A DNA stretch of 64,000 nucleotides, taken from the NCBI RefSeq assembly GCF_002837135.1, contig NZ_NWBQ01000053.1:1-64000 (forward strand), written 5' to 3'. The notes beneath the pieces were generated by a model. That model was given only the letters and a program-made list of their open reading frames with translations, did no database searches and was not told the DNA's origin. The position numbers and the translations under genes were made by a program. This document shows, piece by piece, positions 1 through 64,000 of the stretch. The stretch is from Macromonas bipunctata. Its GTDB lineage: Bacteria > Pseudomonadota > Gammaproteobacteria > Burkholderiales > Burkholderiaceae_C. Every line of letters begins with the position of its first letter. The first letter of the stretch is position 1.

Positions 1-1200
1 GCGGGCGTGTGCCCAGTCGCGCGGCGCGGGGGGCTGGGCCGGGGTGGCGCTCATGCCGTGCAGCCATTGCGCCAAGGCCAGCAGGGCCAGCCCGGTGGCC
101 GGGGTGGCCAGCAGCTGGCGCGCGGCGGTGCGCTGTTGCACGCTGGCCTGTTCCAGTGCGTCCAGCGCCTGTTGCAGCACGTTGGCGTTGCTGGCGTTGT
201 GGGCGGTGAAGGCATCGGCCCACAGCGGCAGGGTGTCGGTGTGGGCCACATCCAGGTCGCGCAGGGCGCCCAGCGCATCGAGCAGTGGGCGCAGCGGGGT
301 GCGGTCCAGCGTGTGCGGCAGCCACGGGCGCAGCAGGCGCTCGACGCTGCGCCAGCGCCGCCACGCCACGCGCGCCTGGTGTACCAGCTCGGGGTGGTCG
401 GCGTGGCACAGTGCGGCCAGGTTGCGCGTGAACTGTTCCAGCACCTCGCCCAGCACCAGTGTGGCCGCGCGTTGCGGCCCCCACTTTTTGCCCAGGGGCA
501 GCGCGCGTGCGCGCACCGGGGCGTGTACGCTGCCTTCGGCCAGCGCGTAGCCGCGTTCGGCCTTGCTGACATCACAAGGCAGCACCGCCACCGCTTGCGC
601 CAGCGTCTGCGCCATCTCGAACAGCGCACCGGGCTGGCCGCTGAGCAGTTCCAGCTCCAGCTCCAGCAGCGGCAGGCTCTGGCCCGCGGCCGCAATCTCG
701 CCCACGTCCAGGGCCACTTCCACCACGCTGCCGTCGTGGTGCGTCACGCGCCAGGTGCTGCGGCGGCAGCGGGTCTCGAAGCAGGGTTGCAGGCGCGCCA
801 GCCAGGCGCTGTCGGGGTCGAGCTCGGCCCAGGCGGGCAGTTCGGCCAGGGCGGCTGTGCTGAGCTCGCCATCGGCCACCGTGGTTTCCCATTCGCCGCG
901 CTGGCTCAGGCCGCCTTGCGACTGGCCAGCGGTCTTGAGCGTTTGCACCCAGGTGTCGCTGCCGCTGCTCTTGGCCTGCGTGCTGCTGCGGCGTACGCGC
1001 AAAGCCACGCGCTGGCGCTGCAAGTCCAGCTCCGGGGTGTCGAAGTAGCGGTTCCACAACCAGCGCCGTTGCGCTGTCTGGGCTGCCAGCAGCGGCTGGC
1101 GCGCCAGCAGGGCCTCGATCTTGCCCGGCTGCGCACCGGGCAGCAGCAGCTTGAGTTCAATTTCAGCGGCGGTCGAAGAAGGCAAAGCGTTTTTCGTCAT
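1..1200 (-). CDS. CYTH-CHAD domain protein (inorganic triphosphatase-like), C-terminus cut by window edge
   Basis: Reading left from the ATG at 1200, the frame stays open to the window edge (400 codons). Residues 13-17 are EIELK, the ExExK signature of CYTH tunnel-fold enzymes that hydrolyse or transfer triphosphates. The N-terminal half has alternating charged strands typical of CYTH. The second half is rich in Arg, His and Leu and includes [13 protein letters not shown], typical of the CHAD helical domain that binds polyphosphate. This two-domain layout is that of the YgiF-type inorganic triphosphatases; the substrate is inferred from the family. It is divergent from argB. The C-terminal end lies outside the window. 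Confidence 0.85.
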
Positions 1201-1242
1201 GGCAACAGTGTCGCACAGCCATTGGGGTTGTGGATGACGCAC

Positions 1243-1267
1243 CCGTGACAACGCCGGGCTGTCACGG
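1243..1267. promoter_or_regulatory. Perfect 8-bp inverted repeat between the CYTH gene and argB
   Basis: CCGTGACA and TGTCACGG are separated by 9 bases in the divergent intergenic region. A possible argB -10 element, CACAAT, follows at 1276-1281, so a protein bound here would cover the -35 region. I infer an operator; the regulator is unknown. Confidence 0.4.
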
Positions 1268-1310
1268 ATTTCCGGCACAATTTGCCGCGTCCCTTCTTTT
1301 TTTTGCTGAC

Positions 1311-2213
1311 ATGACACACTCTGCCTCCGATCTGGGCGCGGTTGCGCCGCGCGACCACGCCGCCTTGCTGGCCCAGGCCTTGCCGCACCTGCGCCGCTAC
1401 CACGGTAAAACCATGGTCATCAAGTACGGCGGCAACGCCATGACCGACCCCGCCCTGCAACAGGCCTTTGCCGAAGACGTGGCGCTGCTCAAGCTGGTGG
1501 GCATCCACCCGGTGGTGGTGCATGGGGGCGGCCCGCAAATTGAAGGCTTGCTCAAGCGCCTGGGCAAGCAGGGCCAGTTCATCCAGGGCATGCGCGTGAC
1601 CGACCCCGAAACCATGGAAGTGGTGCAGTGGGTGCTGGGCGGCGAGGTGCAGCAAGATGTGGTGGGCCGCATCCAGCAGGCCGGTGGCCGCGCCGTGGGC
1701 CTGACGGGGCGCGACGGTGGTTTGATCCGCGCCAAGAAGCTCCAGCTGGCCGACCAGAACGACCCCAGTGTGTTCCACGACGTGGGCCAGGTGGGCGATA
1801 TCGTCTCCATCCAGCCCGAGGTGTTGCGCTCGCTGCAAGCCGCCGACTTCATCCCGGTGGTCAGCCCGATCGGGTTTGGCGAGCACAACGAGAGCTACAA
1901 CATCAACGCCGACGTGGTGGCCGCCAGCCTGGCCAAGGCGCTGCAGGCCGAAAAGCTGCTGATGTTGACCAACATCTCGGGCGTGCTGGACAAGCAAGGC
2001 CAGCTTCTGACCAGCCTGACACCACAGCGCATCGACGAACTGGTGGCCGATGGCACCATTTCGGGCGGCATGATCCCCAAAATTGTGGGGGCGCTGGACG
2101 CGGCCAAGAGCGGCGTGAAGGCCGTTCACATCATTGATGGCCGTGTGCCGCACGCCATGCTGCTGGAGGTGCTGAGCAACACCGCCAACGGCACCATGAT
2201 CCGCGCCGCTTGA
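1311..2213 (+). CDS. argB: Acetylglutamate kinase
   Basis: Phosphorylates N-acetylglutamate with ATP, the second step of arginine synthesis, in the cytoplasm. The 300-residue length is normal for the family. KYGGNAM (residues 38-44) and HGGGP (71-75) are the nucleotide- and substrate-binding glycine loops of the amino acid kinase fold. I chose the ATG at 1311 because the family begins shortly before the conserved [14 protein letters not shown] block; the frame is open further upstream to 1230, but that part has no family similarity. The Shine-Dalgarno is weak. The N-terminal helix ahead of the core is compatible with the arginine-sensitive hexameric type, but sensitivity cannot be read from sequence here. 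argG lies far away at 56 kb, so the arginine genes are scattered. Confidence 0.97.
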
Positions 2214-2217
2214 GCGT

Positions 2218-2254
2218 AAAAAAACGGTCGCCCTGACTGCCAGTGGCGACCGTT
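2218..2254 (-). terminator. Rho-independent terminator of the ilvE unit, possibly also serving argB
   Basis: A 9-bp stem (ACGGTCGCC / GGCGACCGT) is flanked on the left by seven A residues, which read as a T-run on the minus strand after the zinc-finger gene. On the plus strand the hairpin lies just after the argB stop, without a clear T-run. Confidence 0.75.
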
Positions 2255-2273
2255 GCGGGTGGGGTCGGCGGTA

Positions 2274-2480
2274 TCAATGGCCGTGGCCGACCACTTCACC
2301 GTCCTTGAGCTTGTACACCGTGCCGCAGTAGGGGCAACGCGCCTCGCCCGTCTTGGCCACGTCCAGGTACACCTTGGGGTGGCTGTTCCACAGCTTCATG
2401 TCGGCCAGCGGGTTCGGGCAGAACACGCCACCGTGGCCGTTGAGGTCTTTGGCCGACAGTTCAATTACAGCTTGGCTCAT
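2274..2480 (-). CDS. Zinc-finger domain protein, CHCC (NDUFS6-like) type
   Basis: A 68-residue protein with FCPNPLADMKLWNSHPKVYLD followed by CPYCGTVY, giving the Cys, His, Cys, Cys set of the zf-CHCC family, which includes the mitochondrial complex I subunit NDUFS6. It is likely a small soluble zinc protein; its bacterial role is not established. It starts 16 bases after the ilvE stop and is probably co-transcribed with it, an association common in Burkholderiales. Confidence 0.9.
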   Translation of the reverse strand: MSQAVIELSAKDLNGHGGVFCPNPLADMKLWNSHPKVYLDVAKTGEARCPYCGTVYKLKDGEVVGHGH

Positions 2481-2496
2481 GGTGCGGGGCTCCGGT

Positions 2497-3432
2497 TCAG
2501 ACTTTGGTCAGCCAGTGGGCGTACTTCGGGTTGCGGCCATTGACGATGTCAAAGAACGCGGTCTGGATTTTCTCGGTGATGGGGCTACGGCTGCCCGCGC
2601 CAATTTCCAAACGGTCGAGTTCGCGGATCGGGGTCACTTCGGCGGCGGTGCCGGTGAAGAAGGCCTCGTCGGCAATGTAGACCTCGTCGCGGGTGATGCG
2701 CTTTTGCACGATCTCCAGCCCCAAGTCCTTGGCGATGTGGAACACCGTGTTGCGGGTGATGCCGTTCAACGCACCGGCCGACAGGTCGGGGGTGTAGATC
2801 ACGCCGTTCTTGATGACAAAGATGTTCTCGCCCGCGCCTTCGCTCACAAAGCCGGAGGCATCCAGCAGCAGGGCCTCGTCGTAGCCTTCGTCGGTGGCTT
2901 CGGTGTTGGCCAGGATGGAGTTGGTGTAGTTGCTCACCGCCTTGGCCTGCGTCATGGTGATGTTGACGTGGTGGCGGGTGTAGCTGGAGGTTTTAACGCG
3001 GATGCCGCGCTTCATGCCCTCTTCGCCCAGGTACGCGCCCCAGGCCCAAGCGGCCACCATGGCGTGGATGGTGTTGCCCTTGGGGCTGACACCCAGTTTT
3101 TTGTCGCCAATCCAAATCAGCGGGCGAATGTAGCCGCTGTCGAGGTTGTTTTCGCAGATGGCGGCCTTGTGCGCTTCGTTGATCTCTTCTTTGCTGAAGG
3201 GCACCTTCATGCGCAGGATCTTGGCGCTGTTGAACAGGCGGTCGGTGTGCTCTTCGAGGCGGAAGATGGCCGGGCCGTTGACGGTGTTGTAGGCACGCAC
3301 GCCCTCGAACACGCCGCAGCCGTAGTGCATGGTGTGGGTCAGGACGTGGATCTTGGCATCGCGCCAGTCGACCAGTTGGCCATCCATCCAAATTTTGCCG
3401 TCGCGGTCGGCCATCGAGGGAATCACGGACAT
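2497..3432 (-). CDS. ilvE: Branched-chain amino acid aminotransferase
   Basis: Transfers the amino group between glutamate and the 2-oxo acids of leucine, isoleucine and valine; PLP-dependent fold type IV. The 311-residue protein shows the active-site lysine at K164 in TQAKAVSNY and the phosphate-binding region EGAGENIF. HTMHYGCGVFEGVRAY near residues 34-49 is the usual N-terminal substrate loop. The ATG at 3432 matches family starts (MSVIPSMADRDGKIWMDG) and has AAAGG upstream; an in-frame extension to 3522 looks non-coding. It lies downstream of serC, 132 bp away, and is followed by the zinc-finger gene. Confidence 0.97.
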   Translation of the reverse strand: MSVIPSMADRDGKIWMDGQLVDWRDAKIHVLTHTMHYGCGVFEGVRAYNTVNGPAIFRLEEHTDRLFNSAKILRMKVPFSKEEINEAHKAAICENNLDSGYIRPLIWIGDKKLGVSPKGNTIHAMVAAWAWGAYLGEEGMKRGIRVKTSSYTRHHVNITMTQAKAVSNYTNSILANTEATDEGYDEALLLDASGFVSEGAGENIFVIKNGVIYTPDLSAGALNGITRNTVFHIAKDLGLEIVQKRITRDEVYIADEAFFTGTAAEVTPIRELDRLEIGAGSRSPITEKIQTAFFDIVNGRNPKYAHWLTKV

Positions 3433-3564
3433 CTTGTGTACCTTTAAACGTAACAACAAACCCCCGGCGGTGGGGGTGAGCGGGAGAGTAACTGTGCAAC
3501 CCGCCATTCTACGGTCTTGCACCCGGCTGTGGCAGGGCGGCGCCCTGAGCCGCCCCGGGCTGTG

Positions 3565-4659
3565 TTACGCCGCGTGGGCGTGCGCAAAACCGCGCATAAA
3601 GTCGCACAGCGCCTGCACCGACGCTTCGGGCATGGCGTTGTAGATGGAGGCGCGCACGCCGCCCAGCGAGCGGTGGCCGTGCAGGCCGCTAAAGCCAGCG
3701 GCCTCGGCCTGTTGCAGAAAGGCTTGCTCCAGCGCCGCCGTGGGCAGCTTGAACACCACGTTCATCAGCGAGCGGTCGCGCCGGTCGGCCCAGCCCGCGT
3801 ACAGCTCTGGGTGGGTGTCGAGCACATCGTACAGCCGCTGCGCCTTGCGCTGGTTGATGCTGTCCATGGCGGCCAGCCCGCCCACGTGGTCGCGCAGCCA
3901 GCGCGTGACCAACAGCACCACGTAGATGGCAAACACCGGCGGCGTGTTGTAGATCGATTTGGCCTTGAGGTGGGTGCGGTAGTCCAGCAGGGCGGGGATG
4001 CCGCTGGGCACATGTTCGAGCAAGGCCTCGCGCACAATGGCCACCGTCACGCCAGCGGGGTCGAGGTTTTTTTGCGCGTGGGCGTAAATGATGTCGTAGC
4101 GTTCCACCTCAATGGGGCGCGAGAGAAAGTCCGACGACATGTCGCACACCAGCGGCACCCCGGTGCAGCCCGGCACGCGGTGGAACTGGATGCCTTCCAC
4201 GGTCTCGTTGCTAACGTAGTGCAGGTAGGCGGCGTGGGGGTCGTACACGGCTTCCTCACCGTGCGGCAGGCGGTGGTAGTGGCTGGCGCTGCCGTCCCAG
4301 GCCAGGCGCACCGGGCCTTCCAGCGCGGCTTCGGGCAGGGCTTTGGCGCTCCAGTAGCCGGTGCGCAGGTAGTCCGCGCTTTTGCCGCTGCCGCGCAGCA
4401 GCAGCATGGGGATCATGCTCCATTGCAGCGTGGCCCCGCCTTGCAGGAACAGCACCGCGTAGCCCTCGGGCAGGCCCAGCAGCTGGCGAATGTTGGCTTC
4501 GGCCTCGGCCACCACCGCGGCAAACCAGTCGGAGCGGTGGCTGATGCCGAGGATGGACAGCCCGACCTCGGGCACCTCGGCAATCGCCTGCTGGGCCTGT
4601 TGCAGCACGCTGGTGGGCAACACGCCAGGGCCGCCCGAGAAGTTCCATTCGTTGTTCAT
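3565..4659 (-). CDS. serC: Phosphoserine aminotransferase
   Basis: Makes 3-phosphoserine from 3-phosphohydroxypyruvate and glutamate in serine synthesis, and acts in pyridoxal phosphate synthesis in many Proteobacteria. The 364-residue protein begins with NFSGGPGVLP, typical of the family, and has the PLP lysine at K197 in HAQKNLDPAG. HRSDWF near residue 41 contributes to substrate binding. Its ATG overlaps the stop of the upstream ATP-grasp gene in an ATGA arrangement, implying translational coupling. This is unusual company, because serC more often sits with pheA, aroA or pdxB. Confidence 0.97.
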   Translation of the reverse strand: MNNEWNFSGGPGVLPTSVLQQAQQAIAEVPEVGLSILGISHRSDWFAAVVAEAEANIRQLLGLPEGYAVLFLQGGATLQWSMIPMLLLRGSGKSADYLRTGYWSAKALPEAALEGPVRLAWDGSASHYHRLPHGEEAVYDPHAAYLHYVSNETVEGIQFHRVPGCTGVPLVCDMSSDFLSRPIEVERYDIIYAHAQKNLDPAGVTVAIVREALLEHVPSGIPALLDYRTHLKAKSIYNTPPVFAIYVVLLVTRWLRDHVGGLAAMDSINQRKAQRLYDVLDTHPELYAGWADRRDRSLMNVVFKLPTAALEQAFLQQAEAAGFSGLHGHRSLGGVRASIYNAMPEASVQALCDFMRGFAHAHAA

Positions 4660-5909
4660 GGGGTGGCCTCGGTGGCAATGCCCGCCTGCTGGAACACAAA
4701 AGCCCGGAAGGCTTGAAACAGCCGCTGCATGATGGCCTGCTTGTAGGGGTAGCGTTCCACCGGATCCATGGCGTGGACGACCATCGCGGTATCGACCTCG
4801 AACACCAGCAAGCGCCCGTCGGGCATTTCGGCGCAGTCCATCCCCCAGTAGTCCAGCTCCAGCGCCTGCTGCATGGCGGCAAAGGCGGCGGCGTGGCGTT
4901 GGGCAAAGCCAGTGTCGAAGCTGGCCATGAAGTCGGCTTCTTCGGCGCGCTTGGCTGCGTTGTCGTCCATGCCCGCGTTGACGTAGTGGATCATCCAGTG
5001 GCTGGAGATAGCCCCGTGTGCCACATAGGGCTGGCCACCGATGAGCATCACCCGGTACTTGCGAAACTGGCCATCGGCGCTGCGGTAATCCACAAACGGG
5101 GCCACGAACAGTTCAGCGTCGGGCAGGGTGTCCAGCACTTCGGCCAGCGCAGCGGGGGTATCGACCTTGTGCAGGCCGTTGCCTGCATGGGTGTCGAGTG
5201 GGCGCACCAGCAGCGGAAAGGCCAGCCCCAGCGCCTGCGCCTGTGTGGCGCCATCGGCCTGGGCCAGCGTTTGCACTTGGGCACGTGGTAGGCGCAGGTT
5301 GGGGGGCATGCAGACACCCGGCAAGGTAGCCAGCAAGGCCGATGCCGTGTTGCGTGCCACGCGCGGGATGTGTTGCGGGCGATTGAGCACGGGGCGCGGC
5401 CAGTTGGCCAACGTTGTGGCCAGCTTCTGCAGCAGCGGGCGGTTGGCCTCGGTTTCGCAGATGGCGACGAACAGCACATCGTGCTCGGGTAGCAGGGCCA
5501 GGTCGTCGTCGGGGTGGGTCAGGTAGTACTGGTGCAGCGCGATGTCGCTGTGCTCCAGCACGCATTCCAGCGGCACGTTCACTTCCAGGCTGCCGGGGGC
5601 CATCAGCACCAGCAGGCGCAACCGTGCGTGCTGGCTGCTGGGTTGCCGATAATGGCGCTGGATTTTCAGGGCCTCGTCCTGCAGCTGGCGCGCCAGCGGT
5701 TGGTTGCCGTAGAACTGCAGGATCACGCTGGCGTCCAGCAGCGCGCAGGCGTTGGTGGGGTCGGCGCTGGCCTGTTCGATCAGCGCCTGCGCCAGCGGTG
5801 CCATCACCTGGCCCGCAACGTTCTGGCGCATCAGCGCCGCCAGCCCGATCAGGCGGTGGGGTGGGGCGGCGGGCGGCGGTGGGGAGGGGGGCAGGGTGGG
5901 GACGGTCAC
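4656..5909 (-). CDS. ATP-grasp domain protein of unknown substrate, coupled to serC
   Basis: A 417-residue protein. The first 110 residues are helical and Ala/Leu-rich (TPR-like). The C-terminal half has ATP-grasp features: FPLLVRPLDTHAGNGLHKV as the nucleotide-binding strand and flexible loop, FVDYRSADGQFRKYRVMLIGGQPY as the central sheet, and DYWGMDCAEMPDGRLLVFEVD as the metal-binding end. The usual E-x-N metal triad ends here in Asp (EVD). Members of this superfamily (RimK, D-Ala-D-Ala ligase) form acyl-phosphate intermediates and amide bonds. Substrate and product are not identifiable. The 4-bp overlap with serC suggests coordinated synthesis, perhaps an amino acid or peptide ligase, which is inference. 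Confidence 0.75.
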   Translation of the reverse strand: MTVPTLPPSPPPPAAPPHRLIGLAALMRQNVAGQVMAPLAQALIEQASADPTNACALLDASVILQFYGNQPLARQLQDEALKIQRHYRQPSSQHARLRLLVLMAPGSLEVNVPLECVLEHSDIALHQYYLTHPDDDLALLPEHDVLFVAICETEANRPLLQKLATTLANWPRPVLNRPQHIPRVARNTASALLATLPGVCMPPNLRLPRAQVQTLAQADGATQAQALGLAFPLLVRPLDTHAGNGLHKVDTPAALAEVLDTLPDAELFVAPFVDYRSADGQFRKYRVMLIGGQPYVAHGAISSHWMIHYVNAGMDDNAAKRAEEADFMASFDTGFAQRHAAAFAAMQQALELDYWGMDCAEMPDGRLLVFEVDTAMVVHAMDPVERYPYKQAIMQRLFQAFRAFVFQQAGIATEATP

Positions 5910-6049
5910 GGCGCAGGGTTCAAGCGGACTAGGGAGTCCAATGTTACCTACCTAAATCCGTAGTCTGTGTTCTGCCCGCTGCGAAGGCCTGAAAATAAAC
6001 CCCCAATTTCCCAGCTTATTCCTACAAGAAACAGTGCAAGGAGCGTGCT

Positions 6050-6877
6050 ATGTTGAGTGTTGTCTCTGTACGCGGTGGGGCGTGGCCGCAGCAGCCCCTG
6101 CCCGTGACCAGGCCGCCGGTGGTGTCGGCCATCAAGCCCAGCGCCACGCTGGACGTCGGCAGTGCCCAGGCCGCCGGTGCCAGTGCTGAGCCCGCGCTGG
6201 AAGGTGCGCTGCTGGCCCGTCCGGTGTCGCTCAGCACCCTGCCGCCGGTGGATCCGGCCCAGCAGTCCGAGCAAGCGGACATGTACCGCAACGCTGCCGC
6301 GCCTGAGCGCAACGGCTTGCTGCCCGCCGAGGCGTTGGCGCAACCGCCACGTGGCCAGCCGCAAGATGCTGCCACCCCGGACGCCATCGCCGAGGCCAAC
6401 GGACAGCAGCCCGCCTATCCCGGCCAGTTGCCCAAGCCCCGCCAGACGCCGCAGGAGAAGGCCGAGCAGGAGCGCATCGACAACTTCCTGTCCAACCTGT
6501 GGCAGGCCAGCCGCACCGTGGTGGACACCTGGCAGAGCGTGGCATCGGTGGCTGCGCAGGCCGCCACCGAGCAGGCCAGCGCCATCCGCCGCAGCGAGGA
6601 CGGTGCCGACAGCGGCGAGGTCGCCGACACCACCGGCACCACCGACGCGCAGCAGGCGGGTGCCGCCGCCACGGGCCGCACTTTGGTCACCGACCGCAAG
6701 GCCGCGCTGCCCGCCATGCTGGCCGGCGCCAGCGACAAGCCCGCCCCGCTGGCCGACCTGGGCGCGGCCGCGCGCGATGCCGTCATCCGCAGCGCCACCG
6801 AGTCCTACACCAAGACCCAGCGCTGGCCCGACACCGAGCCACCGCCACCGGGCACGACGCTGAACGCCGCCATTTGA
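6050..6877 (+). CDS. Hypothetical Ala/Pro-rich protein next to the chemotaxis operon
   Basis: A 275-residue protein that I cannot assign to a family. AAGGAG lies about 7 bases before the ATG and the codon bias is that of a real gene. Most of it looks disordered (Ala, Pro, Gln, Thr). One predicted amphipathic helix (about residues 141-180, containing RIDNFLSNLWQASRTVVDTW) may be the functional core. No signal peptide or membrane segment is visible. It is convergent with cheB, 31 bp away. Its upstream region (about 5985-6035) has AATAA..CCCC..TTATT, resembling the dyad upstream of fliF/fliE, so flagellar co-regulation is possible but unproven. Confidence 0.7.
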   Translation: MLSVVSVRGGAWPQQPLPVTRPPVVSAIKPSATLDVGSAQAAGASAEPALEGALLARPVSLSTLPPVDPAQQSEQADMYRNAAAPERNGLLPAEALAQPPRGQPQDAATPDAIAEANGQQPAYPGQLPKPRQTPQEKAEQERIDNFLSNLWQASRTVVDTWQSVASVAAQAATEQASAIRRSEDGADSGEVADTTGTTDAQQAGAAATGRTLVTDRKAALPAMLAGASDKPAPLADLGAAARDAVIRSATESYTKTQRWPDTEPPPPGTTLNAAI

Positions 6878-6908
6878 GCGGGCTCGGGTGCGGGCCGTGC
6901 AGCGGGCC

Positions 6909-8090
6909 TCAGATGCGGTAGCGCACCCCGCCGCCGCTGCTCTGGATGCGGTTCATCAGCGCGCGCGCAATCTTGCCCAGTGGCAGCACCTCGTGCGCGG
7001 CGCCGGCCTGGATGGCCATGCGTGGCATGCCAAACACCACGCAGCTGGCCTCGTCCTGCGCGATGTTGTAGCTGCCCGCATCGCGCATTTCCTTCATGGC
7101 GGTGGCGCCGTCGCCGCCCATGCCGGTCAGCATCACCCCGTAGGCGTTGGGGCCCAGCACCTGCGCCGCGGACTTGAACAGCACCTCCACCGACGGGCGG
7201 TGCCGGTTGACGGGTTCGGCGTCCTCCACCACCGCCATGTAGTTGGCGCCGCTGCGCTCCAGCCGGAACTGCTTGCCGCCGGGGGCAATGTAGGCGTGGC
7301 CGGGCAGGATGCGCTCGCCGTGGCGCGCCTCGCTCACCGCCATCGGGCACAGGCTGTTCAAGCGCGCGGCAAAGCTGGCGGTAAAGCCCGGCGGCATGTG
7401 CTGGGTGATGGCGATGGCGGGGCAGTCGGCGGGCAGGCCCAGCAGCACCTCGCGGACGGCCTCGGTGCCGCCGGTGGAGGCACCAATGCAGATCACCTTC
7501 TCGGTGGTGGACAGGCGCGCCAGCGGGCGCGAGGCCACGCTGCTGGCCGTTGGCGGCGGTGTGGCGCTGCTGCGTGTGCCGCTGGGCAGGCCCGCCGCCG
7601 CGTTGGCCAGCGCGGTGGCCATGGTGGCGGCGCCGCGCACCGGGGCGCTGGCGCTGGGTGCGGGCACGGCGGGTACCAGCCGCGCCACGCGCGCCTGGCT
7701 GGCAATGCGGATCTTCTCCACAATCTCGTCGCCCAGCTGGCGCAGCCCCGAGGCCACGCCCAGGCGCGGCTTGGCCACGAAGTCGATCGCGCCCATCTCC
7801 AGCGCACGCAGGGTGACTTCGGCGCCACGCTCGGTCAGGGTCGAGACCATCACCACCGGCATCGGGCGCAGCCGCATCAGGCGCGACAGGAACTCCAGCC
7901 CGTCCATCTTGGGCATTTCCACGTCCAGCGTGATCACGTCGGGGTTGAGCTCGCGGATCATCTCGCGCGCGGCCAGCGGGTCGTTGGCCGCGCCGATGCA
8001 CTCCATGTCGGGTTGCTGGTTGATGATTTCGGCCAGCAGACTGCGCACCAGCGCCGAATCGTCCACCACCACCACGCGTATCTTGTTCAT
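6909..8090 (-). CDS. cheB: Chemotaxis response regulator protein-glutamate methylesterase
   Basis: Removes methyl groups from, and deamidates, chemoreceptors during adaptation after phosphorylation by CheA. The 393-residue protein has an N-terminal receiver domain (DD at 10-11, phospho-Asp D56 in ITLDVEMP), an Ala/Pro linker near residues 140-195, and a C-terminal esterase domain. The latter carries the catalytic Ser in [10 protein letters not shown], the His in ITQHMPPGF and the Asp region in [10 protein letters not shown] chose the ATG at 8090; a GTG at 8105 is in frame, but [11 protein letters not shown] is the family start. It is last in the che operon, 21 bp after cheD. Confidence 0.96.
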
Positions 8091-8111
8091 GCCGCCGTCA
8101 GTCACTCAAAA

Positions 8112-8738
8112 TCAAAACAGATCCACCGAGCCACCGGCGGTCGAGCGCGCCACCTTGGCCGCGTTGCCCAGGCGTTCCTGGGTTTCCAGCGTGTCGGGGT
8201 GGGCGTGCGCCAGGCGCTTGACCATGGCCTTGCCCGTGACCGGGAAGAACACCACCTTGCGCGGGTAGATGTCCATCACGTCCTTGGACACCACCGGAAT
8301 GCGCTCCGTGGCCAGGTAGTCCAGCACGAACTTGGTGTTGCGCTCGCCCACGTTCATGGTGGTGAAGCCCGAGATGACGGCGCCGCCGCCAAACACCTTG
8401 GCCTGCATGTTCTGGCGCGTCGAGCCCAGCTTGACCAGCTCGTTGATGAGCAGCTCCATGGCGTAGGAGCCGTAGCGGCCCGACACGTCGCCGCCGCCTT
8501 CGGGCAGCATGAAGTGGTTCATGCCGCCCACGCGCAGCTGCGAGTCCCAGATGCAGGCCGCAATGCACGAGCCCAGCACCGTCATCACCACAATGTCCTC
8601 GTGCGTGACAAAGTATTCACCTGGCAGCACCTTGACCGCGTTGTAGCGGAAGTGCTGGTCGTGGAAGAAAAACGAGGCCTCGCCCGGCTTGCGGGGCCGG
8701 GTCTTGAGCGTCTGCAGGTGGGCGGCACTGTTGTGCAT
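8112..8738 (-). CDS. cheD: Chemoreceptor glutamine deamidase CheD
   Basis: Deamidates receptor glutamines and, in species with CheC, takes part in adaptation. The 208-residue protein has the catalytic Cys in VLGSCIAACI (C58) and His in GGMNHFMLP (H75). The start at 8738 is 5 bases after the cheR stop. The frame is open further upstream, but that stretch is out-of-frame cheR sequence. The C-terminus ends in GSVDLF, nearly the same as the GSIELF end of the CheZ-like protein at 12.3 kb. No cheC is seen nearby. Confidence 0.96.
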   Translation of the reverse strand: MHNSAAHLQTLKTRPRKPGEASFFFHDQHFRYNAVKVLPGEYFVTHEDIVVMTVLGSCIAACIWDSQLRVGGMNHFMLPEGGGDVSGRYGSYAMELLINELVKLGSTRQNMQAKVFGGGAVISGFTTMNVGERNTKFVLDYLATERIPVVSKDVMDIYPRKVVFFPVTGKAMVKRLAHAHPDTLETQERLGNAAKVARSTAGGSVDLF

Positions 8739-8743
8739 GGCGG

Positions 8744-9586
8744 TCACACTTTTTCGTAAACGGTTTTGCCGCGCAGCGTGAACAGGCTGCGGGCGTCGCT
8801 GAAGTTCTCGGCGTGGCCCACAAACAGCGTGCCTTGCGGCTTGATGAGCCGGTGGATGCGGGCCAGCACCTGGCGCTGGGTGGCGTTGTCGAAGTAGATC
8901 ATCACGTTGCGGCAGAACACCACGTCGAAGGTTTCCTTGAGCGCCCAGTTGTCCTCGATCAGGTTGAGCGTCATGAACTGCAGGTGCCGCTGCAGCTCGG
9001 GCTTGACGCGCGCCAGGCCGCTGTTGGCGCCGGTGCCTTTCATGAAGTACTTCTGCTTTTGCGCCTGGTCCACGTTCTTGAGCGCGTCGAGCTTGTAGAC
9101 GCCACGCGCGGCCGTCTCCAGCACCTTGGTGTCGATGTCGCTGGCCCAGATGCGGAACTTGCCGTTGACGCCCAGCGCGTCGGCCAGGGTCATGGCAATC
9201 GAGTACGGCTCCTCGCCGGTGGAGGACGCACTGCACCAGACCTTCCACTCGTGACCGGGCGGGCCGGCGCGCACCAGCCTGTCCAGCTCCACGAAGTGGT
9301 GGTTCTCGCGGAAGAACGAGGTCAGGTTGGTGGTCAGGGCGTTGACGAACTCCTGCCACTCCTCGGGCTGCGCCTTGCTCTCCAGCCAGTCCAGGTAGGC
9401 CTTGAAGCTGGTGTGGCCGGTCTCGCGCAGGCGGCGCGAGATGCGGCTGTACACCATGGCATGCTTGCCCTCGTGCAGGCTGATGCCCGCGTGCTGGTAG
9501 ATCAGCGCCTTGATGCGGGCAAAGTCGGCGTTGGACCAGACGAACTCGCGCCCCTCGGGAATGCTGTCGGCCTCGACCTGCATCAT
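8744..9586 (-). CDS. cheR: Chemotaxis protein methyltransferase CheR
   Basis: Methylates receptor glutamates using S-adenosylmethionine. The 280-residue protein has the all-helical N-terminal domain (residues 15-90, containing RISRRLRETG). The Rossmann domain follows, with WCSASSTGEEPYSIAMTLAD (SAM loop), IWASDIDTKVL and VVFCRNVMIYFD. No TPR or pentapeptide-binding extension is present. The stop is 5 bp before cheD and the start is 12 bp after cheA, so the genes form one transcript. Confidence 0.97.
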   Translation of the reverse strand: MMQVEADSIPEGREFVWSNADFARIKALIYQHAGISLHEGKHAMVYSRISRRLRETGHTSFKAYLDWLESKAQPEEWQEFVNALTTNLTSFFRENHHFVELDRLVRAGPPGHEWKVWCSASSTGEEPYSIAMTLADALGVNGKFRIWASDIDTKVLETAARGVYKLDALKNVDQAQKQKYFMKGTGANSGLARVKPELQRHLQFMTLNLIEDNWALKETFDVVFCRNVMIYFDNATQRQVLARIHRLIKPQGTLFVGHAENFSDARSLFTLRGKTVYEKV

Positions 9587-9598
9587 GCACGTGCCCCC

Positions 9599-11830
9599 TT
9601 ACTGCCGCATGCGGCGCACCAGCGCCGACGTGTCCAGGATCAGCGACACGCTGCCGTCGCCCAGGATGGTGGCGCCCGAGACGTTGGGCACCTTCTTGTA
9701 GTTGGACTCCAGGTTCTTGATCACCACCTGTTGCTGGCCCAGCAGTTCGTCCACCATCAGCGCCACGCGCGAGCCGTCGGACTCGATCACCACCATGATG
9801 CTGTTGGCGCTCTCGTCCACCGTGGCGCGCGGCACGTCGAACACGCGGTCGATCTCGAACACCGGCATGTACTCGTCGCGCACCTTGACCAGGCGGGCGT
9901 CCTGCGCCACGGTGTTGATCTCGGTCGTCTTGGCCTGGAACGATTCCACCACCGACGACAGCGGCAGGATGTAGACCTCGTCGGCCACGCGCACCGTCAT
10001 GCCGTCCATGATGGCCAGCGTCAGCGGCAGGCGCACCTTGACGCTCATGCCAAAGCCTTCGGAGGAGTCAATTTCCACCGTGCCGCCCAGCGAGGAGATG
10101 TTCTTCTTGACCACGTCCATGCCCACGCCCCGGCCTGAGACGTCGGTGACGACCTCGGCGGTGGAAAAGCCCGGCGCGAAGATGAGCTGCCACACGTCCT
10201 GGTCGGCCATGTCCTCGGAGGCGTCAATGCCCTTGGAGATGGCCTTCTCGATCAGCTTCTGGCGCGACAGGCCCTTGCCGTCGTCGCGCACCTCGATCAG
10301 GATCGAGCCGCCTTGGTGCGCCGCCGACAGCGTGATGGTGCCGGTTTCGGGCTTGCCTGCGGCTAGGCGCACATCGGGCATTTCCACGCCGTGGTCGCAG
10401 CTGTTGCGGATCAGGTGGGTCAGCGGGTCGGTGATCTTCTCGATCAGGCCCTTGTCGAGCTCGGTGGCCTCACCGTGCGTGACGAGCTCCACCTTCTTGC
10501 CCAGCTTGCCCGCCAGGTCGCGCAGCATGCGCGGGAAGCGGCTGAACACCACCGACATCGGGATCATGCGGATCGACATCACCGATTCCTGCAGGTCGCG
10601 CGTGTTGCGCTCCAGGTCGGCCAGGCCCGACAGCAGCTGCTGGTTGAGCGTGGCGTCCAGCGCGCGGCTGTTTTGCGCCAGCATGGCCTGGGTGATGACG
10701 AGCTCGCCCACCTGGTTGATGAGCTGGTCGATTTTGCTCACCGACACGCGCAGGGTGCTGGTCTCGAGCTGCGCGGCGCTGTTGCCAGGCTTGGCGCCGG
10801 CCTTGGCGGGGCTGCTGGCCTTGGCGCTGGCCGCAGGCGCGCTGGTGGACGCGCTGGCCGATTGGCCGGGTGCGCTGTGCGGGTTGCCCGGCGCGCCGGG
10901 GAACAGGCCGTAGCCCTGCACCAGGTCGGCGTTGGGCACCTGGGCGCCGCTGGCCGTGAGCACGGTGGAGGCGATGGGGCTGCCCGGCGCACCGGCAAAC
11001 AGGCCAAAGCCTTCTTCCATGCTGAACTCGGGCTCGTCGGCAGTGGCCGGCACTGCTGTGTCGGCGGATGGGGCGGTGGCGGGCGCGCTGGCGTCGTACA
11101 GCCCGATCTTGTCCTTGGAGACGTGGAACGAGAACAGGTCGAGCAAGTCGTCGTTGCTGCTGCTGGTCTGGATGTCGTAGATCTTGTAGCTGTTGTCCTG
11201 GCGCTCGGACAGGATGGTGCCCAGGCCCTCGATGTCGCGGAACAGGTCCTTGATCGGGTCGGCCTGTTCCTGGCGCTCCAGCGGCCCCAGCACGGCTTGC
11301 AGCGTGCGCAGCTGGCCCGGTGCGCTGGGCGCAGGCATGCCACCCCCAGCGGGGGCCGGGGCGGGCACGGGGACGGGCGCTGGGGTGGGGGCGGCCGGAG
11401 CTGGGGCGGGTGCCGGTGCCACGCTGCCGCCGGTGGCCAGGGTGCGGATGCGGCCCACCAGGCCCGAGGTCTCGGGCACTTCGCCGTCTATGCCCTGGTG
11501 GCGCGCCAGCAGCGCCTTGAGTGCGTCGGAGGCCTCCAGCAGCACGTCCACCATCGGCAGGGTGGGCACGAGCTCGTGGCGGCGCAGCTTGTCCAGCAGC
11601 GACTCCATCTGGTGCGTCAGCTCGGCCACGTCCTCGAAGCCGAAGGTGGCGGCACCGCCCTTGATGGAGTGGGCGCAACGGAAGATGGCGTTGAGCTCTT
11701 CGTCGTCCACCGTCTCCAGGTCGAGGTTGAGCAGTTGTTGCTCCATCGACTCCAGGTTTTCTCCCGCCTCTTCAAAGAAGATCTGGTAGAACTGGGTCAA
11801 GTCAAAGCCGTCGTTTTTATCGTCTGCCAT
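9599..11830 (-). CDS. cheA: Chemotaxis histidine kinase CheA
   Basis: Central kinase that passes phosphate to CheY and CheB in response to receptors. The 743-residue protein has an HPt domain with phospho-His H54 in CAHSIKGGAATFGFE. A long Ala/Pro/Ser-rich region follows (about 140-360), containing a short conserved segment (IKDLFRDIEGLGTI). The dimerisation, catalytic (LIRNSCDHG, VRDDGKGLS, GRGVGMDVV) and C-terminal CheW-like regulatory domains complete it. Two repeated motifs in the linker (EGFGLFAGAPGSP and QGYGLFPGAPGNP) are unusual and could be docking sites. No cheW or receptor gene is in the window. Confidence 0.97.
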   Translation of the reverse strand: MADDKNDGFDLTQFYQIFFEEAGENLESMEQQLLNLDLETVDDEELNAIFRCAHSIKGGAATFGFEDVAELTHQMESLLDKLRRHELVPTLPMVDVLLEASDALKALLARHQGIDGEVPETSGLVGRIRTLATGGSVAPAPAPAPAAPTPAPVPVPAPAPAGGGMPAPSAPGQLRTLQAVLGPLERQEQADPIKDLFRDIEGLGTILSERQDNSYKIYDIQTSSSNDDLLDLFSFHVSKDKIGLYDASAPATAPSADTAVPATADEPEFSMEEGFGLFAGAPGSPIASTVLTASGAQVPNADLVQGYGLFPGAPGNPHSAPGQSASASTSAPAASAKASSPAKAGAKPGNSAAQLETSTLRVSVSKIDQLINQVGELVITQAMLAQNSRALDATLNQQLLSGLADLERNTRDLQESVMSIRMIPMSVVFSRFPRMLRDLAGKLGKKVELVTHGEATELDKGLIEKITDPLTHLIRNSCDHGVEMPDVRLAAGKPETGTITLSAAHQGGSILIEVRDDGKGLSRQKLIEKAISKGIDASEDMADQDVWQLIFAPGFSTAEVVTDVSGRGVGMDVVKKNISSLGGTVEIDSSEGFGMSVKVRLPLTLAIMDGMTVRVADEVYILPLSSVVESFQAKTTEINTVAQDARLVKVRDEYMPVFEIDRVFDVPRATVDESANSIMVVIESDGSRVALMVDELLGQQQVVIKNLESNYKKVPNVSGATILGDGSVSLILDTSALVRRMRQ

Positions 11831-11909
11831 GGGCGGTGCTCTTCAAAAATGCCTAAGGGGGCGGCCGGGGCGCGCGCGGCTGCCGGGCCAAAGGGATGGG
11901 TTCAGCGTT

Positions 11910-12272
11910 TTATCGGATCACTTTGTGGATGACTTCAATCAAACGTGTGGGGTCGAACGGCTTGACCAGCCAGCCGGTGGCCCCGGCGCTGCGCCCGGCC
12001 TGCTTCATCTGGTCGCTCGATTCGGTGGTCAGGATCAGGATCGGGGTGTTCTTGAAGTTGGGGTGCTCGCGCAGCTTGCGCGTCAGCCCGATGCCGTCCA
12101 GGCGCGGCATGTTCTGGTCGGTCAGCACCAGGTCGAACTGCTGCTTCTGTGCTTTTTCAAAGGCGTCGATGCCGTCAACGGCCTCGACCACCTTGAAGCC
12201 GGCGCCCACCAGCGTGAACGACACCATTTTGCGCATGGAAGCCGAATCGTCTACGGCGAGAATCGAATGCAT
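11910..12272 (-). CDS. cheY: Chemotaxis response regulator CheY
   Basis: A single-domain receiver of 120 residues that, when phosphorylated, binds the flagellar switch (FliM). The acidic pair D8-D9, phospho-acceptor D52 (VLTDQNMP), the switch threonines in LILTTES and the lysine in WLVKPFDP are all present. It lies 79 bp upstream of cheA and 55 bp downstream of the CheZ-like gene. Confidence 0.95.
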   Translation of the reverse strand: MHSILAVDDSASMRKMVSFTLVGAGFKVVEAVDGIDAFEKAQKQQFDLVLTDQNMPRLDGIGLTRKLREHPNFKNTPILILTTESSDQMKQAGRSAGATGWLVKPFDPTRLIEVIHKVIR

Positions 12273-12327
12273 GTGAATACCTGTGTGTGTAACGGTTGAA
12301 AACGGTGGGGCAACGAGGGGTAGGGGC

Positions 12328-12828
12328 TCAGAACAGCTCGATGGAGCCGGCGTCCATTTCGCCTTGCGTGACCGGGTTGGGCCGCTGGGGCATGTGCGTC
12401 ACCACCGTGCCCACCTCATCTTCATCGGGTTCCATGGCCTGTTCGGCCAGGTTGTAGGCGCAGCCCTGCAGCACCTTGCCGGTGTGTACCAGCAGCTGCG
12501 AGGCCATGTCGTGAAACTGCAGCTCCGTGACCGCCTGGCCCAGCGCCTGCACCAGCGTGGTGTTGGCCTCGCTGGAGGGCAGGGCCTCGGCCACTTCCAT
12601 GGCGGTGTTGAAGCGGTCGAGCAGGTTGCTGGTGGCATGATCGAGCAGGCCCTCGAGCCGCTTGAGGTCGTTGATGGCCACCAGCAGCGAGTCCTGCAGG
12701 TCGGCCAGCACGGACACCCCCATCTCGACCGACGGCTCGCCGTGGTGGTCGGGCAATGGTTCCACGACGGTCACTTCCTCCCGGGGCCAGCGGCGGCGGT
12801 TGTTGTGCGGGTTAGCGTTGGGTTCCAT
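12328..12828 (-). CDS. CheZ-like chemotaxis protein (putative CheY phosphatase)
   Basis: A 166-residue, mostly helical, acidic protein, first in the che operon. Residues 104-113 read LQFHDMASQL, with D107 and Q111 in the D-x3-Q spacing of the CheZ catalytic helix. The tail ends in GSIELF, comparable to the CheY-binding C-terminal peptide of CheZ. Overall identity to E. coli CheZ is too low for me to assert the name, so the phosphatase role is inference from the motif plus its position beside cheY. The ATG at 12828 is used; a TTG two codons upstream is possible. The Shine-Dalgarno is weak. Confidence 0.6.
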   Translation of the reverse strand: MEPNANPHNNRRRWPREEVTVVEPLPDHHGEPSVEMGVSVLADLQDSLLVAINDLKRLEGLLDHATSNLLDRFNTAMEVAEALPSSEANTTLVQALGQAVTELQFHDMASQLLVHTGKVLQGCAYNLAEQAMEPDEDEVGTVVTHMPQRPNPVTQGEMDAGSIELF

Positions 12829-12883
12829 GGTCAAAAGGGTGTGGGCGTAAGCAAAAGCTGCAGGCGAAATATAACGCCCTCAG

Positions 12884-12910
12884 CGATCGGGCCAGGCTCC
12901 CTGGCCTTGA
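12884..12910 (-). promoter_or_regulatory. Candidate sigma-28 (FliA) promoter of the che operon
   Basis: On the minus strand TCAAG, 14 bases, then CCCGATCG, against the E. coli FliA pattern TAAAG-N14-GCCGATAA. It ends about 55 bp before the first gene of the operon. The spacer holds a perfect dyad, GGCCAGG-CTC-CCTGGCC (12890-12906), which could be an added control site. Confidence 0.5.
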
Positions 12911-12986
12911 CTTGGCTCAGAATAAAGGACATTTTTTGTGCATGTGGGCCCCACCGTGCGGGTTGGCACCACTTGGAGGACTGATT

Positions 12987-14084
12987 TTGGCGGTTTTAAG
13001 CATACTGCACCTGGAAGACAATGAGGCCGACCACGTGCTGGTGGCCCACGTGCTGCGCCGCAGCGACCTGGACGTGGAGCTGACCTGGGTCGATACGCTG
13101 GAGGAGTTCGAGCGCGTGCTGCGCGAGCAGCCCGTGGACGCGATTCTGGCCGATTATCACTTGGCCGGTTTTTCGGGCATGGACGCCTGGGCGCTGGTGC
13201 AGGCCAGCGGGCGCGAACTGCCGTTCGTGCTGGTCTCGGGCGCCATTGGCGAGGCCACCGTGGCCGACGCCATGGTGCGCGGCGTGAGCGACTACGTGGA
13301 CAAGAACCGCCTGACCCGCCTGCCCGCCGTGCTGCAGCGCACGCTGGAGTTCTGCGCCGCCAAGCGCGCGCAGGCCCAGGCCGCCGAGGCGCTGGCCGAA
13401 TCGCGCCGCCGCCTGGCCGACCTGACCGAGCACCTGCAGGCCAGCATCGAGCGCGAACGGGCCGACATTGCGCGCGAAATCCACGACGACATCGGCGGCT
13501 CGCTGGCGGCGGTTAAACTGGACTTGGCTTGGATTGCGCGGCGCGTGACCGACGACGACACCCGCAGCCACGTGCAGGCCGCGCTGGCCATGGCCGAGCA
13601 CGCCCTGGGCGCGAGCCAGCGCATCATGCGCAACCTGCGCCCGGCGGTGCTGGACCAGGGCCTGGTGGCGGCGGTGCAGTGGCTGGCGCAAACCTTTGCC
13701 GAGCGCACTGGGCTGGCGGTGCGGGTGCATGGCAGCCTGGGCGCGGGCACGGTGCTGCCGCCGGCGGTCGAAACCGTGGCCTACCGCACCGCGCAGGAGG
13801 CCATGACCAACATCCTCAAGCACGCGCAGGCGAGCGAGGTGCGTATCGACGTCAGTGACCTGGAGGGCGTGTTGACGCTGGAAATTGCCGACAATGGGCG
13901 CGGTGCCACGCCGCAGGATCTGGCCAAGCTGCAGTCCTTTGGCCTGTTGGGCCTGCGCGAGCGCGCGCAGACCGTGGGCGGCTGGCTCGATGTGGTGACC
14001 GCCCCTGGCCAGGGCATGACCCTGATCGTGTCGGTGCCGCTGGATGGAACCGTGGCCCACCAGGGCGACGACAGCGAGACCTGA
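12987..14084 (+). CDS. Hybrid REC-HisKA_3 sensor histidine kinase
   Basis: A soluble 365-residue protein with no membrane or PAS segment. An N-terminal receiver domain (phospho-Asp D56 in ILADYHLAG, conserved K106) is followed by a coiled linker, a HisKA_3 dimerisation helix with H166 in AREIHDDIGG, and an HATPase domain (EAMTNILKHA, IADNGRG). The input is therefore another phosphorelay rather than a ligand. I propose the TTG at 12987, which has GGAGGA 6 bases upstream; an ATG at 12942 lacks a good site. It is followed 30 bp later by the NarL-type regulator, the likely phosphate acceptor. It is divergent from the che operon. Confidence 0.85.
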   Translation: MAVLSILHLEDNEADHVLVAHVLRRSDLDVELTWVDTLEEFERVLREQPVDAILADYHLAGFSGMDAWALVQASGRELPFVLVSGAIGEATVADAMVRGVSDYVDKNRLTRLPAVLQRTLEFCAAKRAQAQAAEALAESRRRLADLTEHLQASIERERADIAREIHDDIGGSLAAVKLDLAWIARRVTDDDTRSHVQAALAMAEHALGASQRIMRNLRPAVLDQGLVAAVQWLAQTFAERTGLAVRVHGSLGAGTVLPPAVETVAYRTAQEAMTNILKHAQASEVRIDVSDLEGVLTLEIADNGRGATPQDLAKLQSFGLLGLRERAQTVGGWLDVVTAPGQGMTLIVSVPLDGTVAHQGDDSET

Positions 14085-14114
14085 GCAACAAGGACATCAA
14101 ATGGAGACATGTGC

Positions 14115-14744
14115 ATGATCAAGGTGGTGTTGTGCGACGACCACGCCGTGGTGCGGCGCGGCATACGGGATACCCTGATGGAGGCGACCGACATCCGCGT
14201 GGTGGCCGAGGCCGACGGCTACGCCAGCCTGCGCGAGGTGCTGCGCCAGGAGGCGCCCGATGTGCTGCTGCTGGATGTGGACTTGCCCGATCGCAGCGGG
14301 CTGGAAATCCTGGCGGTGCTGCAAAAGGAGGACACTGCGCCCAAGGTGGTGATGGTGTCGATGTACCCCGAGGACCAGTACGCGCTGCGCTGCCTCAAGG
14401 CCGGGGCGGTGGGCTACCTCAACAAGGGCGGCGACCCGTCGGCGCTGCTGACGGCGGTGCGCACCGCCGCCGAGGGACGCAAGTACATCACGCCCCAGAT
14501 TGCCGAGCTGCTGGCCAACCACCTCAACGCCCCGGCCGCCACCGAGCTGCACGCGGCGCTGTCGGAGCGCGAGCTGCAGACGCTCAAGCGCATCGCCTCG
14601 GGCAAGAAGCTGGCCCAGATTGCCGAGGAGCTGATGCTCAGCCCCAAGACCGTGAGCGTGTACCGCGCGCGCGTGCTGGAAAAGCTGGGCCTGACCAACA
14701 ACGCCGAACTCACGGTGTACGCGATCCGCAACCAGCTGGTCTGA
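14115..14744 (+). CDS. NarL/FixJ-family response regulator
   Basis: A 209-residue two-domain regulator. The receiver domain has D8-D9 and phospho-acceptor D54 (LLLDVDLPD). The C-terminal LuxR-type helix-turn-helix is about residues 148-195 (LSERELQTLKRIASG, SPKTVSVYRARVLEKLGL). The ATG at 14115 has GGAGA about 8 bases upstream; an ATG at 14109 is too close to it. It is presumably phosphorylated by the preceding hybrid kinase. Lying between che and fli genes, it may control motility or biofilm genes, but the target genes are unknown. Confidence 0.92.
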   Translation: MIKVVLCDDHAVVRRGIRDTLMEATDIRVVAEADGYASLREVLRQEAPDVLLLDVDLPDRSGLEILAVLQKEDTAPKVVMVSMYPEDQYALRCLKAGAVGYLNKGGDPSALLTAVRTAAEGRKYITPQIAELLANHLNAPAATELHAALSERELQTLKRIASGKKLAQIAEELMLSPKTVSVYRARVLEKLGLTNNAELTVYAIRNQLV

Positions 14745-14747
14745 CGC

Positions 14748-14772
14748 GCCGCCGGGCCAGGCGGCTTTTTTT
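14748..14772 (+). terminator. Rho-independent terminator after the NarL-type regulator
   Basis: GCCGCC and GGCGGC form a stem with a 6-base loop, followed by seven T residues, four bases after the stop codon. Confidence 0.9.
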
Positions 14773-14801
14773 GGGCCGCGGCCTGTGCGGATCCGGCAGC
14801 T

Positions 14802-15584
14802 TCAGCCGCCGCCGATGAACATGTCGGACACGATCTGCAGCAGCGCCATGACCGGGCGGTCCATGAGCGGCAGCGTGGCGGTGATGCCGATCAGCCCCAC
14901 CGACAGCATCATCGGAAAGCCGATGGAGAAGATGCTCATCTGCGGTGCAATGCGCGAGATGATGCCCATCACCAGGTTGAGGAACATCAGCATGCCGATC
15001 ATGGGCAGCGCAATCCACAGCCCGTAGCGGAACACCAGGGCGCCGAGCTCGTGCAGCCGCATGCTGCGGATGGCGTCCAGCGGGTAGGCGCCCAGCGGAA
15101 AGGCGTCAAAGCTGGCCGCCACGGCCTGGATCAGCAGCAGGTGGCCGTTGAGCACCACGAACAGCAGCATCGACATGTTGCCAAAGAAGCGCCCGATGGG
15201 GCTGGTCTGCGAGTTGGTGGTGGGGTCGAAGAAGCCGGCAAAGTTCAGGCCCATCTGCAGGCCCACCACTTCGCCCGCGACCTCGATGGCCGAGAACACG
15301 ATGCGCACCGCCAGCCCGATGGCCAGCCCCACCAGCACCTGCTGCAGCACCGCGCCCAGCGCCGCCGAGCTGTTGAGCGGCACCAGCGGCTGGTTGGCCA
15401 GCAGCGGCTGCAGGCACAGCGCCACCACAAAGGCCAGCCCGACCTTGGTGCGCACCGGCACCGCCTTGGCCGAGAACACCGGCGCGCTGGTGAACACCGC
15501 CAGCACGCGCAAAAATGGCCAGAAGATGGGCGAGACCCACGCCATGATCTGGGCTTCGCTGAAGGCGATGGGCGGCGCTTCCAT
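14802..15584 (-). CDS. fliR: Flagellar export gate protein FliR
   Basis: A 260-residue inner-membrane component of the flagellar type III export gate, assembled with FliP and FliQ. Several hydrophobic segments are visible, including MLLFVVLNGHLLLIQAVAA and LPMIGMLMFLNLVMGIISR. Residues around QMGLNFAGFFDPTTNSQT match the conserved cytoplasmic segment. It is the last gene of the fliL-R unit; no flhB is adjacent, so flhB must lie elsewhere. Confidence 0.96.
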   Translation of the reverse strand: MEAPPIAFSEAQIMAWVSPIFWPFLRVLAVFTSAPVFSAKAVPVRTKVGLAFVVALCLQPLLANQPLVPLNSSAALGAVLQQVLVGLAIGLAVRIVFSAIEVAGEVVGLQMGLNFAGFFDPTTNSQTSPIGRFFGNMSMLLFVVLNGHLLLIQAVAASFDAFPLGAYPLDAIRSMRLHELGALVFRYGLWIALPMIGMLMFLNLVMGIISRIAPQMSIFSIGFPMMLSVGLIGITATLPLMDRPVMALLQIVSDMFIGGG

Positions 15585-15596
15585 GCCGGTGCGGGC

Positions 15597-15866
15597 CTAC
15601 TGCGCGTACTGCGGTATGGCCTGCAGCGTGCGCTGGATGTACTCGACCAGCGTGATCAGCATCCACGGCCCGGCGGCGCCAAACACGGCAATGGCGGCCA
15701 GCAGCTTGGGCACAAAGGTCAGGGTGGCCTCGTTGAGCTGGGTCAGGGCCTGGAACAGGCTGATGAGCAGCCCGACCAGCAGCATGGCCCCCAGCACCGG
15801 GGCGGCCACCATCAGCAGCATCTGCAGGCCTTGCTGGCCTATGGTCAGGGCGTCTTGGGCGTTCAT
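15597..15866 (-). CDS. fliQ: Flagellar export gate protein FliQ
   Basis: An 89-residue protein with two transmembrane helices (about residues 18-38 and 50-72) and the family-typical LLISLFQALTQLNEATLTFVPK between and after them. The ATG at 15866 (MNAQDALTIG) is chosen over an in-frame upstream start that would add a non-family segment. It is 12 bp from fliR. Confidence 0.97.
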   Translation of the reverse strand: MNAQDALTIGQQGLQMLLMVAAPVLGAMLLVGLLISLFQALTQLNEATLTFVPKLLAAIAVFGAAGPWMLITLVEYIQRTLQAIPQYAQ

Positions 15867-15888
15867 GGCAAACCTCGTTCTTTGGGCG

Positions 15889-16680
15889 TTACAACACAAA
15901 ACTGGCCGCCAGCGAGCCGATCAGCAGGTTCCAGCCGTCGGCCAGCACAAACAGCATCAGCTTGATGGGCAGCGCCACCAGCACCGGCGAGAGCATCATC
16001 ATGCCCAGCGACATGAGCACGCTGGCCACCACCATGTCGATCACCAGGAACGGGATGAAGATCATGAAGCCGATCTGGAACGCGGTCTTGAGCTCGCTGA
16101 TGACGAAGGCGGGCACCAGCACGCGCAGCGGTGCGTTGTCGGCGCTGGTGCTGGCGGGCAGCCTGGCCAGGCGCACAAAGAGCTGGAAGTCGGACTGGCG
16201 CGTCTGCTTGGTCATGAACTGGCGCAGCGGCGCCTGGCCGCGCTCCACCGCCTGCTCGAAGGTGAGCTGGTTTTGCGTGAAGGGCTTGTAGGCTTCGTTG
16301 TAGACGCGGTCCAGCGTGGGGCCCATCACGAACAGCGTCAAAAACAGCGACAGGCCGACGATCACTTGCGTGGGCGGCGACGACTGCGTGCCCAGCGCCT
16401 GGCGCAGCAGCCCCAGCACGATGACGATGCGGGTAAAGCCCGTCATCATCAGCAGCATGGCGGGCAGGAACGACAGCGTGGTGAAGAACAGCAGCGTCTG
16501 GATGGGCACCGAGTAGCGGCTGCCGCCGCCCTGGCCAATCAGCAGCGGCAGTTCGTTGCCGATGGCGCCGCCCGTGGCGGCGGCCTGCGCCCAGGCCCAC
16601 TGCGGGCCGCACAGCGCCAGCACGGCCAGCAGCGCGCCGCCCAGCCAGCGCGGGAACAAGGAGGGGGGGCGCGTCGTCAT
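15889..16680 (-). CDS. fliP: Flagellar export gate protein FliP
   Basis: A 263-residue pore-forming gate subunit. It has a cleavable signal peptide ending near AWAQA, then LPLLIGQGG...YSVPIQTLLFFTTLSF. Other family blocks seen are MTGFTRIVIVLGLLRQALG, QLTFEQAVERGQAP and ISELKTAFQIGFMIFIPFLV. The start at 16680 overlaps the fliO stop in an ATGA arrangement. Longer in-frame extensions upstream are out-of-frame fliO sequence. Confidence 0.97.
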   Translation of the reverse strand: MTTRPPSLFPRWLGGALLAVLALCGPQWAWAQAAATGGAIGNELPLLIGQGGGSRYSVPIQTLLFFTTLSFLPAMLLMMTGFTRIVIVLGLLRQALGTQSSPPTQVIVGLSLFLTLFVMGPTLDRVYNEAYKPFTQNQLTFEQAVERGQAPLRQFMTKQTRQSDFQLFVRLARLPASTSADNAPLRVLVPAFVISELKTAFQIGFMIFIPFLVIDMVVASVLMSLGMMMLSPVLVALPIKLMLFVLADGWNLLIGSLAASFVL

Positions 16681-17102
16681 GGCAGGTTGCCCCGTCCGGT
16701 CACGTTCTTGAGCGCCTGCGCCACCGTCTGGTGCAGCGGCGTGGCGGGCTTGGGCAGGCGCCCGGGGGCGGGTGTGGGGGCGGTGTCGCTGCTGGCATCG
16801 GCCGCGCCGGATGGGCTGGCCGCTGCGGCGCTGGCGTGCAGGTGCTGGGTGTGCAGCGTGCGCACGTGCTGCGGCGTCACGCCCAGCGTGAGCTGCACCG
16901 TGCCGTGGCTGCCTTGCACTTCCACCACCACCACGCGCTGCTGCGGCCCCAGCGCCAGTTGCGACACCAGCCGCACCCCGGCGCCCTGGCCGCTGCCGGT
17001 GGGCTCCAGGCGCCGCTTGAGCCAGTGCGCGCCCCAGGCCAGCCCGGCGAGTAACAGCAGCAGCCCCAGTGCCGGGGCCAGTGACCATGCCGTATCGTTC
17101 AT
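16677..17102 (-). CDS. fliO: Flagellar biosynthetic protein FliO
   Basis: A 141-residue protein that assists assembly of the FliP ring. One transmembrane segment (residues 8-25, WSLAPALGLLLLLAGLAW) is followed by the conserved cytoplasmic strand VRLVSQLALGPQQRVVVVEV and an Ala/Pro-rich tail. It is 13 bp after fliN and overlaps fliP by 4 bp. Confidence 0.93.
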   Translation of the reverse strand: MNDTAWSLAPALGLLLLLAGLAWGAHWLKRRLEPTGSGQGAGVRLVSQLALGPQQRVVVVEVQGSHGTVQLTLGVTPQHVRTLHTQHLHASAAAASPSGAADASSDTAPTPAPGRLPKPATPLHQTVAQALKNVTGRGNLP

Positions 17103-17115
17103 GGCGTGTGGCGCA

Positions 17116-17526
17116 TCAGTGCTTGCTGACGCGGCGCAGGCGCTCGGACGGCGTGACGATGTCGGTCAGGCGGATGCCGAACTTCTCGTTCACCACCACC
17201 ACCTCGCCCTGCGCGATGAGGTAGCCGTTGACCAGCACGTCCATCGGCTCGCCAGCTTGGGCGTCGAGCTCCACGATCGAGCCCTGCGCCAGTTGCAGGA
17301 TGTACTTGATGGGCACCTTGGTGCGGCCCAGCTCCACCGACAGCTGCACCGGAATGTCGAGCACCATGCTGATGTCGTTGTGCGCCGCGTTGGGGTTGTG
17401 TGCGGTGGCGTTCTCGAAGCGCGGGGCCGCGGCGGCAAAGTCGCCGCTCATGCCGCCGCCGGTCTGCTCCTGCAGTGCCTGTGCCCAGTCGGCATCGGCG
17501 GAAGAGTTGTTGTCGTCACTTGCCAT
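17116..17526 (-). CDS. fliN: Flagellar motor switch protein FliN
   Basis: A 136-residue C-ring component. The SpoA-type domain (about residues 53-130) has LDIPVQLSVELGRTKVPIK and VNEKFGIRLTDIV. An acidic, Ala-rich N-terminal region of about 45 residues precedes it and may bind FliH. Its start overlaps the end of fliM by 11 bp. Confidence 0.97.
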   Translation of the reverse strand: MASDDNNSSADADWAQALQEQTGGGMSGDFAAAAPRFENATAHNPNAAHNDISMVLDIPVQLSVELGRTKVPIKYILQLAQGSIVELDAQAGEPMDVLVNGYLIAQGEVVVVNEKFGIRLTDIVTPSERLRRVSKH

Positions 17527-18523
17527 TGCTGTTATCTCCGTGCCAGGTTTGTTCGTTGCTGCGTATGATGTTGCTCACCTTGAGCGCGTACTTGTCCTTG
17601 TGGGTGCCGTATTCGCAGTCGAAGATCGGTACCCCGTCCACCGAGGCCTTGATGTAGCGTTCGCGGTCGAGTTCGATGAAGTCGCCCACCTTGAGCGCGA
17701 GCAGCTGCTCGATGGTGGCTTCGGTGCGGGCCAGCTCGGCCACCACTTCCACGTCGGCGGCCTGGATCTCCTGGCTCAGCAGCTTGACCCAGCGCCGGTC
17801 CACCTCGATCGAGTCGCCCTGCACCGTGGAGTAGAGCAGATCGCGGATGGGCTCGAGCGTGGCGTAGGGGATGCAGATGTGCAGCGAGCCGGTCAGGTCG
17901 CCAATCTCGAGCGTGAAGCTGGTGCTGACCACGATTTCGCTCGGCGTGGCGATGGTGGCAAACTGCGGCTGCATCTCGGAGCGCTGGTACACCAGCTCCA
18001 GCGGGTACACGCCGCGCCAGGCTTTCTTGTATTCCTCGGCCACCACCTCCACCAGCCGGTTGATGACGCGGTGCTCGGTGGGCGAGAAATCCCGCCCCTC
18101 GATGCGGGTGTGGAACTTGCCGGTGCCACCAAACAGGCTGTCGATGACGCCAAACAGCAGGGTGGGCTCGCACACCACCAGCCCGTTGCCGCGCAGCGGG
18201 CGCACCGCCATGATGTTGAAGTTGGTGGGCACCACCAGCTCGCGCAGGAACATGCTGTACTTCTGCACCTGCACCGTGCCGACCGAGATTTCAGGGCTGC
18301 GCCGGATGAAGTTGAACAGCCCGACGCGGAAGTTGCGCGCAAAGCGTTCGTTGATCACTTCCATCGTGGGCATGCGCCCACGCACGATCCGCTCCTGGCT
18401 GGTCAGGTCGTAGTTGCGGATCCCGCCTTGCTGGATTTCTTCCTTGGCAAGTTTCTGGCTCTCGCCGGTGACGCCTTCGAGCAAGGCGTCGATTTCGTCC
18501 TGGGACAGAAAAGCATCACTCAT
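17516..18523 (-). CDS. fliM: Flagellar motor switch protein FliM
   Basis: A 335-residue C-ring protein that binds phospho-CheY. The N-terminal CheY-binding peptide is LSQDEIDALLEGV (residues 5-17). The middle domain has RIVRGRMPTMEVINERFARN and the GGTGKFHTRIEGRDFSPTE segment; the C-terminal SpoA domain follows. The ATG at 18523 is the family start; an upstream in-frame extension to 18622 is not similar to FliM. Confidence 0.97.
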   Translation of the reverse strand: MSDAFLSQDEIDALLEGVTGESQKLAKEEIQQGGIRNYDLTSQERIVRGRMPTMEVINERFARNFRVGLFNFIRRSPEISVGTVQVQKYSMFLRELVVPTNFNIMAVRPLRGNGLVVCEPTLLFGVIDSLFGGTGKFHTRIEGRDFSPTEHRVINRLVEVVAEEYKKAWRGVYPLELVYQRSEMQPQFATIATPSEIVVSTSFTLEIGDLTGSLHICIPYATLEPIRDLLYSTVQGDSIEVDRRWVKLLSQEIQAADVEVVAELARTEATIEQLLALKVGDFIELDRERYIKASVDGVPIFDCEYGTHKDKYALKVSNIIRSNEQTWHGDNSNGK

Positions 18524-18563
18524 GGCGTCAGGCTGTGGCTGGGGTAAAGGGTGGTAACGGGGG

Positions 18564-19076
18564 TTATTGCACGATGAAGCTGGAGAACAGCACCGCCTGC
18601 ACGGGGTTCTTGCGCCCTTCATTGAGCGGGAAGTTGGCCTGCTCGCGCACCAGGTCCAGAATTTCCTGCGCCAGCTGCTCCTTGCCTTCGCTGCTCATGA
18701 GCTCCTCGGCGGTGTGGCGCGACACCAGCAGCAGGATGCCGTTGCGGATGGTGGGCATGACCACCTTGACCGCCTCGGCGGTGGCGGTGTCGAGCAGCTG
18801 CAGGCTGATGCCGATCTGGGCAAAGCGGGTGTTTTCCTGGTCGGCCAGGTTCACGACCACGCTTTCCAGCGGCATGTACTCGGGCTTGGCGCCTTTCTTG
18901 CTGCTGGCTTCGGCGGCGTGCTCGTCGCCTTCCTCGCCTTCGCCGCCGCCCTTGAGCATGAAGAAGGCGCCGGCACCCCCCAGCACCGCCACCACGGCCA
19001 CGATGATGACGATCAACATCATCTTGCTTTTGGGTTTTTCGGCGGTTGCTGCGTCGTCTTTGGGTTTTGCGGCCAT
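18564..19076 (-). CDS. fliL: Flagellar basal body protein FliL
   Basis: A 170-residue stator-associated protein. One transmembrane segment (about residues 17-38, KMMLIVIIVAVVAVLGGAGA) follows a basic N-terminus, then an acidic linker and the periplasmic FliL domain (YMPLESVVVNLADQENTRFA). It is first of the fliL-M-N-O-P-Q-R unit, separated from fliK by 187 bp, so a separate promoter is likely, though I could not assign one with confidence. Confidence 0.95.
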   Translation of the reverse strand: MAAKPKDDAATAEKPKSKMMLIVIIVAVVAVLGGAGAFFMLKGGGEGEEGDEHAAEASSKKGAKPEYMPLESVVVNLADQENTRFAQIGISLQLLDTATAEAVKVVMPTIRNGILLLVSRHTAEELMSSEGKEQLAQEILDLVREQANFPLNEGRKNPVQAVLFSSFIVQ

Positions 19077-19263
19077 GGTGCTTGGGTACGTTGAAGTAGG
19101 AAATGGCGGAAGGGCCTTGGCCCCTCCAGCGTCCCGACGATTTTATGTCGCCCGATTATGCGGACGATGACAACGCGCTAAAGCCTGAAAAACGGGCTGA
19201 AATGGGTCTTGTTGTGGCGGCTGCCTGGGCACTCCCGCAAGGGGGCCGCTGTGCCGGGGCAGG

Positions 19264-22200
19264 TCAGGCGTAGAGGTCGATGCCACCGGGGCGGGCCGGG
19301 GTGCGCGGTGCCGGGCGGGGTGCGGGGGCGTCGTCGCCCTGGCCGCTGCCGCCGGTGCGCTGGCGTGCGCCGTCCTGTTGCGCCTGGGTGGCCTGGGGCT
19401 GCTGGGACGGCGGGCGCTCCGGCGTGTTGCCTTGGCCTGCGGTCTGCGCGCCGATCGACCAGCTGGCCAGCTCCAGCCCGTGCGATTCGAGCAGCGGGCG
19501 CAGCGCGGTTTCGGCGTTTTGCCGCAGGGCCTCGCGCGTGGCGCTGTTGTCGGTTTGGAAGTCGAGTTGGGCCTTGCCGTCGCGCAGCGTCACTTCAATG
19601 CGCAGCGCCTGCGCCTGGCCGTCCTGCAGGTTGAGGCTGGCGCGCTGGATGTTGTTGGCGCTCCAGTAGGCCACCTGGGTGTCCAGGGCCTCGAAGGCGT
19701 CGTTGAGGGCCTGGCCCAGGCTGCGGGCCTGCCCGTCGTTGCTGGGGCTGGGGCTGACGCTGGGCGCAGGGGTGTCTGCGGTGATGGGGGTGGCCGTGGT
19801 GGACGCGAGTGCCGCGCTGGCGGCGGCGTCGGGCAGCGGCGCAGCTGGGAGTGGCTCAGGCGTCGTGTTGCGCAGCAGGGTGTCGGGGTTGATCAGGCCA
19901 TCTGGAGTGCGCTCGCGCGGATCGCGCTGCTGCTGGCCGGAGGGGTTGGCGTTGTCCTGTTGCGCCGATGTCTGACCCGCAGCGGCTGGCACGGCCACGG
20001 CGGGAGCCTCGCCCGGCGGGGTCAGTGCTGCGGGTGTGGTGCGGGTGGGTTGCTGGTTGCGTTCCTGCCAGGCTTGCGACACGGTGGTGGCGGTGCTGGC
20101 CGCCACGCCGCTGCGTTGTGGGGGTGGCAGGTTGGACAGCACGCTGGCCGGAATCGCCATCGGCGGCAGGTTCAACGCCGTTGCGGCGCTGGCCACAGTG
20201 CCGGACGGCTGGCGGCGCTGCTGTGCCAGCGCCACGGTGCTGGTGTCGCGCCCCGCCGCTGCCGCATCAACCGGTGCCCATGCGTTCAGCACCGCAGGTT
20301 GCGGCCTCGGGCTGGTGTCGGCAATCATGCTGGCATTTGCATTTGCATTTGCATTTGCGTTGGTGCTGGTACTGGTGCTGGTGTTCTGCTGAATGGGTGC
20401 TGTCGCGGTGTTTGTGCTGATGTTATTTTCAATATTTGCGTGGATATCCGGGCGGGCGATCTCAGCAAGGGGCATCGCACCCTGCGGTGGGGCGAGTGAT
20501 GCCGTGGTGGGCTCGGCAACAGGTGTTGCGTTGGGCAGTGTTGTGGCTGCGACTGATACGGCTGCGGTGGTGACTGCCCCGGGGGCTGTGGCTGGCGTGC
20601 TCTCGGTTGTGGTCGCAGGCTTGACCTGCATTACCGTTGCCGTTGCTGCTGTGGCTGCACCTGTGACCGGGGTTGCGGCTGGACTTGTGTTGGCATTCAA
20701 GCTGCTGGGCCGCGCTTCCTGGAGCGCGGCGTTGCTGGTCTGATTGGCTGTGGCGGCATTTTGTGTACCCAGCGCTTGGCCGGGCGCTGGCAGGGGGGCT
20801 GTGCGCGCACCGCTGCCAGACGCCTCGCTGCGGGCCGAGGTGGTGGGTGGCGCCGCCGCTTCCAGCGAGCGCAGCGCGGGTTGTGCTGCGGCACTGCGTA
20901 CCGCTGTTGGTGCTGCTGGTGCATCAGCCCCCGCGGGTGCGGGGGTATTGCGCAAAGGCGCGGTGGCCGCAGGTGCCACTGTGGCCGCAGCCGCAGCGGC
21001 TGCCGTGATGATGTTGTCTGCGTTGGGCAGCTGTTCTGCAGCCGTTGGCAGCACTGAGTTTGTGGCACCGATGGGAGTCACAGCCACAGGCGCTGAAGTG
21101 TTGGCCGTTGCTGCACGCATCGGTGCCGGATTTATTACAGCTGTTGGCGTTGTACGTGCAGGTGCAGGTGCAGGTGCAGGTGCAGGTGCAGGTGCAGGTG
21201 CAGGTGCAGGTGCAGGTGCGGTGACGTCTGTGGCAGCGGCATCGTTTGCGGGTGCTGCGCTGGGTTGAGCGTCTGCTTGCCGAACGGGGGCTAGGCGAGT
21301 TTCTGGAAGCCCAGTGACTGTTGTTGCCGCCGGTGCGTCAGCCCCTGCAGGTGCGGGAGCATTGCGCAAAGGCGCGGTGGCCGCGGGTGCCACTGGGGCC
21401 GCAGCTGCAGTGGTTGCCGTGATGGTGTTGTCTGCGCTGGGCAGCTGTTCTGCAGCCGTTGGCAGCGCTGAGTTTGTGGCACCGATGGGAGTCACAGCCA
21501 CAGGCGCTGAAGTGTTGGCCGTTGCTGCACGCATCGATGCCGGATTTATTGCAGCTGTTGGCGTTGTACGTGCAGGTGCAGGTGCAGTGACGTCTGTGGC
21601 AGCGGCATCGTTTGCGGGTGTCGCGCTCGGTTGAGCGTCTGTTTGCCGGACGGGGGCTAGGCGAGTTTCTGGAAGTCCAGTGACTGTTGTTGCCGCCGGT
21701 GCGTCAGCCCCTGCAGGTGCGGGAGCATTGCGCAAAGGCGCGGTGGCCGCGGGTGCCACTGTGGCCGTAGCCGCAGCGGCTGCCGTGATGGTGTTGTCTG
21801 CTCTGGGCGGTTGTTCTGCAGCGGTTGGCAGTGCGGAGGTTGTGCCACCAATAGGTGTCGCTGCTACAGGCGTTGGAGTGTTGGCCGGTGCCGCGGTAGT
21901 GTTGTCTATGCGGGTTGATTGTTCTGCAGCTGTTGGCCGTGCGGAGGGGGTGCCGCTGTGGGGTGCTGCAGTTACAGGCGCTGGAGTGTTGGCTGCTGCT
22001 GCACGCGTCGGTGCCAGATTGGTCGCAGTTGTTGGCGTTGTATGTGCAGCTGCAGTTGCAGTGACGTCTGTGGCAGCGGCATCGTTTGCGGGTGTCGCGC
22101 TGGGTTGAGTGGTTGTTTGCCGGACGGGGGCTAGGCGAGTTTCTGGAAGTCGAGTGGCTGTTGTTGCCGCCGGTGCGTCAGCAGCTTCCTCAGTGGTGAG

Positions 22201-24189
22201 AGTCTCACGGAAAGGTGGGGCAGCCGCGAGTGCCATGGGGGCTGCAGTCGCAGTCGCAGTCGCTGATGCTGTAGCGGTGTTGTCTGCGCTGGTTGGCTGT
22301 TCTGCTGCTGTTGGCAGTGTAGCGGTTGGCGGTACAGGATTTTTGCCGCTGACGGGCGTTGCGGTCACAGGCGCGGGGATGTTGTCAGCCGCCACACGCA
22401 TTGGCGCTGGATTTGTCGCGGCTGTTGAGGGCGCACTTGCCGGTGTGGCGGCGTCTGTAGCTTCGTTTGCGGATGTCGTCGTGGGCTGGGCGTCGGTTTG
22501 CGGAGCTGTGGTTGTCGGGGGCTGTTGTGTCCCGATGGGTACGGGCACCGATGGGTTGATCTCCAAGGCAGCAGCTGTGGCCGCTGGCGTGGTGCTGGCC
22601 GCGGTAGTGGTATCGGTGGTAGCAGTAGCAGTAGCAGTAGCAGCAGACACCAACGCAGAGGCGGGCGTATGAGTGCGCAACGGCGCCGTGGTGGTTGCCG
22701 CAGGAGGTTGCTGTGCTGCAGCCGCAGCCGTGGCCGGATCGGCTGGGGCGCTGGTGATGGGTGTGACGATGGGCGGAGCCATGCCATTGGCCGTGGCCGC
22801 AATCGGTTCGTCCAGCACGGCGGCCTGGCGTGCGCGTGGGCGCGTGGGCGCTGTGCTGGCCGTGGTGGTGTCCGGCGCCGCGCGGTCGGCGGTGGTGGCT
22901 TCGGCGGGGAGCGACACGGCGTTGGCCAACGGGATGCTGTGGCGGGACGGCGTCAGGCGCTGCGTCTGGCTGCGTTGCGCCACGTCCAGGGTGCTGTTGC
23001 CCGCCGGTGGTGGCGTGGGGGCGCCGGATCGCTGGGTGGATGTTGCCGTTGGCGTCGGTGTAGGCTCCCGTGTCGGTAAGGCAGCTCCTGCGGTTTGCGA
23101 AGTGTTGGGTGCCCTGCTGGTGGCGGGCCATGCCGTGCCGTCTGGCGCTGGTTCCGATGCCGATGCTTGTTCCGATATTGATACTGGTGCTGATACTGGT
23201 GCTGGTGCTGGTGCTGGTGCTACCACTGCGTTGGATGTCGCCAGTGGTGGAGAAGGGGATGTGGTTGCCGCGGCTTCAGGGGCGGCGTCTGCCATGGCGG
23301 GCAGTTCCAGCTGGACCGCTGGCACTGGTGGCGGCGATTGGGCGTCCGGGGAGGCGGTCTGGTCTGTGATCCGAGAGGGCAGTGGTGCTTGAATTGGGGT
23401 CTGAGTCTGAGTCTGAGTCAGAACAGGTTGTGGCGCAAGCTGTGGTTGCGCCTGCGCCTGGAGCGGCGGCTGGGGCGCAGCAGCCAATGCCGGTGTGGCC
23501 AATGCCATCACCGGTTCGGCACGGCTGGCGATGCCCTGTTCGGATTGGGCTGGTGCGGCTGTGGTTGTAGCTGTTGCTGTAGCCTGCACGGTGGTGGAGG
23601 CGGTGGCCGCAAGCCCAACGGTGGTGGCCACCGATGTGCCAGTGGGTGCCAAGGGGGCAGCGACTGTAACGGGCGGTTCCACCGGTGTGGGCGAGGACGG
23701 ACGGGCAGCGGCCATGCCGGTGGGCGTATAGGGGCGCTGCTGCGCTGCTTCAACAGGCGCTGCCACTGTGGTGGGTTCCCACCCGTCTGGTTCGACGTTT
23801 ACCCCGGTGCGTGCTGCTGTGCTTGGGCTAGCCGGTGTTGCAAACGGCAGCGCAGCCTTGACGGGCTCCGGTCTGGCGAATGAGGAGGTGGTAGGCCCGG
23901 CACTGCTGGCCGGGTCTGGGCTGATCGGTGCTGGAGAGGGTTGTGACGGTTGCGCTGCCGCCATCGGCATGGGGCTGGTGGCGTTTGCAGCAGCGGTCGC
24001 AGTGGTCGCGCTGGCGGTACTGGCGGTGGCTGCTGCTGCGGCGCTGTCCTGGGTCTGGGCCAGCACGTTGGCGAACAGGGGCAGTGTGGTGGCGTCGGTG
24101 TGATCGGGCTGGCCGCTGGGGCTGCGGGCCGGGGCGGGGGCCGCTGCCAGCAGGCTGAAGGTCAGGGCGCTGAGGTCGCTGGGGGTCAT
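19264..24189 (-). CDS. fliK: Flagellar hook-length control protein FliK, very large and repeat-rich
   Basis: FliK sets hook length by acting as a secreted ruler and then switches export specificity at FlhB. This one has 1641 residues, about four times Salmonella FliK (405). The C-terminal Flg_hook domain is recognisable at about residues 1490-1580 (ALRIEVTLRDGKAQLDFQ, ETALRPLLESHGLELASWSI). The remaining 1400 or so residues are Ala/Thr/Pro-rich with four tandem units of about 122 residues and runs of alternating dipeptides (AP, NA, TQ). The frame is intact throughout, so it is not a pseudogene. Its start overlaps the fliJ stop by 4 bp. The name rests on position and the C-terminal domain. Confidence 0.93.
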   Translation of the reverse strand: MTPSDLSALTFSLLAAAPAPARSPSGQPDHTDATTLPLFANVLAQTQDSAAAAATASTASATTATAAANATSPMPMAAAQPSQPSPAPISPDPASSAGPTTSSFARPEPVKAALPFATPASPSTAARTGVNVEPDGWEPTTVAAPVEAAQQRPYTPTGMAAARPSSPTPVEPPVTVAAPLAPTGTSVATTVGLAATASTTVQATATATTTAAPAQSEQGIASRAEPVMALATPALAAAPQPPLQAQAQPQLAPQPVLTQTQTQTPIQAPLPSRITDQTASPDAQSPPPVPAVQLELPAMADAAPEAAATTSPSPPLATSNAVVAPAPAPAPVSAPVSISEQASASEPAPDGTAWPATSRAPNTSQTAGAALPTREPTPTPTATSTQRSGAPTPPPAGNSTLDVAQRSQTQRLTPSRHSIPLANAVSLPAEATTADRAAPDTTTASTAPTRPRARQAAVLDEPIAATANGMAPPIVTPITSAPADPATAAAAAQQPPAATTTAPLRTHTPASALVSAATATATATTDTTTAASTTPAATAAALEINPSVPVPIGTQQPPTTTAPQTDAQPTTTSANEATDAATPASAPSTAATNPAPMRVAADNIPAPVTATPVSGKNPVPPTATLPTAAEQPTSADNTATASATATATAAPMALAAAPPFRETLTTEEAADAPAATTATRLPETRLAPVRQTTTQPSATPANDAAATDVTATAAAHTTPTTATNLAPTRAAAANTPAPVTAAPHSGTPSARPTAAEQSTRIDNTTAAPANTPTPVAATPIGGTTSALPTAAEQPPRADNTITAAAAATATVAPAATAPLRNAPAPAGADAPAATTVTGLPETRLAPVRQTDAQPSATPANDAAATDVTAPAPARTTPTAAINPASMRAATANTSAPVAVTPIGATNSALPTAAEQLPSADNTITATTAAAAPVAPAATAPLRNAPAPAGADAPAATTVTGLPETRLAPVRQADAQPSAAPANDAAATDVTAPAPAPAPAPAPAPAPAPAPARTTPTAVINPAPMRAATANTSAPVAVTPIGATNSVLPTAAEQLPNADNIITAAAAAAATVAPAATAPLRNTPAPAGADAPAAPTAVRSAAAQPALRSLEAAAPPTTSARSEASGSGARTAPLPAPGQALGTQNAATANQTSNAALQEARPSSLNANTSPAATPVTGAATAATATVMQVKPATTTESTPATAPGAVTTAAVSVAATTLPNATPVAEPTTASLAPPQGAMPLAEIARPDIHANIENNISTNTATAPIQQNTSTSTSTNANANANANASMIADTSPRPQPAVLNAWAPVDAAAAGRDTSTVALAQQRRQPSGTVASAATALNLPPMAIPASVLSNLPPPQRSGVAASTATTVSQAWQERNQQPTRTTPAALTPPGEAPAVAVPAAAGQTSAQQDNANPSGQQQRDPRERTPDGLINPDTLLRNTTPEPLPAAPLPDAAASAALASTTATPITADTPAPSVSPSPSNDGQARSLGQALNDAFEALDTQVAYWSANNIQRASLNLQDGQAQALRIEVTLRDGKAQLDFQTDNSATREALRQNAETALRPLLESHGLELASWSIGAQTAGQGNTPERPPSQQPQATQAQQDGARQRTGGSGQGDDAPAPRPAPRTPARPGGIDLYA
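20333..20356 (-). repeat. Hexanucleotide repeat (GCATTT)4 in fliK
   Basis: Four perfect copies of GCATTT on the plus strand, encoding alternating Asn-Ala in FliK. The period is a multiple of three, so copy-number change keeps the frame. Confidence 0.9.
20910..22500 (-). repeat. Tandem repeat block in fliK, four units of about 366 bp
   Basis: The landmark GGGGGCTAGGCGAG occurs at 21286, 21652 and 22126; the landmark TTGCGCAAAGG occurs at 20948, 21362 and 21728. Spacings are 366, 414 (366+48) and 474 (366+108). The 48-bp excess equals eight extra hexamers in one unit; the 108-bp excess is an internal partial duplication in another. The unit at 22126-22500 is more diverged. Each unit encodes about 122 residues. 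Confidence 0.9.
21161..21220 (-). repeat. Hexanucleotide repeat (GGTGCA)9-GGTGCG in fliK
   Basis: Ten consecutive hexamers encoding a Pro-Ala run. The equivalent site in the next tandem unit (21575-21586) has only two, so this array has expanded or the others have contracted since duplication. Confidence 0.92.
23197..23220 (-). repeat. Hexanucleotide repeat (TGGTGC)4 in fliK
   Basis: Four perfect copies, encoding alternating Ala-Pro. Similar short arrays lie at 22621-22638 (AGCAGT)3 and 23401-23418 (CTGAGT)3, all with a six-base period. Confidence 0.85.
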
Positions 24190-24650
24190 GGCTGGGGATC
24201 CTCGGGGCGGGGGCGGTGTTGCCGGTGCAGGTTGGCCGCCATTTCGTCGTTGCTTTTCTGTTCCTGGCGCTGCAGCTGCTTTTGCCAGGCTTCTTCGCGG
24301 CGTTCGTCGTATTTTTTCAGGGCGGCCAGGTCGCGTTCGGCTTGCTGTACCTGTTGCTGGCAGCGTTGCACCTGTTTTTGGGTGCGTTCCAGCACGCCGT
24401 CCTGGAAGCCGATGGCGTGGTCGAGTTTGGCCATGAACTGCTGCTGGGCGTGCAGCAGCATGGGGCTCACGCCTTCGCGTGCGCGCGCCTGCCAGCGGTC
24501 GAGCGACTCTTGCGTGTAGCCACGCAGCTGGGCCATCTGCTGTTCGGCCTGGGCGTGTTCGCGCTGCGCCTGCACCAAGGCCTGCAGCGCGTCGTCGCGC
24601 CGCATGGTCGAGACTTCGAGCACGGTGGCCAGGCTGGCGGGCTTTTTCAT
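24186..24650 (-). CDS. fliJ: Flagellar export chaperone FliJ
   Basis: A 154-residue coiled-coil stalk protein of the flagellar export ATPase. Most of the length is charged heptads (EHAQAEQQMAQLRGYTQESL, VQRCQQQVQQAERDLAALKK). Its ATG directly follows the fliI TAA stop with no gap, and its end overlaps fliK by 4 bp. Confidence 0.93.
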   Translation of the reverse strand: MKKPASLATVLEVSTMRRDDALQALVQAQREHAQAEQQMAQLRGYTQESLDRWQARAREGVSPMLLHAQQQFMAKLDHAIGFQDGVLERTQKQVQRCQQQVQQAERDLAALKKYDERREEAWQKQLQRQEQKSNDEMAANLHRQHRPRPEDPQP

Positions 24651-26144
24651 TTACCGGCCCTTGTTGCCGCCGGGGCGCTGGGGTTTGCCGTTGCCCGCGT
24701 TGTCGCCCACGGTCTGTTCGAGCTGCTGCACGCAGGCGCTGAACGGGGCTTGCTCGCGCATGTCCTGCATCACGAACTTCTGCATGCCGGGGAAGAGCTG
24801 GATCGCGCGGTCGGTGTCGGGGTCGCTGCCAGCGGCGTAGGCGCCCAGCTGGATCAGGTCGCGGCTCTTTTGGTAGCGCGAGTAGTAGTGCCGGTATTTG
24901 CGCATCAACGCATAGTGTTCAGGGGTGACGACGTTGTGCATCACGCGCGAGGCCGAGGCTTCCACGTCGATGGCCGGGTACACGCCCGATTCGGCCAGCG
25001 TGCGCGACAGCACGATGTGGCCGTCCAGAATGGCGCGCGCCGCGTCGGCAATCGGGTCTTGCTGGTCGTCGCCTTCGGACAGTACGGTGTAGAACGCGGT
25101 GATGGAGCCGCCGCCTTCGGGGCCGTTGCCGCTGCGCTCCACCAGCATGGGCAGCTTGGCAAAGCAGCTGGGCGGGTAGCCCTTGGTGGCGGGCGGCTCG
25201 CCAATGGCCAGCGCAATCTCGCGCTGCGCCATGGCGTAGCGGCTGAGCGAATCCATCAACAGCAGCACGTCCAGGCCGTCGTCGCGGAATTTTTCGGCGA
25301 TGGCGGTGGCGTAGTTGGCGCCTTGCATGCGCACCAGCGGCGGCGAGTCGGCGGGCGCGGCCACCACCACGGCGCGGCGCCGGCCTTCCTCGCCCAGGAT
25401 GTCCTCGATGAATTCCTTGACCTCGCGGCCCCGCTCGCCAATCAGGCCTACCACGATGACATCGGCGCTGGTGAAGCGCGCCATCATGCCCAGCAGCACG
25501 CTTTTGCCCACGCCCGAGCCCGCAAACAACCCGAGGCGCTGCCCGCGCCCCACGGTCAGCAGCGCATTGATGGCGCGCACGCCGGTGTCCAGCGGCTGGC
25601 GCACCGGGGCGCGTTCCATCGAGTTGATGGGCGGGCGCTCCAGCGGCCTGATTTCGATGTTCTGCAGCGGCCCCTGGTGGTCCAGCGGGTGGCCGTAGGC
25701 GTCCACCACCCGGCCCAGCAGGCCGTGGCCCAGTGGCAGGCGCAGCACGCCCCGGTCGTTGCTCTGCAGGGGGCGGGGGCCATCGCCCAGTTGCGGTTGC
25801 TGGCGGTAGGGCGGCAGCGGGCGGATGCGCGCGTTGCTGGAGAGGCCTTGCACGTCGCCAGCGGGCATCAAAAAGGCGCGGTCGCCATGGAAGCCGACCA
25901 CTTCGGCCAGCACAGTGCTGTTGGGGTCGTGCGGGAATTCGATCACGCACTGCGAGCCGACCGGCGTCTTGACGCCCTGTGCTTCCAGCACCAGCCCTGC
26001 CAGGCGGATCAGGCGGCCACTGCTTTCCAGCGGCGTGGGCTGGCTGGCCACCTGGCGCGCGTTGGCCAGGAACTGGCCCCAGCGTTGCAGCGTGGGGCTG
26101 GTGGGGGTGCCGTCAGGCGGGGAGCTGGCTGGGGTCGGGGGCAT
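24651..26144 (-). CDS. fliI: Flagellum-specific ATP synthase FliI
   Basis: Hexameric ATPase that powers early steps of flagellar protein export. The 497-residue protein has Walker A in [16 protein letters not shown], Walker B in [14 protein letters not shown], and the family segment [23 protein letters not shown] chose the ATG at 26144, which overlaps the fliH end by 32 bp; the longer open frame upstream is fliH in another frame. It is about 40 residues longer than Salmonella FliI, mostly at the N-terminus. Confidence 0.96.
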
Positions 26145-27009
26145 GGGCGGGCTCCTGCGGCGGTGCAAACGGGGCGGCGGTGGAAGGTGCGGGTGCCTCG
26201 GGCAGGGCGGGTGCCTCGGGGGCTGCTGCTGGTGCCAGACTGGGTGCCGGTGTCGGGTCTGGCACGGGCTCGGGCAGCGGCTCCGGGGTGGGGATGTCCC
26301 ATGGCAGCTCCAGCCCGAGGTTGGCCACCGCACGCGCCCAGCGTTTTTCCACGGTGGCGTCCACTGTGCCTTGCACGGCCTCCAGCGTGCAGCCGCCGGG
26401 GGTCAGGCTGGCGTCGGGCAGCAGCTTGACGCCCTGTTGCTGCAGTTGTTCGCCCAGGCTGGGGGTGAACAGTTCCAGGTCGCCGGGGTGGAGCTTGAGC
26501 GTGGCGGGCTGGCCTTCGGCCACCAGCAGCGCCAGCGCCTCCTGCACCACGCTGTGCAGGCTGTCGAGCGGCTGGCGCAGTTCGCGCCGCACCACCTGAC
26601 GCGCCACGTCGCAGGCCAGCTCCAGCACCTGCGTGGCCAGGCCGGCCTGCAACTGCTCCAGGTCGTGCTGGGCCTGTTGCAGCAGGGCTTGCAGGCGCTG
26701 GTTGTGGGTTTCCAGCTGGCGCTGCAGCGGTTCCTGCAGGGCTTCGGTGGTTTCCTGCACGCCCAGCAGGCGGCCCTGCTCGAAGCCGTCGTCGTAGGCC
26801 TGCGCGCGTTCGGCTTCCAGGTCAATGGGGGGCTCGGTGGGGGCGGGCGTGGCGGCTTCGGCCTCGGCCAGATCGGCTTGCGCCTGGGCGGCGGCTTCCT
26901 CGGCGGTGTCCATGGATGGAAACTCCCACGCGGTGAAGGCCTGCACCTCCTCGCGCGGAATGAAGCGCTGGTAGGCGTGGGGCTTGTTGGCCGGGTTAGA
27001 CGAAGGCAT
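26113..27009 (-). CDS. fliH: Flagellar assembly protein FliH
   Basis: A 298-residue negative regulator and peripheral stalk of FliI. The N-terminus has [21 protein letters not shown] coiled-coil follows (about residues 90-140), then the V/A-ATPase subunit E-like C-terminal domain ([20 protein letters not shown]). The last 70 residues are a Pro/Ala-rich tail, which is longer than usual. It overlaps fliG by 14 bp and fliI by 32 bp. Confidence 0.93.
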
Positions 27010-28009
27010 CTTCCGCCCCTCCGCCTAGCACGATCTGGCCTTCGTCGGCCAGACGGCGCACGATCTTGAGGATGTCGCGTTGCTGGGCTTCCACTTCCGA
27101 CAGGCGCAGCGGCCCGCGCGATTCCAGGTCCTCGCGCAGGCTCTCGGCGGCGCGGCTCGACATGTTGGCCAGCACCTTGTCCTTGAGCCCCGGGCTGGCA
27201 CCCTTGAGTGCCACCACCAGCGCATCGGACGCCACTTCCTTGAGCACCATCTGCATCGACTTGTTGTCGAGCTTGAGCAAGTCCTCGAACGTGAACATCT
27301 TGTCCATGATCTTCTGCGCCAGATCGGGGTCGTGCTCGCGGATGGAGTCGATGGCGCTGGTTTCCAAGTTGGCCCCCAGTTGGTTGAGGATTTCGGCCGC
27401 GGTCTTGACGCCGCCCAGCGAGCTCTTGCGGATCTTGTCGCCACCGGCCAGCACTTCGTACAGCGTTTCGTTCAAGTCCTTGAGCGCCGCGGGCTGGATG
27501 CCTTCGAGCGTGGCAATGCGCAGCAGCACGTCGTTGCGGGTGCGCTCGCTCAGGTGCTTGAGGATGTTGGCCGACTGCTCCATGTCCAGGTGCACCAGAA
27601 TCGCGGCCAGGATCTGCGGGTGCTCGTTGCGCAGCAGTTCCGCCACCGACAGCGGATCCATCCACTTCAGGCTCTCGATGCCCGACACGTCGCCACCTTG
27701 CAGGATGCGGTCGATCAGCAGCGAGGCCTTGTCCTCGCCCAGCGCCAATTTCAGCACCGAACGCACGTAGGAGTCGGTGTCGGACACCAGCAGGCTTTGC
27801 GAGGCCGCCTCGCTGGTGAAGCGTTGCACCACCTCGTCCACCTTGTCCTTGGACACCGAGCGCATGCGCGCAATCGCCTCGCCCAGGCGTTGCACCTCCT
27901 TGGGCGAGAGGTATTTGAAGACTTCGGCGGCTTCCTCCTCGCCCACCGACATCAGGAAAATAGCGGCGTCCTGGACGCCATCGTTCGGATCGGCTGCTGC
28001 TGTGGCCAT
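26996..28009 (-). CDS. fliG: Flagellar motor switch protein FliG
   Basis: A 337-residue C-ring protein that transmits torque. The EHPQ motif is in LRNEHPQILAAILVHL, and the C-terminal torque helix has charged residues in FEDLLKLDNKSMQMVLKEV and MSSRAAESLREDLESRGPLR. It is 3 bp downstream of fliF and overlaps fliH, consistent with one fliF-G-H-I-J-K transcript. Confidence 0.97.
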   Translation of the reverse strand: MATAAADPNDGVQDAAIFLMSVGEEEAAEVFKYLSPKEVQRLGEAIARMRSVSKDKVDEVVQRFTSEAASQSLLVSDTDSYVRSVLKLALGEDKASLLIDRILQGGDVSGIESLKWMDPLSVAELLRNEHPQILAAILVHLDMEQSANILKHLSERTRNDVLLRIATLEGIQPAALKDLNETLYEVLAGGDKIRKSSLGGVKTAAEILNQLGANLETSAIDSIREHDPDLAQKIMDKMFTFEDLLKLDNKSMQMVLKEVASDALVVALKGASPGLKDKVLANMSSRAAESLREDLESRGPLRLSEVEAQQRDILKIVRRLADEGQIVLGGGAEDAFV

Positions 28010-28012
28010 GTT

Positions 28013-29773
28013 TTACGCTCCCGGGCCCTTGAGGCCGCCACCGCCCATCGCGGGGCTGTCGCCATTGACCCACCCCTTGATGATATTGGCCACGGCCACC
28101 GGATTTTCCTTCGCCAGGCGTTTGGCGTCTTCCAGGCGCAGCGTGTCCAGGTGCAGGCCGCCGTCGTCCTGCTTGGCCGCCGCCAGTGCCGGGCGTTCGG
28201 TATCGTCGTCCACCACGGCTTCCAGCATCTGGGTGGCGTCGGGCAGCTCGGGCGCGGGCGGCGGGGTCTGCATCACCTTGATGGCCGGGCGCACCATGCC
28301 CAGGAACACGATCAGGCCCAGCAGCACCATGCCCAGCGGCCAGGCCAGCGTCTTGGCCCAGTCCTGCGTCTCGGGCGACTTCCACCACGCCACCTGGGTC
28401 TCGTCCACCTTGGGCGCGGTGAAGGAGGCGTTCATCAGGTTGACCGAATCGCCCCGGTCGGCGCTGAAGCCGATGGCCTCGCGCACCAGCGCCGTCATCT
28501 GCTCCACCTGCTCGGGCGGCAGCGGCTCGCTGGTGACGTTGCCCTTCTTGTCGGTCACGCTGCGGTGGTTGACCACCACGGCGGCGCTCAGGCGGCGCAC
28601 ATTGCCCACCGAGTTGCGCGTGACCTTGATGGTCTTGTCCACCTCGTAGTTGATGACGGACTCGCGGCGGTTGTCGCCCCCGGCCGCCGCGGCGCCATTG
28701 CCTGCATTGTTGGCCCCGGCGTTGATGCCCACGGGCGCGGCCTCGCCGTTGATGGGGGCGCCACCCGGGCCGGGCGGCTGGTTGGCCACCGCACCGGCGG
28801 CCATGTTGGCCGGAGCGCCGGGCAGGGCGTTGGCTGCGGCAGCGGCGCCGCTTTCCACCAGCTGCTGGCTGCGCACGGTGCTGGGCTCGCCGTTCTGGTT
28901 CGGGCGGTGCTGTTCGCTGGTCTGTTCGGTGATGGAGAAATCCACATCCGCCGTGACCTGGGCCTTGACGTTGTCGCGCCCCACCACCGGCTCCAGCAAG
29001 TCCAGGATGCGCTGGGTGTACATCTGCTCCAGCTTGCGCGTGTATTCGAGCTGCTTGCCGTCGATGTCGCCGTTTTGCAGCTCGGGCGACTGCGACAGCA
29101 GGTTGCCGTTCTGGTCGAGCACGCTCACGGCCTTGGTGTCCATCTCGGGCACGCTGCTGGCCACCAGATGCACGATGCCGGCCACCTGCATCTTGTCGAG
29201 CGTGCGCCCGCCGTGCAGCGTCAACACCACGCTGGCCGAAGGCTTTTGCTGTTCACGGAAAAACCCGTTCTGGTTGGGCAGCGCCAGGTGCACGCGCGCA
29301 TCGGCCACCGACGACAGCGCCGTGATCGAGCGCACCAGCTCGCCTTCCAGCCCGCGCTGGAACGTCAGGCGCTCCTGGAACTGCGTCATGCCCAGGCGCG
29401 TCACGTCCATCAGCTCAAAGCCCACGGTCGAGCCCTTGGGCAGCCCCTGCGAGGCCAGGCGCAGCCGCGTGTCGTGTACCTTGTCAGCGGGCACCATGAT
29501 GGCGCCACCGCCCTCCAGGTGCTGGTACGGCACGCCCAGTTGGTTGAGCTGGGCCACCACCGCGCCGCCGTCCTTGTCCGACAGGTTGCTGTAGAGCACC
29601 TTCCAGTCGGCCTGGCGGTTGAACAGCAGCGCCGCTGCCACCACCGCCAGCATGGCGAGCAGGCCCGCGCCCAGCATGAGCTTCTGGTTGTTGCTCAGCC
29701 GGGCAAAACCCTCCAGCAGCGGATTGGATTTCTTGGCAGGAGGCGTGTCCAGGGTGGCGACGGCGGTGTTCAT
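28013..29773 (-). CDS. fliF: Flagellar MS-ring protein FliF
   Basis: A 586-residue protein forming the MS ring in the inner membrane. Transmembrane segments are near residues 33-52 (LMLGAGLLAMLAVVAAALLF) and about 455-475 (LAWPLGMVLLGLIVFLGMVR). The ring-building YscJ/FliF domains lie between. A Gly/Asn/Ala-rich insert (about residues 320-375) separates the ring-building motifs, as in other FliF. The C-terminal tail binds FliG. The ATG at 29773 is the family start (MNTAVATLDTPPAK). Confidence 0.97.
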   Translation of the reverse strand: MNTAVATLDTPPAKKSNPLLEGFARLSNNQKLMLGAGLLAMLAVVAAALLFNRQADWKVLYSNLSDKDGGAVVAQLNQLGVPYQHLEGGGAIMVPADKVHDTRLRLASQGLPKGSTVGFELMDVTRLGMTQFQERLTFQRGLEGELVRSITALSSVADARVHLALPNQNGFFREQQKPSASVVLTLHGGRTLDKMQVAGIVHLVASSVPEMDTKAVSVLDQNGNLLSQSPELQNGDIDGKQLEYTRKLEQMYTQRILDLLEPVVGRDNVKAQVTADVDFSITEQTSEQHRPNQNGEPSTVRSQQLVESGAAAAANALPGAPANMAAGAVANQPPGPGGAPINGEAAPVGINAGANNAGNGAAAAGGDNRRESVINYEVDKTIKVTRNSVGNVRRLSAAVVVNHRSVTDKKGNVTSEPLPPEQVEQMTALVREAIGFSADRGDSVNLMNASFTAPKVDETQVAWWKSPETQDWAKTLAWPLGMVLLGLIVFLGMVRPAIKVMQTPPPAPELPDATQMLEAVVDDDTERPALAAAKQDDGGLHLDTLRLEDAKRLAKENPVAVANIIKGWVNGDSPAMGGGGLKGPGA

Positions 29774-29877
29774 GGTGTGTTCTGGCTCGGCAAACGTCGT
29801 ACGGTGTCTATACAAGGGCCCACGGCAGGCCACGCCCGATTATTGGGTGGGCACGGCCCCGGCTAAACCCCATAAAA

Positions 29878-29905
29878 GGCCGCAAATAGCCCCTTTATTG
29901 CGGCC
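29878..29905. promoter_or_regulatory. Inverted repeat in the divergent fliF/fliE region
   Basis: GGCCGCAA and TTGCGGCC are separated by 12 bases, with AAATAG and TTTATT inside. The interval 29774-29970 must contain the promoters of both fliF and fliE. The A/T blocks recall FlhDC boxes, but I cannot assign a regulator with confidence. Confidence 0.4.
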
Positions 29906-29970
29906 TCGCGTGGGGCCACCCGGCCTAGCATAGGCCCCATTGAGAACCAATTTAAGAAGGGATGTGTGCC

Positions 29971-30291
29971 ATGGACCTGCGTTTGACCGCCTTGACCCCC
30001 ACCGCCAGCCTCGATGCGCTGCGCGCCAGCAAGCCTGCCGTGGCGGGCCCGCAGGGTGGGGGCGCACGCGAAGGCTTCTCCGACGCCTTCAAGAGCGCGC
30101 TGCACAACGTCAGCGCGCTGCAAAAGAACAGCAACGAGCTGCAAGACCAAGTGCAGCTGGGCAACCCCAACGTCAGCCTGGAACAGACCATGCTGGCGAT
30201 GCAGAAGTCCCAGATCGGCTTCCAGACCGCGCTGCATGTGCGCAACCGCATGGTGCAGGCCTACACCGACATCATGAACATGCAGGTCTGA
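29971..30291 (+). CDS. fliE: Flagellar hook-basal body protein FliE
   Basis: A 106-residue adaptor between the MS ring and the rod. The C-terminal rod-protein pattern SLEQTMLAMQKSQIGFQTAL and RNRMVQAYTDIMNMQV is clear. The ATG at 29971 has AAGAAGGG 9 bases upstream; an ATG at 29962 abuts that site and is less likely. It is divergent from fliF. Confidence 0.96.
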   Translation: MDLRLTALTPTASLDALRASKPAVAGPQGGGAREGFSDAFKSALHNVSALQKNSNELQDQVQLGNPNVSLEQTMLAMQKSQIGFQTALHVRNRMVQAYTDIMNMQV

Positions 30292-30324
30292 ACCTGCTGC
30301 ATGCGGCCAGGCCCGCCCCCGGGC

Positions 30325-30774
30325 CTATTGCCGCACCTCATCGACGAGTGTCTTGAATTCGTCGATGTCCTCGAAACTGCGGTACACGCTGGCAAAACGG
30401 ATGTAGGCCACCTTGTCCAGCTTCTTGAGCTCGCGCATCACCAGCTCGCCCAGGCGCTGGCTGGAGACCTCGCGCGCGGCGGACTGCAGCAGCTGCTCTT
30501 CCATCCGGCCCATGGCCGCGTCCACCTGCTCGGTGCTGACGGGGCGCTTGCGCAACGCCAAGGTGAGGCTGGCGCGCAACTTGGCGCTGTTGTATTCGAT
30601 GCGGCGCCCGTCCTTCTTCACCACGGTCGGGAAGGTCACCTCCGCGCGCTCGTAGGTGGTGAAGCGTTTGTCGCACGCGTTGCAGCGCCGACGGCGGCGC
30701 ACGCAGTCGCCATCCTCCGACAAACGGGTTTCGGCCACCTGGGTCTCGGCGTGGCCGCAAAAAGGGCATTTCAT
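30325..30774 (-). CDS. nrdR: Transcriptional repressor NrdR
   Basis: A 149-residue repressor of ribonucleotide reductase genes that senses ATP/dATP. The N-terminal zinc ribbon has Cys 3, 6, 31 and 34 ([18 protein letters not shown]), followed by an ATP-cone domain from about residue 49. It lies 48 bp downstream of glyA, the usual order in Proteobacteria. Confidence 0.97.
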
Positions 30775-30822
30775 ACCAAAAAAACAACACGCCCCAGCGT
30801 GTGGGCCGGGGCGTTGCAGTGC

Positions 30823-32067
30823 TTAGCGGTAGACCGGGAAGCGGGCGGTCAAGGCGTTGACCTTGGCGCGCACCGCCTCGATGTTGGCCGGGTCGCGCGG
30901 GTTGTCCAGCACGTCGGCAATCAGGTTGGCGGTCAGGCGGGCTTCCTCGTCCTTGAAGCCACGGGTGGTCATGGCCGGGGTGCCGATGCGGATACCGCTG
31001 GTCACGAACGGTTTTTCCGGGTCGTTCGGAATGGCGTTCTTGTTGATGGTCATGTGGGCAGCACCCAGCACGGCCTCGGCTTCCTTGCCGGTGATGCCCT
31101 TGGAGCGCAGATCGACCAGCATCACGTGGCTCTCGGTACGGCCCGACACGATGCGCAGGCCGCGTGCGGTCAGCGTTTCGGCGATGATCTGGGCGTTCTT
31201 GACCACTTGTTGCTGGTAGTCCTTGAACTCGGGGGTCAGGGCTTCTTTGAAGGCCACGGCCTTGGCGGCGATGACGTGCATCAACGGGCCGCCTTGCAGG
31301 CCGGGGAAGATGGCGCTGTTGATGGCCTTTTCGTGCTCGGCCTTCATCAGAATGATGCCGCCACGCGGGCCGCGCAGGCTCTTGTGGGTGGTGGAGGTCA
31401 CCACGTCGGCAAACGGCACCGGGTTGGGGTACACGCCAGCGGCAATCAGGCCAGCGTAGTGGGCCATGTCCACCATAAAGATGGCACCCACCTCTTTGGC
31501 GATCTTGGCAAAACGCTCAAAATCAATGCGCAGGGCGTAGGCGGAGGCACCGGCCACGATCAGCTTGGGGCGGTGCTCGCGCGCCTTGGCTTCCATCGCG
31601 TCGTAGTCGATCTCTTCCTTGTCGTTCAAGCCATAGGATACGACGTTGAACCACTTGCCCGACATGTTCAGCGGCATGCCGTGGGTCAGGTGGCCGCCTT
31701 CGGCCAGGCTCATGCCCATGATGGTGTCGCCGGGCTTGAGGAAGGCCAAGAACACGGCCTCGTTGGCCGAGGCGCCACAGTGCGGCTGCACGTTGGCGGC
31801 GTCGGCGCCAAACAGTTGCTTGACGCGGTCGATGGCCAGTTGCTCGGCCACGTCCACGAACTCGCAGCCACCGTAGTAGCGCTTGCCCGGGTAGCCTTCG
31901 GCGTACTTGTTGGTGAGCTGGCTGCCCTGGGCGGCCATCACGGCGGGCGAGGCGTAGTTCTCGCTGGCAATCAGCTCGATGTGGTGTTCCTGGCGGGCGT
32001 TTTCGGCCTGGATGGCAGCGAACAGTTCGGGGTCGGTTTGTTCAACCAGAATTTGGCGGTCGTACAT
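30823..32067 (-). CDS. glyA: Serine hydroxymethyltransferase
   Basis: Converts serine and tetrahydrofolate to glycine and methylene-tetrahydrofolate, the main one-carbon entry point. The 414-residue protein has the PLP lysine in [15 protein letters not shown], and the family blocks [10 protein letters not shown] and [13 protein letters not shown]. The ATG at 32067 ([10 protein letters not shown]) is the family start. The 248-bp upstream gap has no riboswitch I could recognise. Confidence 0.98.
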
Positions 32068-32315
32068 GGCAGTCCTTGAAGAAAGAAATGGTGCTCTGCT
32101 TAACAGGTCTGGCAGAGTCTGCCCAGGCGAACGGCTGAGATCCCACGCTGGCGGGGGCGATGCGCTTCCTTGTGGTGGTCCACGTCGGCTGTGGTGGAAA
32201 AACGGTTCAATGCTGCTGTTGTTCCACGGCCTATCGCCAGTCACGCACCTTGTGTGGATTCTAGCGCAGGCCCCACGGCGCGGGGTGGCTTGGGGTTGTG
32301 GCCCCGCAGGGCACT

Positions 32316-33077
32316 TCAGGTCTGGGCGTTGACGGGCACGCGCTTGCCTTGTGCCACCTGGCGCAGCCGCTTGTGCTCCGACAGCACCTTGTCCACGTAG
32401 CCGCTGCCGTCGGTGGTGACGGCGCCCACGTACAGCTTGAGCCCGCCTTCGATGGAGCCACCGGCGCGCGCAATGCACTCCTGCAGCACCTGCACGCCCA
32501 CGTGCAGGTTGCTCACGGGGTCGAACGCGGCCAGGTGGCCGCCAAAGTCGTCGTACTTGTCGGTGTGGACGCGCGTCATCACCTGCATCAGGCCCTGGGC
32601 ACCGACCGGGCTTTGCGCGTAGGGGTTGAAGCGCGATTCGATCGCCATCACCGCCAGGATCAGCGTGGGCTCGATGCGGATGCGCTGGCCCAGCGCGAAG
32701 GCCTCGGCCACCAGCGTGCTCAGGGGCTCGGGCGCCACGCGGTACTTGCGGCTGAGCCAGTGCGCCACCTGCTCCTGCTGCCGGGGCAGTGTGCCCGATG
32801 TGACCGTGGCGGGCCGCTCCTCGGTGCTGGCCGATGCGGCTGCGGGTGCAGTGGCCACGGTCTGGCGCTGCTGCAGCCAGCCCAGCAGCTGCTGTTCGGC
32901 GTCGTGGCGCAGCTCGGGCTGCGTCAGCAGCAGGGCGGCGCTCAAGGCCAGGCTGGTGCCCAGCAGGGCCATGCCGTTGTGGGTCAGGGCCACACAGCCC
33001 TGCACGATTTTGTCGGACCAGCCGCGTGTCTGCACCAGGGCAGACGGGGTGGTCGGACTGAGGTTTTGCGCTGTCAT
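32316..33077 (-). CDS. Lytic transglycosylase, SLT family, with N-terminal membrane anchor
   Basis: Cleaves peptidoglycan glycan strands. The 253-residue protein has a hydrophobic segment at about residues 30-52 ([17 protein letters not shown]), likely an uncleaved anchor. An Ala-rich linker is followed by the SLT domain with the catalytic Glu in [20 protein letters not shown] and GLMQVMT. The ATG at 33077 has GAAAGGAG upstream. A good promoter at 33256-33284 implies a leader of about 170 nt. It is not co-oriented with any flagellar gene of the same transcript, so a general cell-wall role is more likely than a dedicated flagellar one. Confidence 0.9.
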
Positions 33078-33249
33078 AGCACACTCCTTTCTATGCGGTG
33101 CCCACCCAGCGCACCACAAGTGGTACAGGGCAGGACACGCCTGGATTGGGGGTCGCCATTGAAGCCCCGGTTGCCACGGTCAGGCCTGGGGGCGATCAAC
33201 TTAGCCGGGGGTCGGCAGCGTCGCAATACCGGTCGAATGCGACCGATGG
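33078..33249 (-). other. Long GC-rich leader of the lytic transglycosylase gene, no coding function seen
   Basis: Between the predicted transcription start (about 33249) and the ATG lie 170 bases containing CGGTCG-CATT-CGACCG near the 5' end and GGTGC...GCACC close to the ribosome binding site. No convincing ORF is present. It did not match any riboswitch pattern I know. Confidence 0.35.
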
Positions 33250-33255
33250 GCGCGA

Positions 33256-33284
33256 ATAGTAGGAGTCTGCACATTCATAGTCAA
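33256..33284 (-). promoter_or_regulatory. Sigma-70 promoter of the lytic transglycosylase gene
   Basis: On the minus strand TTGACT, exactly 17 bases, then TACTAT, inside an AT-rich patch (33255-33330) that stands out from its surroundings. Confidence 0.7.
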
Positions 33285-33331
33285 TACTTAAAAAGTCATT
33301 GGTTATGAACTTTTGTTATTTGATGACGCGG

Positions 33332-33350
33332 AAAAACCCTGATTTCAGGG
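33332..33350 (-). terminator. Rho-independent terminator of the DUF1841 gene
   Basis: The hairpin CCCTGA-TT-TCAGGG is flanked on the left by five A residues, a T-run on the minus strand, about 60 bp after the DUF1841 stop. A second larger GC hairpin lies at about 33360-33402. Confidence 0.75.
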
Positions 33351-33408
33351 CGGTGCCGGGGCCCCAGCCTGGCCCGATCCAGCCGTTGCTGGGCTGGGGC
33401 TGGAGGTA

Positions 33409-33843
33409 TCAGTTCCGCGTGGCGCGCTGGCGCACGGCGTCGATGTAGGCCTGGCCGTCGGGCGGGCGGCCGCTGCGCTGGCTTTCCCACACCATGCGGC
33501 CCAGGCATTCCATCACCTCGTGGTGCGCGGCGTGCAGCGAATCGCGCCGCGCCGCCAGCAGCTCCACCGCCTGCCGGATGCCGGGCGGCTGGTCAATCGA
33601 GCATTGCTCGCTGATGCTCAGGTGCATCGACAGGTGCAGGAAGGGGTTCTCGCGCCCCTCGCTGGGGGTCTGCATGGCGCGCAAGGCGGCGTCCACATCG
33701 GCCAGATCGGGGTGGTATTCGGGGTGCAGCTTGATCCATTCACCGGCCAGCATTTCTATTGCTTCCATCGGCTGCTGTTGCTGCTGTTTGGCGTAGGCGC
33801 CACAAAAAAAGCGCCGCACATCGGCTTGGGACGGATTGAACAT
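33409..33843 (-). CDS. DUF1841 family protein
   Basis: A 144-residue soluble protein starting MFNPSQADVRRFFCGAYAK and containing HPEYHPDL and NPFLHLSMHLSISEQ, characteristic of DUF1841, a family of unknown function in Beta- and Gammaproteobacteria. A poly-Gln stretch at residues 20-24 is a local oddity. It has its own terminator downstream. Confidence 0.9.
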   Translation of the reverse strand: MFNPSQADVRRFFCGAYAKQQQQQPMEAIEMLAGEWIKLHPEYHPDLADVDAALRAMQTPSEGRENPFLHLSMHLSISEQCSIDQPPGIRQAVELLAARRDSLHAAHHEVMECLGRMVWESQRSGRPPDGQAYIDAVRQRATRN

Positions 33844-33896
33844 GCGTGAAGATTCGGGTTGATGCAAAAAAACAACGGAAAAAACTGTACTGTGCG

Positions 33897-34535
33897 TCAA
33901 AGCCGCCACACCGGCAGCTGCCAGTTGCGCCACAGAGCCAGGCCGCGCAAGCCGGCGGTCACCACCACGCACGCCACCAGCGCCTGCGTGCCCGAGCCGG
34001 TGAACTGCCACCAGCCCACGTACACCCAGCCACCGGCAAACGCGCACACCGCGTAGGGCTGGTGATCGACGAAGGCGTTGGGGATGTCGTTGCACACCAC
34101 GTCGCGCAGCACGCCGCCAAAAGCGCCGGTGACGATGCCCATCAGCACCGCCACCAGGGCGGGCCAGCCGGCCGCCAGGGCCTTGTCCACGCCCACGGCG
34201 GCAAACAGGCCCAGGCCCAGCGCATCGGGCCACTGCATGGCGCGGGTGGTGAACTGGAAGTGCCGGTGTCGCATGAACAGCATGGCGCCTATGCACAGCG
34301 CCATCAGCGCCCAGAGCCAGTTCACGTGCTCGACCCAGAAGAAGGGCCGCCGATCCAGCAGCAAATCGCGCAGGGTGCCACCCCCAAACGCTGCCAGAAA
34401 CGTGACCATGAACACGCCCACCACATCCAGCTGCTTGCGCGCCGAGGCAATCAGCCCCGACAGCGCAAAGGCCAGCGTGGCGGCCACCTCGATCAGCAGC
34501 AGCAGCGTGTCGGCCCAGGAAAAAGAGATTTGCAT
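33897..34535 (-). CDS. TRIC-type cation channel family protein (UPF0126)
   Basis: A 212-residue membrane protein with about seven hydrophobic helices arranged as two similar halves. Each half carries a glycine-rich pore motif: FGGGTLRDLLLDRRP in the first, FGGVLRDVVCNDIPN in the second. This matches the bacterial TRIC/YadS family. The start is uncertain: ATGs at 34556 and 34562 are also in frame and would add 7 or 9 residues. It is divergent from the TauE/SafE gene, with the starts within 36 bp. Confidence 0.88.
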   Translation of the reverse strand: MQISFSWADTLLLLIEVAATLAFALSGLIASARKQLDVVGVFMVTFLAAFGGGTLRDLLLDRRPFFWVEHVNWLWALMALCIGAMLFMRHRHFQFTTRAMQWPDALGLGLFAAVGVDKALAAGWPALVAVLMGIVTGAFGGVLRDVVCNDIPNAFVDHQPYAVCAFAGGWVYVGWWQFTGSGTQALVACVVVTAGLRGLALWRNWQLPVWRL

Positions 34536-34570
34536 GGGCGGCAATTGTGCCTGCATTACCATCGGTTGCC

Positions 34571-35326
34571 ATGACGTTGCAACCCATTACCGATCCTGTG
34601 TTCTACGCCGTGGCCATACCGGCCGTCTTGCTCATGGGCATCAGCAAGAGCGGTTTTGGCTCGGGCTTTGGCTCGCTGGTGGTGCCGATGCTGGCGCTGG
34701 TGGTGAGCGTGCCGCAGGCGGCGGCCATCATGATGCCGCTGCTGCTGGTGATGGATGTGCTGGGCATGGCGGCGTTCCGCAAGGATTTTGACAAGGCGTT
34801 GCTCAAATTCCTGATCCCGTTTGCGCTGCTGGGCACAGTGGTGGGTACGCTGTCGTTCCGGTTGCTGGATACGCGCATGGTGGCGGGCATTGTGGGCGCC
34901 CTGACGCTGCTGTTTCTGGCGCAGCGCCTGCTGTTCCCGCCCCGGCCCGACCAGCCGCCCCCGCCGCGCTGGCTGGGCGCGCTGTTGAGCATCACCACAG
35001 GCTTTACCAGCTTTGTGGCGCACGCGGGCGGGCCGCCCATCAACGCGTATGTGATCCCGCTCAAGCTCAAGCCGGTGGTGTTCACGGCCACGATGGCGTT
35101 TTTGTTTTTCTTTGTCAACCTGAGCAAGTGGGTGCCCTACGCGTGGTTGGGGCTGCTGGATTGGCGCAATCTGGCCACGTCGCTGGTGCTGATGCCGTTG
35201 GCCCCGCTGGGGGTGTGGGTGGGCGTGCGCATGGCGCGCCACATCAACGCGCAGTTGTTCTACCGGCTGGTGTACGCGGGCATGTTCCTCACCGGCATCA
35301 AGCTGGTGTGGGATGGCTGGTTCTGA
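34571..35326 (+). CDS. Sulfite exporter TauE/SafE family membrane protein
   Basis: A 251-residue protein with about eight hydrophobic segments. The conserved N-terminal GISKSGFGSGFGSLVVPML and the repeat-related FTSFVAHAGGPPINAY loop are diagnostic of the family. Substrates in the family include sulfite and organosulfonates; none can be assigned here. The ATG at 34571 is preferred to 34547. It is convergent with trmL and overlaps it by 29 bp. Confidence 0.9.
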   Translation: MTLQPITDPVFYAVAIPAVLLMGISKSGFGSGFGSLVVPMLALVVSVPQAAAIMMPLLLVMDVLGMAAFRKDFDKALLKFLIPFALLGTVVGTLSFRLLDTRMVAGIVGALTLLFLAQRLLFPPRPDQPPPPRWLGALLSITTGFTSFVAHAGGPPINAYVIPLKLKPVVFTATMAFLFFFVNLSKWVPYAWLGLLDWRNLATSLVLMPLAPLGVWVGVRMARHINAQLFYRLVYAGMFLTGIKLVWDGWF

Positions 35327-35780
35327 AGCCTTGCTGCCGCCAGGCCTCGTAGGCCAGCACCGCCACGGCGTTGGAGAGGTTGAGGCTGCGCTGGCCGGGC
35401 TGCATCGGCAGGCGCAGGCGCTGTTCCAGCGCAAAGCCGTCGCGCAGGGCAGCGGGCAAACCTTGGGTTTCTGAGCCGAACACCAGCCAGTCGCCGGGCT
35501 GGAACGCGACTTCGTAGGCGTTGCGACTGCCCCGTGTCGTCATGGCGAACATGCGCCGCGGGTCGGGCTGCTGTGTGGTCACGAAGGTGGCCCAATTGGC
35601 GTGGCGTTGCACGTCGGCGTACTCGTGGTAATCGAGGCCGGCGCGGCGCAGCAGCTTGTCGTCCATCGAAAAGCCCAGCGGCTCGATCAGGTGCAGCGTG
35701 CAGCCGGTGTTGGCACACAGGCGGATGACGTTGCCGGTGTTGGGTGGGATTTCGGGGTGAACCAGGACGATGTGAAACAT
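35298..35780 (-). CDS. trmL: tRNA (cytidine(34)-2'-O)-methyltransferase
   Basis: A SPOUT-class methyltransferase of 160 residues that modifies the wobble base of tRNA-Leu. PPNTGNVIRLCANTG near residue 13, LVFGSETQGLP, and RSLNLSNAVAVLAYEAWRQ form the trefoil-knot SAM site. It overlaps the 3' end of the TauE/SafE gene, tail to tail, and lies 9 bp downstream of the comF-type gene. Confidence 0.96.
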   Translation of the reverse strand: MFHIVLVHPEIPPNTGNVIRLCANTGCTLHLIEPLGFSMDDKLLRRAGLDYHEYADVQRHANWATFVTTQQPDPRRMFAMTTRGSRNAYEVAFQPGDWLVFGSETQGLPAALRDGFALEQRLRLPMQPGQRSLNLSNAVAVLAYEAWRQQGFRTSHPTPA

Positions 35781-35789
35781 GGCGCGCGA

Positions 35790-36515
35790 TTATTCCACGC
35801 TGCCCGGTGCCGGGGTGCGCGCGAACACAATCGCGCTGACGCTGTGGGCGCCGGCTTCGCGCAAGCGTTGGGCCGCCGCTTGCAGCGTGGTGCCGGTGGT
35901 CATCACGTCGTCCACCAGCAGCACGCGCTGGTGCTGCAACGCACGGCGGTGGCCGGGGTGCAGGGTCAGGGACTGGTGCGCGTTGGCCTGGCGCTCGGCG
36001 GCGCTCAGGGTGTGCTGCACCTGGCTTTGCGGCTGACGCAGCAGCAGGTCGGGCAGGGTGCGGGCGTGGCTGCGGCTGTGGCGGCGCAGGGCGGTGGCCA
36101 GTTCCCAGGCCTGGTTGTAGCCGCGTTCGCGCAGGCGTTCGGCGGTGCTGGGGATGGGCACCAGCAGCGTGGCCTGGCGCAGCAGGGTCTGCGCTTCGGG
36201 CGCTTGCAGCATCCACAACGCAAACTGATGGGCCCAGGCGGGTTGCTGCTGGAACTTGAAGCGTGCCACCAGGTCTGTCCACGGGTAGGCGTAATCGACC
36301 CGCGCCACGCAACGCGCCAGCCAGCGCGGGCTGTTGTCCTCGCGGCAGCGCACGCACAGCTCCAGCCCCGGCGCCATGGGCAAGGCGCAGGCGGGGCAGC
36401 GGTGTTGCAGCGGGGCGAAGGTGCTGTAGCAGTCGGCGCAGACCGGCTGGGCGGGCCAGCGGGCACACACTTCGCACACAGCGGGCCAATGCAGGCGGTG
36501 CAGCAGGTAGAACAT
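35790..36515 (-). CDS. ComF family phosphoribosyltransferase-like protein
   Basis: A 241-residue protein with a four-cysteine zinc ribbon (CEVCARWPAQPVCADC, CPACALP and CVRC further on) followed by a PRTase-type domain with VLLVDDVMTTGTTLQAAAQ. ComF proteins act in natural transformation in some bacteria, but many species with the gene are not known to be competent. It shares its short divergent promoter region with the BioC-like gene. Confidence 0.92.
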   Translation of the reverse strand: MFYLLHRLHWPAVCEVCARWPAQPVCADCYSTFAPLQHRCPACALPMAPGLELCVRCREDNSPRWLARCVARVDYAYPWTDLVARFKFQQQPAWAHQFALWMLQAPEAQTLLRQATLLVPIPSTAERLRERGYNQAWELATALRRHSRSHARTLPDLLLRQPQSQVQHTLSAAERQANAHQSLTLHPGHRRALQHQRVLLVDDVMTTGTTLQAAAQRLREAGAHSVSAIVFARTPAPGSVE

Positions 36516-36600
36516 GGCACGACTATACTGCCCGCCCATGCCCGTGGGGCGCCGCTGGCGCGTGCGGGCCTGTTCTGTTTTTTGTTGTGTGGGGAATGGC

Positions 36601-37530
36601 ATGGACGCTTTTTCTGCCGGGGCCACCGAGCCCCCGGTGCCCGACCTGGACGCCCAGGCGGCGGCGCGCTGGCACGCCCGGGCGCGCGAGGCCAGCCCGT
36701 GGCTGCACGAGGAAATCGGCCGTCGCATGGCCGAGCGCCTGGGCTGGATCAAGCACCCGCCCAAGGCTTGGCTGCACTGGGCGCCGGTGCAGGGCGGCCT
36801 GCAGGCGCACGAGCAGGTGCTGGCGCATTACCCCAAGGTGCCGGTCTGGCTGGCCGGTGAACCCGCGCCGCAGCTGCAGCGCGTCCTGCAGCCGCACAGC
36901 GGTGGCTGGAACCCGCTCAAGCGCTGGCTGGGGCAGGGGCCCAACATCGTGCCCACGTCGGGCACCTTGCCTGCGCCAGTGGACATGCTGTGGGCCAACA
37001 TGGCACTGCACCAGCACGCCCAGCCCAAGGCGCTGCTGGCGCGCTGGCGGGACTGGTTGGCGGTGGACGGCTTTTTGATGTTCTCCTGCCTGGGGCCCGA
37101 CACCCTGCGCGAACTGCGCGACGTGTACGCCCGGCACGGCTGGCCCCAGCCGCACCACCCCTATACCGACATGCACGACTGGGGCGACATGCTGGTCGAG
37201 ACCGGCTTTGCCGAGCCCGTGATGGACATGGAACGCCTGACGCTGACCTACCCCAGCGCCGAGCGCCTGTTGCAAGACTTGCGCGAAGGGGGCCGCAACT
37301 GCCACGCGGCCCGCTTTGGCGCCTTGCGCGGCAAGCGCTGGCGCCAGGCGCTGCTGCAGGCATTGGAAACCGGCCTGCCCCGCACCGCCGACGGCCAGTT
37401 GCAAGTCACGGTGGAGGTGATCTACGGCCACGCCTTCCGGGGCATGCCCAAGGCCAAGCTGGCCGAGTCCAGCAGCATCTCGATGCAGGACATGCGCACC
37501 ATGCTGCGCCAGCCCCCGCCGGGGCGCTGA
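36601..37530 (+). CDS. BioC-like malonyl-ACP methyltransferase family protein
   Basis: A 309-residue class I methyltransferase-like protein. It contains VDMLWANMALHQHAQPKALL and FLMFSCLGPDTLRELR, the typical BioC region after the SAM motif, where BioC methylates malonyl-ACP to start biotin synthesis. The SAM glycine loop is replaced by a poorly matching segment (residues 60-100), so activity is uncertain. The ATG at 36601 has GGGGAA upstream; a longer start at 36514 would overlap the comF start. No other bio genes are present here. Confidence 0.75.
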   Translation: MDAFSAGATEPPVPDLDAQAAARWHARAREASPWLHEEIGRRMAERLGWIKHPPKAWLHWAPVQGGLQAHEQVLAHYPKVPVWLAGEPAPQLQRVLQPHSGGWNPLKRWLGQGPNIVPTSGTLPAPVDMLWANMALHQHAQPKALLARWRDWLAVDGFLMFSCLGPDTLRELRDVYARHGWPQPHHPYTDMHDWGDMLVETGFAEPVMDMERLTLTYPSAERLLQDLREGGRNCHAARFGALRGKRWRQALLQALETGLPRTADGQLQVTVEVIYGHAFRGMPKAKLAESSSISMQDMRTMLRQPPPGR

Positions 37531-37691
37531 GCCGCGCCGCGCCAGCGTCAATCTGCACCAAAAAACCGGTCTTTCAGTCCATGAATATCAGAAATCCGTT
37601 GCCGTCTCTCTGCGCCAGCCGGGCAAGTGTCGCAGCTCCCCAATCGGCTGCGAATCGCTGCCACGCGCTGCATGCAGATGTTGCTGTAAAT

Positions 37692-38300
37692 GTGAACCGC
37701 CGCCGCCTGTTGCAGGCTGGCCTTCTGGCCGCCATGACCGCTGGCGGTGTGCTGGCGCTGGCGGGCTGCGGTGACAAGCCCTCCGCCTTCAGCGGCATCG
37801 ACATCACCGGCGCCGACTACGCCACCGCGTTCCAGCTCACCGACCACAACGGCCGGCCGCGCACGCTGGCCGACTTCCGGGGCAAGGTGGTGGTGCTGTT
37901 CTTTGGCTACACCCAGTGCCCCGACGTGTGCCCCACCTCGCTGTCGGAGCTGGCGCAAGCCAAGCAGCTGCTGGGCGCCGATGGCGACAAGCTGCAAGGC
38001 CTGTTCGTCAGCGTCGATCCGGAACGCGACACGCCCGAGATCATGAAGGCCTACATGACCAACTTTGACCCCACCTTCCTGGCGCTGTACCCGCCGCCGG
38101 GGCAGCTGGCGGCGCTGGCCAAGGCGTTCAAGGTCTACTACAAGAAGGTCGATGGCCCCACGCCCACCAGCTACACCCTGGACCACACGGCGGGCAGCTA
38201 CATCTACGACCCACAGGGGCGGCTGCGTGTGTTCCACCGCTACGGCACCGGCGCCGCTGCCCTGGTGGCCGACTTGAAGCAACTGCTGGCTGGCGCCTGA
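37692..38300 (+). CDS. SCO1/SenC family copper chaperone lipoprotein
   Basis: A 202-residue protein that delivers copper to the CuA site of cytochrome c oxidase. The CPDVCP motif (C76, C80) and H165 in LDHTAGSY are the copper ligands on a thioredoxin fold. I propose the GTG at 37692: it gives a short basic n-region, a hydrophobic core and a lipobox ending LAGC (C26). The ATG at 37581 would add 37 residues that spoil this signal. No cox genes are adjacent. Confidence 0.88.
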   Translation: MNRRRLLQAGLLAAMTAGGVLALAGCGDKPSAFSGIDITGADYATAFQLTDHNGRPRTLADFRGKVVVLFFGYTQCPDVCPTSLSELAQAKQLLGADGDKLQGLFVSVDPERDTPEIMKAYMTNFDPTFLALYPPPGQLAALAKAFKVYYKKVDGPTPTSYTLDHTAGSYIYDPQGRLRVFHRYGTGAAALVADLKQLLAGA

Positions 38301-38351
38301 AATTCGGCACCCTGGCTCTCTGCGGCAGTGCAGGGGCGCACGGGTGGCGGG

Positions 38352-41036
38352 TCAGCGGCTGGCGTCCTGTGCCACCTTTTTCAGCGCATACAGGGCCTCC
38401 AGCGCCTCGCGCGGGCTCAGGGCGTCGGGGTCGATGCGGGCCAGCGCCTCCTCCACCGCGCTGGGTTCCGGCAAGGCTGCCTCGGGCGGGGGCGCAAACA
38501 GATCCACTTGGGCCTGTGCATTGGCGCTGTGCGCCTCCAGGGCCTCCAGCGTACGCCGCGCCTGCTGCACCACGCTGCCGGGCACGCCCGCCAGCCGCGC
38601 CACCTGCACGCCGTAGCTGCGGCTGGCGGGGCCGGGCTCGATCTGGTGCAAAAACACAATGTCGTGGCCCGCGCCTTCCACTGCGCTCACGTGCACGTTG
38701 CGCGCCGCGTGGTGCCGGGCCGGAAATGCGGTCAACTCAAAATAATGCGTGGCAAACAGCGTGAAGGCCTGGGTCTTGTCGTGCAAGTGGCTGGCAATCG
38801 CGCTGGCCAGCGCCAGACCGTCAAAGGTGGAGGTGCCGCGCCCGATCTCGTCCATCAGCACCAGGCTGTGCGCGCTGGCGCTGTGCAGAATCTGTGCCGC
38901 CTCGGTCATCTCCAGCATGAAGGTGGATTGCGCGTTGGCCAGGTCGTCGGCGGCGCCAATGCGGGTGTGGATGGCGTCCAGCGGCCCCAGGTGGCAACTT
39001 TGCGCGGGCACGTAACTGCCCATGCTGCCCAGCAGCGCGATCAGCGCCACCTGCCGCATATAGGTCGATTTGCCGCCCATGTTGGGCCCGGTGATGATCT
39101 GCAGCCGCGCCCTGGGCCCGAGTTCGGCGTCGTTGGGCACGAACGTGCCGGCGCCGGTTTCCTGCATCCGCGCTTCCACCACCGGATGTCGCCCCGCCCG
39201 GATGTGGATGCCGGGCTCGGGCGTGAATTCCGGCGCGCACCATTGCAGCGTCAGCGAGCGTTCGGCCAGCGCGCACAGGGCGTCCAGCTGCGCCAGCGCG
39301 CGCGCCAGCGTGCCCAGCGGGCCGATGAACGCCTGCAGTTCGTCCAGCAGCCCGTCGTAGAGCCATTTCTCGCGCGCCAGGGCTCGTTCCTGCGCACTCA
39401 GGGCCTTGTCCTCAAACGCCTTGAGCTCGGGCGTGATGAAGCGTTCGGCGTTCTTCAGCGTCTGGCGGCGGCGGTAGTCGTCGGGCACTTTGTCGAGCTG
39501 GCCCTGCGTCACTTCAATGTAGAAGCCATGCACCTTGTTGAACTGCACCCGCAGGTTGGCAATGCCGGTGCGGGCGCGTTCGCGCGCTTCCAGCGCCAGC
39601 AAAAAGCCGTCGCAGTTGGTCTGGATGGCGCGCAGTTCGTCCAGTTCGGCGTCAAAGCCGTGGTTGATGACGCCGCCATCGCGCACCAGCGCCGCCGGTT
39701 CCGGTAGCAGCGCGCGTTGCAGCAGGTCGGCGCAGCCAGTGGGTGGCTGCAGGTCGCGGGCCAGCTGCACCAGCAAGGGCAGGGCGGTGGTGTTGGTGCT
39801 GTCGGTCGTCTCGGGTGCGTCGCTTGGCAGGGCTGGTTGCAAGCCAGCGGCCAGGCGTTGCGCTTGCTCCAGCGTGGCGCCCAGCCCCACCAGCTCGCGC
39901 GGCCGCACCTGGCGCAGCGCCGCCCGCGCGGTGATGCGTTCCACGTCCGCCGCGCCTTTCAGCGCCTGGCGCAGCGGCTCCCACCACCCGCCGCGCAGGG
40001 TGGTGATGGCCTGCAGCCGTTGCTGGGCCGGGCCGCGGTCGCGCGGTGGCTCCAGCAGCCAGCGCTTGAGCTGGCGGCTGCCCATGCCGGTCTGGCAGGT
40101 GTCGAGCAGCGAGAACAGCGTCGGCGCGGCCTCGCCGCGCAGCGTCTGCGTCAGTTCCAGGTTGCGCCGCGTGGTGGCGGGCAGGTCGATCCATTCCTGT
40201 GGCCGCGCCACCTGCAACTGACGCACATGGGCCAGGGCGCGGCCCTGGGTGTGTTCGGCGTAGTCCAGCAGGGCCGATGCCGCCGCGTGCGCGTGCGGCA
40301 GCTCCTGCGCCTGCCACGCCGCCAGGCTGGCCGCTTGCAGCTGCTCGCACAGCTTTCGCTGGCCCAGACCGGCGTCAAACGCCCACGCCGGGCGCAGCGC
40401 CAGGCTCAGACGGCTGTGCGCGCCGTGGCCGCTCAACGCGGGCCATTGGCGTTGCAGCTCTTGCAGTTGCTGTTCCAGCGCGGGCGTGAGGTCGGCGCTG
40501 TGCAGCAGCTCGCTGGGGCCGATGTGCGTGATCCAGGCCTGCAGCTCGTCCAGCGGGCACTGCGCCAGATGCACCACGCCTTGCGTCACGCTCAGCCACG
40601 CCAGGCCGCAGGTGGCGCGCGGGCCCGCGTGCAGTGCCAGCAGCACCGACTCGCTCTTGTCGTGCAGCAACTCGCTGTCGGTCAGCGTGCCGGGCGTCAC
40701 CACCCGCACCACCTTGCGCTCCACCGGGCCCTTGCTGGTGGCCGGGTCGCCTATCTGCTCGCAGATGGCCACCGATTCGCCCAGCTTGATCAGCCGCGCC
40801 AGATACGTCTCCAGCGCGTGGAAGGGCACCCCCGCCATCACCACCGGCTCGCCCGCCGACTGGCCGCGCCGCGTCAGCGTGATGTCGAGCAGCCGCGCCG
40901 CCTTCTCAGCGTCGTCCCAGAACAGTTCGTAAAAATCCCCCATGCGGTACAGCAGCAGCGTGTCGGGGTAGTCGGCCTTCAGGCGCAGGTACTGCGCCAT
41001 CATCGGGGTGTGGTTCTTGGCGTCGTCGCGCGGCAT
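38352..41036 (-). CDS. mutS: DNA mismatch repair protein MutS
   Basis: An 894-residue mismatch sensor and ATPase. The mismatch-binding F-x-E motif is at F35-Y36-E37 in MGDFYELF, Walker A is [13 protein letters not shown], and the signature ends with [17 protein letters not shown]. The C-terminal tail ([15 protein letters not shown]) is the tetramerisation region. The ATG at 41036 is the family start ([17 protein letters not shown]); the upstream open frame to 41252 is non-coding. Confidence 0.98.
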
Positions 41037-41295
41037 GGTGGTTCCGACCAGAAAACGGTTGCAAAAAGTCAAAAAGCGTATCAAATCCCACCGCATCCAG
41101 GCAGGCCGCCGATACGAATGGATACAAGAGCGGGTGCAGTGACTAGGGTTTTTACCGATACAAAGCTGTAGGTTGATGGTGAATTTCTCTGTATTATTCG
41201 CACAACTTTCCAGCGTAAGACTGCGTAAGAAAAAACGCTGCCATCCCCCCATTGTCGGGGCTGGCGGTGTCCCAAGACCCTAGGAGACCTTTTCA

Positions 41296-42330
41296 ATGAA
41301 GCAAATCGCGAAACTGACCGCCATCGGCGCTGTGCTGGCTGGCTCCGCATTCGCCGTCCAAGCCCAGGAAACCATCACCCTCAAGGTGCACCACTTCCTC
41401 AACGCCAGCACCGTGCAGCACACCAAGATGCTGGGCGGCTGGTGCGAGAACGTGACCAAGGAATCCGGCGGCAAGATCAAGTGCAACATCTTCCCCTCCA
41501 TGCAGCTCGGCGGCACCCCGGCCCAGCTGTACGACCAAGCCAAGAACGGCGTGGTGGACGTGGTCTGGACGGGCCCCAGCTATAACGCTGGCCGTTTCCC
41601 CAAGATGGAAGTGTTCGAACTGCCCTTCATAATGACCAACGCCGAGGCCACCAGCCGCGCCGCGTGGGATTACTACGAAAAGCACGGCAAAGAAGAATTC
41701 AAGGACGTGAAGGTGCTGGGTGTGCACGTGCATGGCCCGGGCAACATCTTCACCGCCAACAAGCAGATCAAGACCATGGCCGACATGAAGGGCCTCAAGC
41801 TGCGCGCCCCGACCCGCATGGTCACCAAGCTGCTGGCCAGCATGGGTGCGGTGCCGGTGGGTGTGCCGGTGCCAGCCATTCCTGATGCCCTGTCCAAGGG
41901 TGTGTTGGATGGTGCCGTGATTCCGTACGAAGTGGCGCCTTCCATCAAGATCGACGAGCTGACCAAGTTCACCGCCGAGACCGATCGCACCCAGCCCAGC
42001 CTGTACACCACCCTGTTCGTGTTTGCCATGAACAAGGCCAAGTACGAAGGCCTGTCGCCTGAGCTCAAGAAAGTCATCGACAAGAACTCCGGCATTGAAG
42101 TGTCGGCCTTCCTGGGCAAGACCCAGGCCGGCAACGACGCACCGGGCAAGGAAAAGATCCTGGCCGCCAAGAACACCATCACCGTGATCCCGAAGGCCGA
42201 GCTGGACAACTGGCGCAAGGCTTCCCTGTCGGTGGAACAGGACTGGATCAAGGAAATTGGCAAGAAGGGTGCCGATGGCAATGCCCTGCTGAGCGATGCC
42301 CGTGCCCTGATCCAGAAGCACACCAAGTAA
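41296..42330 (+). CDS. TRAP transporter solute-binding protein, DctP family
   Basis: A 344-residue periplasmic binding protein. The signal peptide ends at VQAQ near residue 24, followed by ITLKVHHFLNASTVQH and the ligand-binding core, including LKLRAPTRMVTKLL with the conserved Arg that binds a carboxylate. The ligand is therefore an organic acid of unknown identity. The membrane subunits (dctQ, dctM) are absent on both sides, so this is an orphan binding protein. The 259-bp region upstream of it contains three copies of a GATAC(A/G)A-type element at 41113-41163. Confidence 0.92.
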   Translation: MKQIAKLTAIGAVLAGSAFAVQAQETITLKVHHFLNASTVQHTKMLGGWCENVTKESGGKIKCNIFPSMQLGGTPAQLYDQAKNGVVDVVWTGPSYNAGRFPKMEVFELPFIMTNAEATSRAAWDYYEKHGKEEFKDVKVLGVHVHGPGNIFTANKQIKTMADMKGLKLRAPTRMVTKLLASMGAVPVGVPVPAIPDALSKGVLDGAVIPYEVAPSIKIDELTKFTAETDRTQPSLYTTLFVFAMNKAKYEGLSPELKKVIDKNSGIEVSAFLGKTQAGNDAPGKEKILAAKNTITVIPKAELDNWRKASLSVEQDWIKEIGKKGADGNALLSDARALIQKHTK

Positions 42331-42378
42331 GCACACGCTGCTGCGGTTGCTGCGTCCCCCCGGGGGCAGCAACCACCT

Positions 42379-42406
42379 AAAAAAGGAGGCCTTGGCCTCC
42401 TTTTTT
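42379..42406. terminator. Bidirectional Rho-independent terminator
   Basis: GGAGGCC and GGCCTCC form a stem around two T residues, flanked by six A residues on the left and six T residues on the right. It lies between the TRAP binding-protein gene and suhB, which converge here. Confidence 0.93.
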
Positions 42407-42436
42407 GCGTTTGTATGTATTCAGCCTGGCAGCAGG

Positions 42437-43420
42437 TCAGAACGGTGCGTCGTCCGGTGCCACGGTGGGGCTGGTGTCGCTGGCTTGTGCTTCAGTGGTG
42501 GCCGGTGCGGCGGTACTGGTGCTGTCGGTGGCATCGGTGGCAGCGGTCAGGGTGCCGGGGGCGGGCTGCTGCAGGGCCTGGCGCACGGCGGCCTTGTCGC
42601 CCGCGTCGGCAAACTTGCTGTACTTGCCCAGCAGGCCCACCAGCTGGCCGTAGATGCGCGGGTTGCCCGCCAGGCATTCCTTCTGTTCCAGAAAGTCGGC
42701 CTCGCCGGTAAAGTTGCCAATCAGGCCGCCGGCCTCGGTCACCAGCAAGGAGCCGGCGGCCACATCCCACGGACTCAGGCCCGTTTCAAAAAAGCCATCG
42801 GCAAAGCCAGCCGCCACGTAGGCCAGGTCCAGCGCGGCCGCACCCGGGCGGCGCACGGCGGCCACCTTGGGCATCACGTCCTGCAGCATGCTCATGTAGG
42901 TCTGGAACTGATCGCCCGGGCGGAACGGAAAACCGGTGCTGACCAGGCAATCGCGCAGCATGGTGCGCTTGGCCACGCGGATGCGGCGGTCGTTCATGTA
43001 CGCGCCACGGCCCTTGGTGGCACAGAACAGGTCGTTGCGGCTGGGGTCGTACACCACGGCCTGCTCGATCTTGCCGTCGTACATCAGCGCAATGCTGACG
43101 CAATAGACCGGGAAGCCGTGGATGAAGTTGGTGGTGCCATCGAGCGGGTCGATGATCCACATGTGGCGCTTGCCGCTGCCCCGGCCCTCGCGCTTGCCCG
43201 ACTCCTCGGCCCAGATGCCGTGGTCGGGGTAGGCCTGCAGCAGCGTCTCGATGATGATGTCCTCCGCCGCCTTGTCCACCTCGGTCACGAAGTCGTTGGT
43301 CTGTTTGGCGGCCACGCGTACCGACTCGACGTCGAGCGCGGCACGGTTGATGATGGCGCCAGCGGCGCGTGCGGCCTTGATGGCCACGTTGAGCATGGGG
43401 TGCAGGTGTGCAGAGGACAT
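42437..43420 (-). CDS. suhB: Inositol monophosphatase family protein SuhB
   Basis: A 327-residue magnesium-dependent phosphatase. In E. coli SuhB is also a factor in rRNA transcription antitermination. Motifs: [23 protein letters not shown] and [15 protein letters not shown], which hold the metal and phosphate ligands. The C-terminal 45 residues are a Thr/Ala/Pro/Asp-rich tail that the standard protein lacks. The start at 43420 ([15 protein letters not shown]) matches relatives; MLNVA at 43396 is possible. It is divergent from trmJ, 85 bp apart. Confidence 0.95.
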
Positions 43421-43505
43421 AAATTGTGGGAAGGAGCAAAATAAGCTGCGCGATGACAGCGACAATCTGCCCATTCTACCGATGCCCGCCCGCCAGCGCA
43501 ACGCC

Positions 43506-44288
43506 ATGAGCCAGCCCATTCCGACCCGCTTCATCCTGATTGAAACCAGCCACGCCGGCAACGTCGGGGCCGTGGCGCGCGCCATCAAAGTGATGGGCTT
43601 TGACGACCTGGTGCTGGTGCGCCCGCGCTGGCCCGACGTGCTGCAGCGCGAGGAAACTGTGCAACGCAGCAGCGGCGCCACCGACGTGCTGGCCCGCGCC
43701 CGCGTGGTGGAGTCGCTGGACGAGGCGCTCGACGGCATGTCGCACCTGTGCGCCACCGCCATGACGCCGCGCGACTTCGGCCCGCCCACCCGCGCCCCGC
43801 GCGAACACCTAGGCGCGCTGCTGCAGTCCGCACAGCTGGGGGCTGGGCCTGTGCCCACCGGCGTGGCCTTCCTGTTCGGTTGCGAACGCTTTGGCATGAA
43901 GAACGACGACGTGTACCGTTGCCACGTCTGCCTGCGCATCCCCACCGACCCCGACTTCGGCTCGCTCAATCTGGCGGCGGCGGTGCAGCTCATCGCCTAC
44001 GACTGGCGCCAGGCACTGGGCGGCTTTGTTGCACCCGCCGGTGCGGCCGCTCCAGCCGCTGCCGTTGCAGCGCACCAGCCCGCCGACGCCCAGGCCGTGG
44101 CGGGCCTGCTGGCGCACTGGGCCGAGGCCCTGGTGGCGGTCGATTTCCTCGACCCCGCCGCGCCCAAGAAGCTCATGCCACGCCTGAACCAGCTCTTCAA
44201 CCGCGCCCAGCCCAGCGCCGAGGAAATCCACATCCTGCGTGGGGTGGCGCGCGCCATGCTGCAGACCGCCCGGCGCGCGCCCCGCTAG
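43506..44288 (+). CDS. trmJ: tRNA (cytidine/uridine-2'-O-)-methyltransferase TrmJ
   Basis: A SPOUT-class methyltransferase of 260 residues that modifies position 32 of t[35 protein letters not shown] and [15 protein letters not shown] are its knot motifs; the C-terminal region contains an Ala-rich insert. I prefer the ATG at 43506; 43482 is also in frame. The divergent suhB neighbour is conserved in many Proteobacteria, as is cysE downstream. Confidence 0.94.
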
Positions 44289-44323
44289 ACTCCCCCGTCT
44301 GTGTTGCCCACCACCGTCCGCCC

Positions 44324-45091
44324 ATGTTTGCCCGCCTCAAATCCGACATCGACTGCATCCTGGAACGCGACCCCGCCGCGCGCACGCGCTGGGAGGTGCT
44401 GACCTGCTACCCCGGGCTGCACGCCATCTGGTGGCACCGGCTGGCGCACGCCTGCTGGCGGCGCGGCTGGCGCTGGCTGGGGCGCTTCCTGGCGCACCTG
44501 TCGCGCTGGCTCACGGGCATCGAGATCCACCCCGGTGCGCAAATTGGCCAGCGCGTGTTCATCGACCACGGCATGGGCGTCGTGATAGGTGAAACCGCCG
44601 AGATTGGCGATGGCTGCACCATCTACCACGGCGTCACGCTGGGCGGCACCTCACTGTACAAAGGCACCAAGCGCCACCCCACGCTGGGGCGCGACGTGGT
44701 GGTGGGCGCCGGGGCCAAGGTGCTGGGCGGCTTCACGGTCGGCGATGGCGCCAAGGTGGGCTCCAACGCCGTCGTCACCAAGCCCGTGCCGCCCGGGGCC
44801 ACCGCCGTGGGCAACCCGGCGCGCATCATCCAGGCCGAGGCCGACGCCAAGCGCGAGGAAGTGGCCTCGCGCATGGGTTTCTCCGCCTACGGTGTGACGC
44901 AGAACGACGACCCGCTGGCCCAAGCCCTGCGTGGCCTGATCGACAACGCCGCCGGACAAGATCACCAGATTGCGCTGCTGTGGCAGGCCATCGAAAGCCT
45001 GTCCTGCCCGCGCCGGGGCGACTTGCCCGCCGATGCCGCGCGCGCCGAACACTTTGAAGCCGATCGCCTGAGCAAACTGGTGCGCGATTAG
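44324..45091 (+). CDS. cysE: Serine O-acetyltransferase
   Basis: Makes O-acetylserine, the precursor of cysteine, from serine and acetyl-CoA. The 255-residue protein has the left-handed beta-helix hexapeptide repeats ([26 protein letters not shown]) with catalytic His and Asp, and the C-terminal segment [19 protein letters not shown]. It starts 36 bp after trmJ. Confidence 0.97.
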
Positions 45092-45113
45092 CTTTACAAT
45101 CTCTGTTTTTAGC

Positions 45114-45139
45114 GTCTGGCTTTTCGCCACAAGCCAGAC
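45114..45139. other. 9-bp hairpin between cysE and tRNA-Leu
   Basis: GTCTGGCTT and AAGCCAGAC pair around 8 bases. There is no T-run after it on either strand, so a standard intrinsic terminator is not supported. It may protect the cysE 3' end or mark the tRNA leader. Confidence 0.5.
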
Positions 45140-45151
45140 AGCGGTTCCCCA

Positions 45152-45238
45152 GCGCGGGTGGCGAAATTGGTAGACGCACCAGGTTTAGGTCCTGACGCCA
45201 GCAATGGTGTGGGGGTTCGAGTCCCCCCCCGCGCACCA
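45152..45238 (+). tRNA. tRNA-Leu (anticodon UAG)
   Basis: 87 nt with a long variable arm, as in leucine tRNAs. The acceptor GCGCGGG pairs with CCCGCGC, and ACCA is encoded. The anticodon loop TTTAGGT reads UAG. The T loop GGTTCGAGTCC is standard. The first base pair of the anticodon stem is a C27-A43 mismatch, where E. coli has C-G. Confidence 0.96.
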
Positions 45239-45303
45239 CACAACGGCACGAACACCAGGGCGCCAGCCAGGCGGTTGGCGCCCATTCATATCTGGAGAAA
45301 ACC

Positions 45304-46617
45304 ATGGCAGTGAACGTCGAAACCCTGGAAAAGCTGGAGCGCAAGATCACGCTTGAGCTGCCGCTGGCCGCGATTGAAAAAGAAGTCGATGTCCGCCTCA
45401 AGCGCATGGCGCGCCAGGTCAAGATGGACGGCTTCCGTCCGGGCAAGGTGCCCTTCAGCGTCGTGGCCCAGCGCCACGGCTACGCCGTGCAGTACGAAGT
45501 CGTGAACGACCAGGTCGGCCAGGCCTTCTCGGCCGCTGCTGCCGAAGCGGGTCTGCGTATCGCCGGTGCCCCCCGCATCAGCGAAAAAGAAGGCGAAGCT
45601 CCCGAAGGCCAGCTGGTGTTTGAAGCCGTGTTCGAAGTGTTCCCGGACGTCAAGATCAACGACCTGGCCGCCGCCGAGGTCGAAAAGATCACCGCCGAAG
45701 TCGATGACGCCGCCATCGACCGCACCCTGGACATCCTGCGCAAGCAGCGCCGCACCTTTGCCGTGCGCGCCGAAGGCGAAGCCGCCCAGGACGGCGACCG
45801 CGTCACCATCGACTTCGAAGGCAAGATCGACGGCGTGCCCTTTGAAGGCGGCAAGGCCGAAGGCTTCCAGTTCATCGTTGGCGACGGCCAGATGCTCAAG
45901 GAATTCGAAGATGCCGTGCGCGGCATGAAGACCGGCGAATCCAAGACTTTCCCGCTCAACTTCCCCGAGGACTACCACGGCAAGGAAGTGGCCGGCAAGA
46001 CCGCCGACTTCCTGGTCACCCTGAACAAGGTCGAGGCCGCCCAGCTGCCCGAAGTGAACGAGGAACTCGTCAAGTCGCTGGGCATTGAAGACGGCGCCGT
46101 CGAGTCCCTGCGCGCCGACATCCGCAAGAACCTCGAGCGCGAAGTCAAGTTCCGTCTGCAAGCCCGCAACAAGGCCGCTGTGATGGACGCCCTGGTGGCC
46201 CAGGCCGAACTGGATCTGCCCAAGGCCAGCGTGCAAGCCGAAGTGGAGCGCCTGATCGAGAACGCCCGCGCCGACCTCAAGCAGCGCGGCATCCCCGACG
46301 TGGACAAGGCCCCGATCCCGGCCGAGCTGTTCCAGGCCCAGGCCGAGCGCCGCGTGCGTCTGGGCCTGGTGGTGGCCGAGCTGGTCAAGGCCAACAACCT
46401 GACCGCCACCCCTGAGCAGATCGACGCCCACATCAACGACCTGGCCGCCTCCTACGAGCGTCCCGAGGACGTGGTGCGCTGGTACAAGGGCGACAACCGC
46501 CGCCTGGCCGAAATGGAAGCTGTCGTGATCGAAAACAACGTGGTCGATTTCGTGCTGGCCCAGGCCAAGGTCACCGACAAGGCCATCTCGTTCGAAGAAC
46601 TGATGGGTCAGGCCTGA
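45304..46617 (+). CDS. tig: Trigger factor
   Basis: Ribosome-bound chaperone and peptidyl-prolyl isomerase of 437 residues. The ribosome-binding signature (GFRPGKVPFSVV) sits near residue 42, the FKBP-type domain (DFEGKIDGVPFEGGKAEGFQ) is at about 160-245, and the C-terminal chaperone arms follow. TGGAGA precedes the ATG. It is the first gene of the tig-clpP-clpX-lon block. Confidence 0.98.
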   Translation: MAVNVETLEKLERKITLELPLAAIEKEVDVRLKRMARQVKMDGFRPGKVPFSVVAQRHGYAVQYEVVNDQVGQAFSAAAAEAGLRIAGAPRISEKEGEAPEGQLVFEAVFEVFPDVKINDLAAAEVEKITAEVDDAAIDRTLDILRKQRRTFAVRAEGEAAQDGDRVTIDFEGKIDGVPFEGGKAEGFQFIVGDGQMLKEFEDAVRGMKTGESKTFPLNFPEDYHGKEVAGKTADFLVTLNKVEAAQLPEVNEELVKSLGIEDGAVESLRADIRKNLEREVKFRLQARNKAAVMDALVAQAELDLPKASVQAEVERLIENARADLKQRGIPDVDKAPIPAELFQAQAERRVRLGLVVAELVKANNLTATPEQIDAHINDLAASYERPEDVVRWYKGDNRRLAEMEAVVIENNVVDFVLAQAKVTDKAISFEELMGQA

Positions 46618-46655
46618 TAGCGCGCCTGGCGTCCCAGCCCGGATAACGCTGTAAG

Positions 46656-46683
46656 AGGGGCGGAAGCGTTTTCCGCCCCTTTT
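46656..46683 (+). terminator. Rho-independent terminator of tig
   Basis: GGGGCGGAA and TTCCGCCCC form a stem with a five-base loop, followed by TTTT. It separates tig from clpP. Confidence 0.88.
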
Positions 46684-46751
46684 GCTTTGTGGGCGCAGGT
46701 TTTTCAGTTTGGTTACAGTAGGCGCTGTTCTGCTTTTTTCGGAGTCTCAGC

Positions 46752-47366
46752 ATGAGTGCATTGGATACCTACAACCTGGGCATGGTGCCCATGGTCATCG
46801 AGCAATCGGGCCGTGGCGAGCGTGCCTACGACATCTACTCCCGCCTGCTCAAGGAGCGCGTGGTGTTCCTGGTCGGCCCGGTCAACGACCAGTCGGCCAA
46901 CCTGGTGGTGGCCCAGCTGCTGTTCCTGGAAAGCGAGAACCCCGACAAGGACATCTCGCTCTACATCAACTCCCCCGGCGGTTCGGTCAGCGCGGGCATG
47001 TCGATCTTCGACACCATGAACTTCATCAAGCCCGACGTGTCCACGCTGTGCATGGGCATGGCCGCCAGCATGGGCGCGTTCCTGCTGGCCGCGGGCGCCA
47101 AGGGCAAGCGTTTTGCGCTGCCCAACTCGCGCGTCATGATCCACCAGCCGCTGGGCGGCGCCCAGGGCCAGGCCACCGACATCGAGATCCACGCCCGCGA
47201 GATCCTGCGCCTGCGTGCCGACCTCAACAAGGTGCTGGCCGAGCGCACTGGCCAGCCGCTGGAGAAGATCGAGCGCGACACCGAGCGCGACTACTTCATG
47301 GCCGCCGCCGAAGCCGCCGAGTACGGCCTGGTGGACAAGGTCATCGACAAGCGCGCCGCTGCGTAA
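46752..47366 (+). CDS. clpP: ATP-dependent Clp protease proteolytic subunit
   Basis: A 204-residue serine peptidase forming the two-ring chamber fed by ClpX. The catalytic Ser is in [14 protein letters not shown], the His in [11 protein letters not shown], and the Asp lies further on in the family position. No leader propeptide beyond about a dozen residues is evident. clpX follows after 65 bp. Confidence 0.98.
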
Positions 47367-47431
47367 GATCACACCCCGGCAGGCTGCGCCAGCCTGCCCT
47401 TTTTGCATTTCCCGATCCACTGAGGCACCAC

Positions 47432-48715
47432 ATGGCCGATAAAAAAGGCACTCCTTCTGAAAAAACCCTTTACTGCTCGTTTTGCGGTAAAAGTCAGCAC
47501 GAGGTCAAGAAGCTCGTCTCCGGGCCGTCGGTCTTCATTTGTGACGAGTGCATCCGGCTGTGTGAGGACATCCTGCAAGAGGAGCTGCCCGCCGCCCAGG
47601 CTGCAGCCAAGGGCGCTGCCGCCACCGAGCGCCTGCCCAGCCCCAAAGAGATCAAGCAGCACCTGGACAACTACGTGATTGGCCAGGAAGCGGCCAAGAA
47701 GTCGCTCTCGGTGGCGGTGTACAACCACTACAAGCGCCTGCGCCACAAGGACCGCGCGGGCAAGGACGACGTGGAACTGGCCAAGAGCAACATCCTGCTG
47801 ATCGGCCCCACCGGCTCGGGCAAGACCCTGCTGGCGCAGACCATGGCGCGCATGCTCAACGTGCCCTTCGTCATGGCCGATGCCACCACCCTGACCGAAG
47901 CGGGCTACGTGGGCGAAGACGTGGAAAACATCATCGCCAAGCTGCTGCAGACCTGCAACTACGACGTCGAGCAGGCCCAGCGCGGCATTGTCTTCATCGA
48001 CGAGATCGACAAGATCACCCGCAAGTCCGAGAACGCCTCCATCACCCGCGACGTCTCGGGCGAGGGCGTGCAGCAGGCCTTGCTCAAGCTGGTGGAAGGC
48101 AGCACCGTGGCCTCGGTGCCACCGCAAGGCGGCCGCAAGCACCCCAACCAGGAAATGCTGCAGGTCAACACCGCCAGCATCCTGTTCATCTGCGGTGGCG
48201 CCTTTGCGGGCCTGGAAAAGATCGTCGAGCAGCGCACCGAAGCGTCCGGCATCGGCTTTGGCGCCGCCGTCAAGACCAAGCAGGAACGCAACCTGACCGA
48301 GGTGTTCAAGGACGTGGAGCCCGACGATCTGGTGCGCTTTGGCCTGATCCCGGAACTGGTGGGCCGCCTGCCCGTGGTCACCGCGCTGGCCGAACTGAGC
48401 GAGGAAGCCCTGGTGCAGGTGCTGACCGAGCCCAAGAACGCCGTGGTCAAGCAGTTCGCGCAACTGCTGGCGATGGAAGACGTGGCGCTGGACGTGCGCC
48501 CCGAGGCCCTGACCGCCATTGCGCGCAAGGCGCTCAAGCGCAAGACCGGCGCACGCGGCCTGCGCTCCATCCTGGAGCAAGCCCTGATGGACACCATGTT
48601 CGAGCTGCCCAGCCTGGAGCACGTGCAAAAAGTGGTGGTCGAGGAAGCCTGCATCACCGACGGCCAGCTGCCGTTGCTGGTGTACCAGGACGACGCGGCC
48701 CAGCCCGCCGCCTGA
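47432..48715 (+). CDS. clpX: ATP-dependent Clp protease ATP-binding subunit ClpX
   Basis: A 427-residue AAA+ unfoldase. The N-terminal zinc-binding domain has CSFCGKSQ and ICDECIRLC. Walker A is [15 protein letters not shown], Walker B is [24 protein letters not shown] is the sensor 2 region and an IGF-type loop (ASGIGFGA) contacts ClpP. The ATG at 47432 is 65 bp after clpP. Confidence 0.98.
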
Positions 48716-48731
48716 CACACCCTTTCTCACC

Positions 48732-48777
48732 TGTGGGGCCCGTCGGCGGGTTGATATGGCCGCCGACGTCCCCACAT
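48732..48777 (+). promoter_or_regulatory. Candidate heat-shock (sigma-32) promoter of lon, inside a long imperfect dyad
   Basis: TTGATA (48751-48756), 13 bases, then CCCCACAT (48770-48777) fit the sigma-32 consensus and lie 25 bp before the lon ATG. The same stretch forms a dyad: TGTGGGG-ccc-GTCGGCGG, 10-base loop, CCGCCGAC-gt-CCCCACA. The dyad covers the promoter and could be an operator, or a clpX 3' hairpin. Confidence 0.5.
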
Positions 48778-48802
48778 CCCCGGGAAGTTTTGAAGGTACA
48801 CC

Positions 48803-51292
48803 ATGTCCGGACACCCCCCTCTCCCCAGCCAGCCCGTCTCCCTGCCCTTGTTGCCCTTGCGCGATGTGGTGGTGTTTCCCCACATGGTCATTCCATTGTT
48901 TGTGGGCCGCCCCAAGAGCATCAAGGCGCTGGAAGCCGCAATGGACCAGCACGAGCGCCGCATCATGCTGGTGGCCCAGAAAACCGCCGCCAAGGACGAC
49001 CCGTCGCCCGACGATCTGTTTGACGTCGGCTGCGTCGCCACCATCCTGCAGATGCTCAAGCTGCCCGATGGCACCGTCAAGGTGCTGATCGAAGGTCTGC
49101 AACGCGCCAAGGTGCTGGGCGTGGACGAGACCGAGACCCACTTCGACAGCAATGTGCTGCCGCTGGACGCCGCCGCCGAGCTGGCCGGCGACGACGTGAC
49201 CGAACTCGAAGCCCTGCGCCGCGCCGTGATGCAGCAGTTCGACCAGTACGTCAAGCTCAACAAGAAGATCCCGACCGAAATCCTGGCCTCCATCGGTGGC
49301 ATCGACGACCCGGCGCGCCTGGCCGACACCATTGCCGCGCACCTGCCGTTCAAGCTCGAGGCCAAGCAAGGCGTGCTGGAGCAGGAAAAAATCGCCCAGC
49401 GCCTGGAAAGCCTGTTTGCCCAGCTCGAGCACGAGGTCGAGATCCTCAACGTGGACAAGCGCATCCGCAGCCGTGTCAAGCGCCAAATCGAGAAAAACCA
49501 GCGCGACCACTACCTGAACGAGCAGGTCAAGGCGATCCAGAAAGAGCTGGGCGAGGGCGAAGAGGGCGCCGACCTCGAGGAAATCGAGAAAAAGATCAAG
49601 CTGGCCAAGATGCCCGCCGAGGCGCGCAAGAAGGCTGAGTCCGAGCTGAAAAAGCTCAAATTGATGTCGCCCATGTCGGCCGAGGCCAACGTGGTGCGCA
49701 ACTACATCGAAGTCCTGACCAGCTTGCCTTGGAGCAAAAAGACCAAAATCAAGCACGACCTGACCCACGCTGAGAACGTGCTCAACGAAGACCACTACGG
49801 CCTAGACAAGGTCAAGGACCGCATCCTCGAATACCTCGCGGTGCAACAGCGTGTGGACAAGGTCAAAGCGCCCATTTTGTGTTTGGTAGGCCCGCCCGGT
49901 GTGGGCAAAACCTCGCTGGGCCAATCGGTGGCCAAGGCCACCGGGCGCAAGTACGTGCGCATGGCGCTGGGCGGCATGCGCGACGAGGCCGAAATCCGTG
50001 GGCACCGCCGCACCTACATCGGCGCGCTGCCGGGCAAGGTGCTGCAAAGCCTGAGCAAGGTTGGCACCCGCAACCCGCTGTTCCTGCTGGACGAAATCGA
50101 CAAGCTGGGCATGGATTTCCGGGGCGATCCGTCCTCGGCGCTGTTGGAGGTGCTGGATCCGGAGCAGAACCACACCTTTGGCGACCACTACGTGGAGGTG
50201 GATTTTGACCTGTCGGACGTGATGTTCGTAGCCACGTCCAACTCCATGAACATCCCGCCTGCGCTGCTGGATCGCATGGAGGTGATTCGCCTGTCGGGCT
50301 ACACCGAGGACGAAAAAACCAACATCGCGCTCAAGTACCTGCTGCCCAAGCAAATCGAGAACAACGGCATCAAGGCGGGCGAGATCGAAGTCACCGAAGA
50401 CGCGGTGCGCGACGTGGTGCGCTACTACACCCGCGAGGCCGGTGTGCGTTCGCTGGAGCGCGAGCTGTCCAAAATCTGCCGCAAGGTGGTCAAAGGCTTG
50501 CTGCTGAAGAAATACAGCCCCACGGTGGTGGTCAACGCCGACAACCTGAACGACTTTTTGGGCGTGCGCAAGTTCACCTATGGCCGCGCCGAACAGCAAA
50601 ACCAGGTGGGCCAAGTGGTAGGCTTGGCTTGGACGGAAGTCGGCGGCGATTTGCTGACGATTGAAACCGCCTTGATGCCGGGCAAGGGCAACGTCATCCG
50701 CACCGGCCAGTTGGGCGATGTGATGAAAGAGTCGGTGGAAGCGGCCCGTACCGTGGTACGCAGCCGCGCGCCAGCGTTTGGCATTGCCGACGAGGTGTTC
50801 GAGAAGAAGGACATCCACCTGCACGTGCCCGACGGTGCCACGCCCAAGGATGGCCCCAGCGCGGGCATTGCCATGACCACGGCGATGGTGTCGGCCCTGA
50901 CCGGCATTCCGGTGCGCGCCGATGTGGCCATGACGGGCGAGATCACCCTGCGCGGCGAAGTCACCGCGATTGGTGGCTTAAAGGAAAAACTGCTGGCTGC
51001 GTTGCGCGGTGGCATCAAGACCGTGCTGATCCCGGAAGAAAACGTCAAAGATTTGGCTGAAATCCCGGACAACGTCAAGCAGGGGCTGGACATCATCCCG
51101 GTCAAGTGGATTGACCGCGTGCTGGAATTGGCGCTGGAGCGTTACCCCAGCCCGCTGCTGGCCACCGCTGCGGCACCTGTCGTCGCTGAAGCTGCGCCGT
51201 CGGAGCCGGCCAAGCCCAAAACCCGGGCCAAGGCCAGCCGCGCCACCAAGCCGGGCACCGCGCAGGCGGGGGCTTCTGGCTTGGCGCACTGA
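48803..51292 (+). CDS. lon: ATP-dependent protease Lon
   Basis: An 829-residue hexameric AAA+ protease with a Ser-Lys dyad. The N-terminal substrate domain begins [18 protein letters not shown]; Walker A is [14 protein letters not shown]. The catalytic Ser lies in [14 protein letters not shown], with the Lys about 43 residues later in [11 protein letters not shown]. The last 40 residues are a basic Ala/Lys/Pro tail that makes it longer than E. coli Lon (784). The gene follows clpX after 87 bp and has a candidate sigma-32 promoter. Confidence 0.98.
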
Positions 51293-51371
51293 AAATTTGC
51301 AACGGTGGCTGGCGAGAGCTTCAAAAACCGTTGTAGAATAACGGCTTCAGGCAACAGCGTTGTTTGATTCT

Positions 51372-51447
51372 GCGGGATTAGCTCAGTTGGTAGAGCGATA
51401 CCTTGCCAAGGTATAGGTCGAGAGTTCGAGCCTCTTATCCCGCTCCA
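51372..51447 (+). tRNA. tRNA-Gly (anticodon GCC), copy 1
   Basis: 76 nt with acceptor GCGGGAT / ATCCCGC, encoded TCCA end and anticodon loop TTGCCAA. The last 20 bases before it are AT-rich, with a -10-like TAGAAT at 51335-51340. Confidence 0.98.
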
Positions 51448-51488
51448 AATTTTGTTCGGGTTGTTTCAAGCCGGACACGGCCAGTCAA

Positions 51489-51562
51489 GGCGCGGTAGCA
51501 AAGCGGTTATGCACCGGATTGCAAATCCGTGTAGGTCGGTTCGACTCCGGCCCGCGCCTCCA
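51489..51562 (+). tRNA. tRNA-Cys (anticodon GCA)
   Basis: 74 nt with acceptor GGCGCGG / CCGCGCC, encoded TCCA and anticodon loop TTGCAAA. It lies between the two identical tRNA-Gly genes. Confidence 0.97.
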
Positions 51563-51568
51563 GTTTTT

Positions 51569-51644
51569 GCGGGATTAGCTCAGTTGGTAGAGCGATACCT
51601 TGCCAAGGTATAGGTCGAGAGTTCGAGCCTCTTATCCCGCTCCA
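51569..51644 (+). tRNA. tRNA-Gly (anticodon GCC), copy 2
   Basis: Identical over its 76 nt to the copy at 51372-51447. It is 197 bp downstream of it and 6 bp after tRNA-Cys, so the three are probably processed from one transcript. Confidence 0.98.
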
Positions 51645-51649
51645 TACGC

Positions 51650-51681
51650 AAAAGGACAAGCTTCACGGCTTGTCCTTTTTT
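51650..51681 (+). terminator. Rho-independent terminator of the tRNA array
   Basis: AAGGACAAGC and GCTTGTCCTT pair around a short TTCACG loop and are followed by T residues, five bases after the last tRNA. Confidence 0.92.
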
Positions 51682-51836
51682 GCTTTGTGGCTGTGGTGGC
51701 CATGCTCACCATGCACCTTTGCGGTGCGCCAGGTATGAAAAAAGCGCCGGGTGTGTGGGCCACGGCGCTGGAGCTGGGTATTGGTGAGCGGTGCGGCCGC
51801 CACACCGCCCACGCAACTGTCAAGGCAAACCTGCCA

Positions 51837-53159
51837 TCAGCTCAGGCTGCGTGCAGGCAACACGGTGCCCACGCATTCGCCAAAACCGATACGTGCTGCG
51901 CCGTCTTTTTCGCACCAGCCACGGATCACGATGGCATCGCCATCTTCCAAGAAGGTGCGGCTTTCCCCATTGGGCAGGGTCAGCGGGTTTTTGCCGCCGG
52001 TGGTCAGCTCGATCAGTGCGCCGGCCTGGTCCAGCGTCGGGCCGGACAAGGTGCCGCTGCCCAGCAGGTCGCCCGGTTGCAGGTTGCAGCCGTTCACGGT
52101 GTGGTGGGTCACCATTTGGGCCACCGTCCAGTAGGCGTGGCGGTAGCTGGTGCGGCAGATGGTGGCATCGCCTTGGCCCGCTGCGCGCATCTGTGGTGTT
52201 TCCAGGCCCACTTGCAGTTGAATGTCGAGCGAACCGGCCGCGCGGTTGTCGGCGCTGTCGAGGTAGGGCAGCGGCTGTGGGTCTTCGGCGGGGCGCACAA
52301 AGGGCACGCGGTACGGTGCCAGCGCTTCCAGCGTCACGATCCACGGCGAGATGGTGGTGGCAAAGTTCTTCGACAGGAATGGTCCCAGCGGTTGGTATTC
52401 CCAGCCCTGAATGTCGCGCGCCGACCAGTCGTTGAGCAAGCAGATGCCGAACACGTGGGCTTCGGCTTCGGTGATGGCCACCGGATCGCCCAGTTCGTTG
52501 CCTGTGCCCACAAAAATGCCCACTTCCAGCTCAATGTCGAGCCGCTTGCTGGGGCCAAAAGAGGGCTGGGCGGCTCCCGGTGGCATGGTTTGGCCCACAG
52601 GGCGGCGGAATTGCTGGCCCGACACGCCAATGCTGGAGGCGCGGCCGTGGTAGCCAATGGGCACCCACTTGTAGTTGGGCAGCAACGGGTTGTCGGGGCG
52701 GAATTGTTTGCCGATGTTGGTGGCGTGGTACACCGATGTGTAAAAGTCGGTGTAGTCGCCCACGCGGGCGGGCACGTCGTATTCGGCCTCGGTTTGCGGC
52801 ACCAGGCAGTTTTGCAGCGCGGCTTGTTCGGCGGCACCTGCCCGCAGGGCGCGTGACAGCGCCAAACGCAAGGCGCTCCACGCGGGTTGGCCCAAGGCCA
52901 TCAGGGCGTTGAGCTTGCTTTGCGCGCCTGCTTGGATGGCGGCTTGCACGTCACCGGCAAACACACCGGTTTGCGCCACAGCGGCCAAGTCCAGGATTTG
53001 GTCGCCAATGGCGACACCGCCACGGAAGGCCTCGGTGCTGCCTTTGCGCCGGAACACGGCAAAGGGCAGGTTCTGGATCGGAAAATCCTGCCCCGCCACG
53101 TTGGCCGAGGCAACCCAGCTCTGGAGGTCTGGGCGGTGTGTTTCATTCAGTGCGGTCAA
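51837..53159 (-). CDS. fahA: Fumarylacetoacetase
   Basis: Splits fumarylacetoacetate to fumarate and acetoacetate, the last step of homogentisate breakdown. The 440-residue protein has the family N-terminal domain (FPIQNLPFAVFRR), the metal-binding segment (VGDYTDFYTSVYHATNIG) and the catalytic core (DIELEVGIFVGTGN, NDWSARDIQGWEYQPLGPF). I propose the TTG at 53159, with GGAG seven bases upstream; family members begin MTALN like this. An ATG at 53210 would add a non-family 17 residues. It is 128 bp downstream of the DUF2783 gene, with a hairpin in the gap. Confidence 0.93.
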   Translation of the reverse strand: MTALNETHRPDLQSWVASANVAGQDFPIQNLPFAVFRRKGSTEAFRGGVAIGDQILDLAAVAQTGVFAGDVQAAIQAGAQSKLNALMALGQPAWSALRLALSRALRAGAAEQAALQNCLVPQTEAEYDVPARVGDYTDFYTSVYHATNIGKQFRPDNPLLPNYKWVPIGYHGRASSIGVSGQQFRRPVGQTMPPGAAQPSFGPSKRLDIELEVGIFVGTGNELGDPVAITEAEAHVFGICLLNDWSARDIQGWEYQPLGPFLSKNFATTISPWIVTLEALAPYRVPFVRPAEDPQPLPYLDSADNRAAGSLDIQLQVGLETPQMRAAGQGDATICRTSYRHAYWTVAQMVTHHTVNGCNLQPGDLLGSGTLSGPTLDQAGALIELTTGGKNPLTLPNGESRTFLEDGDAIVIRGWCEKDGAARIGFGECVGTVLPARSLS

Positions 53160-53236
53160 GTCTTGCTCCAAAACAAAAAATGGTTGTTGTTGTGCGGGCC
53201 ATGTTACCAAAACAGGTCAACTGTAAGACAGCCGAA

Positions 53237-53270
53237 AGCCCGGGCCGATGTTAACCATCTGGCTCGGGCT
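53237..53270 (-). other. 10-bp hairpin between the DUF2783 gene and fahA
   Basis: AGCCCGGGCC and GGCTCGGGCT pair with one G-U-type mismatch around a 14-base loop. On the minus strand it is followed by only three T residues, so it is at most a weak terminator and may tune fahA expression. Confidence 0.5.
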
Positions 53271-53287
53271 GTGCTGCGTATGCGGGA

Positions 53288-53479
53288 TTACAGGTCTTTT
53301 AACGCCGCTTGCAGGTGTCGTTGAAACAACTCGGTGTCGCCCAAGGCGTTGGCGTTGAGCAATGCCAGTTTCACCAGAAATAGTTCGGTTTTTTCAGGGC
53401 CGGCTTGGTCGATGGCGGTCGCCAGGGTGTCGTAAACGGTCTCCAGACCGGGGATGGTCAAAGCGTTGGGGGCGGTCAT
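53288..53479 (-). CDS. DUF2783 protein, likely small partner of the flavin hydroxylase (MhaB-like)
   Basis: A 63-residue helical protein containing LETVYDTLATAIDQ and FLVKLALLNANALGDTELF, matching DUF2783. Pseudomonas putida MhaB, the small coupling protein of 3-hydroxyphenylacetate 6-hydroxylase, is reported at a similar size, which suggests the same role. GGAG precedes the ATG. It follows the hydroxylase after 17 bp. The identification rests on size, position and family. Confidence 0.75.
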   Translation of the reverse strand: MTAPNALTIPGLETVYDTLATAIDQAGPEKTELFLVKLALLNANALGDTELFQRHLQAALKDL

Positions 53480-53496
53480 GGCAGTGTTCTCCGGGT

Positions 53497-55188
53497 TCAT
53501 TGGGGCAGGGCGGCGTTGAGGGCGGCTTGCAGGCGCACCGCGTCCAGCGTCAGCCAACGGGCGCAGACGTGTTGGTCGGGGCGCAGCAGGTAGGCGGCGC
53601 CGCTGGCCTGCACGCCGTAGCGTTGGCGGAAGTGGCCGTCGGCGTCGGCAAAGGTTTGGTCGGCACCGGCCACGGGCTGGGCTGCACCCACGGCGGTAAT
53701 GCGCAGCGCCACGCCCTTGGCGCGCGCCGCGTTGACCACGTCCAGCAGCGGGGCCGGCATGGCGTCGCCGGTGGTGAAGTAGATCAGGTCAAAGCCGCCG
53801 CCCAAGTGGTCGAGCAAAAAGTCGTTGGCGCCCAGGCGGATGTTGCGCGGCGGCGCGCCGTGGGCCGGGCCGTCGGTGAACAGCGCGTTGTCGTCGCCCC
53901 GGCTGTTGAGTATGGAATGGGTGTACTCGTGCGGCCGCGAGGTGCGCCAGTGGTACAGCGGGCGCACGAACTCATTTTGCAGCGACAGCGACAGCACTGC
54001 GTTGCGCAGCAGCTTGAAGCCTTGGGTCGGCGGCGTCATGAAGCGCACGCTCTTGCCCGATTCGGCGATGATTTCGCGCGCCGCACCCACGCGCTCGGCG
54101 CTGTAGTTGGCCAGCAGCTGCGGCCCGCCCAGGCCCTTGACGGTGTGGGCCAGTTGCCAGCCCAGCGACTGGGCATCTTGGAAGCCGGTGTTGGCCCCAC
54201 GCACGCCAAAGATGGGCAGCAGGTGGGCCGCGTCGCCGGTGAAGATGACGTTGCCATGCACGTAGTCGGTCAGCGTGAGGGTGCGGGCGGAATAGACCGA
54301 GCTCCAGTCCATTTCCCAGTCGATGCCGGGGAAGCCGATCATGGCCAGTTGTGCGTCAATGCGGGCCTTGAGCGATTCGGGGCGCAGGGCTTCCTCGGGG
54401 GTTTCGCCTTGGGGCAGTTGGTAGTCCACGCGCCAGATGCCGTTGGGCTCACGGTGCATCAAGATGGTGTTGCCCGGGTTCCATTCTGGGTCAAAGTAGG
54501 CCAGGCGTTCGGTGGGCAGCGGCAGATCGACCTTGATGTCGGCAATCACGAAGAAGCCTTCGTAGGAGGCACCTTCCATCTCCAAGTTCATGGCGGAGCG
54601 AATGGCAGAACGTCCACCCGAGGCGTCTACCAGCCAGTTGGTTTCGAGTTGGTATTCGCCTTCCGGCGTATCGACGGTAGCCACCGCGTAGCCGTCTTGT
54701 TGTGCCACTTGGACGACTTTGTTGCCCCAGCGGAAGTCGATCAGCGGGTTGGCGGTGCAGGCGTCGTGCAGGTACTCTTCCATGAACTGCTGCTGCACGT
54801 TGATGATGGGGTAGAAGCGGTCGTCCGGATCCTGTGGTGCCTCCATGCGGAAGCACAGCTGGTTGCGGTAGAACGAGTTGCCAAAGCGCCACGGCAGGCC
54901 GCCTTCGGTCATGCGGTCGGCCACGCCCACCTGTTGCAAGATTTCCATCGACCGGCGCGTGAAGCAGATGGCGCGGCTGCCTTGCGAGAACTGCAGCTCC
55001 GCGCTCAGCACCACGCTGGGCACGCCGTGGCGGGCCAGTTCCAGCGCCGTGACCATACCCGCCGGGCCGGAACCCACAATCACCACGTGTTTGCGTTCTT
55101 GCGCCGGGTGCTGTGATGCCAGCCACGGTGAGAACACTTGGTAGTTGTAATAAATGGATGGACGCGGGGTGGTGGTCGGTTGGTGCAT
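53497..55188 (-). CDS. FAD-dependent aromatic hydroxylase, MhaA-like
   Basis: A 563-residue flavoprotein monooxygenase. The N-terminal Rossmann motif VVIVGSGPAGMVTALELARHG (GSGPAG at 39-44) binds FAD; GDAAHLLPIFGVRGANTGFQD is the GD/ribityl motif. A C-terminal thioredoxin-like domain is present, as in the phenol and MhpA hydroxylases. The next gene, of DUF2783, suggests 3-hydroxyphenylacetate 6-hydroxylase, giving homogentisate; the downstream fahA supports this. A 3-hydroxybenzoate or other phenol hydroxylase cannot be excluded. TAGGAG lies before the ATG at 55188. Confidence 0.75.
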   Translation of the reverse strand: MHQPTTTPRPSIYYNYQVFSPWLASQHPAQERKHVVIVGSGPAGMVTALELARHGVPSVVLSAELQFSQGSRAICFTRRSMEILQQVGVADRMTEGGLPWRFGNSFYRNQLCFRMEAPQDPDDRFYPIINVQQQFMEEYLHDACTANPLIDFRWGNKVVQVAQQDGYAVATVDTPEGEYQLETNWLVDASGGRSAIRSAMNLEMEGASYEGFFVIADIKVDLPLPTERLAYFDPEWNPGNTILMHREPNGIWRVDYQLPQGETPEEALRPESLKARIDAQLAMIGFPGIDWEMDWSSVYSARTLTLTDYVHGNVIFTGDAAHLLPIFGVRGANTGFQDAQSLGWQLAHTVKGLGGPQLLANYSAERVGAAREIIAESGKSVRFMTPPTQGFKLLRNAVLSLSLQNEFVRPLYHWRTSRPHEYTHSILNSRGDDNALFTDGPAHGAPPRNIRLGANDFLLDHLGGGFDLIYFTTGDAMPAPLLDVVNAARAKGVALRITAVGAAQPVAGADQTFADADGHFRQRYGVQASGAAYLLRPDQHVCARWLTLDAVRLQAALNAALPQ

Positions 55189-55232
55189 GAGCAACTCCTA
55201 CGGGGTGGTGAAGGGCGCACAGTGTTTGTTGT

Positions 55233-55252
55233 GCATACAAATATTTTTATGC
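55233..55252. promoter_or_regulatory. Near-perfect 20-bp palindrome, candidate MarR operator
   Basis: GCATACAAAT and ATTTTTATGC match as reverse complements at 9 of 10 positions. It lies 45 bp upstream of the hydroxylase ATG in an AT-rich interval shared with marR. Confidence 0.6.
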
Positions 55253-55362
55253 CAGACAAAACCAACTTCAATTGGGGTTTTCCCTTTAATTTGGTTGGTA
55301 TTGGACTGATGTAGCAATATAACGGGTTGCTTTTTTGTTGTGAAGTCAACGATATGTGGCCC

Positions 55363-55383
55363 ATGCAGCGGTACTGCATACAA
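55363..55383. promoter_or_regulatory. Second operator-like site near marR
   Basis: ATGCAG and CTGCAT pair across 5 bases, and the right arm continues into TGCATACAA (55375-55383), the same nonamer as at 55232-55240. It sits 56 bp before the MarR gene. Confidence 0.45.
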
Positions 55384-55438
55384 TGCGTACAGCCCGCTGC
55401 CGTCGTAGGCGCTACACCGTATTCTTGGAGTCCCCCAC

Positions 55439-55924
55439 ATGTCGCTACACCGTGCAAGCGTTGATCCTGCCCCACCCACGCTGGATCGGTACTTGACTTA
55501 CCGCCTGCACATGCTGCACAAGCTCAGCGACAAAGCCAGTCAGGAGCTCTACCAGTCGGTGGGCGATTTGAGTTTGAGCGAGGCACGCTGTCTGGCCTCA
55601 GTGGGGTCGTTTCCGCAACTCACCGTCAACAATTTGGCGCACGAGGCCAACTTGGACAAAGGCCAGGCCAGCCGGGCCGCACAGGCGCTGGCCGACCGAG
55701 GGCTGTTGTGCAAGACCACCCGCGCCAGCGATGGCCGCAGCGTCAGCCTCACCCTGACCGAAGCCGGGCGGGCGCGCTGGCAGGCGGTGATGGCGCTGAT
55801 CGACCGGCGCAACCAAGAAATCTTTGGTTGCCTCAGCCCTGGCGAACAACTGTTGCTGGGTGAAATGTTCGACCGCCTGATCGCCCACGCCAAGGTGCAG
55901 CAGCAACAACGCTGCGACGACTGA
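55439..55924 (+). CDS. MarR family transcriptional regulator
   Basis: A 161-residue winged-helix regulator. The HTH is about residues 59-85 (LTVNNLAHEANLDKGQASRAAQALADRG) with the wing residues DGRSVSLTLTEAGR. Divergent from the hydroxylase operon, it most likely represses that operon and perhaps itself, with release by an aromatic acid. TTGGAG is upstream of the ATG. Pseudomonas hmg genes are instead controlled by an IclR-type regulator, so this wiring differs. Confidence 0.9.
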   Translation: MSLHRASVDPAPPTLDRYLTYRLHMLHKLSDKASQELYQSVGDLSLSEARCLASVGSFPQLTVNNLAHEANLDKGQASRAAQALADRGLLCKTTRASDGRSVSLTLTEAGRARWQAVMALIDRRNQEIFGCLSPGEQLLLGEMFDRLIAHAKVQQQQRCDD

Positions 55925-55933
55925 AGCGGGTAC

Positions 55934-55955
55934 AAAAAAGCCCGACGCTGGAACC
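55934..55955 (-). terminator. Rho-independent terminator of argG
   Basis: A GC-rich stem (GCCCG..GCTGG / CCAGC..CGGGC) with a two-base loop and six A residues on the left, a T-run on the minus strand. It lies 31 bp past the argG stop. Confidence 0.85.
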
Positions 55956-55986
55956 AGCGCCGGGCACATCCTAGGCAAGCGGAGGA

Positions 55987-57345
<1,359 letters not shown>

Positions 57346-57663
57346 TCAGCCGTAATGGCAGATGTAGTGGAAAGCCTCGGTCACACGGATCTCGAAGCTG
57401 CTGTTGCCGGAGACGCTGAACTTGTCGCCCGGGCCAGCCTGGAGCCACTGGTCGCTGCCAGCCAGCTTGTACTCGCAGCCGCCGGCCACGCATTCCATGA
57501 TCTCGGGTGCGGCAGTGCCAAAGGTCAGGGTGGCGGGCAACACCACACCGACCGACTTCCTGGTGCCATCGGCCAAAGTGATGCCGTGGCTGACGCACTT
57601 GCCGTCAAAGTACACATTGGCTTGGGTGTTGACGGACACGCCGTCGAATTGGGTGGTGGTCAT
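57346..57663 (-). CDS. ppnP: Pyrimidine/purine nucleoside phosphorylase
   Basis: A 105-residue cupin-fold phosphorylase. QANVYFDGKCVSHGITLADG, PATLTFGTAAPEIMECVAGGC and PGDKFSVSGNSSFEIRV match the DUF1255/PpnP family, which splits several nucleosides with phosphate. It lies in a short run with argG and the ArsC-like gene, all minus strand. Confidence 0.93.
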   Translation of the reverse strand: MTTTQFDGVSVNTQANVYFDGKCVSHGITLADGTRKSVGVVLPATLTFGTAAPEIMECVAGGCEYKLAGSDQWLQAGPGDKFSVSGNSSFEIRVTEAFHYICHYG

Positions 57664-57761
57664 GGACAGTTGAAGGAGCTAGAAACTTCGGAACAAAAAA
57701 AGCGGACATTGCGGTAGCACCGCCTGGCCCCGATTTTAGGGGAGGGCGTGGCGCGTGCCCG

Positions 57762-58109
57762 TCAGCAGCGTTCCGCCCAATCGTCGGGCGCAAAGCCCAC
57801 CGTCACGTCGCCGCCGCTCCATTCCACCACCGGGCGCTTGATGAGGCTGGCGTGGCGTAGCATCAGGGCGTGGGCGCTGGCCTCGTCGGTGAGCGTGGCT
57901 TGCAGTGCCGGGTCGAGTTGTCGCCAAGTGGTGCCCTTGCGGTTGACCAGCTTGTCCCAGCCGGTGTGGGCCGCCCAGTGCGCCAACCGTGCCTCCGGCA
58001 CACCGTGTTTTTTGAAATCGTGAAATTCGTGCGCCACACCGCGTTCGTTCAGCCAGGCACGGGCTTTCTTCACGGTGTCGCAGTTGGGGATGCCATAAAC
58101 AGTGACCAT
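57762..58109 (-). CDS. ArsC/Spx/YffB-family protein
   Basis: A 115-residue thioredoxin-fold protein. The sole active-site-like Cys is C10 in YGIPNCDTVKKARAWL, and the conserved RPVVEW tail motif is present. This is the YffB type, thought to act on glutathionylated substrates; no arsenate genes are near. The ATG at 58109 (MVTVYGIPNC) is the family start; an in-frame start at 58127 is possible. Confidence 0.9.
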   Translation of the reverse strand: MVTVYGIPNCDTVKKARAWLNERGVAHEFHDFKKHGVPEARLAHWAAHTGWDKLVNRKGTTWRQLDPALQATLTDEASAHALMLRHASLIKRPVVEWSGGDVTVGFAPDDWAERC

Positions 58110-58241
58110 GGGTGCCTCTCTATGCAATACGGCTCAAACAATGAGCCGTATTGTGTCCGATGCGGCTCATGCTGCATGCCGCTACACCTATCTGTGTCAC
58201 CCCTGCGACAATACCGCCCTGTCTTGATTTAAGCCTTTGCG

Positions 58242-59594
58242 ATGTCCATGCCCGTTACCGCCCCCCTGCCCACCACCTTGCCCGATTGGCTTGTCCATTG
58301 CGAGCGCCTGCACCCCAACACCATCGAGATGGGCTTGGAGCGCGTGCGTACGGTGGCGCAGCGCGTGGACAGTGGGCGCGGCATCCGGCCCGGTTGTCCG
58401 GTGATTGTGGTGGCGGGCACCAATGGCAAGGGTTCCACTTGCACGATGCTGGAGGCGATCTACGGCCAAGCGGGTTACCGCACGGGCGTATACACCTCGC
58501 CGCACTTGGTGCATTTTGAGGAACGGTGCCGCATCCAAGGCCAGTCCGCCGAGGCGCAGCAACTGGTGGCCGCGTTTGCCGAGATCGAGCGCGCCCGTGT
58601 GGGCGATGGCACCCCCGCCCAGCCTGAGGTGGCCCTGACCTATTTTGAATTCACCACGCTGGCCATTGTGTTGGCCATGCAGCACGCACGGCTGGATGTC
58701 ATGATCTTGGAAGTGGGGCTGGGCGGGCGTTTGGACGCGGTCAATGTGTTCGATGCCGATTGTGCCGTCATTACCAGCATCGACATCGACCACGTGGAAT
58801 ACCTGGGCCCCGACCGCGAGACGATAGGCCACGAGAAGGCCGGCATCATGCGCACCGGCCGTCCGGTGGTGGTCAGCGACCCGGTGCCGCCGCAAAGCGT
58901 GCTCGATCACGCCTTTGAGATCGGCGCCGACCTCTGGCGTGCCGGGCGCGACTTCCACTGCGGTGGCGACAAGCAGCAATGGAACTGGGCCGGACGCAGC
59001 CGCCGCTACCCCGGCCTGGCGTACCCGGCTTTGCGCGGAGCCAACCAACTTGTCAACGCCGCTGGCGTGCTGGCGGTGGTGGAGGCGTTGCACCCCACGT
59101 TGCCCGTCACGGCGCAGGCGGTGCGCAACGGGCTGGCGCTGGTGGAGCTGCCGGGGCGCTTCCAGATCGTGCCCGGCCAGCCCGCGCTGGTGTTGGATGT
59201 GGCGCACAACCCGCATTCCGCCGCCGCGCTGGCCGAAAATTTGGATGCGATGGGCTTCTACCCCACCACCCACGCTGTGTTTGGTGCGATGGCCGACAAA
59301 GACCTGCGCCCGATGTTCGAGCGCCTCAATCCCTTGATCGACCGCTGGTACTTCACCGACTTGCCCACCGAGCGCGCCGCTTCCGCCGCCGACTTGCAAA
59401 CCTTGTGGCACAGCCTTAACACCCGCACCGATGTGCAGGCCAGCCAACACCCCAATCCTGACGCGGCCTTGCAGGCGGCGGTGGCGCAGGCCGACCCCGC
59501 TGATAGAATCGTGGTCTTTGGTTCTTTCTTTACCGTAGGCGGCGTGTTGCAAAATGGAGTGCCTCGGCTGGCGGCCCCGCACCTCCAAGCCTGA
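58242..59594 (+). CDS. folC: Bifunctional folylpolyglutamate synthase/dihydrofolate synthase
   Basis: Adds glutamate to dihydropteroate and to folates. The 450-residue protein has the P-loop VAGTNGKGSTCTMLEAI, the TSPHLVHFEER loop, and the Mur-ligase-like C-terminal domain with LDVAHNPHSAAALAENL. Its stop overlaps the next gene by one base (TGATG), forming the folC-SPOR-cvpA-purF operon known in E. coli as folC-dedD-cvpA-purF. Confidence 0.97.
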   Translation: MSMPVTAPLPTTLPDWLVHCERLHPNTIEMGLERVRTVAQRVDSGRGIRPGCPVIVVAGTNGKGSTCTMLEAIYGQAGYRTGVYTSPHLVHFEERCRIQGQSAEAQQLVAAFAEIERARVGDGTPAQPEVALTYFEFTTLAIVLAMQHARLDVMILEVGLGGRLDAVNVFDADCAVITSIDIDHVEYLGPDRETIGHEKAGIMRTGRPVVVSDPVPPQSVLDHAFEIGADLWRAGRDFHCGGDKQQWNWAGRSRRYPGLAYPALRGANQLVNAAGVLAVVEALHPTLPVTAQAVRNGLALVELPGRFQIVPGQPALVLDVAHNPHSAAALAENLDAMGFYPTTHAVFGAMADKDLRPMFERLNPLIDRWYFTDLPTERAASAADLQTLWHSLNTRTDVQASQHPNPDAALQAAVAQADPADRIVVFGSFFTVGGVLQNGVPRLAAPHLQA

Positions 59595-60343
59595 TGCCAT
59601 CTGATTTTCGAGCTCCTGTGCTGCGCGGCCACCAGCGAATGTTCAAACTCCGTTCCGGTGCCTCGGGCACCCCGCATCCGGCCTCACTCAACAGCGTGGA
59701 CGCGCTGCGCCGTCGGTCGCACCACAGGCTCATGGGTGCGTGCGTGCTGGTGCTCGCGGGCATGCTGGGCTTTCCCATGCTATTTGAAGCCGATCCCCGC
59801 CCCCTGCCGGTGGACATCCCGATTGACATCCCCGCCAAGGGCACCACCCCGCCGTGGACGCCGGTCGGCCAGGCCGCTGCCCCCGCCGACAGCCTGGGCG
59901 ACAAGGAAGAAATCGTGGCCGCTGCCCCTGCACCGCGCCAGCAGACCAACCCCGACGCCAACGCCGCGCGCGAGGCGAAAGAAAAAGCCGTCCGCGAGGC
60001 CAAGGACAAGGTCGCGCGCGAAGCGAGGGAAAAAGCCGCCCGCGAGGCGCGCGATAAGGTTGCGCGCGAACAGGCTGCCAAGGACAAGGCCGCACAGGAC
60101 GCCGAGCCGCCGGTGCGCCTCATCGTGCAAATTGGCGCCTACGCCGACCACGCCAGTGCGCAGGAAGTGCGCTGGAAGCTCGAGCGCGCTGGCCTCAAGA
60201 CCTACACCCACATCGCCCAGACGCCCGATGGCGAGCGCATCCGGGTGCGCCTGGGCCCGTTTGCCAGCCGCGCCGAGGCCGAAAAAGCCGCCACCAAGGC
60301 CAAGGCACTGGGCCTGACCAACAGCGTCCTGCTCACGCTGTGA
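59594..60343 (+). CDS. SPOR domain cell-envelope protein (DedD-like)
   Basis: A 249-residue protein: a short cytoplasmic segment, one transmembrane helix (about residues 38-56, MGACVLVLAGMLGFPMLF), a charged helical linker rich in REAKEKA-type repeats (about 115-165), and a C-terminal SPOR domain (VRLIVQIGAYADHASAQEV, LGPFASRAEAEKAATKA). SPOR domains bind glycan strands at the division septum. It overlaps folC and cvpA. Confidence 0.92.
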   Translation: MPSDFRAPVLRGHQRMFKLRSGASGTPHPASLNSVDALRRRSHHRLMGACVLVLAGMLGFPMLFEADPRPLPVDIPIDIPAKGTTPPWTPVGQAAAPADSLGDKEEIVAAAPAPRQQTNPDANAAREAKEKAVREAKDKVAREAREKAAREARDKVAREQAAKDKAAQDAEPPVRLIVQIGAYADHASAQEVRWKLERAGLKTYTHIAQTPDGERIRVRLGPFASRAEAEKAATKAKALGLTNSVLLTL

Positions 60344-60837
60344 TGACGCTGCTGGGCCCGGTGGACTTGCTGCTGGCGCTGGCGCTGCTGCTGTCGGTGC
60401 TGGTCGGGCTGTGGCGTGGGCTGGTGTTCGAGGTGCTGTCGGTGCTGGGCTGGGTGGCCGCTTTCGTGGCCGCCCAGTGGTACGCCGCCCCGGTGTCGTT
60501 GTGGCTGCCGCTCAACCCCATGGCCGAGCCGGTGCGCTACGCCATCGGCTTTGTGGTGGTGTTTGTGGCTACCGCCTTTGGCTGCGGCCTGCTGGCGTGG
60601 CTGGCCAAGCAGTTCATCGACCAGATCGGCCTGCGCCCGGTGGACCGTGCGCTGGGGGCCGCCTTTGGCGTGCTGCGCGCCACGGTGCTGCTGCTGGCGC
60701 TGGCGCTGGTGCTGGGGTTGACCCCCTTCAAGGAACACGAGGCCTGGCGGGCCTCCGTTGGTGCAAGCTGGTTACAAGCGGGCTTGCACCTGCTCAAGGG
60801 CACCATGCCCGAAAATCTTGCCCCTTATCTGCCTTAA
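60343..60837 (+). CDS. cvpA: CvpA family membrane protein
   Basis: A 164-residue protein with four hydrophobic segments (LLGPVDLLLALALLLSVLVG, FEVLSVLGWVAAFVA and later ones) and the family start. E. coli CvpA is needed for colicin V production and for envelope tolerance. The ATG at 60343 overlaps the preceding stop (TGATG). purF follows after 15 bp. Confidence 0.93.
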   Translation: MTLLGPVDLLLALALLLSVLVGLWRGLVFEVLSVLGWVAAFVAAQWYAAPVSLWLPLNPMAEPVRYAIGFVVVFVATAFGCGLLAWLAKQFIDQIGLRPVDRALGAAFGVLRATVLLLALALVLGLTPFKEHEAWRASVGASWLQAGLHLLKGTMPENLAPYLP

Positions 60838-60852
60838 CTCAAGGACTTTGCC

Positions 60853-62358
60853 ATGTGTGGAATCGTCGGTGTTGTCAGCAACACGCCCGTTAACCAGTTG
60901 ATTTACGACGCCCTGCTGCTGCTGCAGCACCGGGGCCAGGACGCTGCGGGCATTGTCACGCAGCTGGAACGCAAGTTCTTCATGCACAAAGCCAAGGGCA
61001 TGGTCAAGGACGTGTTCCGTACCCGCAACATGCGCGCCTTGCCCGGCAACTGCGGCCTGGGCCAGGTGCGCTATCCCACGGCGGGCAACGCCTTCAGCGA
61101 GGAAGAAGCGCAACCGTTCTACGTCAACGCCCCGTTTGGCGTGGTCATGGCCCACAACGGCAACCTGACCAATGCCGACGCGCTCAAGCAGGAGATGATC
61201 CAGCTCGACCACCGCCACATCAACACCGAGAGCGACTCCGAAGTACTGCTCAACGTGCTGGCGCACGAACTGGCCCAGTCCAGCGACCACGGCGCGCTGT
61301 ACCCCGACGCCATCTTCGCCGCCGTGCGCGCGGTGCACAAGCGCCTCAAGGGCTCCTACGCCGTGGTGGCGCTGATTGCGGGCCACGGCATGCTGGCGTT
61401 CCGCGACCCGTACGGCATCCGCCCGCTGTGCATGGGCCGCAGCAAAGACGGCACCGTCATGGTGGCCAGCGAATCGGTGGCGCTCGAAGGCACCAGCCAC
61501 GAGTTTGATTCCGACATTGCCCCGGGCGAGGCCGTGTTCATCGGCCTGGACGGCAGCATCCGCCGCGAGCAGTGCGCCGAGAACCCGCAGCTCTACCCCT
61601 GCATCTTTGAATACGTGTACCTGGCCCGCCCCGATTCGACCATGGACGGCATCTCGGTGTACCAGGCGCGCCTGAACATGGGCGAGACCCTGGCCCAGCG
61701 CGTGGCCGCCACCGTGCCGGTGGACGACATCGACGTCGTGATTCCGATCCCCGAATCCAGCCGCCCCAGCGCCACCGAACTCGCGCAGCTGCTGGGCAAG
61801 CCCTACCGCGAAGGCTTCGTGAAGAACCGCTACGTGGGCCGCACCTTCATCATGCCAGGCCAGGCGGTGCGCAAGAAGTCGGTACGCCAGAAGCTCAACG
61901 TCATTGGCAGTGAGTTCAAGGGCCGCAACGTGCTGCTGGTCGATGATTCGATTGTGCGCGGCACCACCAGCCGCGAAATCGTGCAAATGGCGCGCGAGGC
62001 CGGTGCCAACAAGGTCTACATGGCCAGCGCCGCGCCGCCGGTGCGCTACCCCAACGTCTACGGCATCGACATGCCGACCAAGGACGAGCTGGTGGCCTAC
62101 AACCGCACCACCGAGGAAGTGCGCGACATCATCGGCTGCGACGCCCTGATCTACCAGGACGTGGACGCCATGAAGCAGGCCGTCGGCCTGCTCAACCCGG
62201 GCCTGAGCGGCTTCGAGGCCTCCTGCTTTGACGGCGTGTACGTCACCGGCGACGTCACCGCCGACGACATCTACCGCCTCAACGGCCAGCGCGTCATGAC
62301 CGAGGAAGACGACGCCGACGCCTCGCGCCTGTCGCTGCCCAACTCGCGGGAGGCCTGA
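60853..62358 (+). CDS. purF: Amidophosphoribosyltransferase
   Basis: First step of purine synthesis: PRPP plus glutamine gives phosphoribosylamine. The N-terminal nucleophile is Cys2 (MCGIVGVV), exposed after Met removal. The 501-residue protein carries the glutaminase domain (GQVRYPTAGN) and a C-terminal PRTase domain with VLLVDDSIVRGTTSREIVQM. It is not preceded by an obvious propeptide. Confidence 0.98.
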   Translation: MCGIVGVVSNTPVNQLIYDALLLLQHRGQDAAGIVTQLERKFFMHKAKGMVKDVFRTRNMRALPGNCGLGQVRYPTAGNAFSEEEAQPFYVNAPFGVVMAHNGNLTNADALKQEMIQLDHRHINTESDSEVLLNVLAHELAQSSDHGALYPDAIFAAVRAVHKRLKGSYAVVALIAGHGMLAFRDPYGIRPLCMGRSKDGTVMVASESVALEGTSHEFDSDIAPGEAVFIGLDGSIRREQCAENPQLYPCIFEYVYLARPDSTMDGISVYQARLNMGETLAQRVAATVPVDDIDVVIPIPESSRPSATELAQLLGKPYREGFVKNRYVGRTFIMPGQAVRKKSVRQKLNVIGSEFKGRNVLLVDDSIVRGTTSREIVQMAREAGANKVYMASAAPPVRYPNVYGIDMPTKDELVAYNRTTEEVRDIIGCDALIYQDVDAMKQAVGLLNPGLSGFEASCFDGVYVTGDVTADDIYRLNGQRVMTEEDDADASRLSLPNSREA

Positions 62359-62361
62359 GCC

Positions 62362-63582
62362 ATGACCGACCCCAAATGGCAAGCCCTGCGCCGCGAGACC
62401 CAGGCCGTGCGCGTGGCGGTGGCGCCCAGCCAGTACGGCGAGAACTCCGAAGCCCTGTACCTGACCAGTGGCTACCTGCAGCCCGACGCCGCCACCTCGG
62501 CGCGCCGCTTTGCCGGTGAAGAGGAGGGCTACACCTATGGCCGCTCCAGCAACCCCACCGTCACCAGCTTCGAGCAACGCCTGGCGGCGCTGGAAGGGGC
62601 CGAAGCCTGCATCGCCACCGCGTCGGGCATGTCGGCCATCATGCTGATGTGCTTCAGCCTGCTCAAGGCGGGCGACCACGTCATCATCTCGCAGTCGATG
62701 TTCGGCTCCACGCTCAAGCTCATCGGCTCCGAGTTTGCCCGCTTTGGCGTTGAGACCTCGATCGTGCCGCAGACCGACCTGGCGGCCTGGCAGGCGGCGA
62801 TCCGTCCCGGCGTTACCCGGCTGCTGTTTGCCGAGACCCCCACCAACCCGCTCACCGAGCTGTGCGACATTGCCGCCTTGGCTGACCTGGCGCACAATGC
62901 CGGGGCGCTGCTGGCGGTGGACAACTGCTTTGCCTCGCCCGCGCTGCAGCAGCCCATGCGCTTCGGTGCCGACATCGTCATGCACTCCGGCACCAAGTAC
63001 TTGGACGGGCAGGGCCGCGTGCTGGCCGGCGCCCTGTGCGCCCCGCAAAAAATGGTGACCGAGCAATTCCTGCCGGTGCAAAAGAACTCCGGCATGGTGC
63101 TGTCGCCCTTCAACGCCTGGGTGGTGCTCAAGGGGTTAGAGACGCTGGACTTGCGCGTCAAGGCCCAAAGCGGGCTCACGCTGGAGCTGGCGCAGTGGCT
63201 GGAAGCCCACCCTGCCGTGGCCCGCGTCTACTACCCCGGCCTGGTCAGCCACCCGCAGCACGCACTGGCCATGCGCCAGATGTCGGGTTGTGGCGGCGCC
63301 GTGCTGTCGTTCGATGTCAAGGCCAGCAGCCCGCAACAGGCCCGCGCCCGTGCCTTCCACGTGCTGGACTCGCTGCAAGTGCTGTCGCTCTGCACCAACC
63401 TAGGCGATACCAAGACCCTGTGCGCGCACCCGGCCAGCACCTCGCACGGCAAGCTCTCCGAAGCCCAGCGCCAGGCCGCCGGCATCGGGCAAGGCCTGAT
63501 CCGTGTCGCGGTCGGGTTGGAACACCCGCAAGACGTACAAAATGATCTGGCCCGTGGCCTCAACACCCTGGACTCCCTATGA
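62362..63582 (+). CDS. metZ: O-succinylhomoserine sulfhydrylase
   Basis: A 406-residue PLP enzyme of the Cys/Met metabolism family, making homocysteine directly from O-succinylhomoserine and sulfide. The PLP lysine lies in [43 protein letters not shown] and [12 protein letters not shown] are typical. It starts 3 bp after purF, and its TGA overlaps the gltX ATG. Confidence 0.94.
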
Positions 63583-64000
63583 CCCAACGCGTCCGCACCC
63601 GTTTTGCCCCGTCGCCCACCGGCTTCATCCACCTGGGCAACATCCGTTCAGCCCTGTACCCGTGGGCTTTTGCCCGCGCCAACGGCGGCGACTTCATCTT
63701 GCGCATTGAAGACACCGACCAGGAACGCTCCACCCAGGCCGCTGTTGATGTGATCCTCGAAGGCATGGCCTGGCTGGGCCTGACCCCCGACGAAGGCCCG
63801 TTCTACCAGATGCAGCGCATGGAGCGTTACAAGGAAGTGTTGCAACAACTCATCGCGGCGGGCCACGTCTACCCCTGCTACATGAGCATGGAAGAGCTGG
63901 ACGCCTTGCGCGAGCGCCAGATGGCCGCCAAGCAAAAGCCACGTTACGACGGCACTTGGCGCCCCGAACCCGGCAAAGTGTTGCCGCCCGTGCCTGCAGG
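63579..64000 (+). CDS. gltX: Glutamate-tRNA ligase, 3' end cut by window
   Basis: The first 140 codons are present. Residues 8-19 ([13 protein letters not shown]) are the class I HIGH-region motif of glutamyl-tRNA synthetase, followed by [16 protein letters not shown] and [14 protein letters not shown]. It overlaps the metZ stop by 4 bp (ATGA). The KMSKS motif lies beyond the window. Confidence 0.97.

Follow-up and report, generated by a model that had tools for sequence, protein, structure and literature searches.

The closest described counterpart of the locus considered here is the FliK of Salmonella, a protein of 405 residues in which an N-terminal export and ruler part (residues 1-207) is followed by a flexible linker (208-267) and a C-terminal switch domain (268-405) (PMC6972891). 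Engineered forms range from 310 to 785 residues, and those of 363 to 785 residues gave hooks of 42 to 135 nm, which corresponds to 0.2 nm per added residue, in a calibration that used helical inserts and had its upper end at 785 residues (PMC6126814). Salmonella FliKs of more than 520 residues, with hooks longer than 75 nm, were associated with poorer swimming (PMC6126814). Without FliK, Salmonella forms uncontrolled polyhooks of 363 +/- 201 nm; each residue of a fully extended chain covers 0.37 nm, and the length of the rod is 35 nm (PMC6972891). The injectisome needle rulers YscP and PscP share the switch-domain fold (5cuk) and the ruler logic, but they belong to a needle system, whereas the gene described here lies in a flagellar operon.

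In Macromonas bipunctata, a window of 64,000 nts (positions 1 to 64,000 of contig NZ_NWBQ01000053.1) carries on its minus strand the genes fliF, G, H, I, J, K, L, M, N, O, P, Q and R, with fliE on the plus strand. Several of these names rest on operon position together with sequence or size, and are thus presumptive. The fliK reading frame (19264..24189, minus strand) encodes 1641 residues without an internal stop. Within the fliF-G-H-I-J-K-L-M operon, its ATG start overlaps the stop codon of fliJ (24186..24650, minus strand) and fliL (18564..19076, minus strand) lies directly downstream, both neighbours being named by operon position and by the similar genes that adjoin fliK in relatives. PF02120 (Flg_hook) is the only Pfam family in the protein (43.1 bits, with the cut-off at 29.8), and the 1641-residue frame is its only match in the whole genome (2.70 Mb, 99.86% complete), which rules out a second FliK elsewhere. 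Hence the sequence-only reading, which had called this stretch a FliK of 1641 residues with an intact frame, was correct on both counts. In a collection of named genomes that may leave out records of the window's own genome, the fliI genes closest to this one belong to Macromonas nakdongensis, Tepidimonas ignava and a Hydrogenophaga MAG; the best segment of each is 73% identical, and the Macromonas match extends over the longest stretch. Elsewhere in the window, a ZMP/ZTP riboswitch match (32114-32254, minus strand; 45.4 bits against 39) lies just upstream of an ORF (30823-32067) that we take to be glyA-like, and a 24/48-base tandem repeat occurs at 59963-60070 in another ORF (59594-60343).

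The plan of the protein is that of Salmonella FliK, with the difference that it is a natural protein, rich in alanine, threonine and proline and built of repeats, and that about 1504 residues precede the switch domain, versus 267 in Salmonella. The Flg_hook (switch) domain occupies residues 1505-1587 (19429..19677, minus strand). A model of the C-terminal 168 residues, made with 60 relatives, has block means of 83-96 for model residues 21-110 and is thus confident over the domain. At E<=0.001 it matches only two folds in the PDB, 2rrl from the C-terminal part of FliK and 5cuk from the substrate-switch domain of PscP, with a low TM-score of 0.40 (rmsd 13.7) to the former and a TM-score of 0.67, by target length, to the latter; by sequence only, the match to 2rrl is weak (E 0.014). 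The predicted fold is therefore like that of Salmonella FliKC and PscP, and together with the Pfam match it bears out the earlier claim of a conserved ruler-end domain. The tail that follows (residues 1588-1641; 19267..19428, minus strand) ends in GIDLYA, comparable in an alignment to GLDVYA and GLSVYA in relatives. At the other end, the first 50 residues (24040..24189, minus strand) contain a hydrophobic LFANVLAQ stretch that aligns with an F-x-x-L-L-like stretch of related FliKs and is a putative export signal.

The length of this FliK was compared with others by means of an HMM of the FliK domain, built from 30 loci including the window's own. The search returned 153 ORFs, of which 125, the window's included, were kept because FliJ lay directly upstream and anchored the start (28 were dropped); collapsing identical proteins left 111 other distinct FliKs. 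These have a median of 444 residues, a mean of 463 (SD 90) and a maximum of 915, in a sample that is not random: ten loci were chosen for long open frames, ten for closeness, and many more came from similarity-ranked searches. With 1641 residues, the Macromonas protein is by far the longest, outside the 340-915 residues spanned by the survey, although length is no condition of FliK membership. An estimate of about four times the usual size had been made from the sequence; it holds, at 3.7 times the survey median and 4.05 times Salmonella FliK (405 residues; PMC6972891). Four other apparent giants of 1140, 902, 890 and 888 residues shrink to 420, 715, 395 and 746 once anchored behind fliJ, the first being a frame of genome G034. 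Of 299 genomes of the family 232 have a Flg_hook match, as do 320 of 398 genomes of the phylum, and among the strongest matches, which are those listed from these searches, no other open frame exceeds 1140 residues; since this comparison covers the matches listed, the claim is that of the longest FliK among those seen.

Among the nearest relatives by C-terminus is genome G136, which looks the same as M. nakdongensis and shares the C-terminal domain and the end motif; M. nakdongensis also has the fliJ-fliK order found here. The contig of M. nakdongensis (end of locus L032) stops inside fliK, and the same-looking G136 contig (start of L153) begins there. Counted by eye from these two contig ends, their FliK is of ordinary length, about 530 residues. 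The G136 protein has short repeats of its own, SWHMATPGQPGSAL-like and by eye different from those described below, and G136 has a single flgE where M. bipunctata has a tandem pair.

The difference in length lies in the linker (residues 51-1500; 19690..24039, minus strand), whose blocks consist of 71-76% A/P/T/S/Q/N with 0-0.9% aromatics. Low complexity had been proposed for the N-terminal 1400 residues or so, and block composition puts it at about 1450. A tandem repeat array covers residues ~590-1125 (20815..22422, minus strand), with PTAAEQ five times, LPETRLAPVRQ three times and NDAAATDVTA three times. The most recent duplication has a period of 366 nts, or 122 residues (20904..21894, minus strand), and its copies share 84.8% identity across 625 columns, interrupted by a single gap of 48 nts. 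Seven hexanucleotide runs of at least three copies were found in the linker, one of them of ten GCACCT, and a hexanucleotide tract at 21156..21223 (minus strand) encodes an (Ala-Pro)n run. Judging from these patterns, the linker is lengthened via tandem duplication, the 122-residue unit among others, and via six-base slippage, to which the hexanucleotide tracts and an excess of residue identity at lag 2 (z 5.1) point. The repeat unit was also considered as a mobile or shared element, but at E<=1e-5 it has no further match within this genome among the 40 of 100 first-look candidates that were scored. As for variation between strains, a genus search of the genome collection returned only the window's own genome.

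The repeat copies have kept the reading frame, and five overlapping and hence non-independent comparisons between them gave dN/dS values of 0.42, 0.43, 0.73, 0.48 and 0.31. Second codon positions vary least in all five. For four of them, a test of whether the three positions change equally gave p values of 0.016, 0.00016, 0.044 and 0.002. In one comparison first positions changed slightly more than third positions (34 versus 32), and in three of them 1-7 codons are locally out of register near alignment gaps. Because the copies are in frame, change least at second positions and have dN/dS values of 0.31-0.73, the repeat region looks translated and under constraint.

The hook protein itself is encoded twice. 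The flg operon, located on another contig of this genome (locus L167, outside the window), comprises flgB, D, E1, E2, F, G, H, I, J and K, with flgC not separately listed; these names are presumptive, being given by similarity or by sequence. The two hook genes are full-length and in tandem, flgE1 encoding 569 residues (L167:6080-7789) and flgE2 551 residues (L167:7808-9463), and each is preceded by GAGAGGAAAC, which resembles a ribosome site. Their cores are near-identical, both in the first 145 codons (dS 0.26, dN 0.014) and in the last 145 codons (dS 0.27, dN 0.003), and their middles are divergent (dS 2.1, dN 0.37). Since the identity of the middles is 0.56 within the pair and at most 0.44 with the seven other FlgEs compared, the two genes most likely go back to a duplication in this lineage, after which gene conversion or strong selection would have held the cores together.

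FlgE1 has matches at E<=1e-40 in 275 of 399 family genomes, and among the matches listed only the window's genome has two of full length; at most three candidates were scored per genome, so such pairs may be commoner than this listing suggests. Paired matches elsewhere, where checked by eye, are the N- and C-halves of one gene. All 13 relatives fetched have a single flgE between flgD and flgF, encoding 400-539 residues; one of them, G056, has three FlgE matches in the family search, and its fetched contig end holds one flgE. A general pairing of long FliKs with doubled flgE was rejected, as no tandem pair occurs among the matches in ten long-FliK genomes (not strictly the ten longest), nor in G052, which has the 715-residue FliK; the coincidence of the two therefore rests on one genome. 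Massilia sp. TS11 (G787, locus L106) has two widely separated flgE genes (C1:136506-138059 and C1:657292-658833), which suggests two flagellar systems, and G789 has a third, weak and partial flgE match on another contig. Judging by titles, abstract starts and term counts, nothing was found in the literature on a tandem flgE pair.

The reading that we favour, to which we give an even chance, is that of a working FliK whose ruler was lengthened in this lineage and whose hook would consequently be very long. The ruler part would have grown through successive tandem duplications that kept the frame and through slippage in steps of six bases, with no loss of the ends that serve export and the switch at FlhB. 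Most likely the protein acts like other FliKs: its molecules would be exported singly up the growing hook and, while the chain threads through, the switch domain would go past FlhB too quickly to act; once the hook is long enough, the switch domain would pause at FlhB and hook export would end. The roughly 1240 ruler residues beyond Salmonella FliK would thus give a much later stop, with a hook near 300 nm, for which the second tandem flgE may supply extra or mixed subunits. The calculated length is 55 + 0.2 x (1641 - 405) = 302 nm, extrapolated far past the tested 363-785 residues, and the upper bound for a fully stretched chain is 1504 x 0.37 - 35 = ~520 nm, also an extrapolation. In favour of a working ruler, FlgD has 222 residues, within the 217-233 of 13 relatives, and FlhB has an NPTH sequence, which we also count in its favour. 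Against a long hook, the calibration inserts were helical, whereas the linker here is rich in proline and has no helix in the model, and the poorer swimming of Salmonella with FliKs above 520 residues points the same way. The sequence shows the gene, the repeats and the constraint on them, the predicted fold of the switch domain and the pair of flgE genes; that the protein is expressed and secreted, the length of its hook and a connection of the long ruler with the doubled hook gene are inferred. The sequence-only reading had expected such a length to change the size of the hook, which is plausible and follows from the published Salmonella results; the tandem second hook gene and the growth of the linker by constrained in-frame repeats, which it had not foreseen, both bear on this expectation. 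No report of an unusually long flagellar hook, an unusually long FliK or an alanine/proline-rich repeat FliK was found in the literature.

It is also possible, at clearly less than an even chance, that most of the extra residues are not counted, because the linker is cleaved or fills the export channel as a slack or collapsed chain. The hook would then be ordinary, and the protein would have changed in size by drift, through slippage within a spacer that tolerates it. The 637 linker residues that were modelled (554-1190), from a single sequence with no alignment, are predicted to be fully disordered, with a mean pLDDT of 32.6. Since no helix is predicted, the model speaks against a compact domain in this part that would escape counting, and shows no sign of one, but it is compatible with random-coil slack. 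With a low-complexity filter on and at E<=1e-3, no segment of residues 1-1480 has a match in the 111 other FliKs, and the linker sequence therefore appears to drift freely between genera; the traces of slippage are also as expected of a tolerant spacer. However, the export channel is about 2 nm wide and leaves little space for slack, and the repeat copies are constrained rather than freely drifting. In Salmonella, moreover, insertions into the ruler were counted linearly (PMC6126814).

An unlikely alternative is that measurement has been lost and FliK switches export without measuring, giving long, variable, polyhook-like hooks with filaments that are tolerated or decaying. The predicted 300 nm is close to the uncontrolled polyhook length, hence so long a ruler may add little control. 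Supporting this alternative, GC3 falls from 0.90 in the protein's own C-terminal part to 0.60 in the linker, as weakened selection could give; this drop of 0.30 is the largest among 112 FliKs (next 0.15; mean of the others 0.03, SD 0.05). GCA and ACA make up 26-43% of the Ala and Thr codons in residues 1-1140, versus 6% and 2% in fliF/G/I/M. However, GC3 is similarly low in flgE1, flgE2 and flgG of this genome (0.63-0.67, versus ~0.89-0.93 in several upstream genes), so a low GC3 is common to hook and rod genes and does not simply indicate relaxed selection on FliK. In general, linker GC3 does not decrease as FliK becomes longer, with a rho of -0.06 (p 0.57) across the other 111 proteins. The repeats stay in frame with dN/dS below 1, and the other flagellar genes inspected (the flg operon, FlhA, FlhB, MotA/B-like genes, two flagellin-like genes and one flgL-like match) are intact. 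A false expansion of the repeats during assembly is very improbable, for although the gene carries repeats and the M. nakdongensis contig ends within fliK, the copies differ by ~10% to 36%, no part of the frame is broken, and 19 kb of the 65-kb contig separate the gene from the contig end; moreover, the parts on either side of the array (residues 1-585 and 1130-1500) would already make a long protein.

If the working long ruler is accepted, a natural super-long hook of about 300 nm or more would be set by the longest FliK of the survey, and its subunits would be two co-expressed hook proteins that share the polymerising core and differ in their outer domains, ruler segments and hook gene having both been duplicated in one lineage; this fuller picture is advanced tentatively and is rather doubtful as a whole. 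In the work on ruler models considered here, engineered proteins of up to 785 residues were tested (PMC6126814). A natural, disordered, Pro-rich ruler of twice that size would test per-residue against per-helix counting, and would probe the limit of the ruler mechanism and the evolution of hook length. With the hook gene doubled, a hook of mixed subunits can be tested for directly, and the copy number of the repeats could let slippage adjust hook length quickly. Cells of M. mobilis are 12-30 µm long with a polar flagellum of 20-40 µm, and those of M. bipunctata 8-12 µm with a polar flagellum of 10-15 µm (PMC8191957). Our guess is that a long hook would suit the large, slow, polar flagellum of Macromonas.
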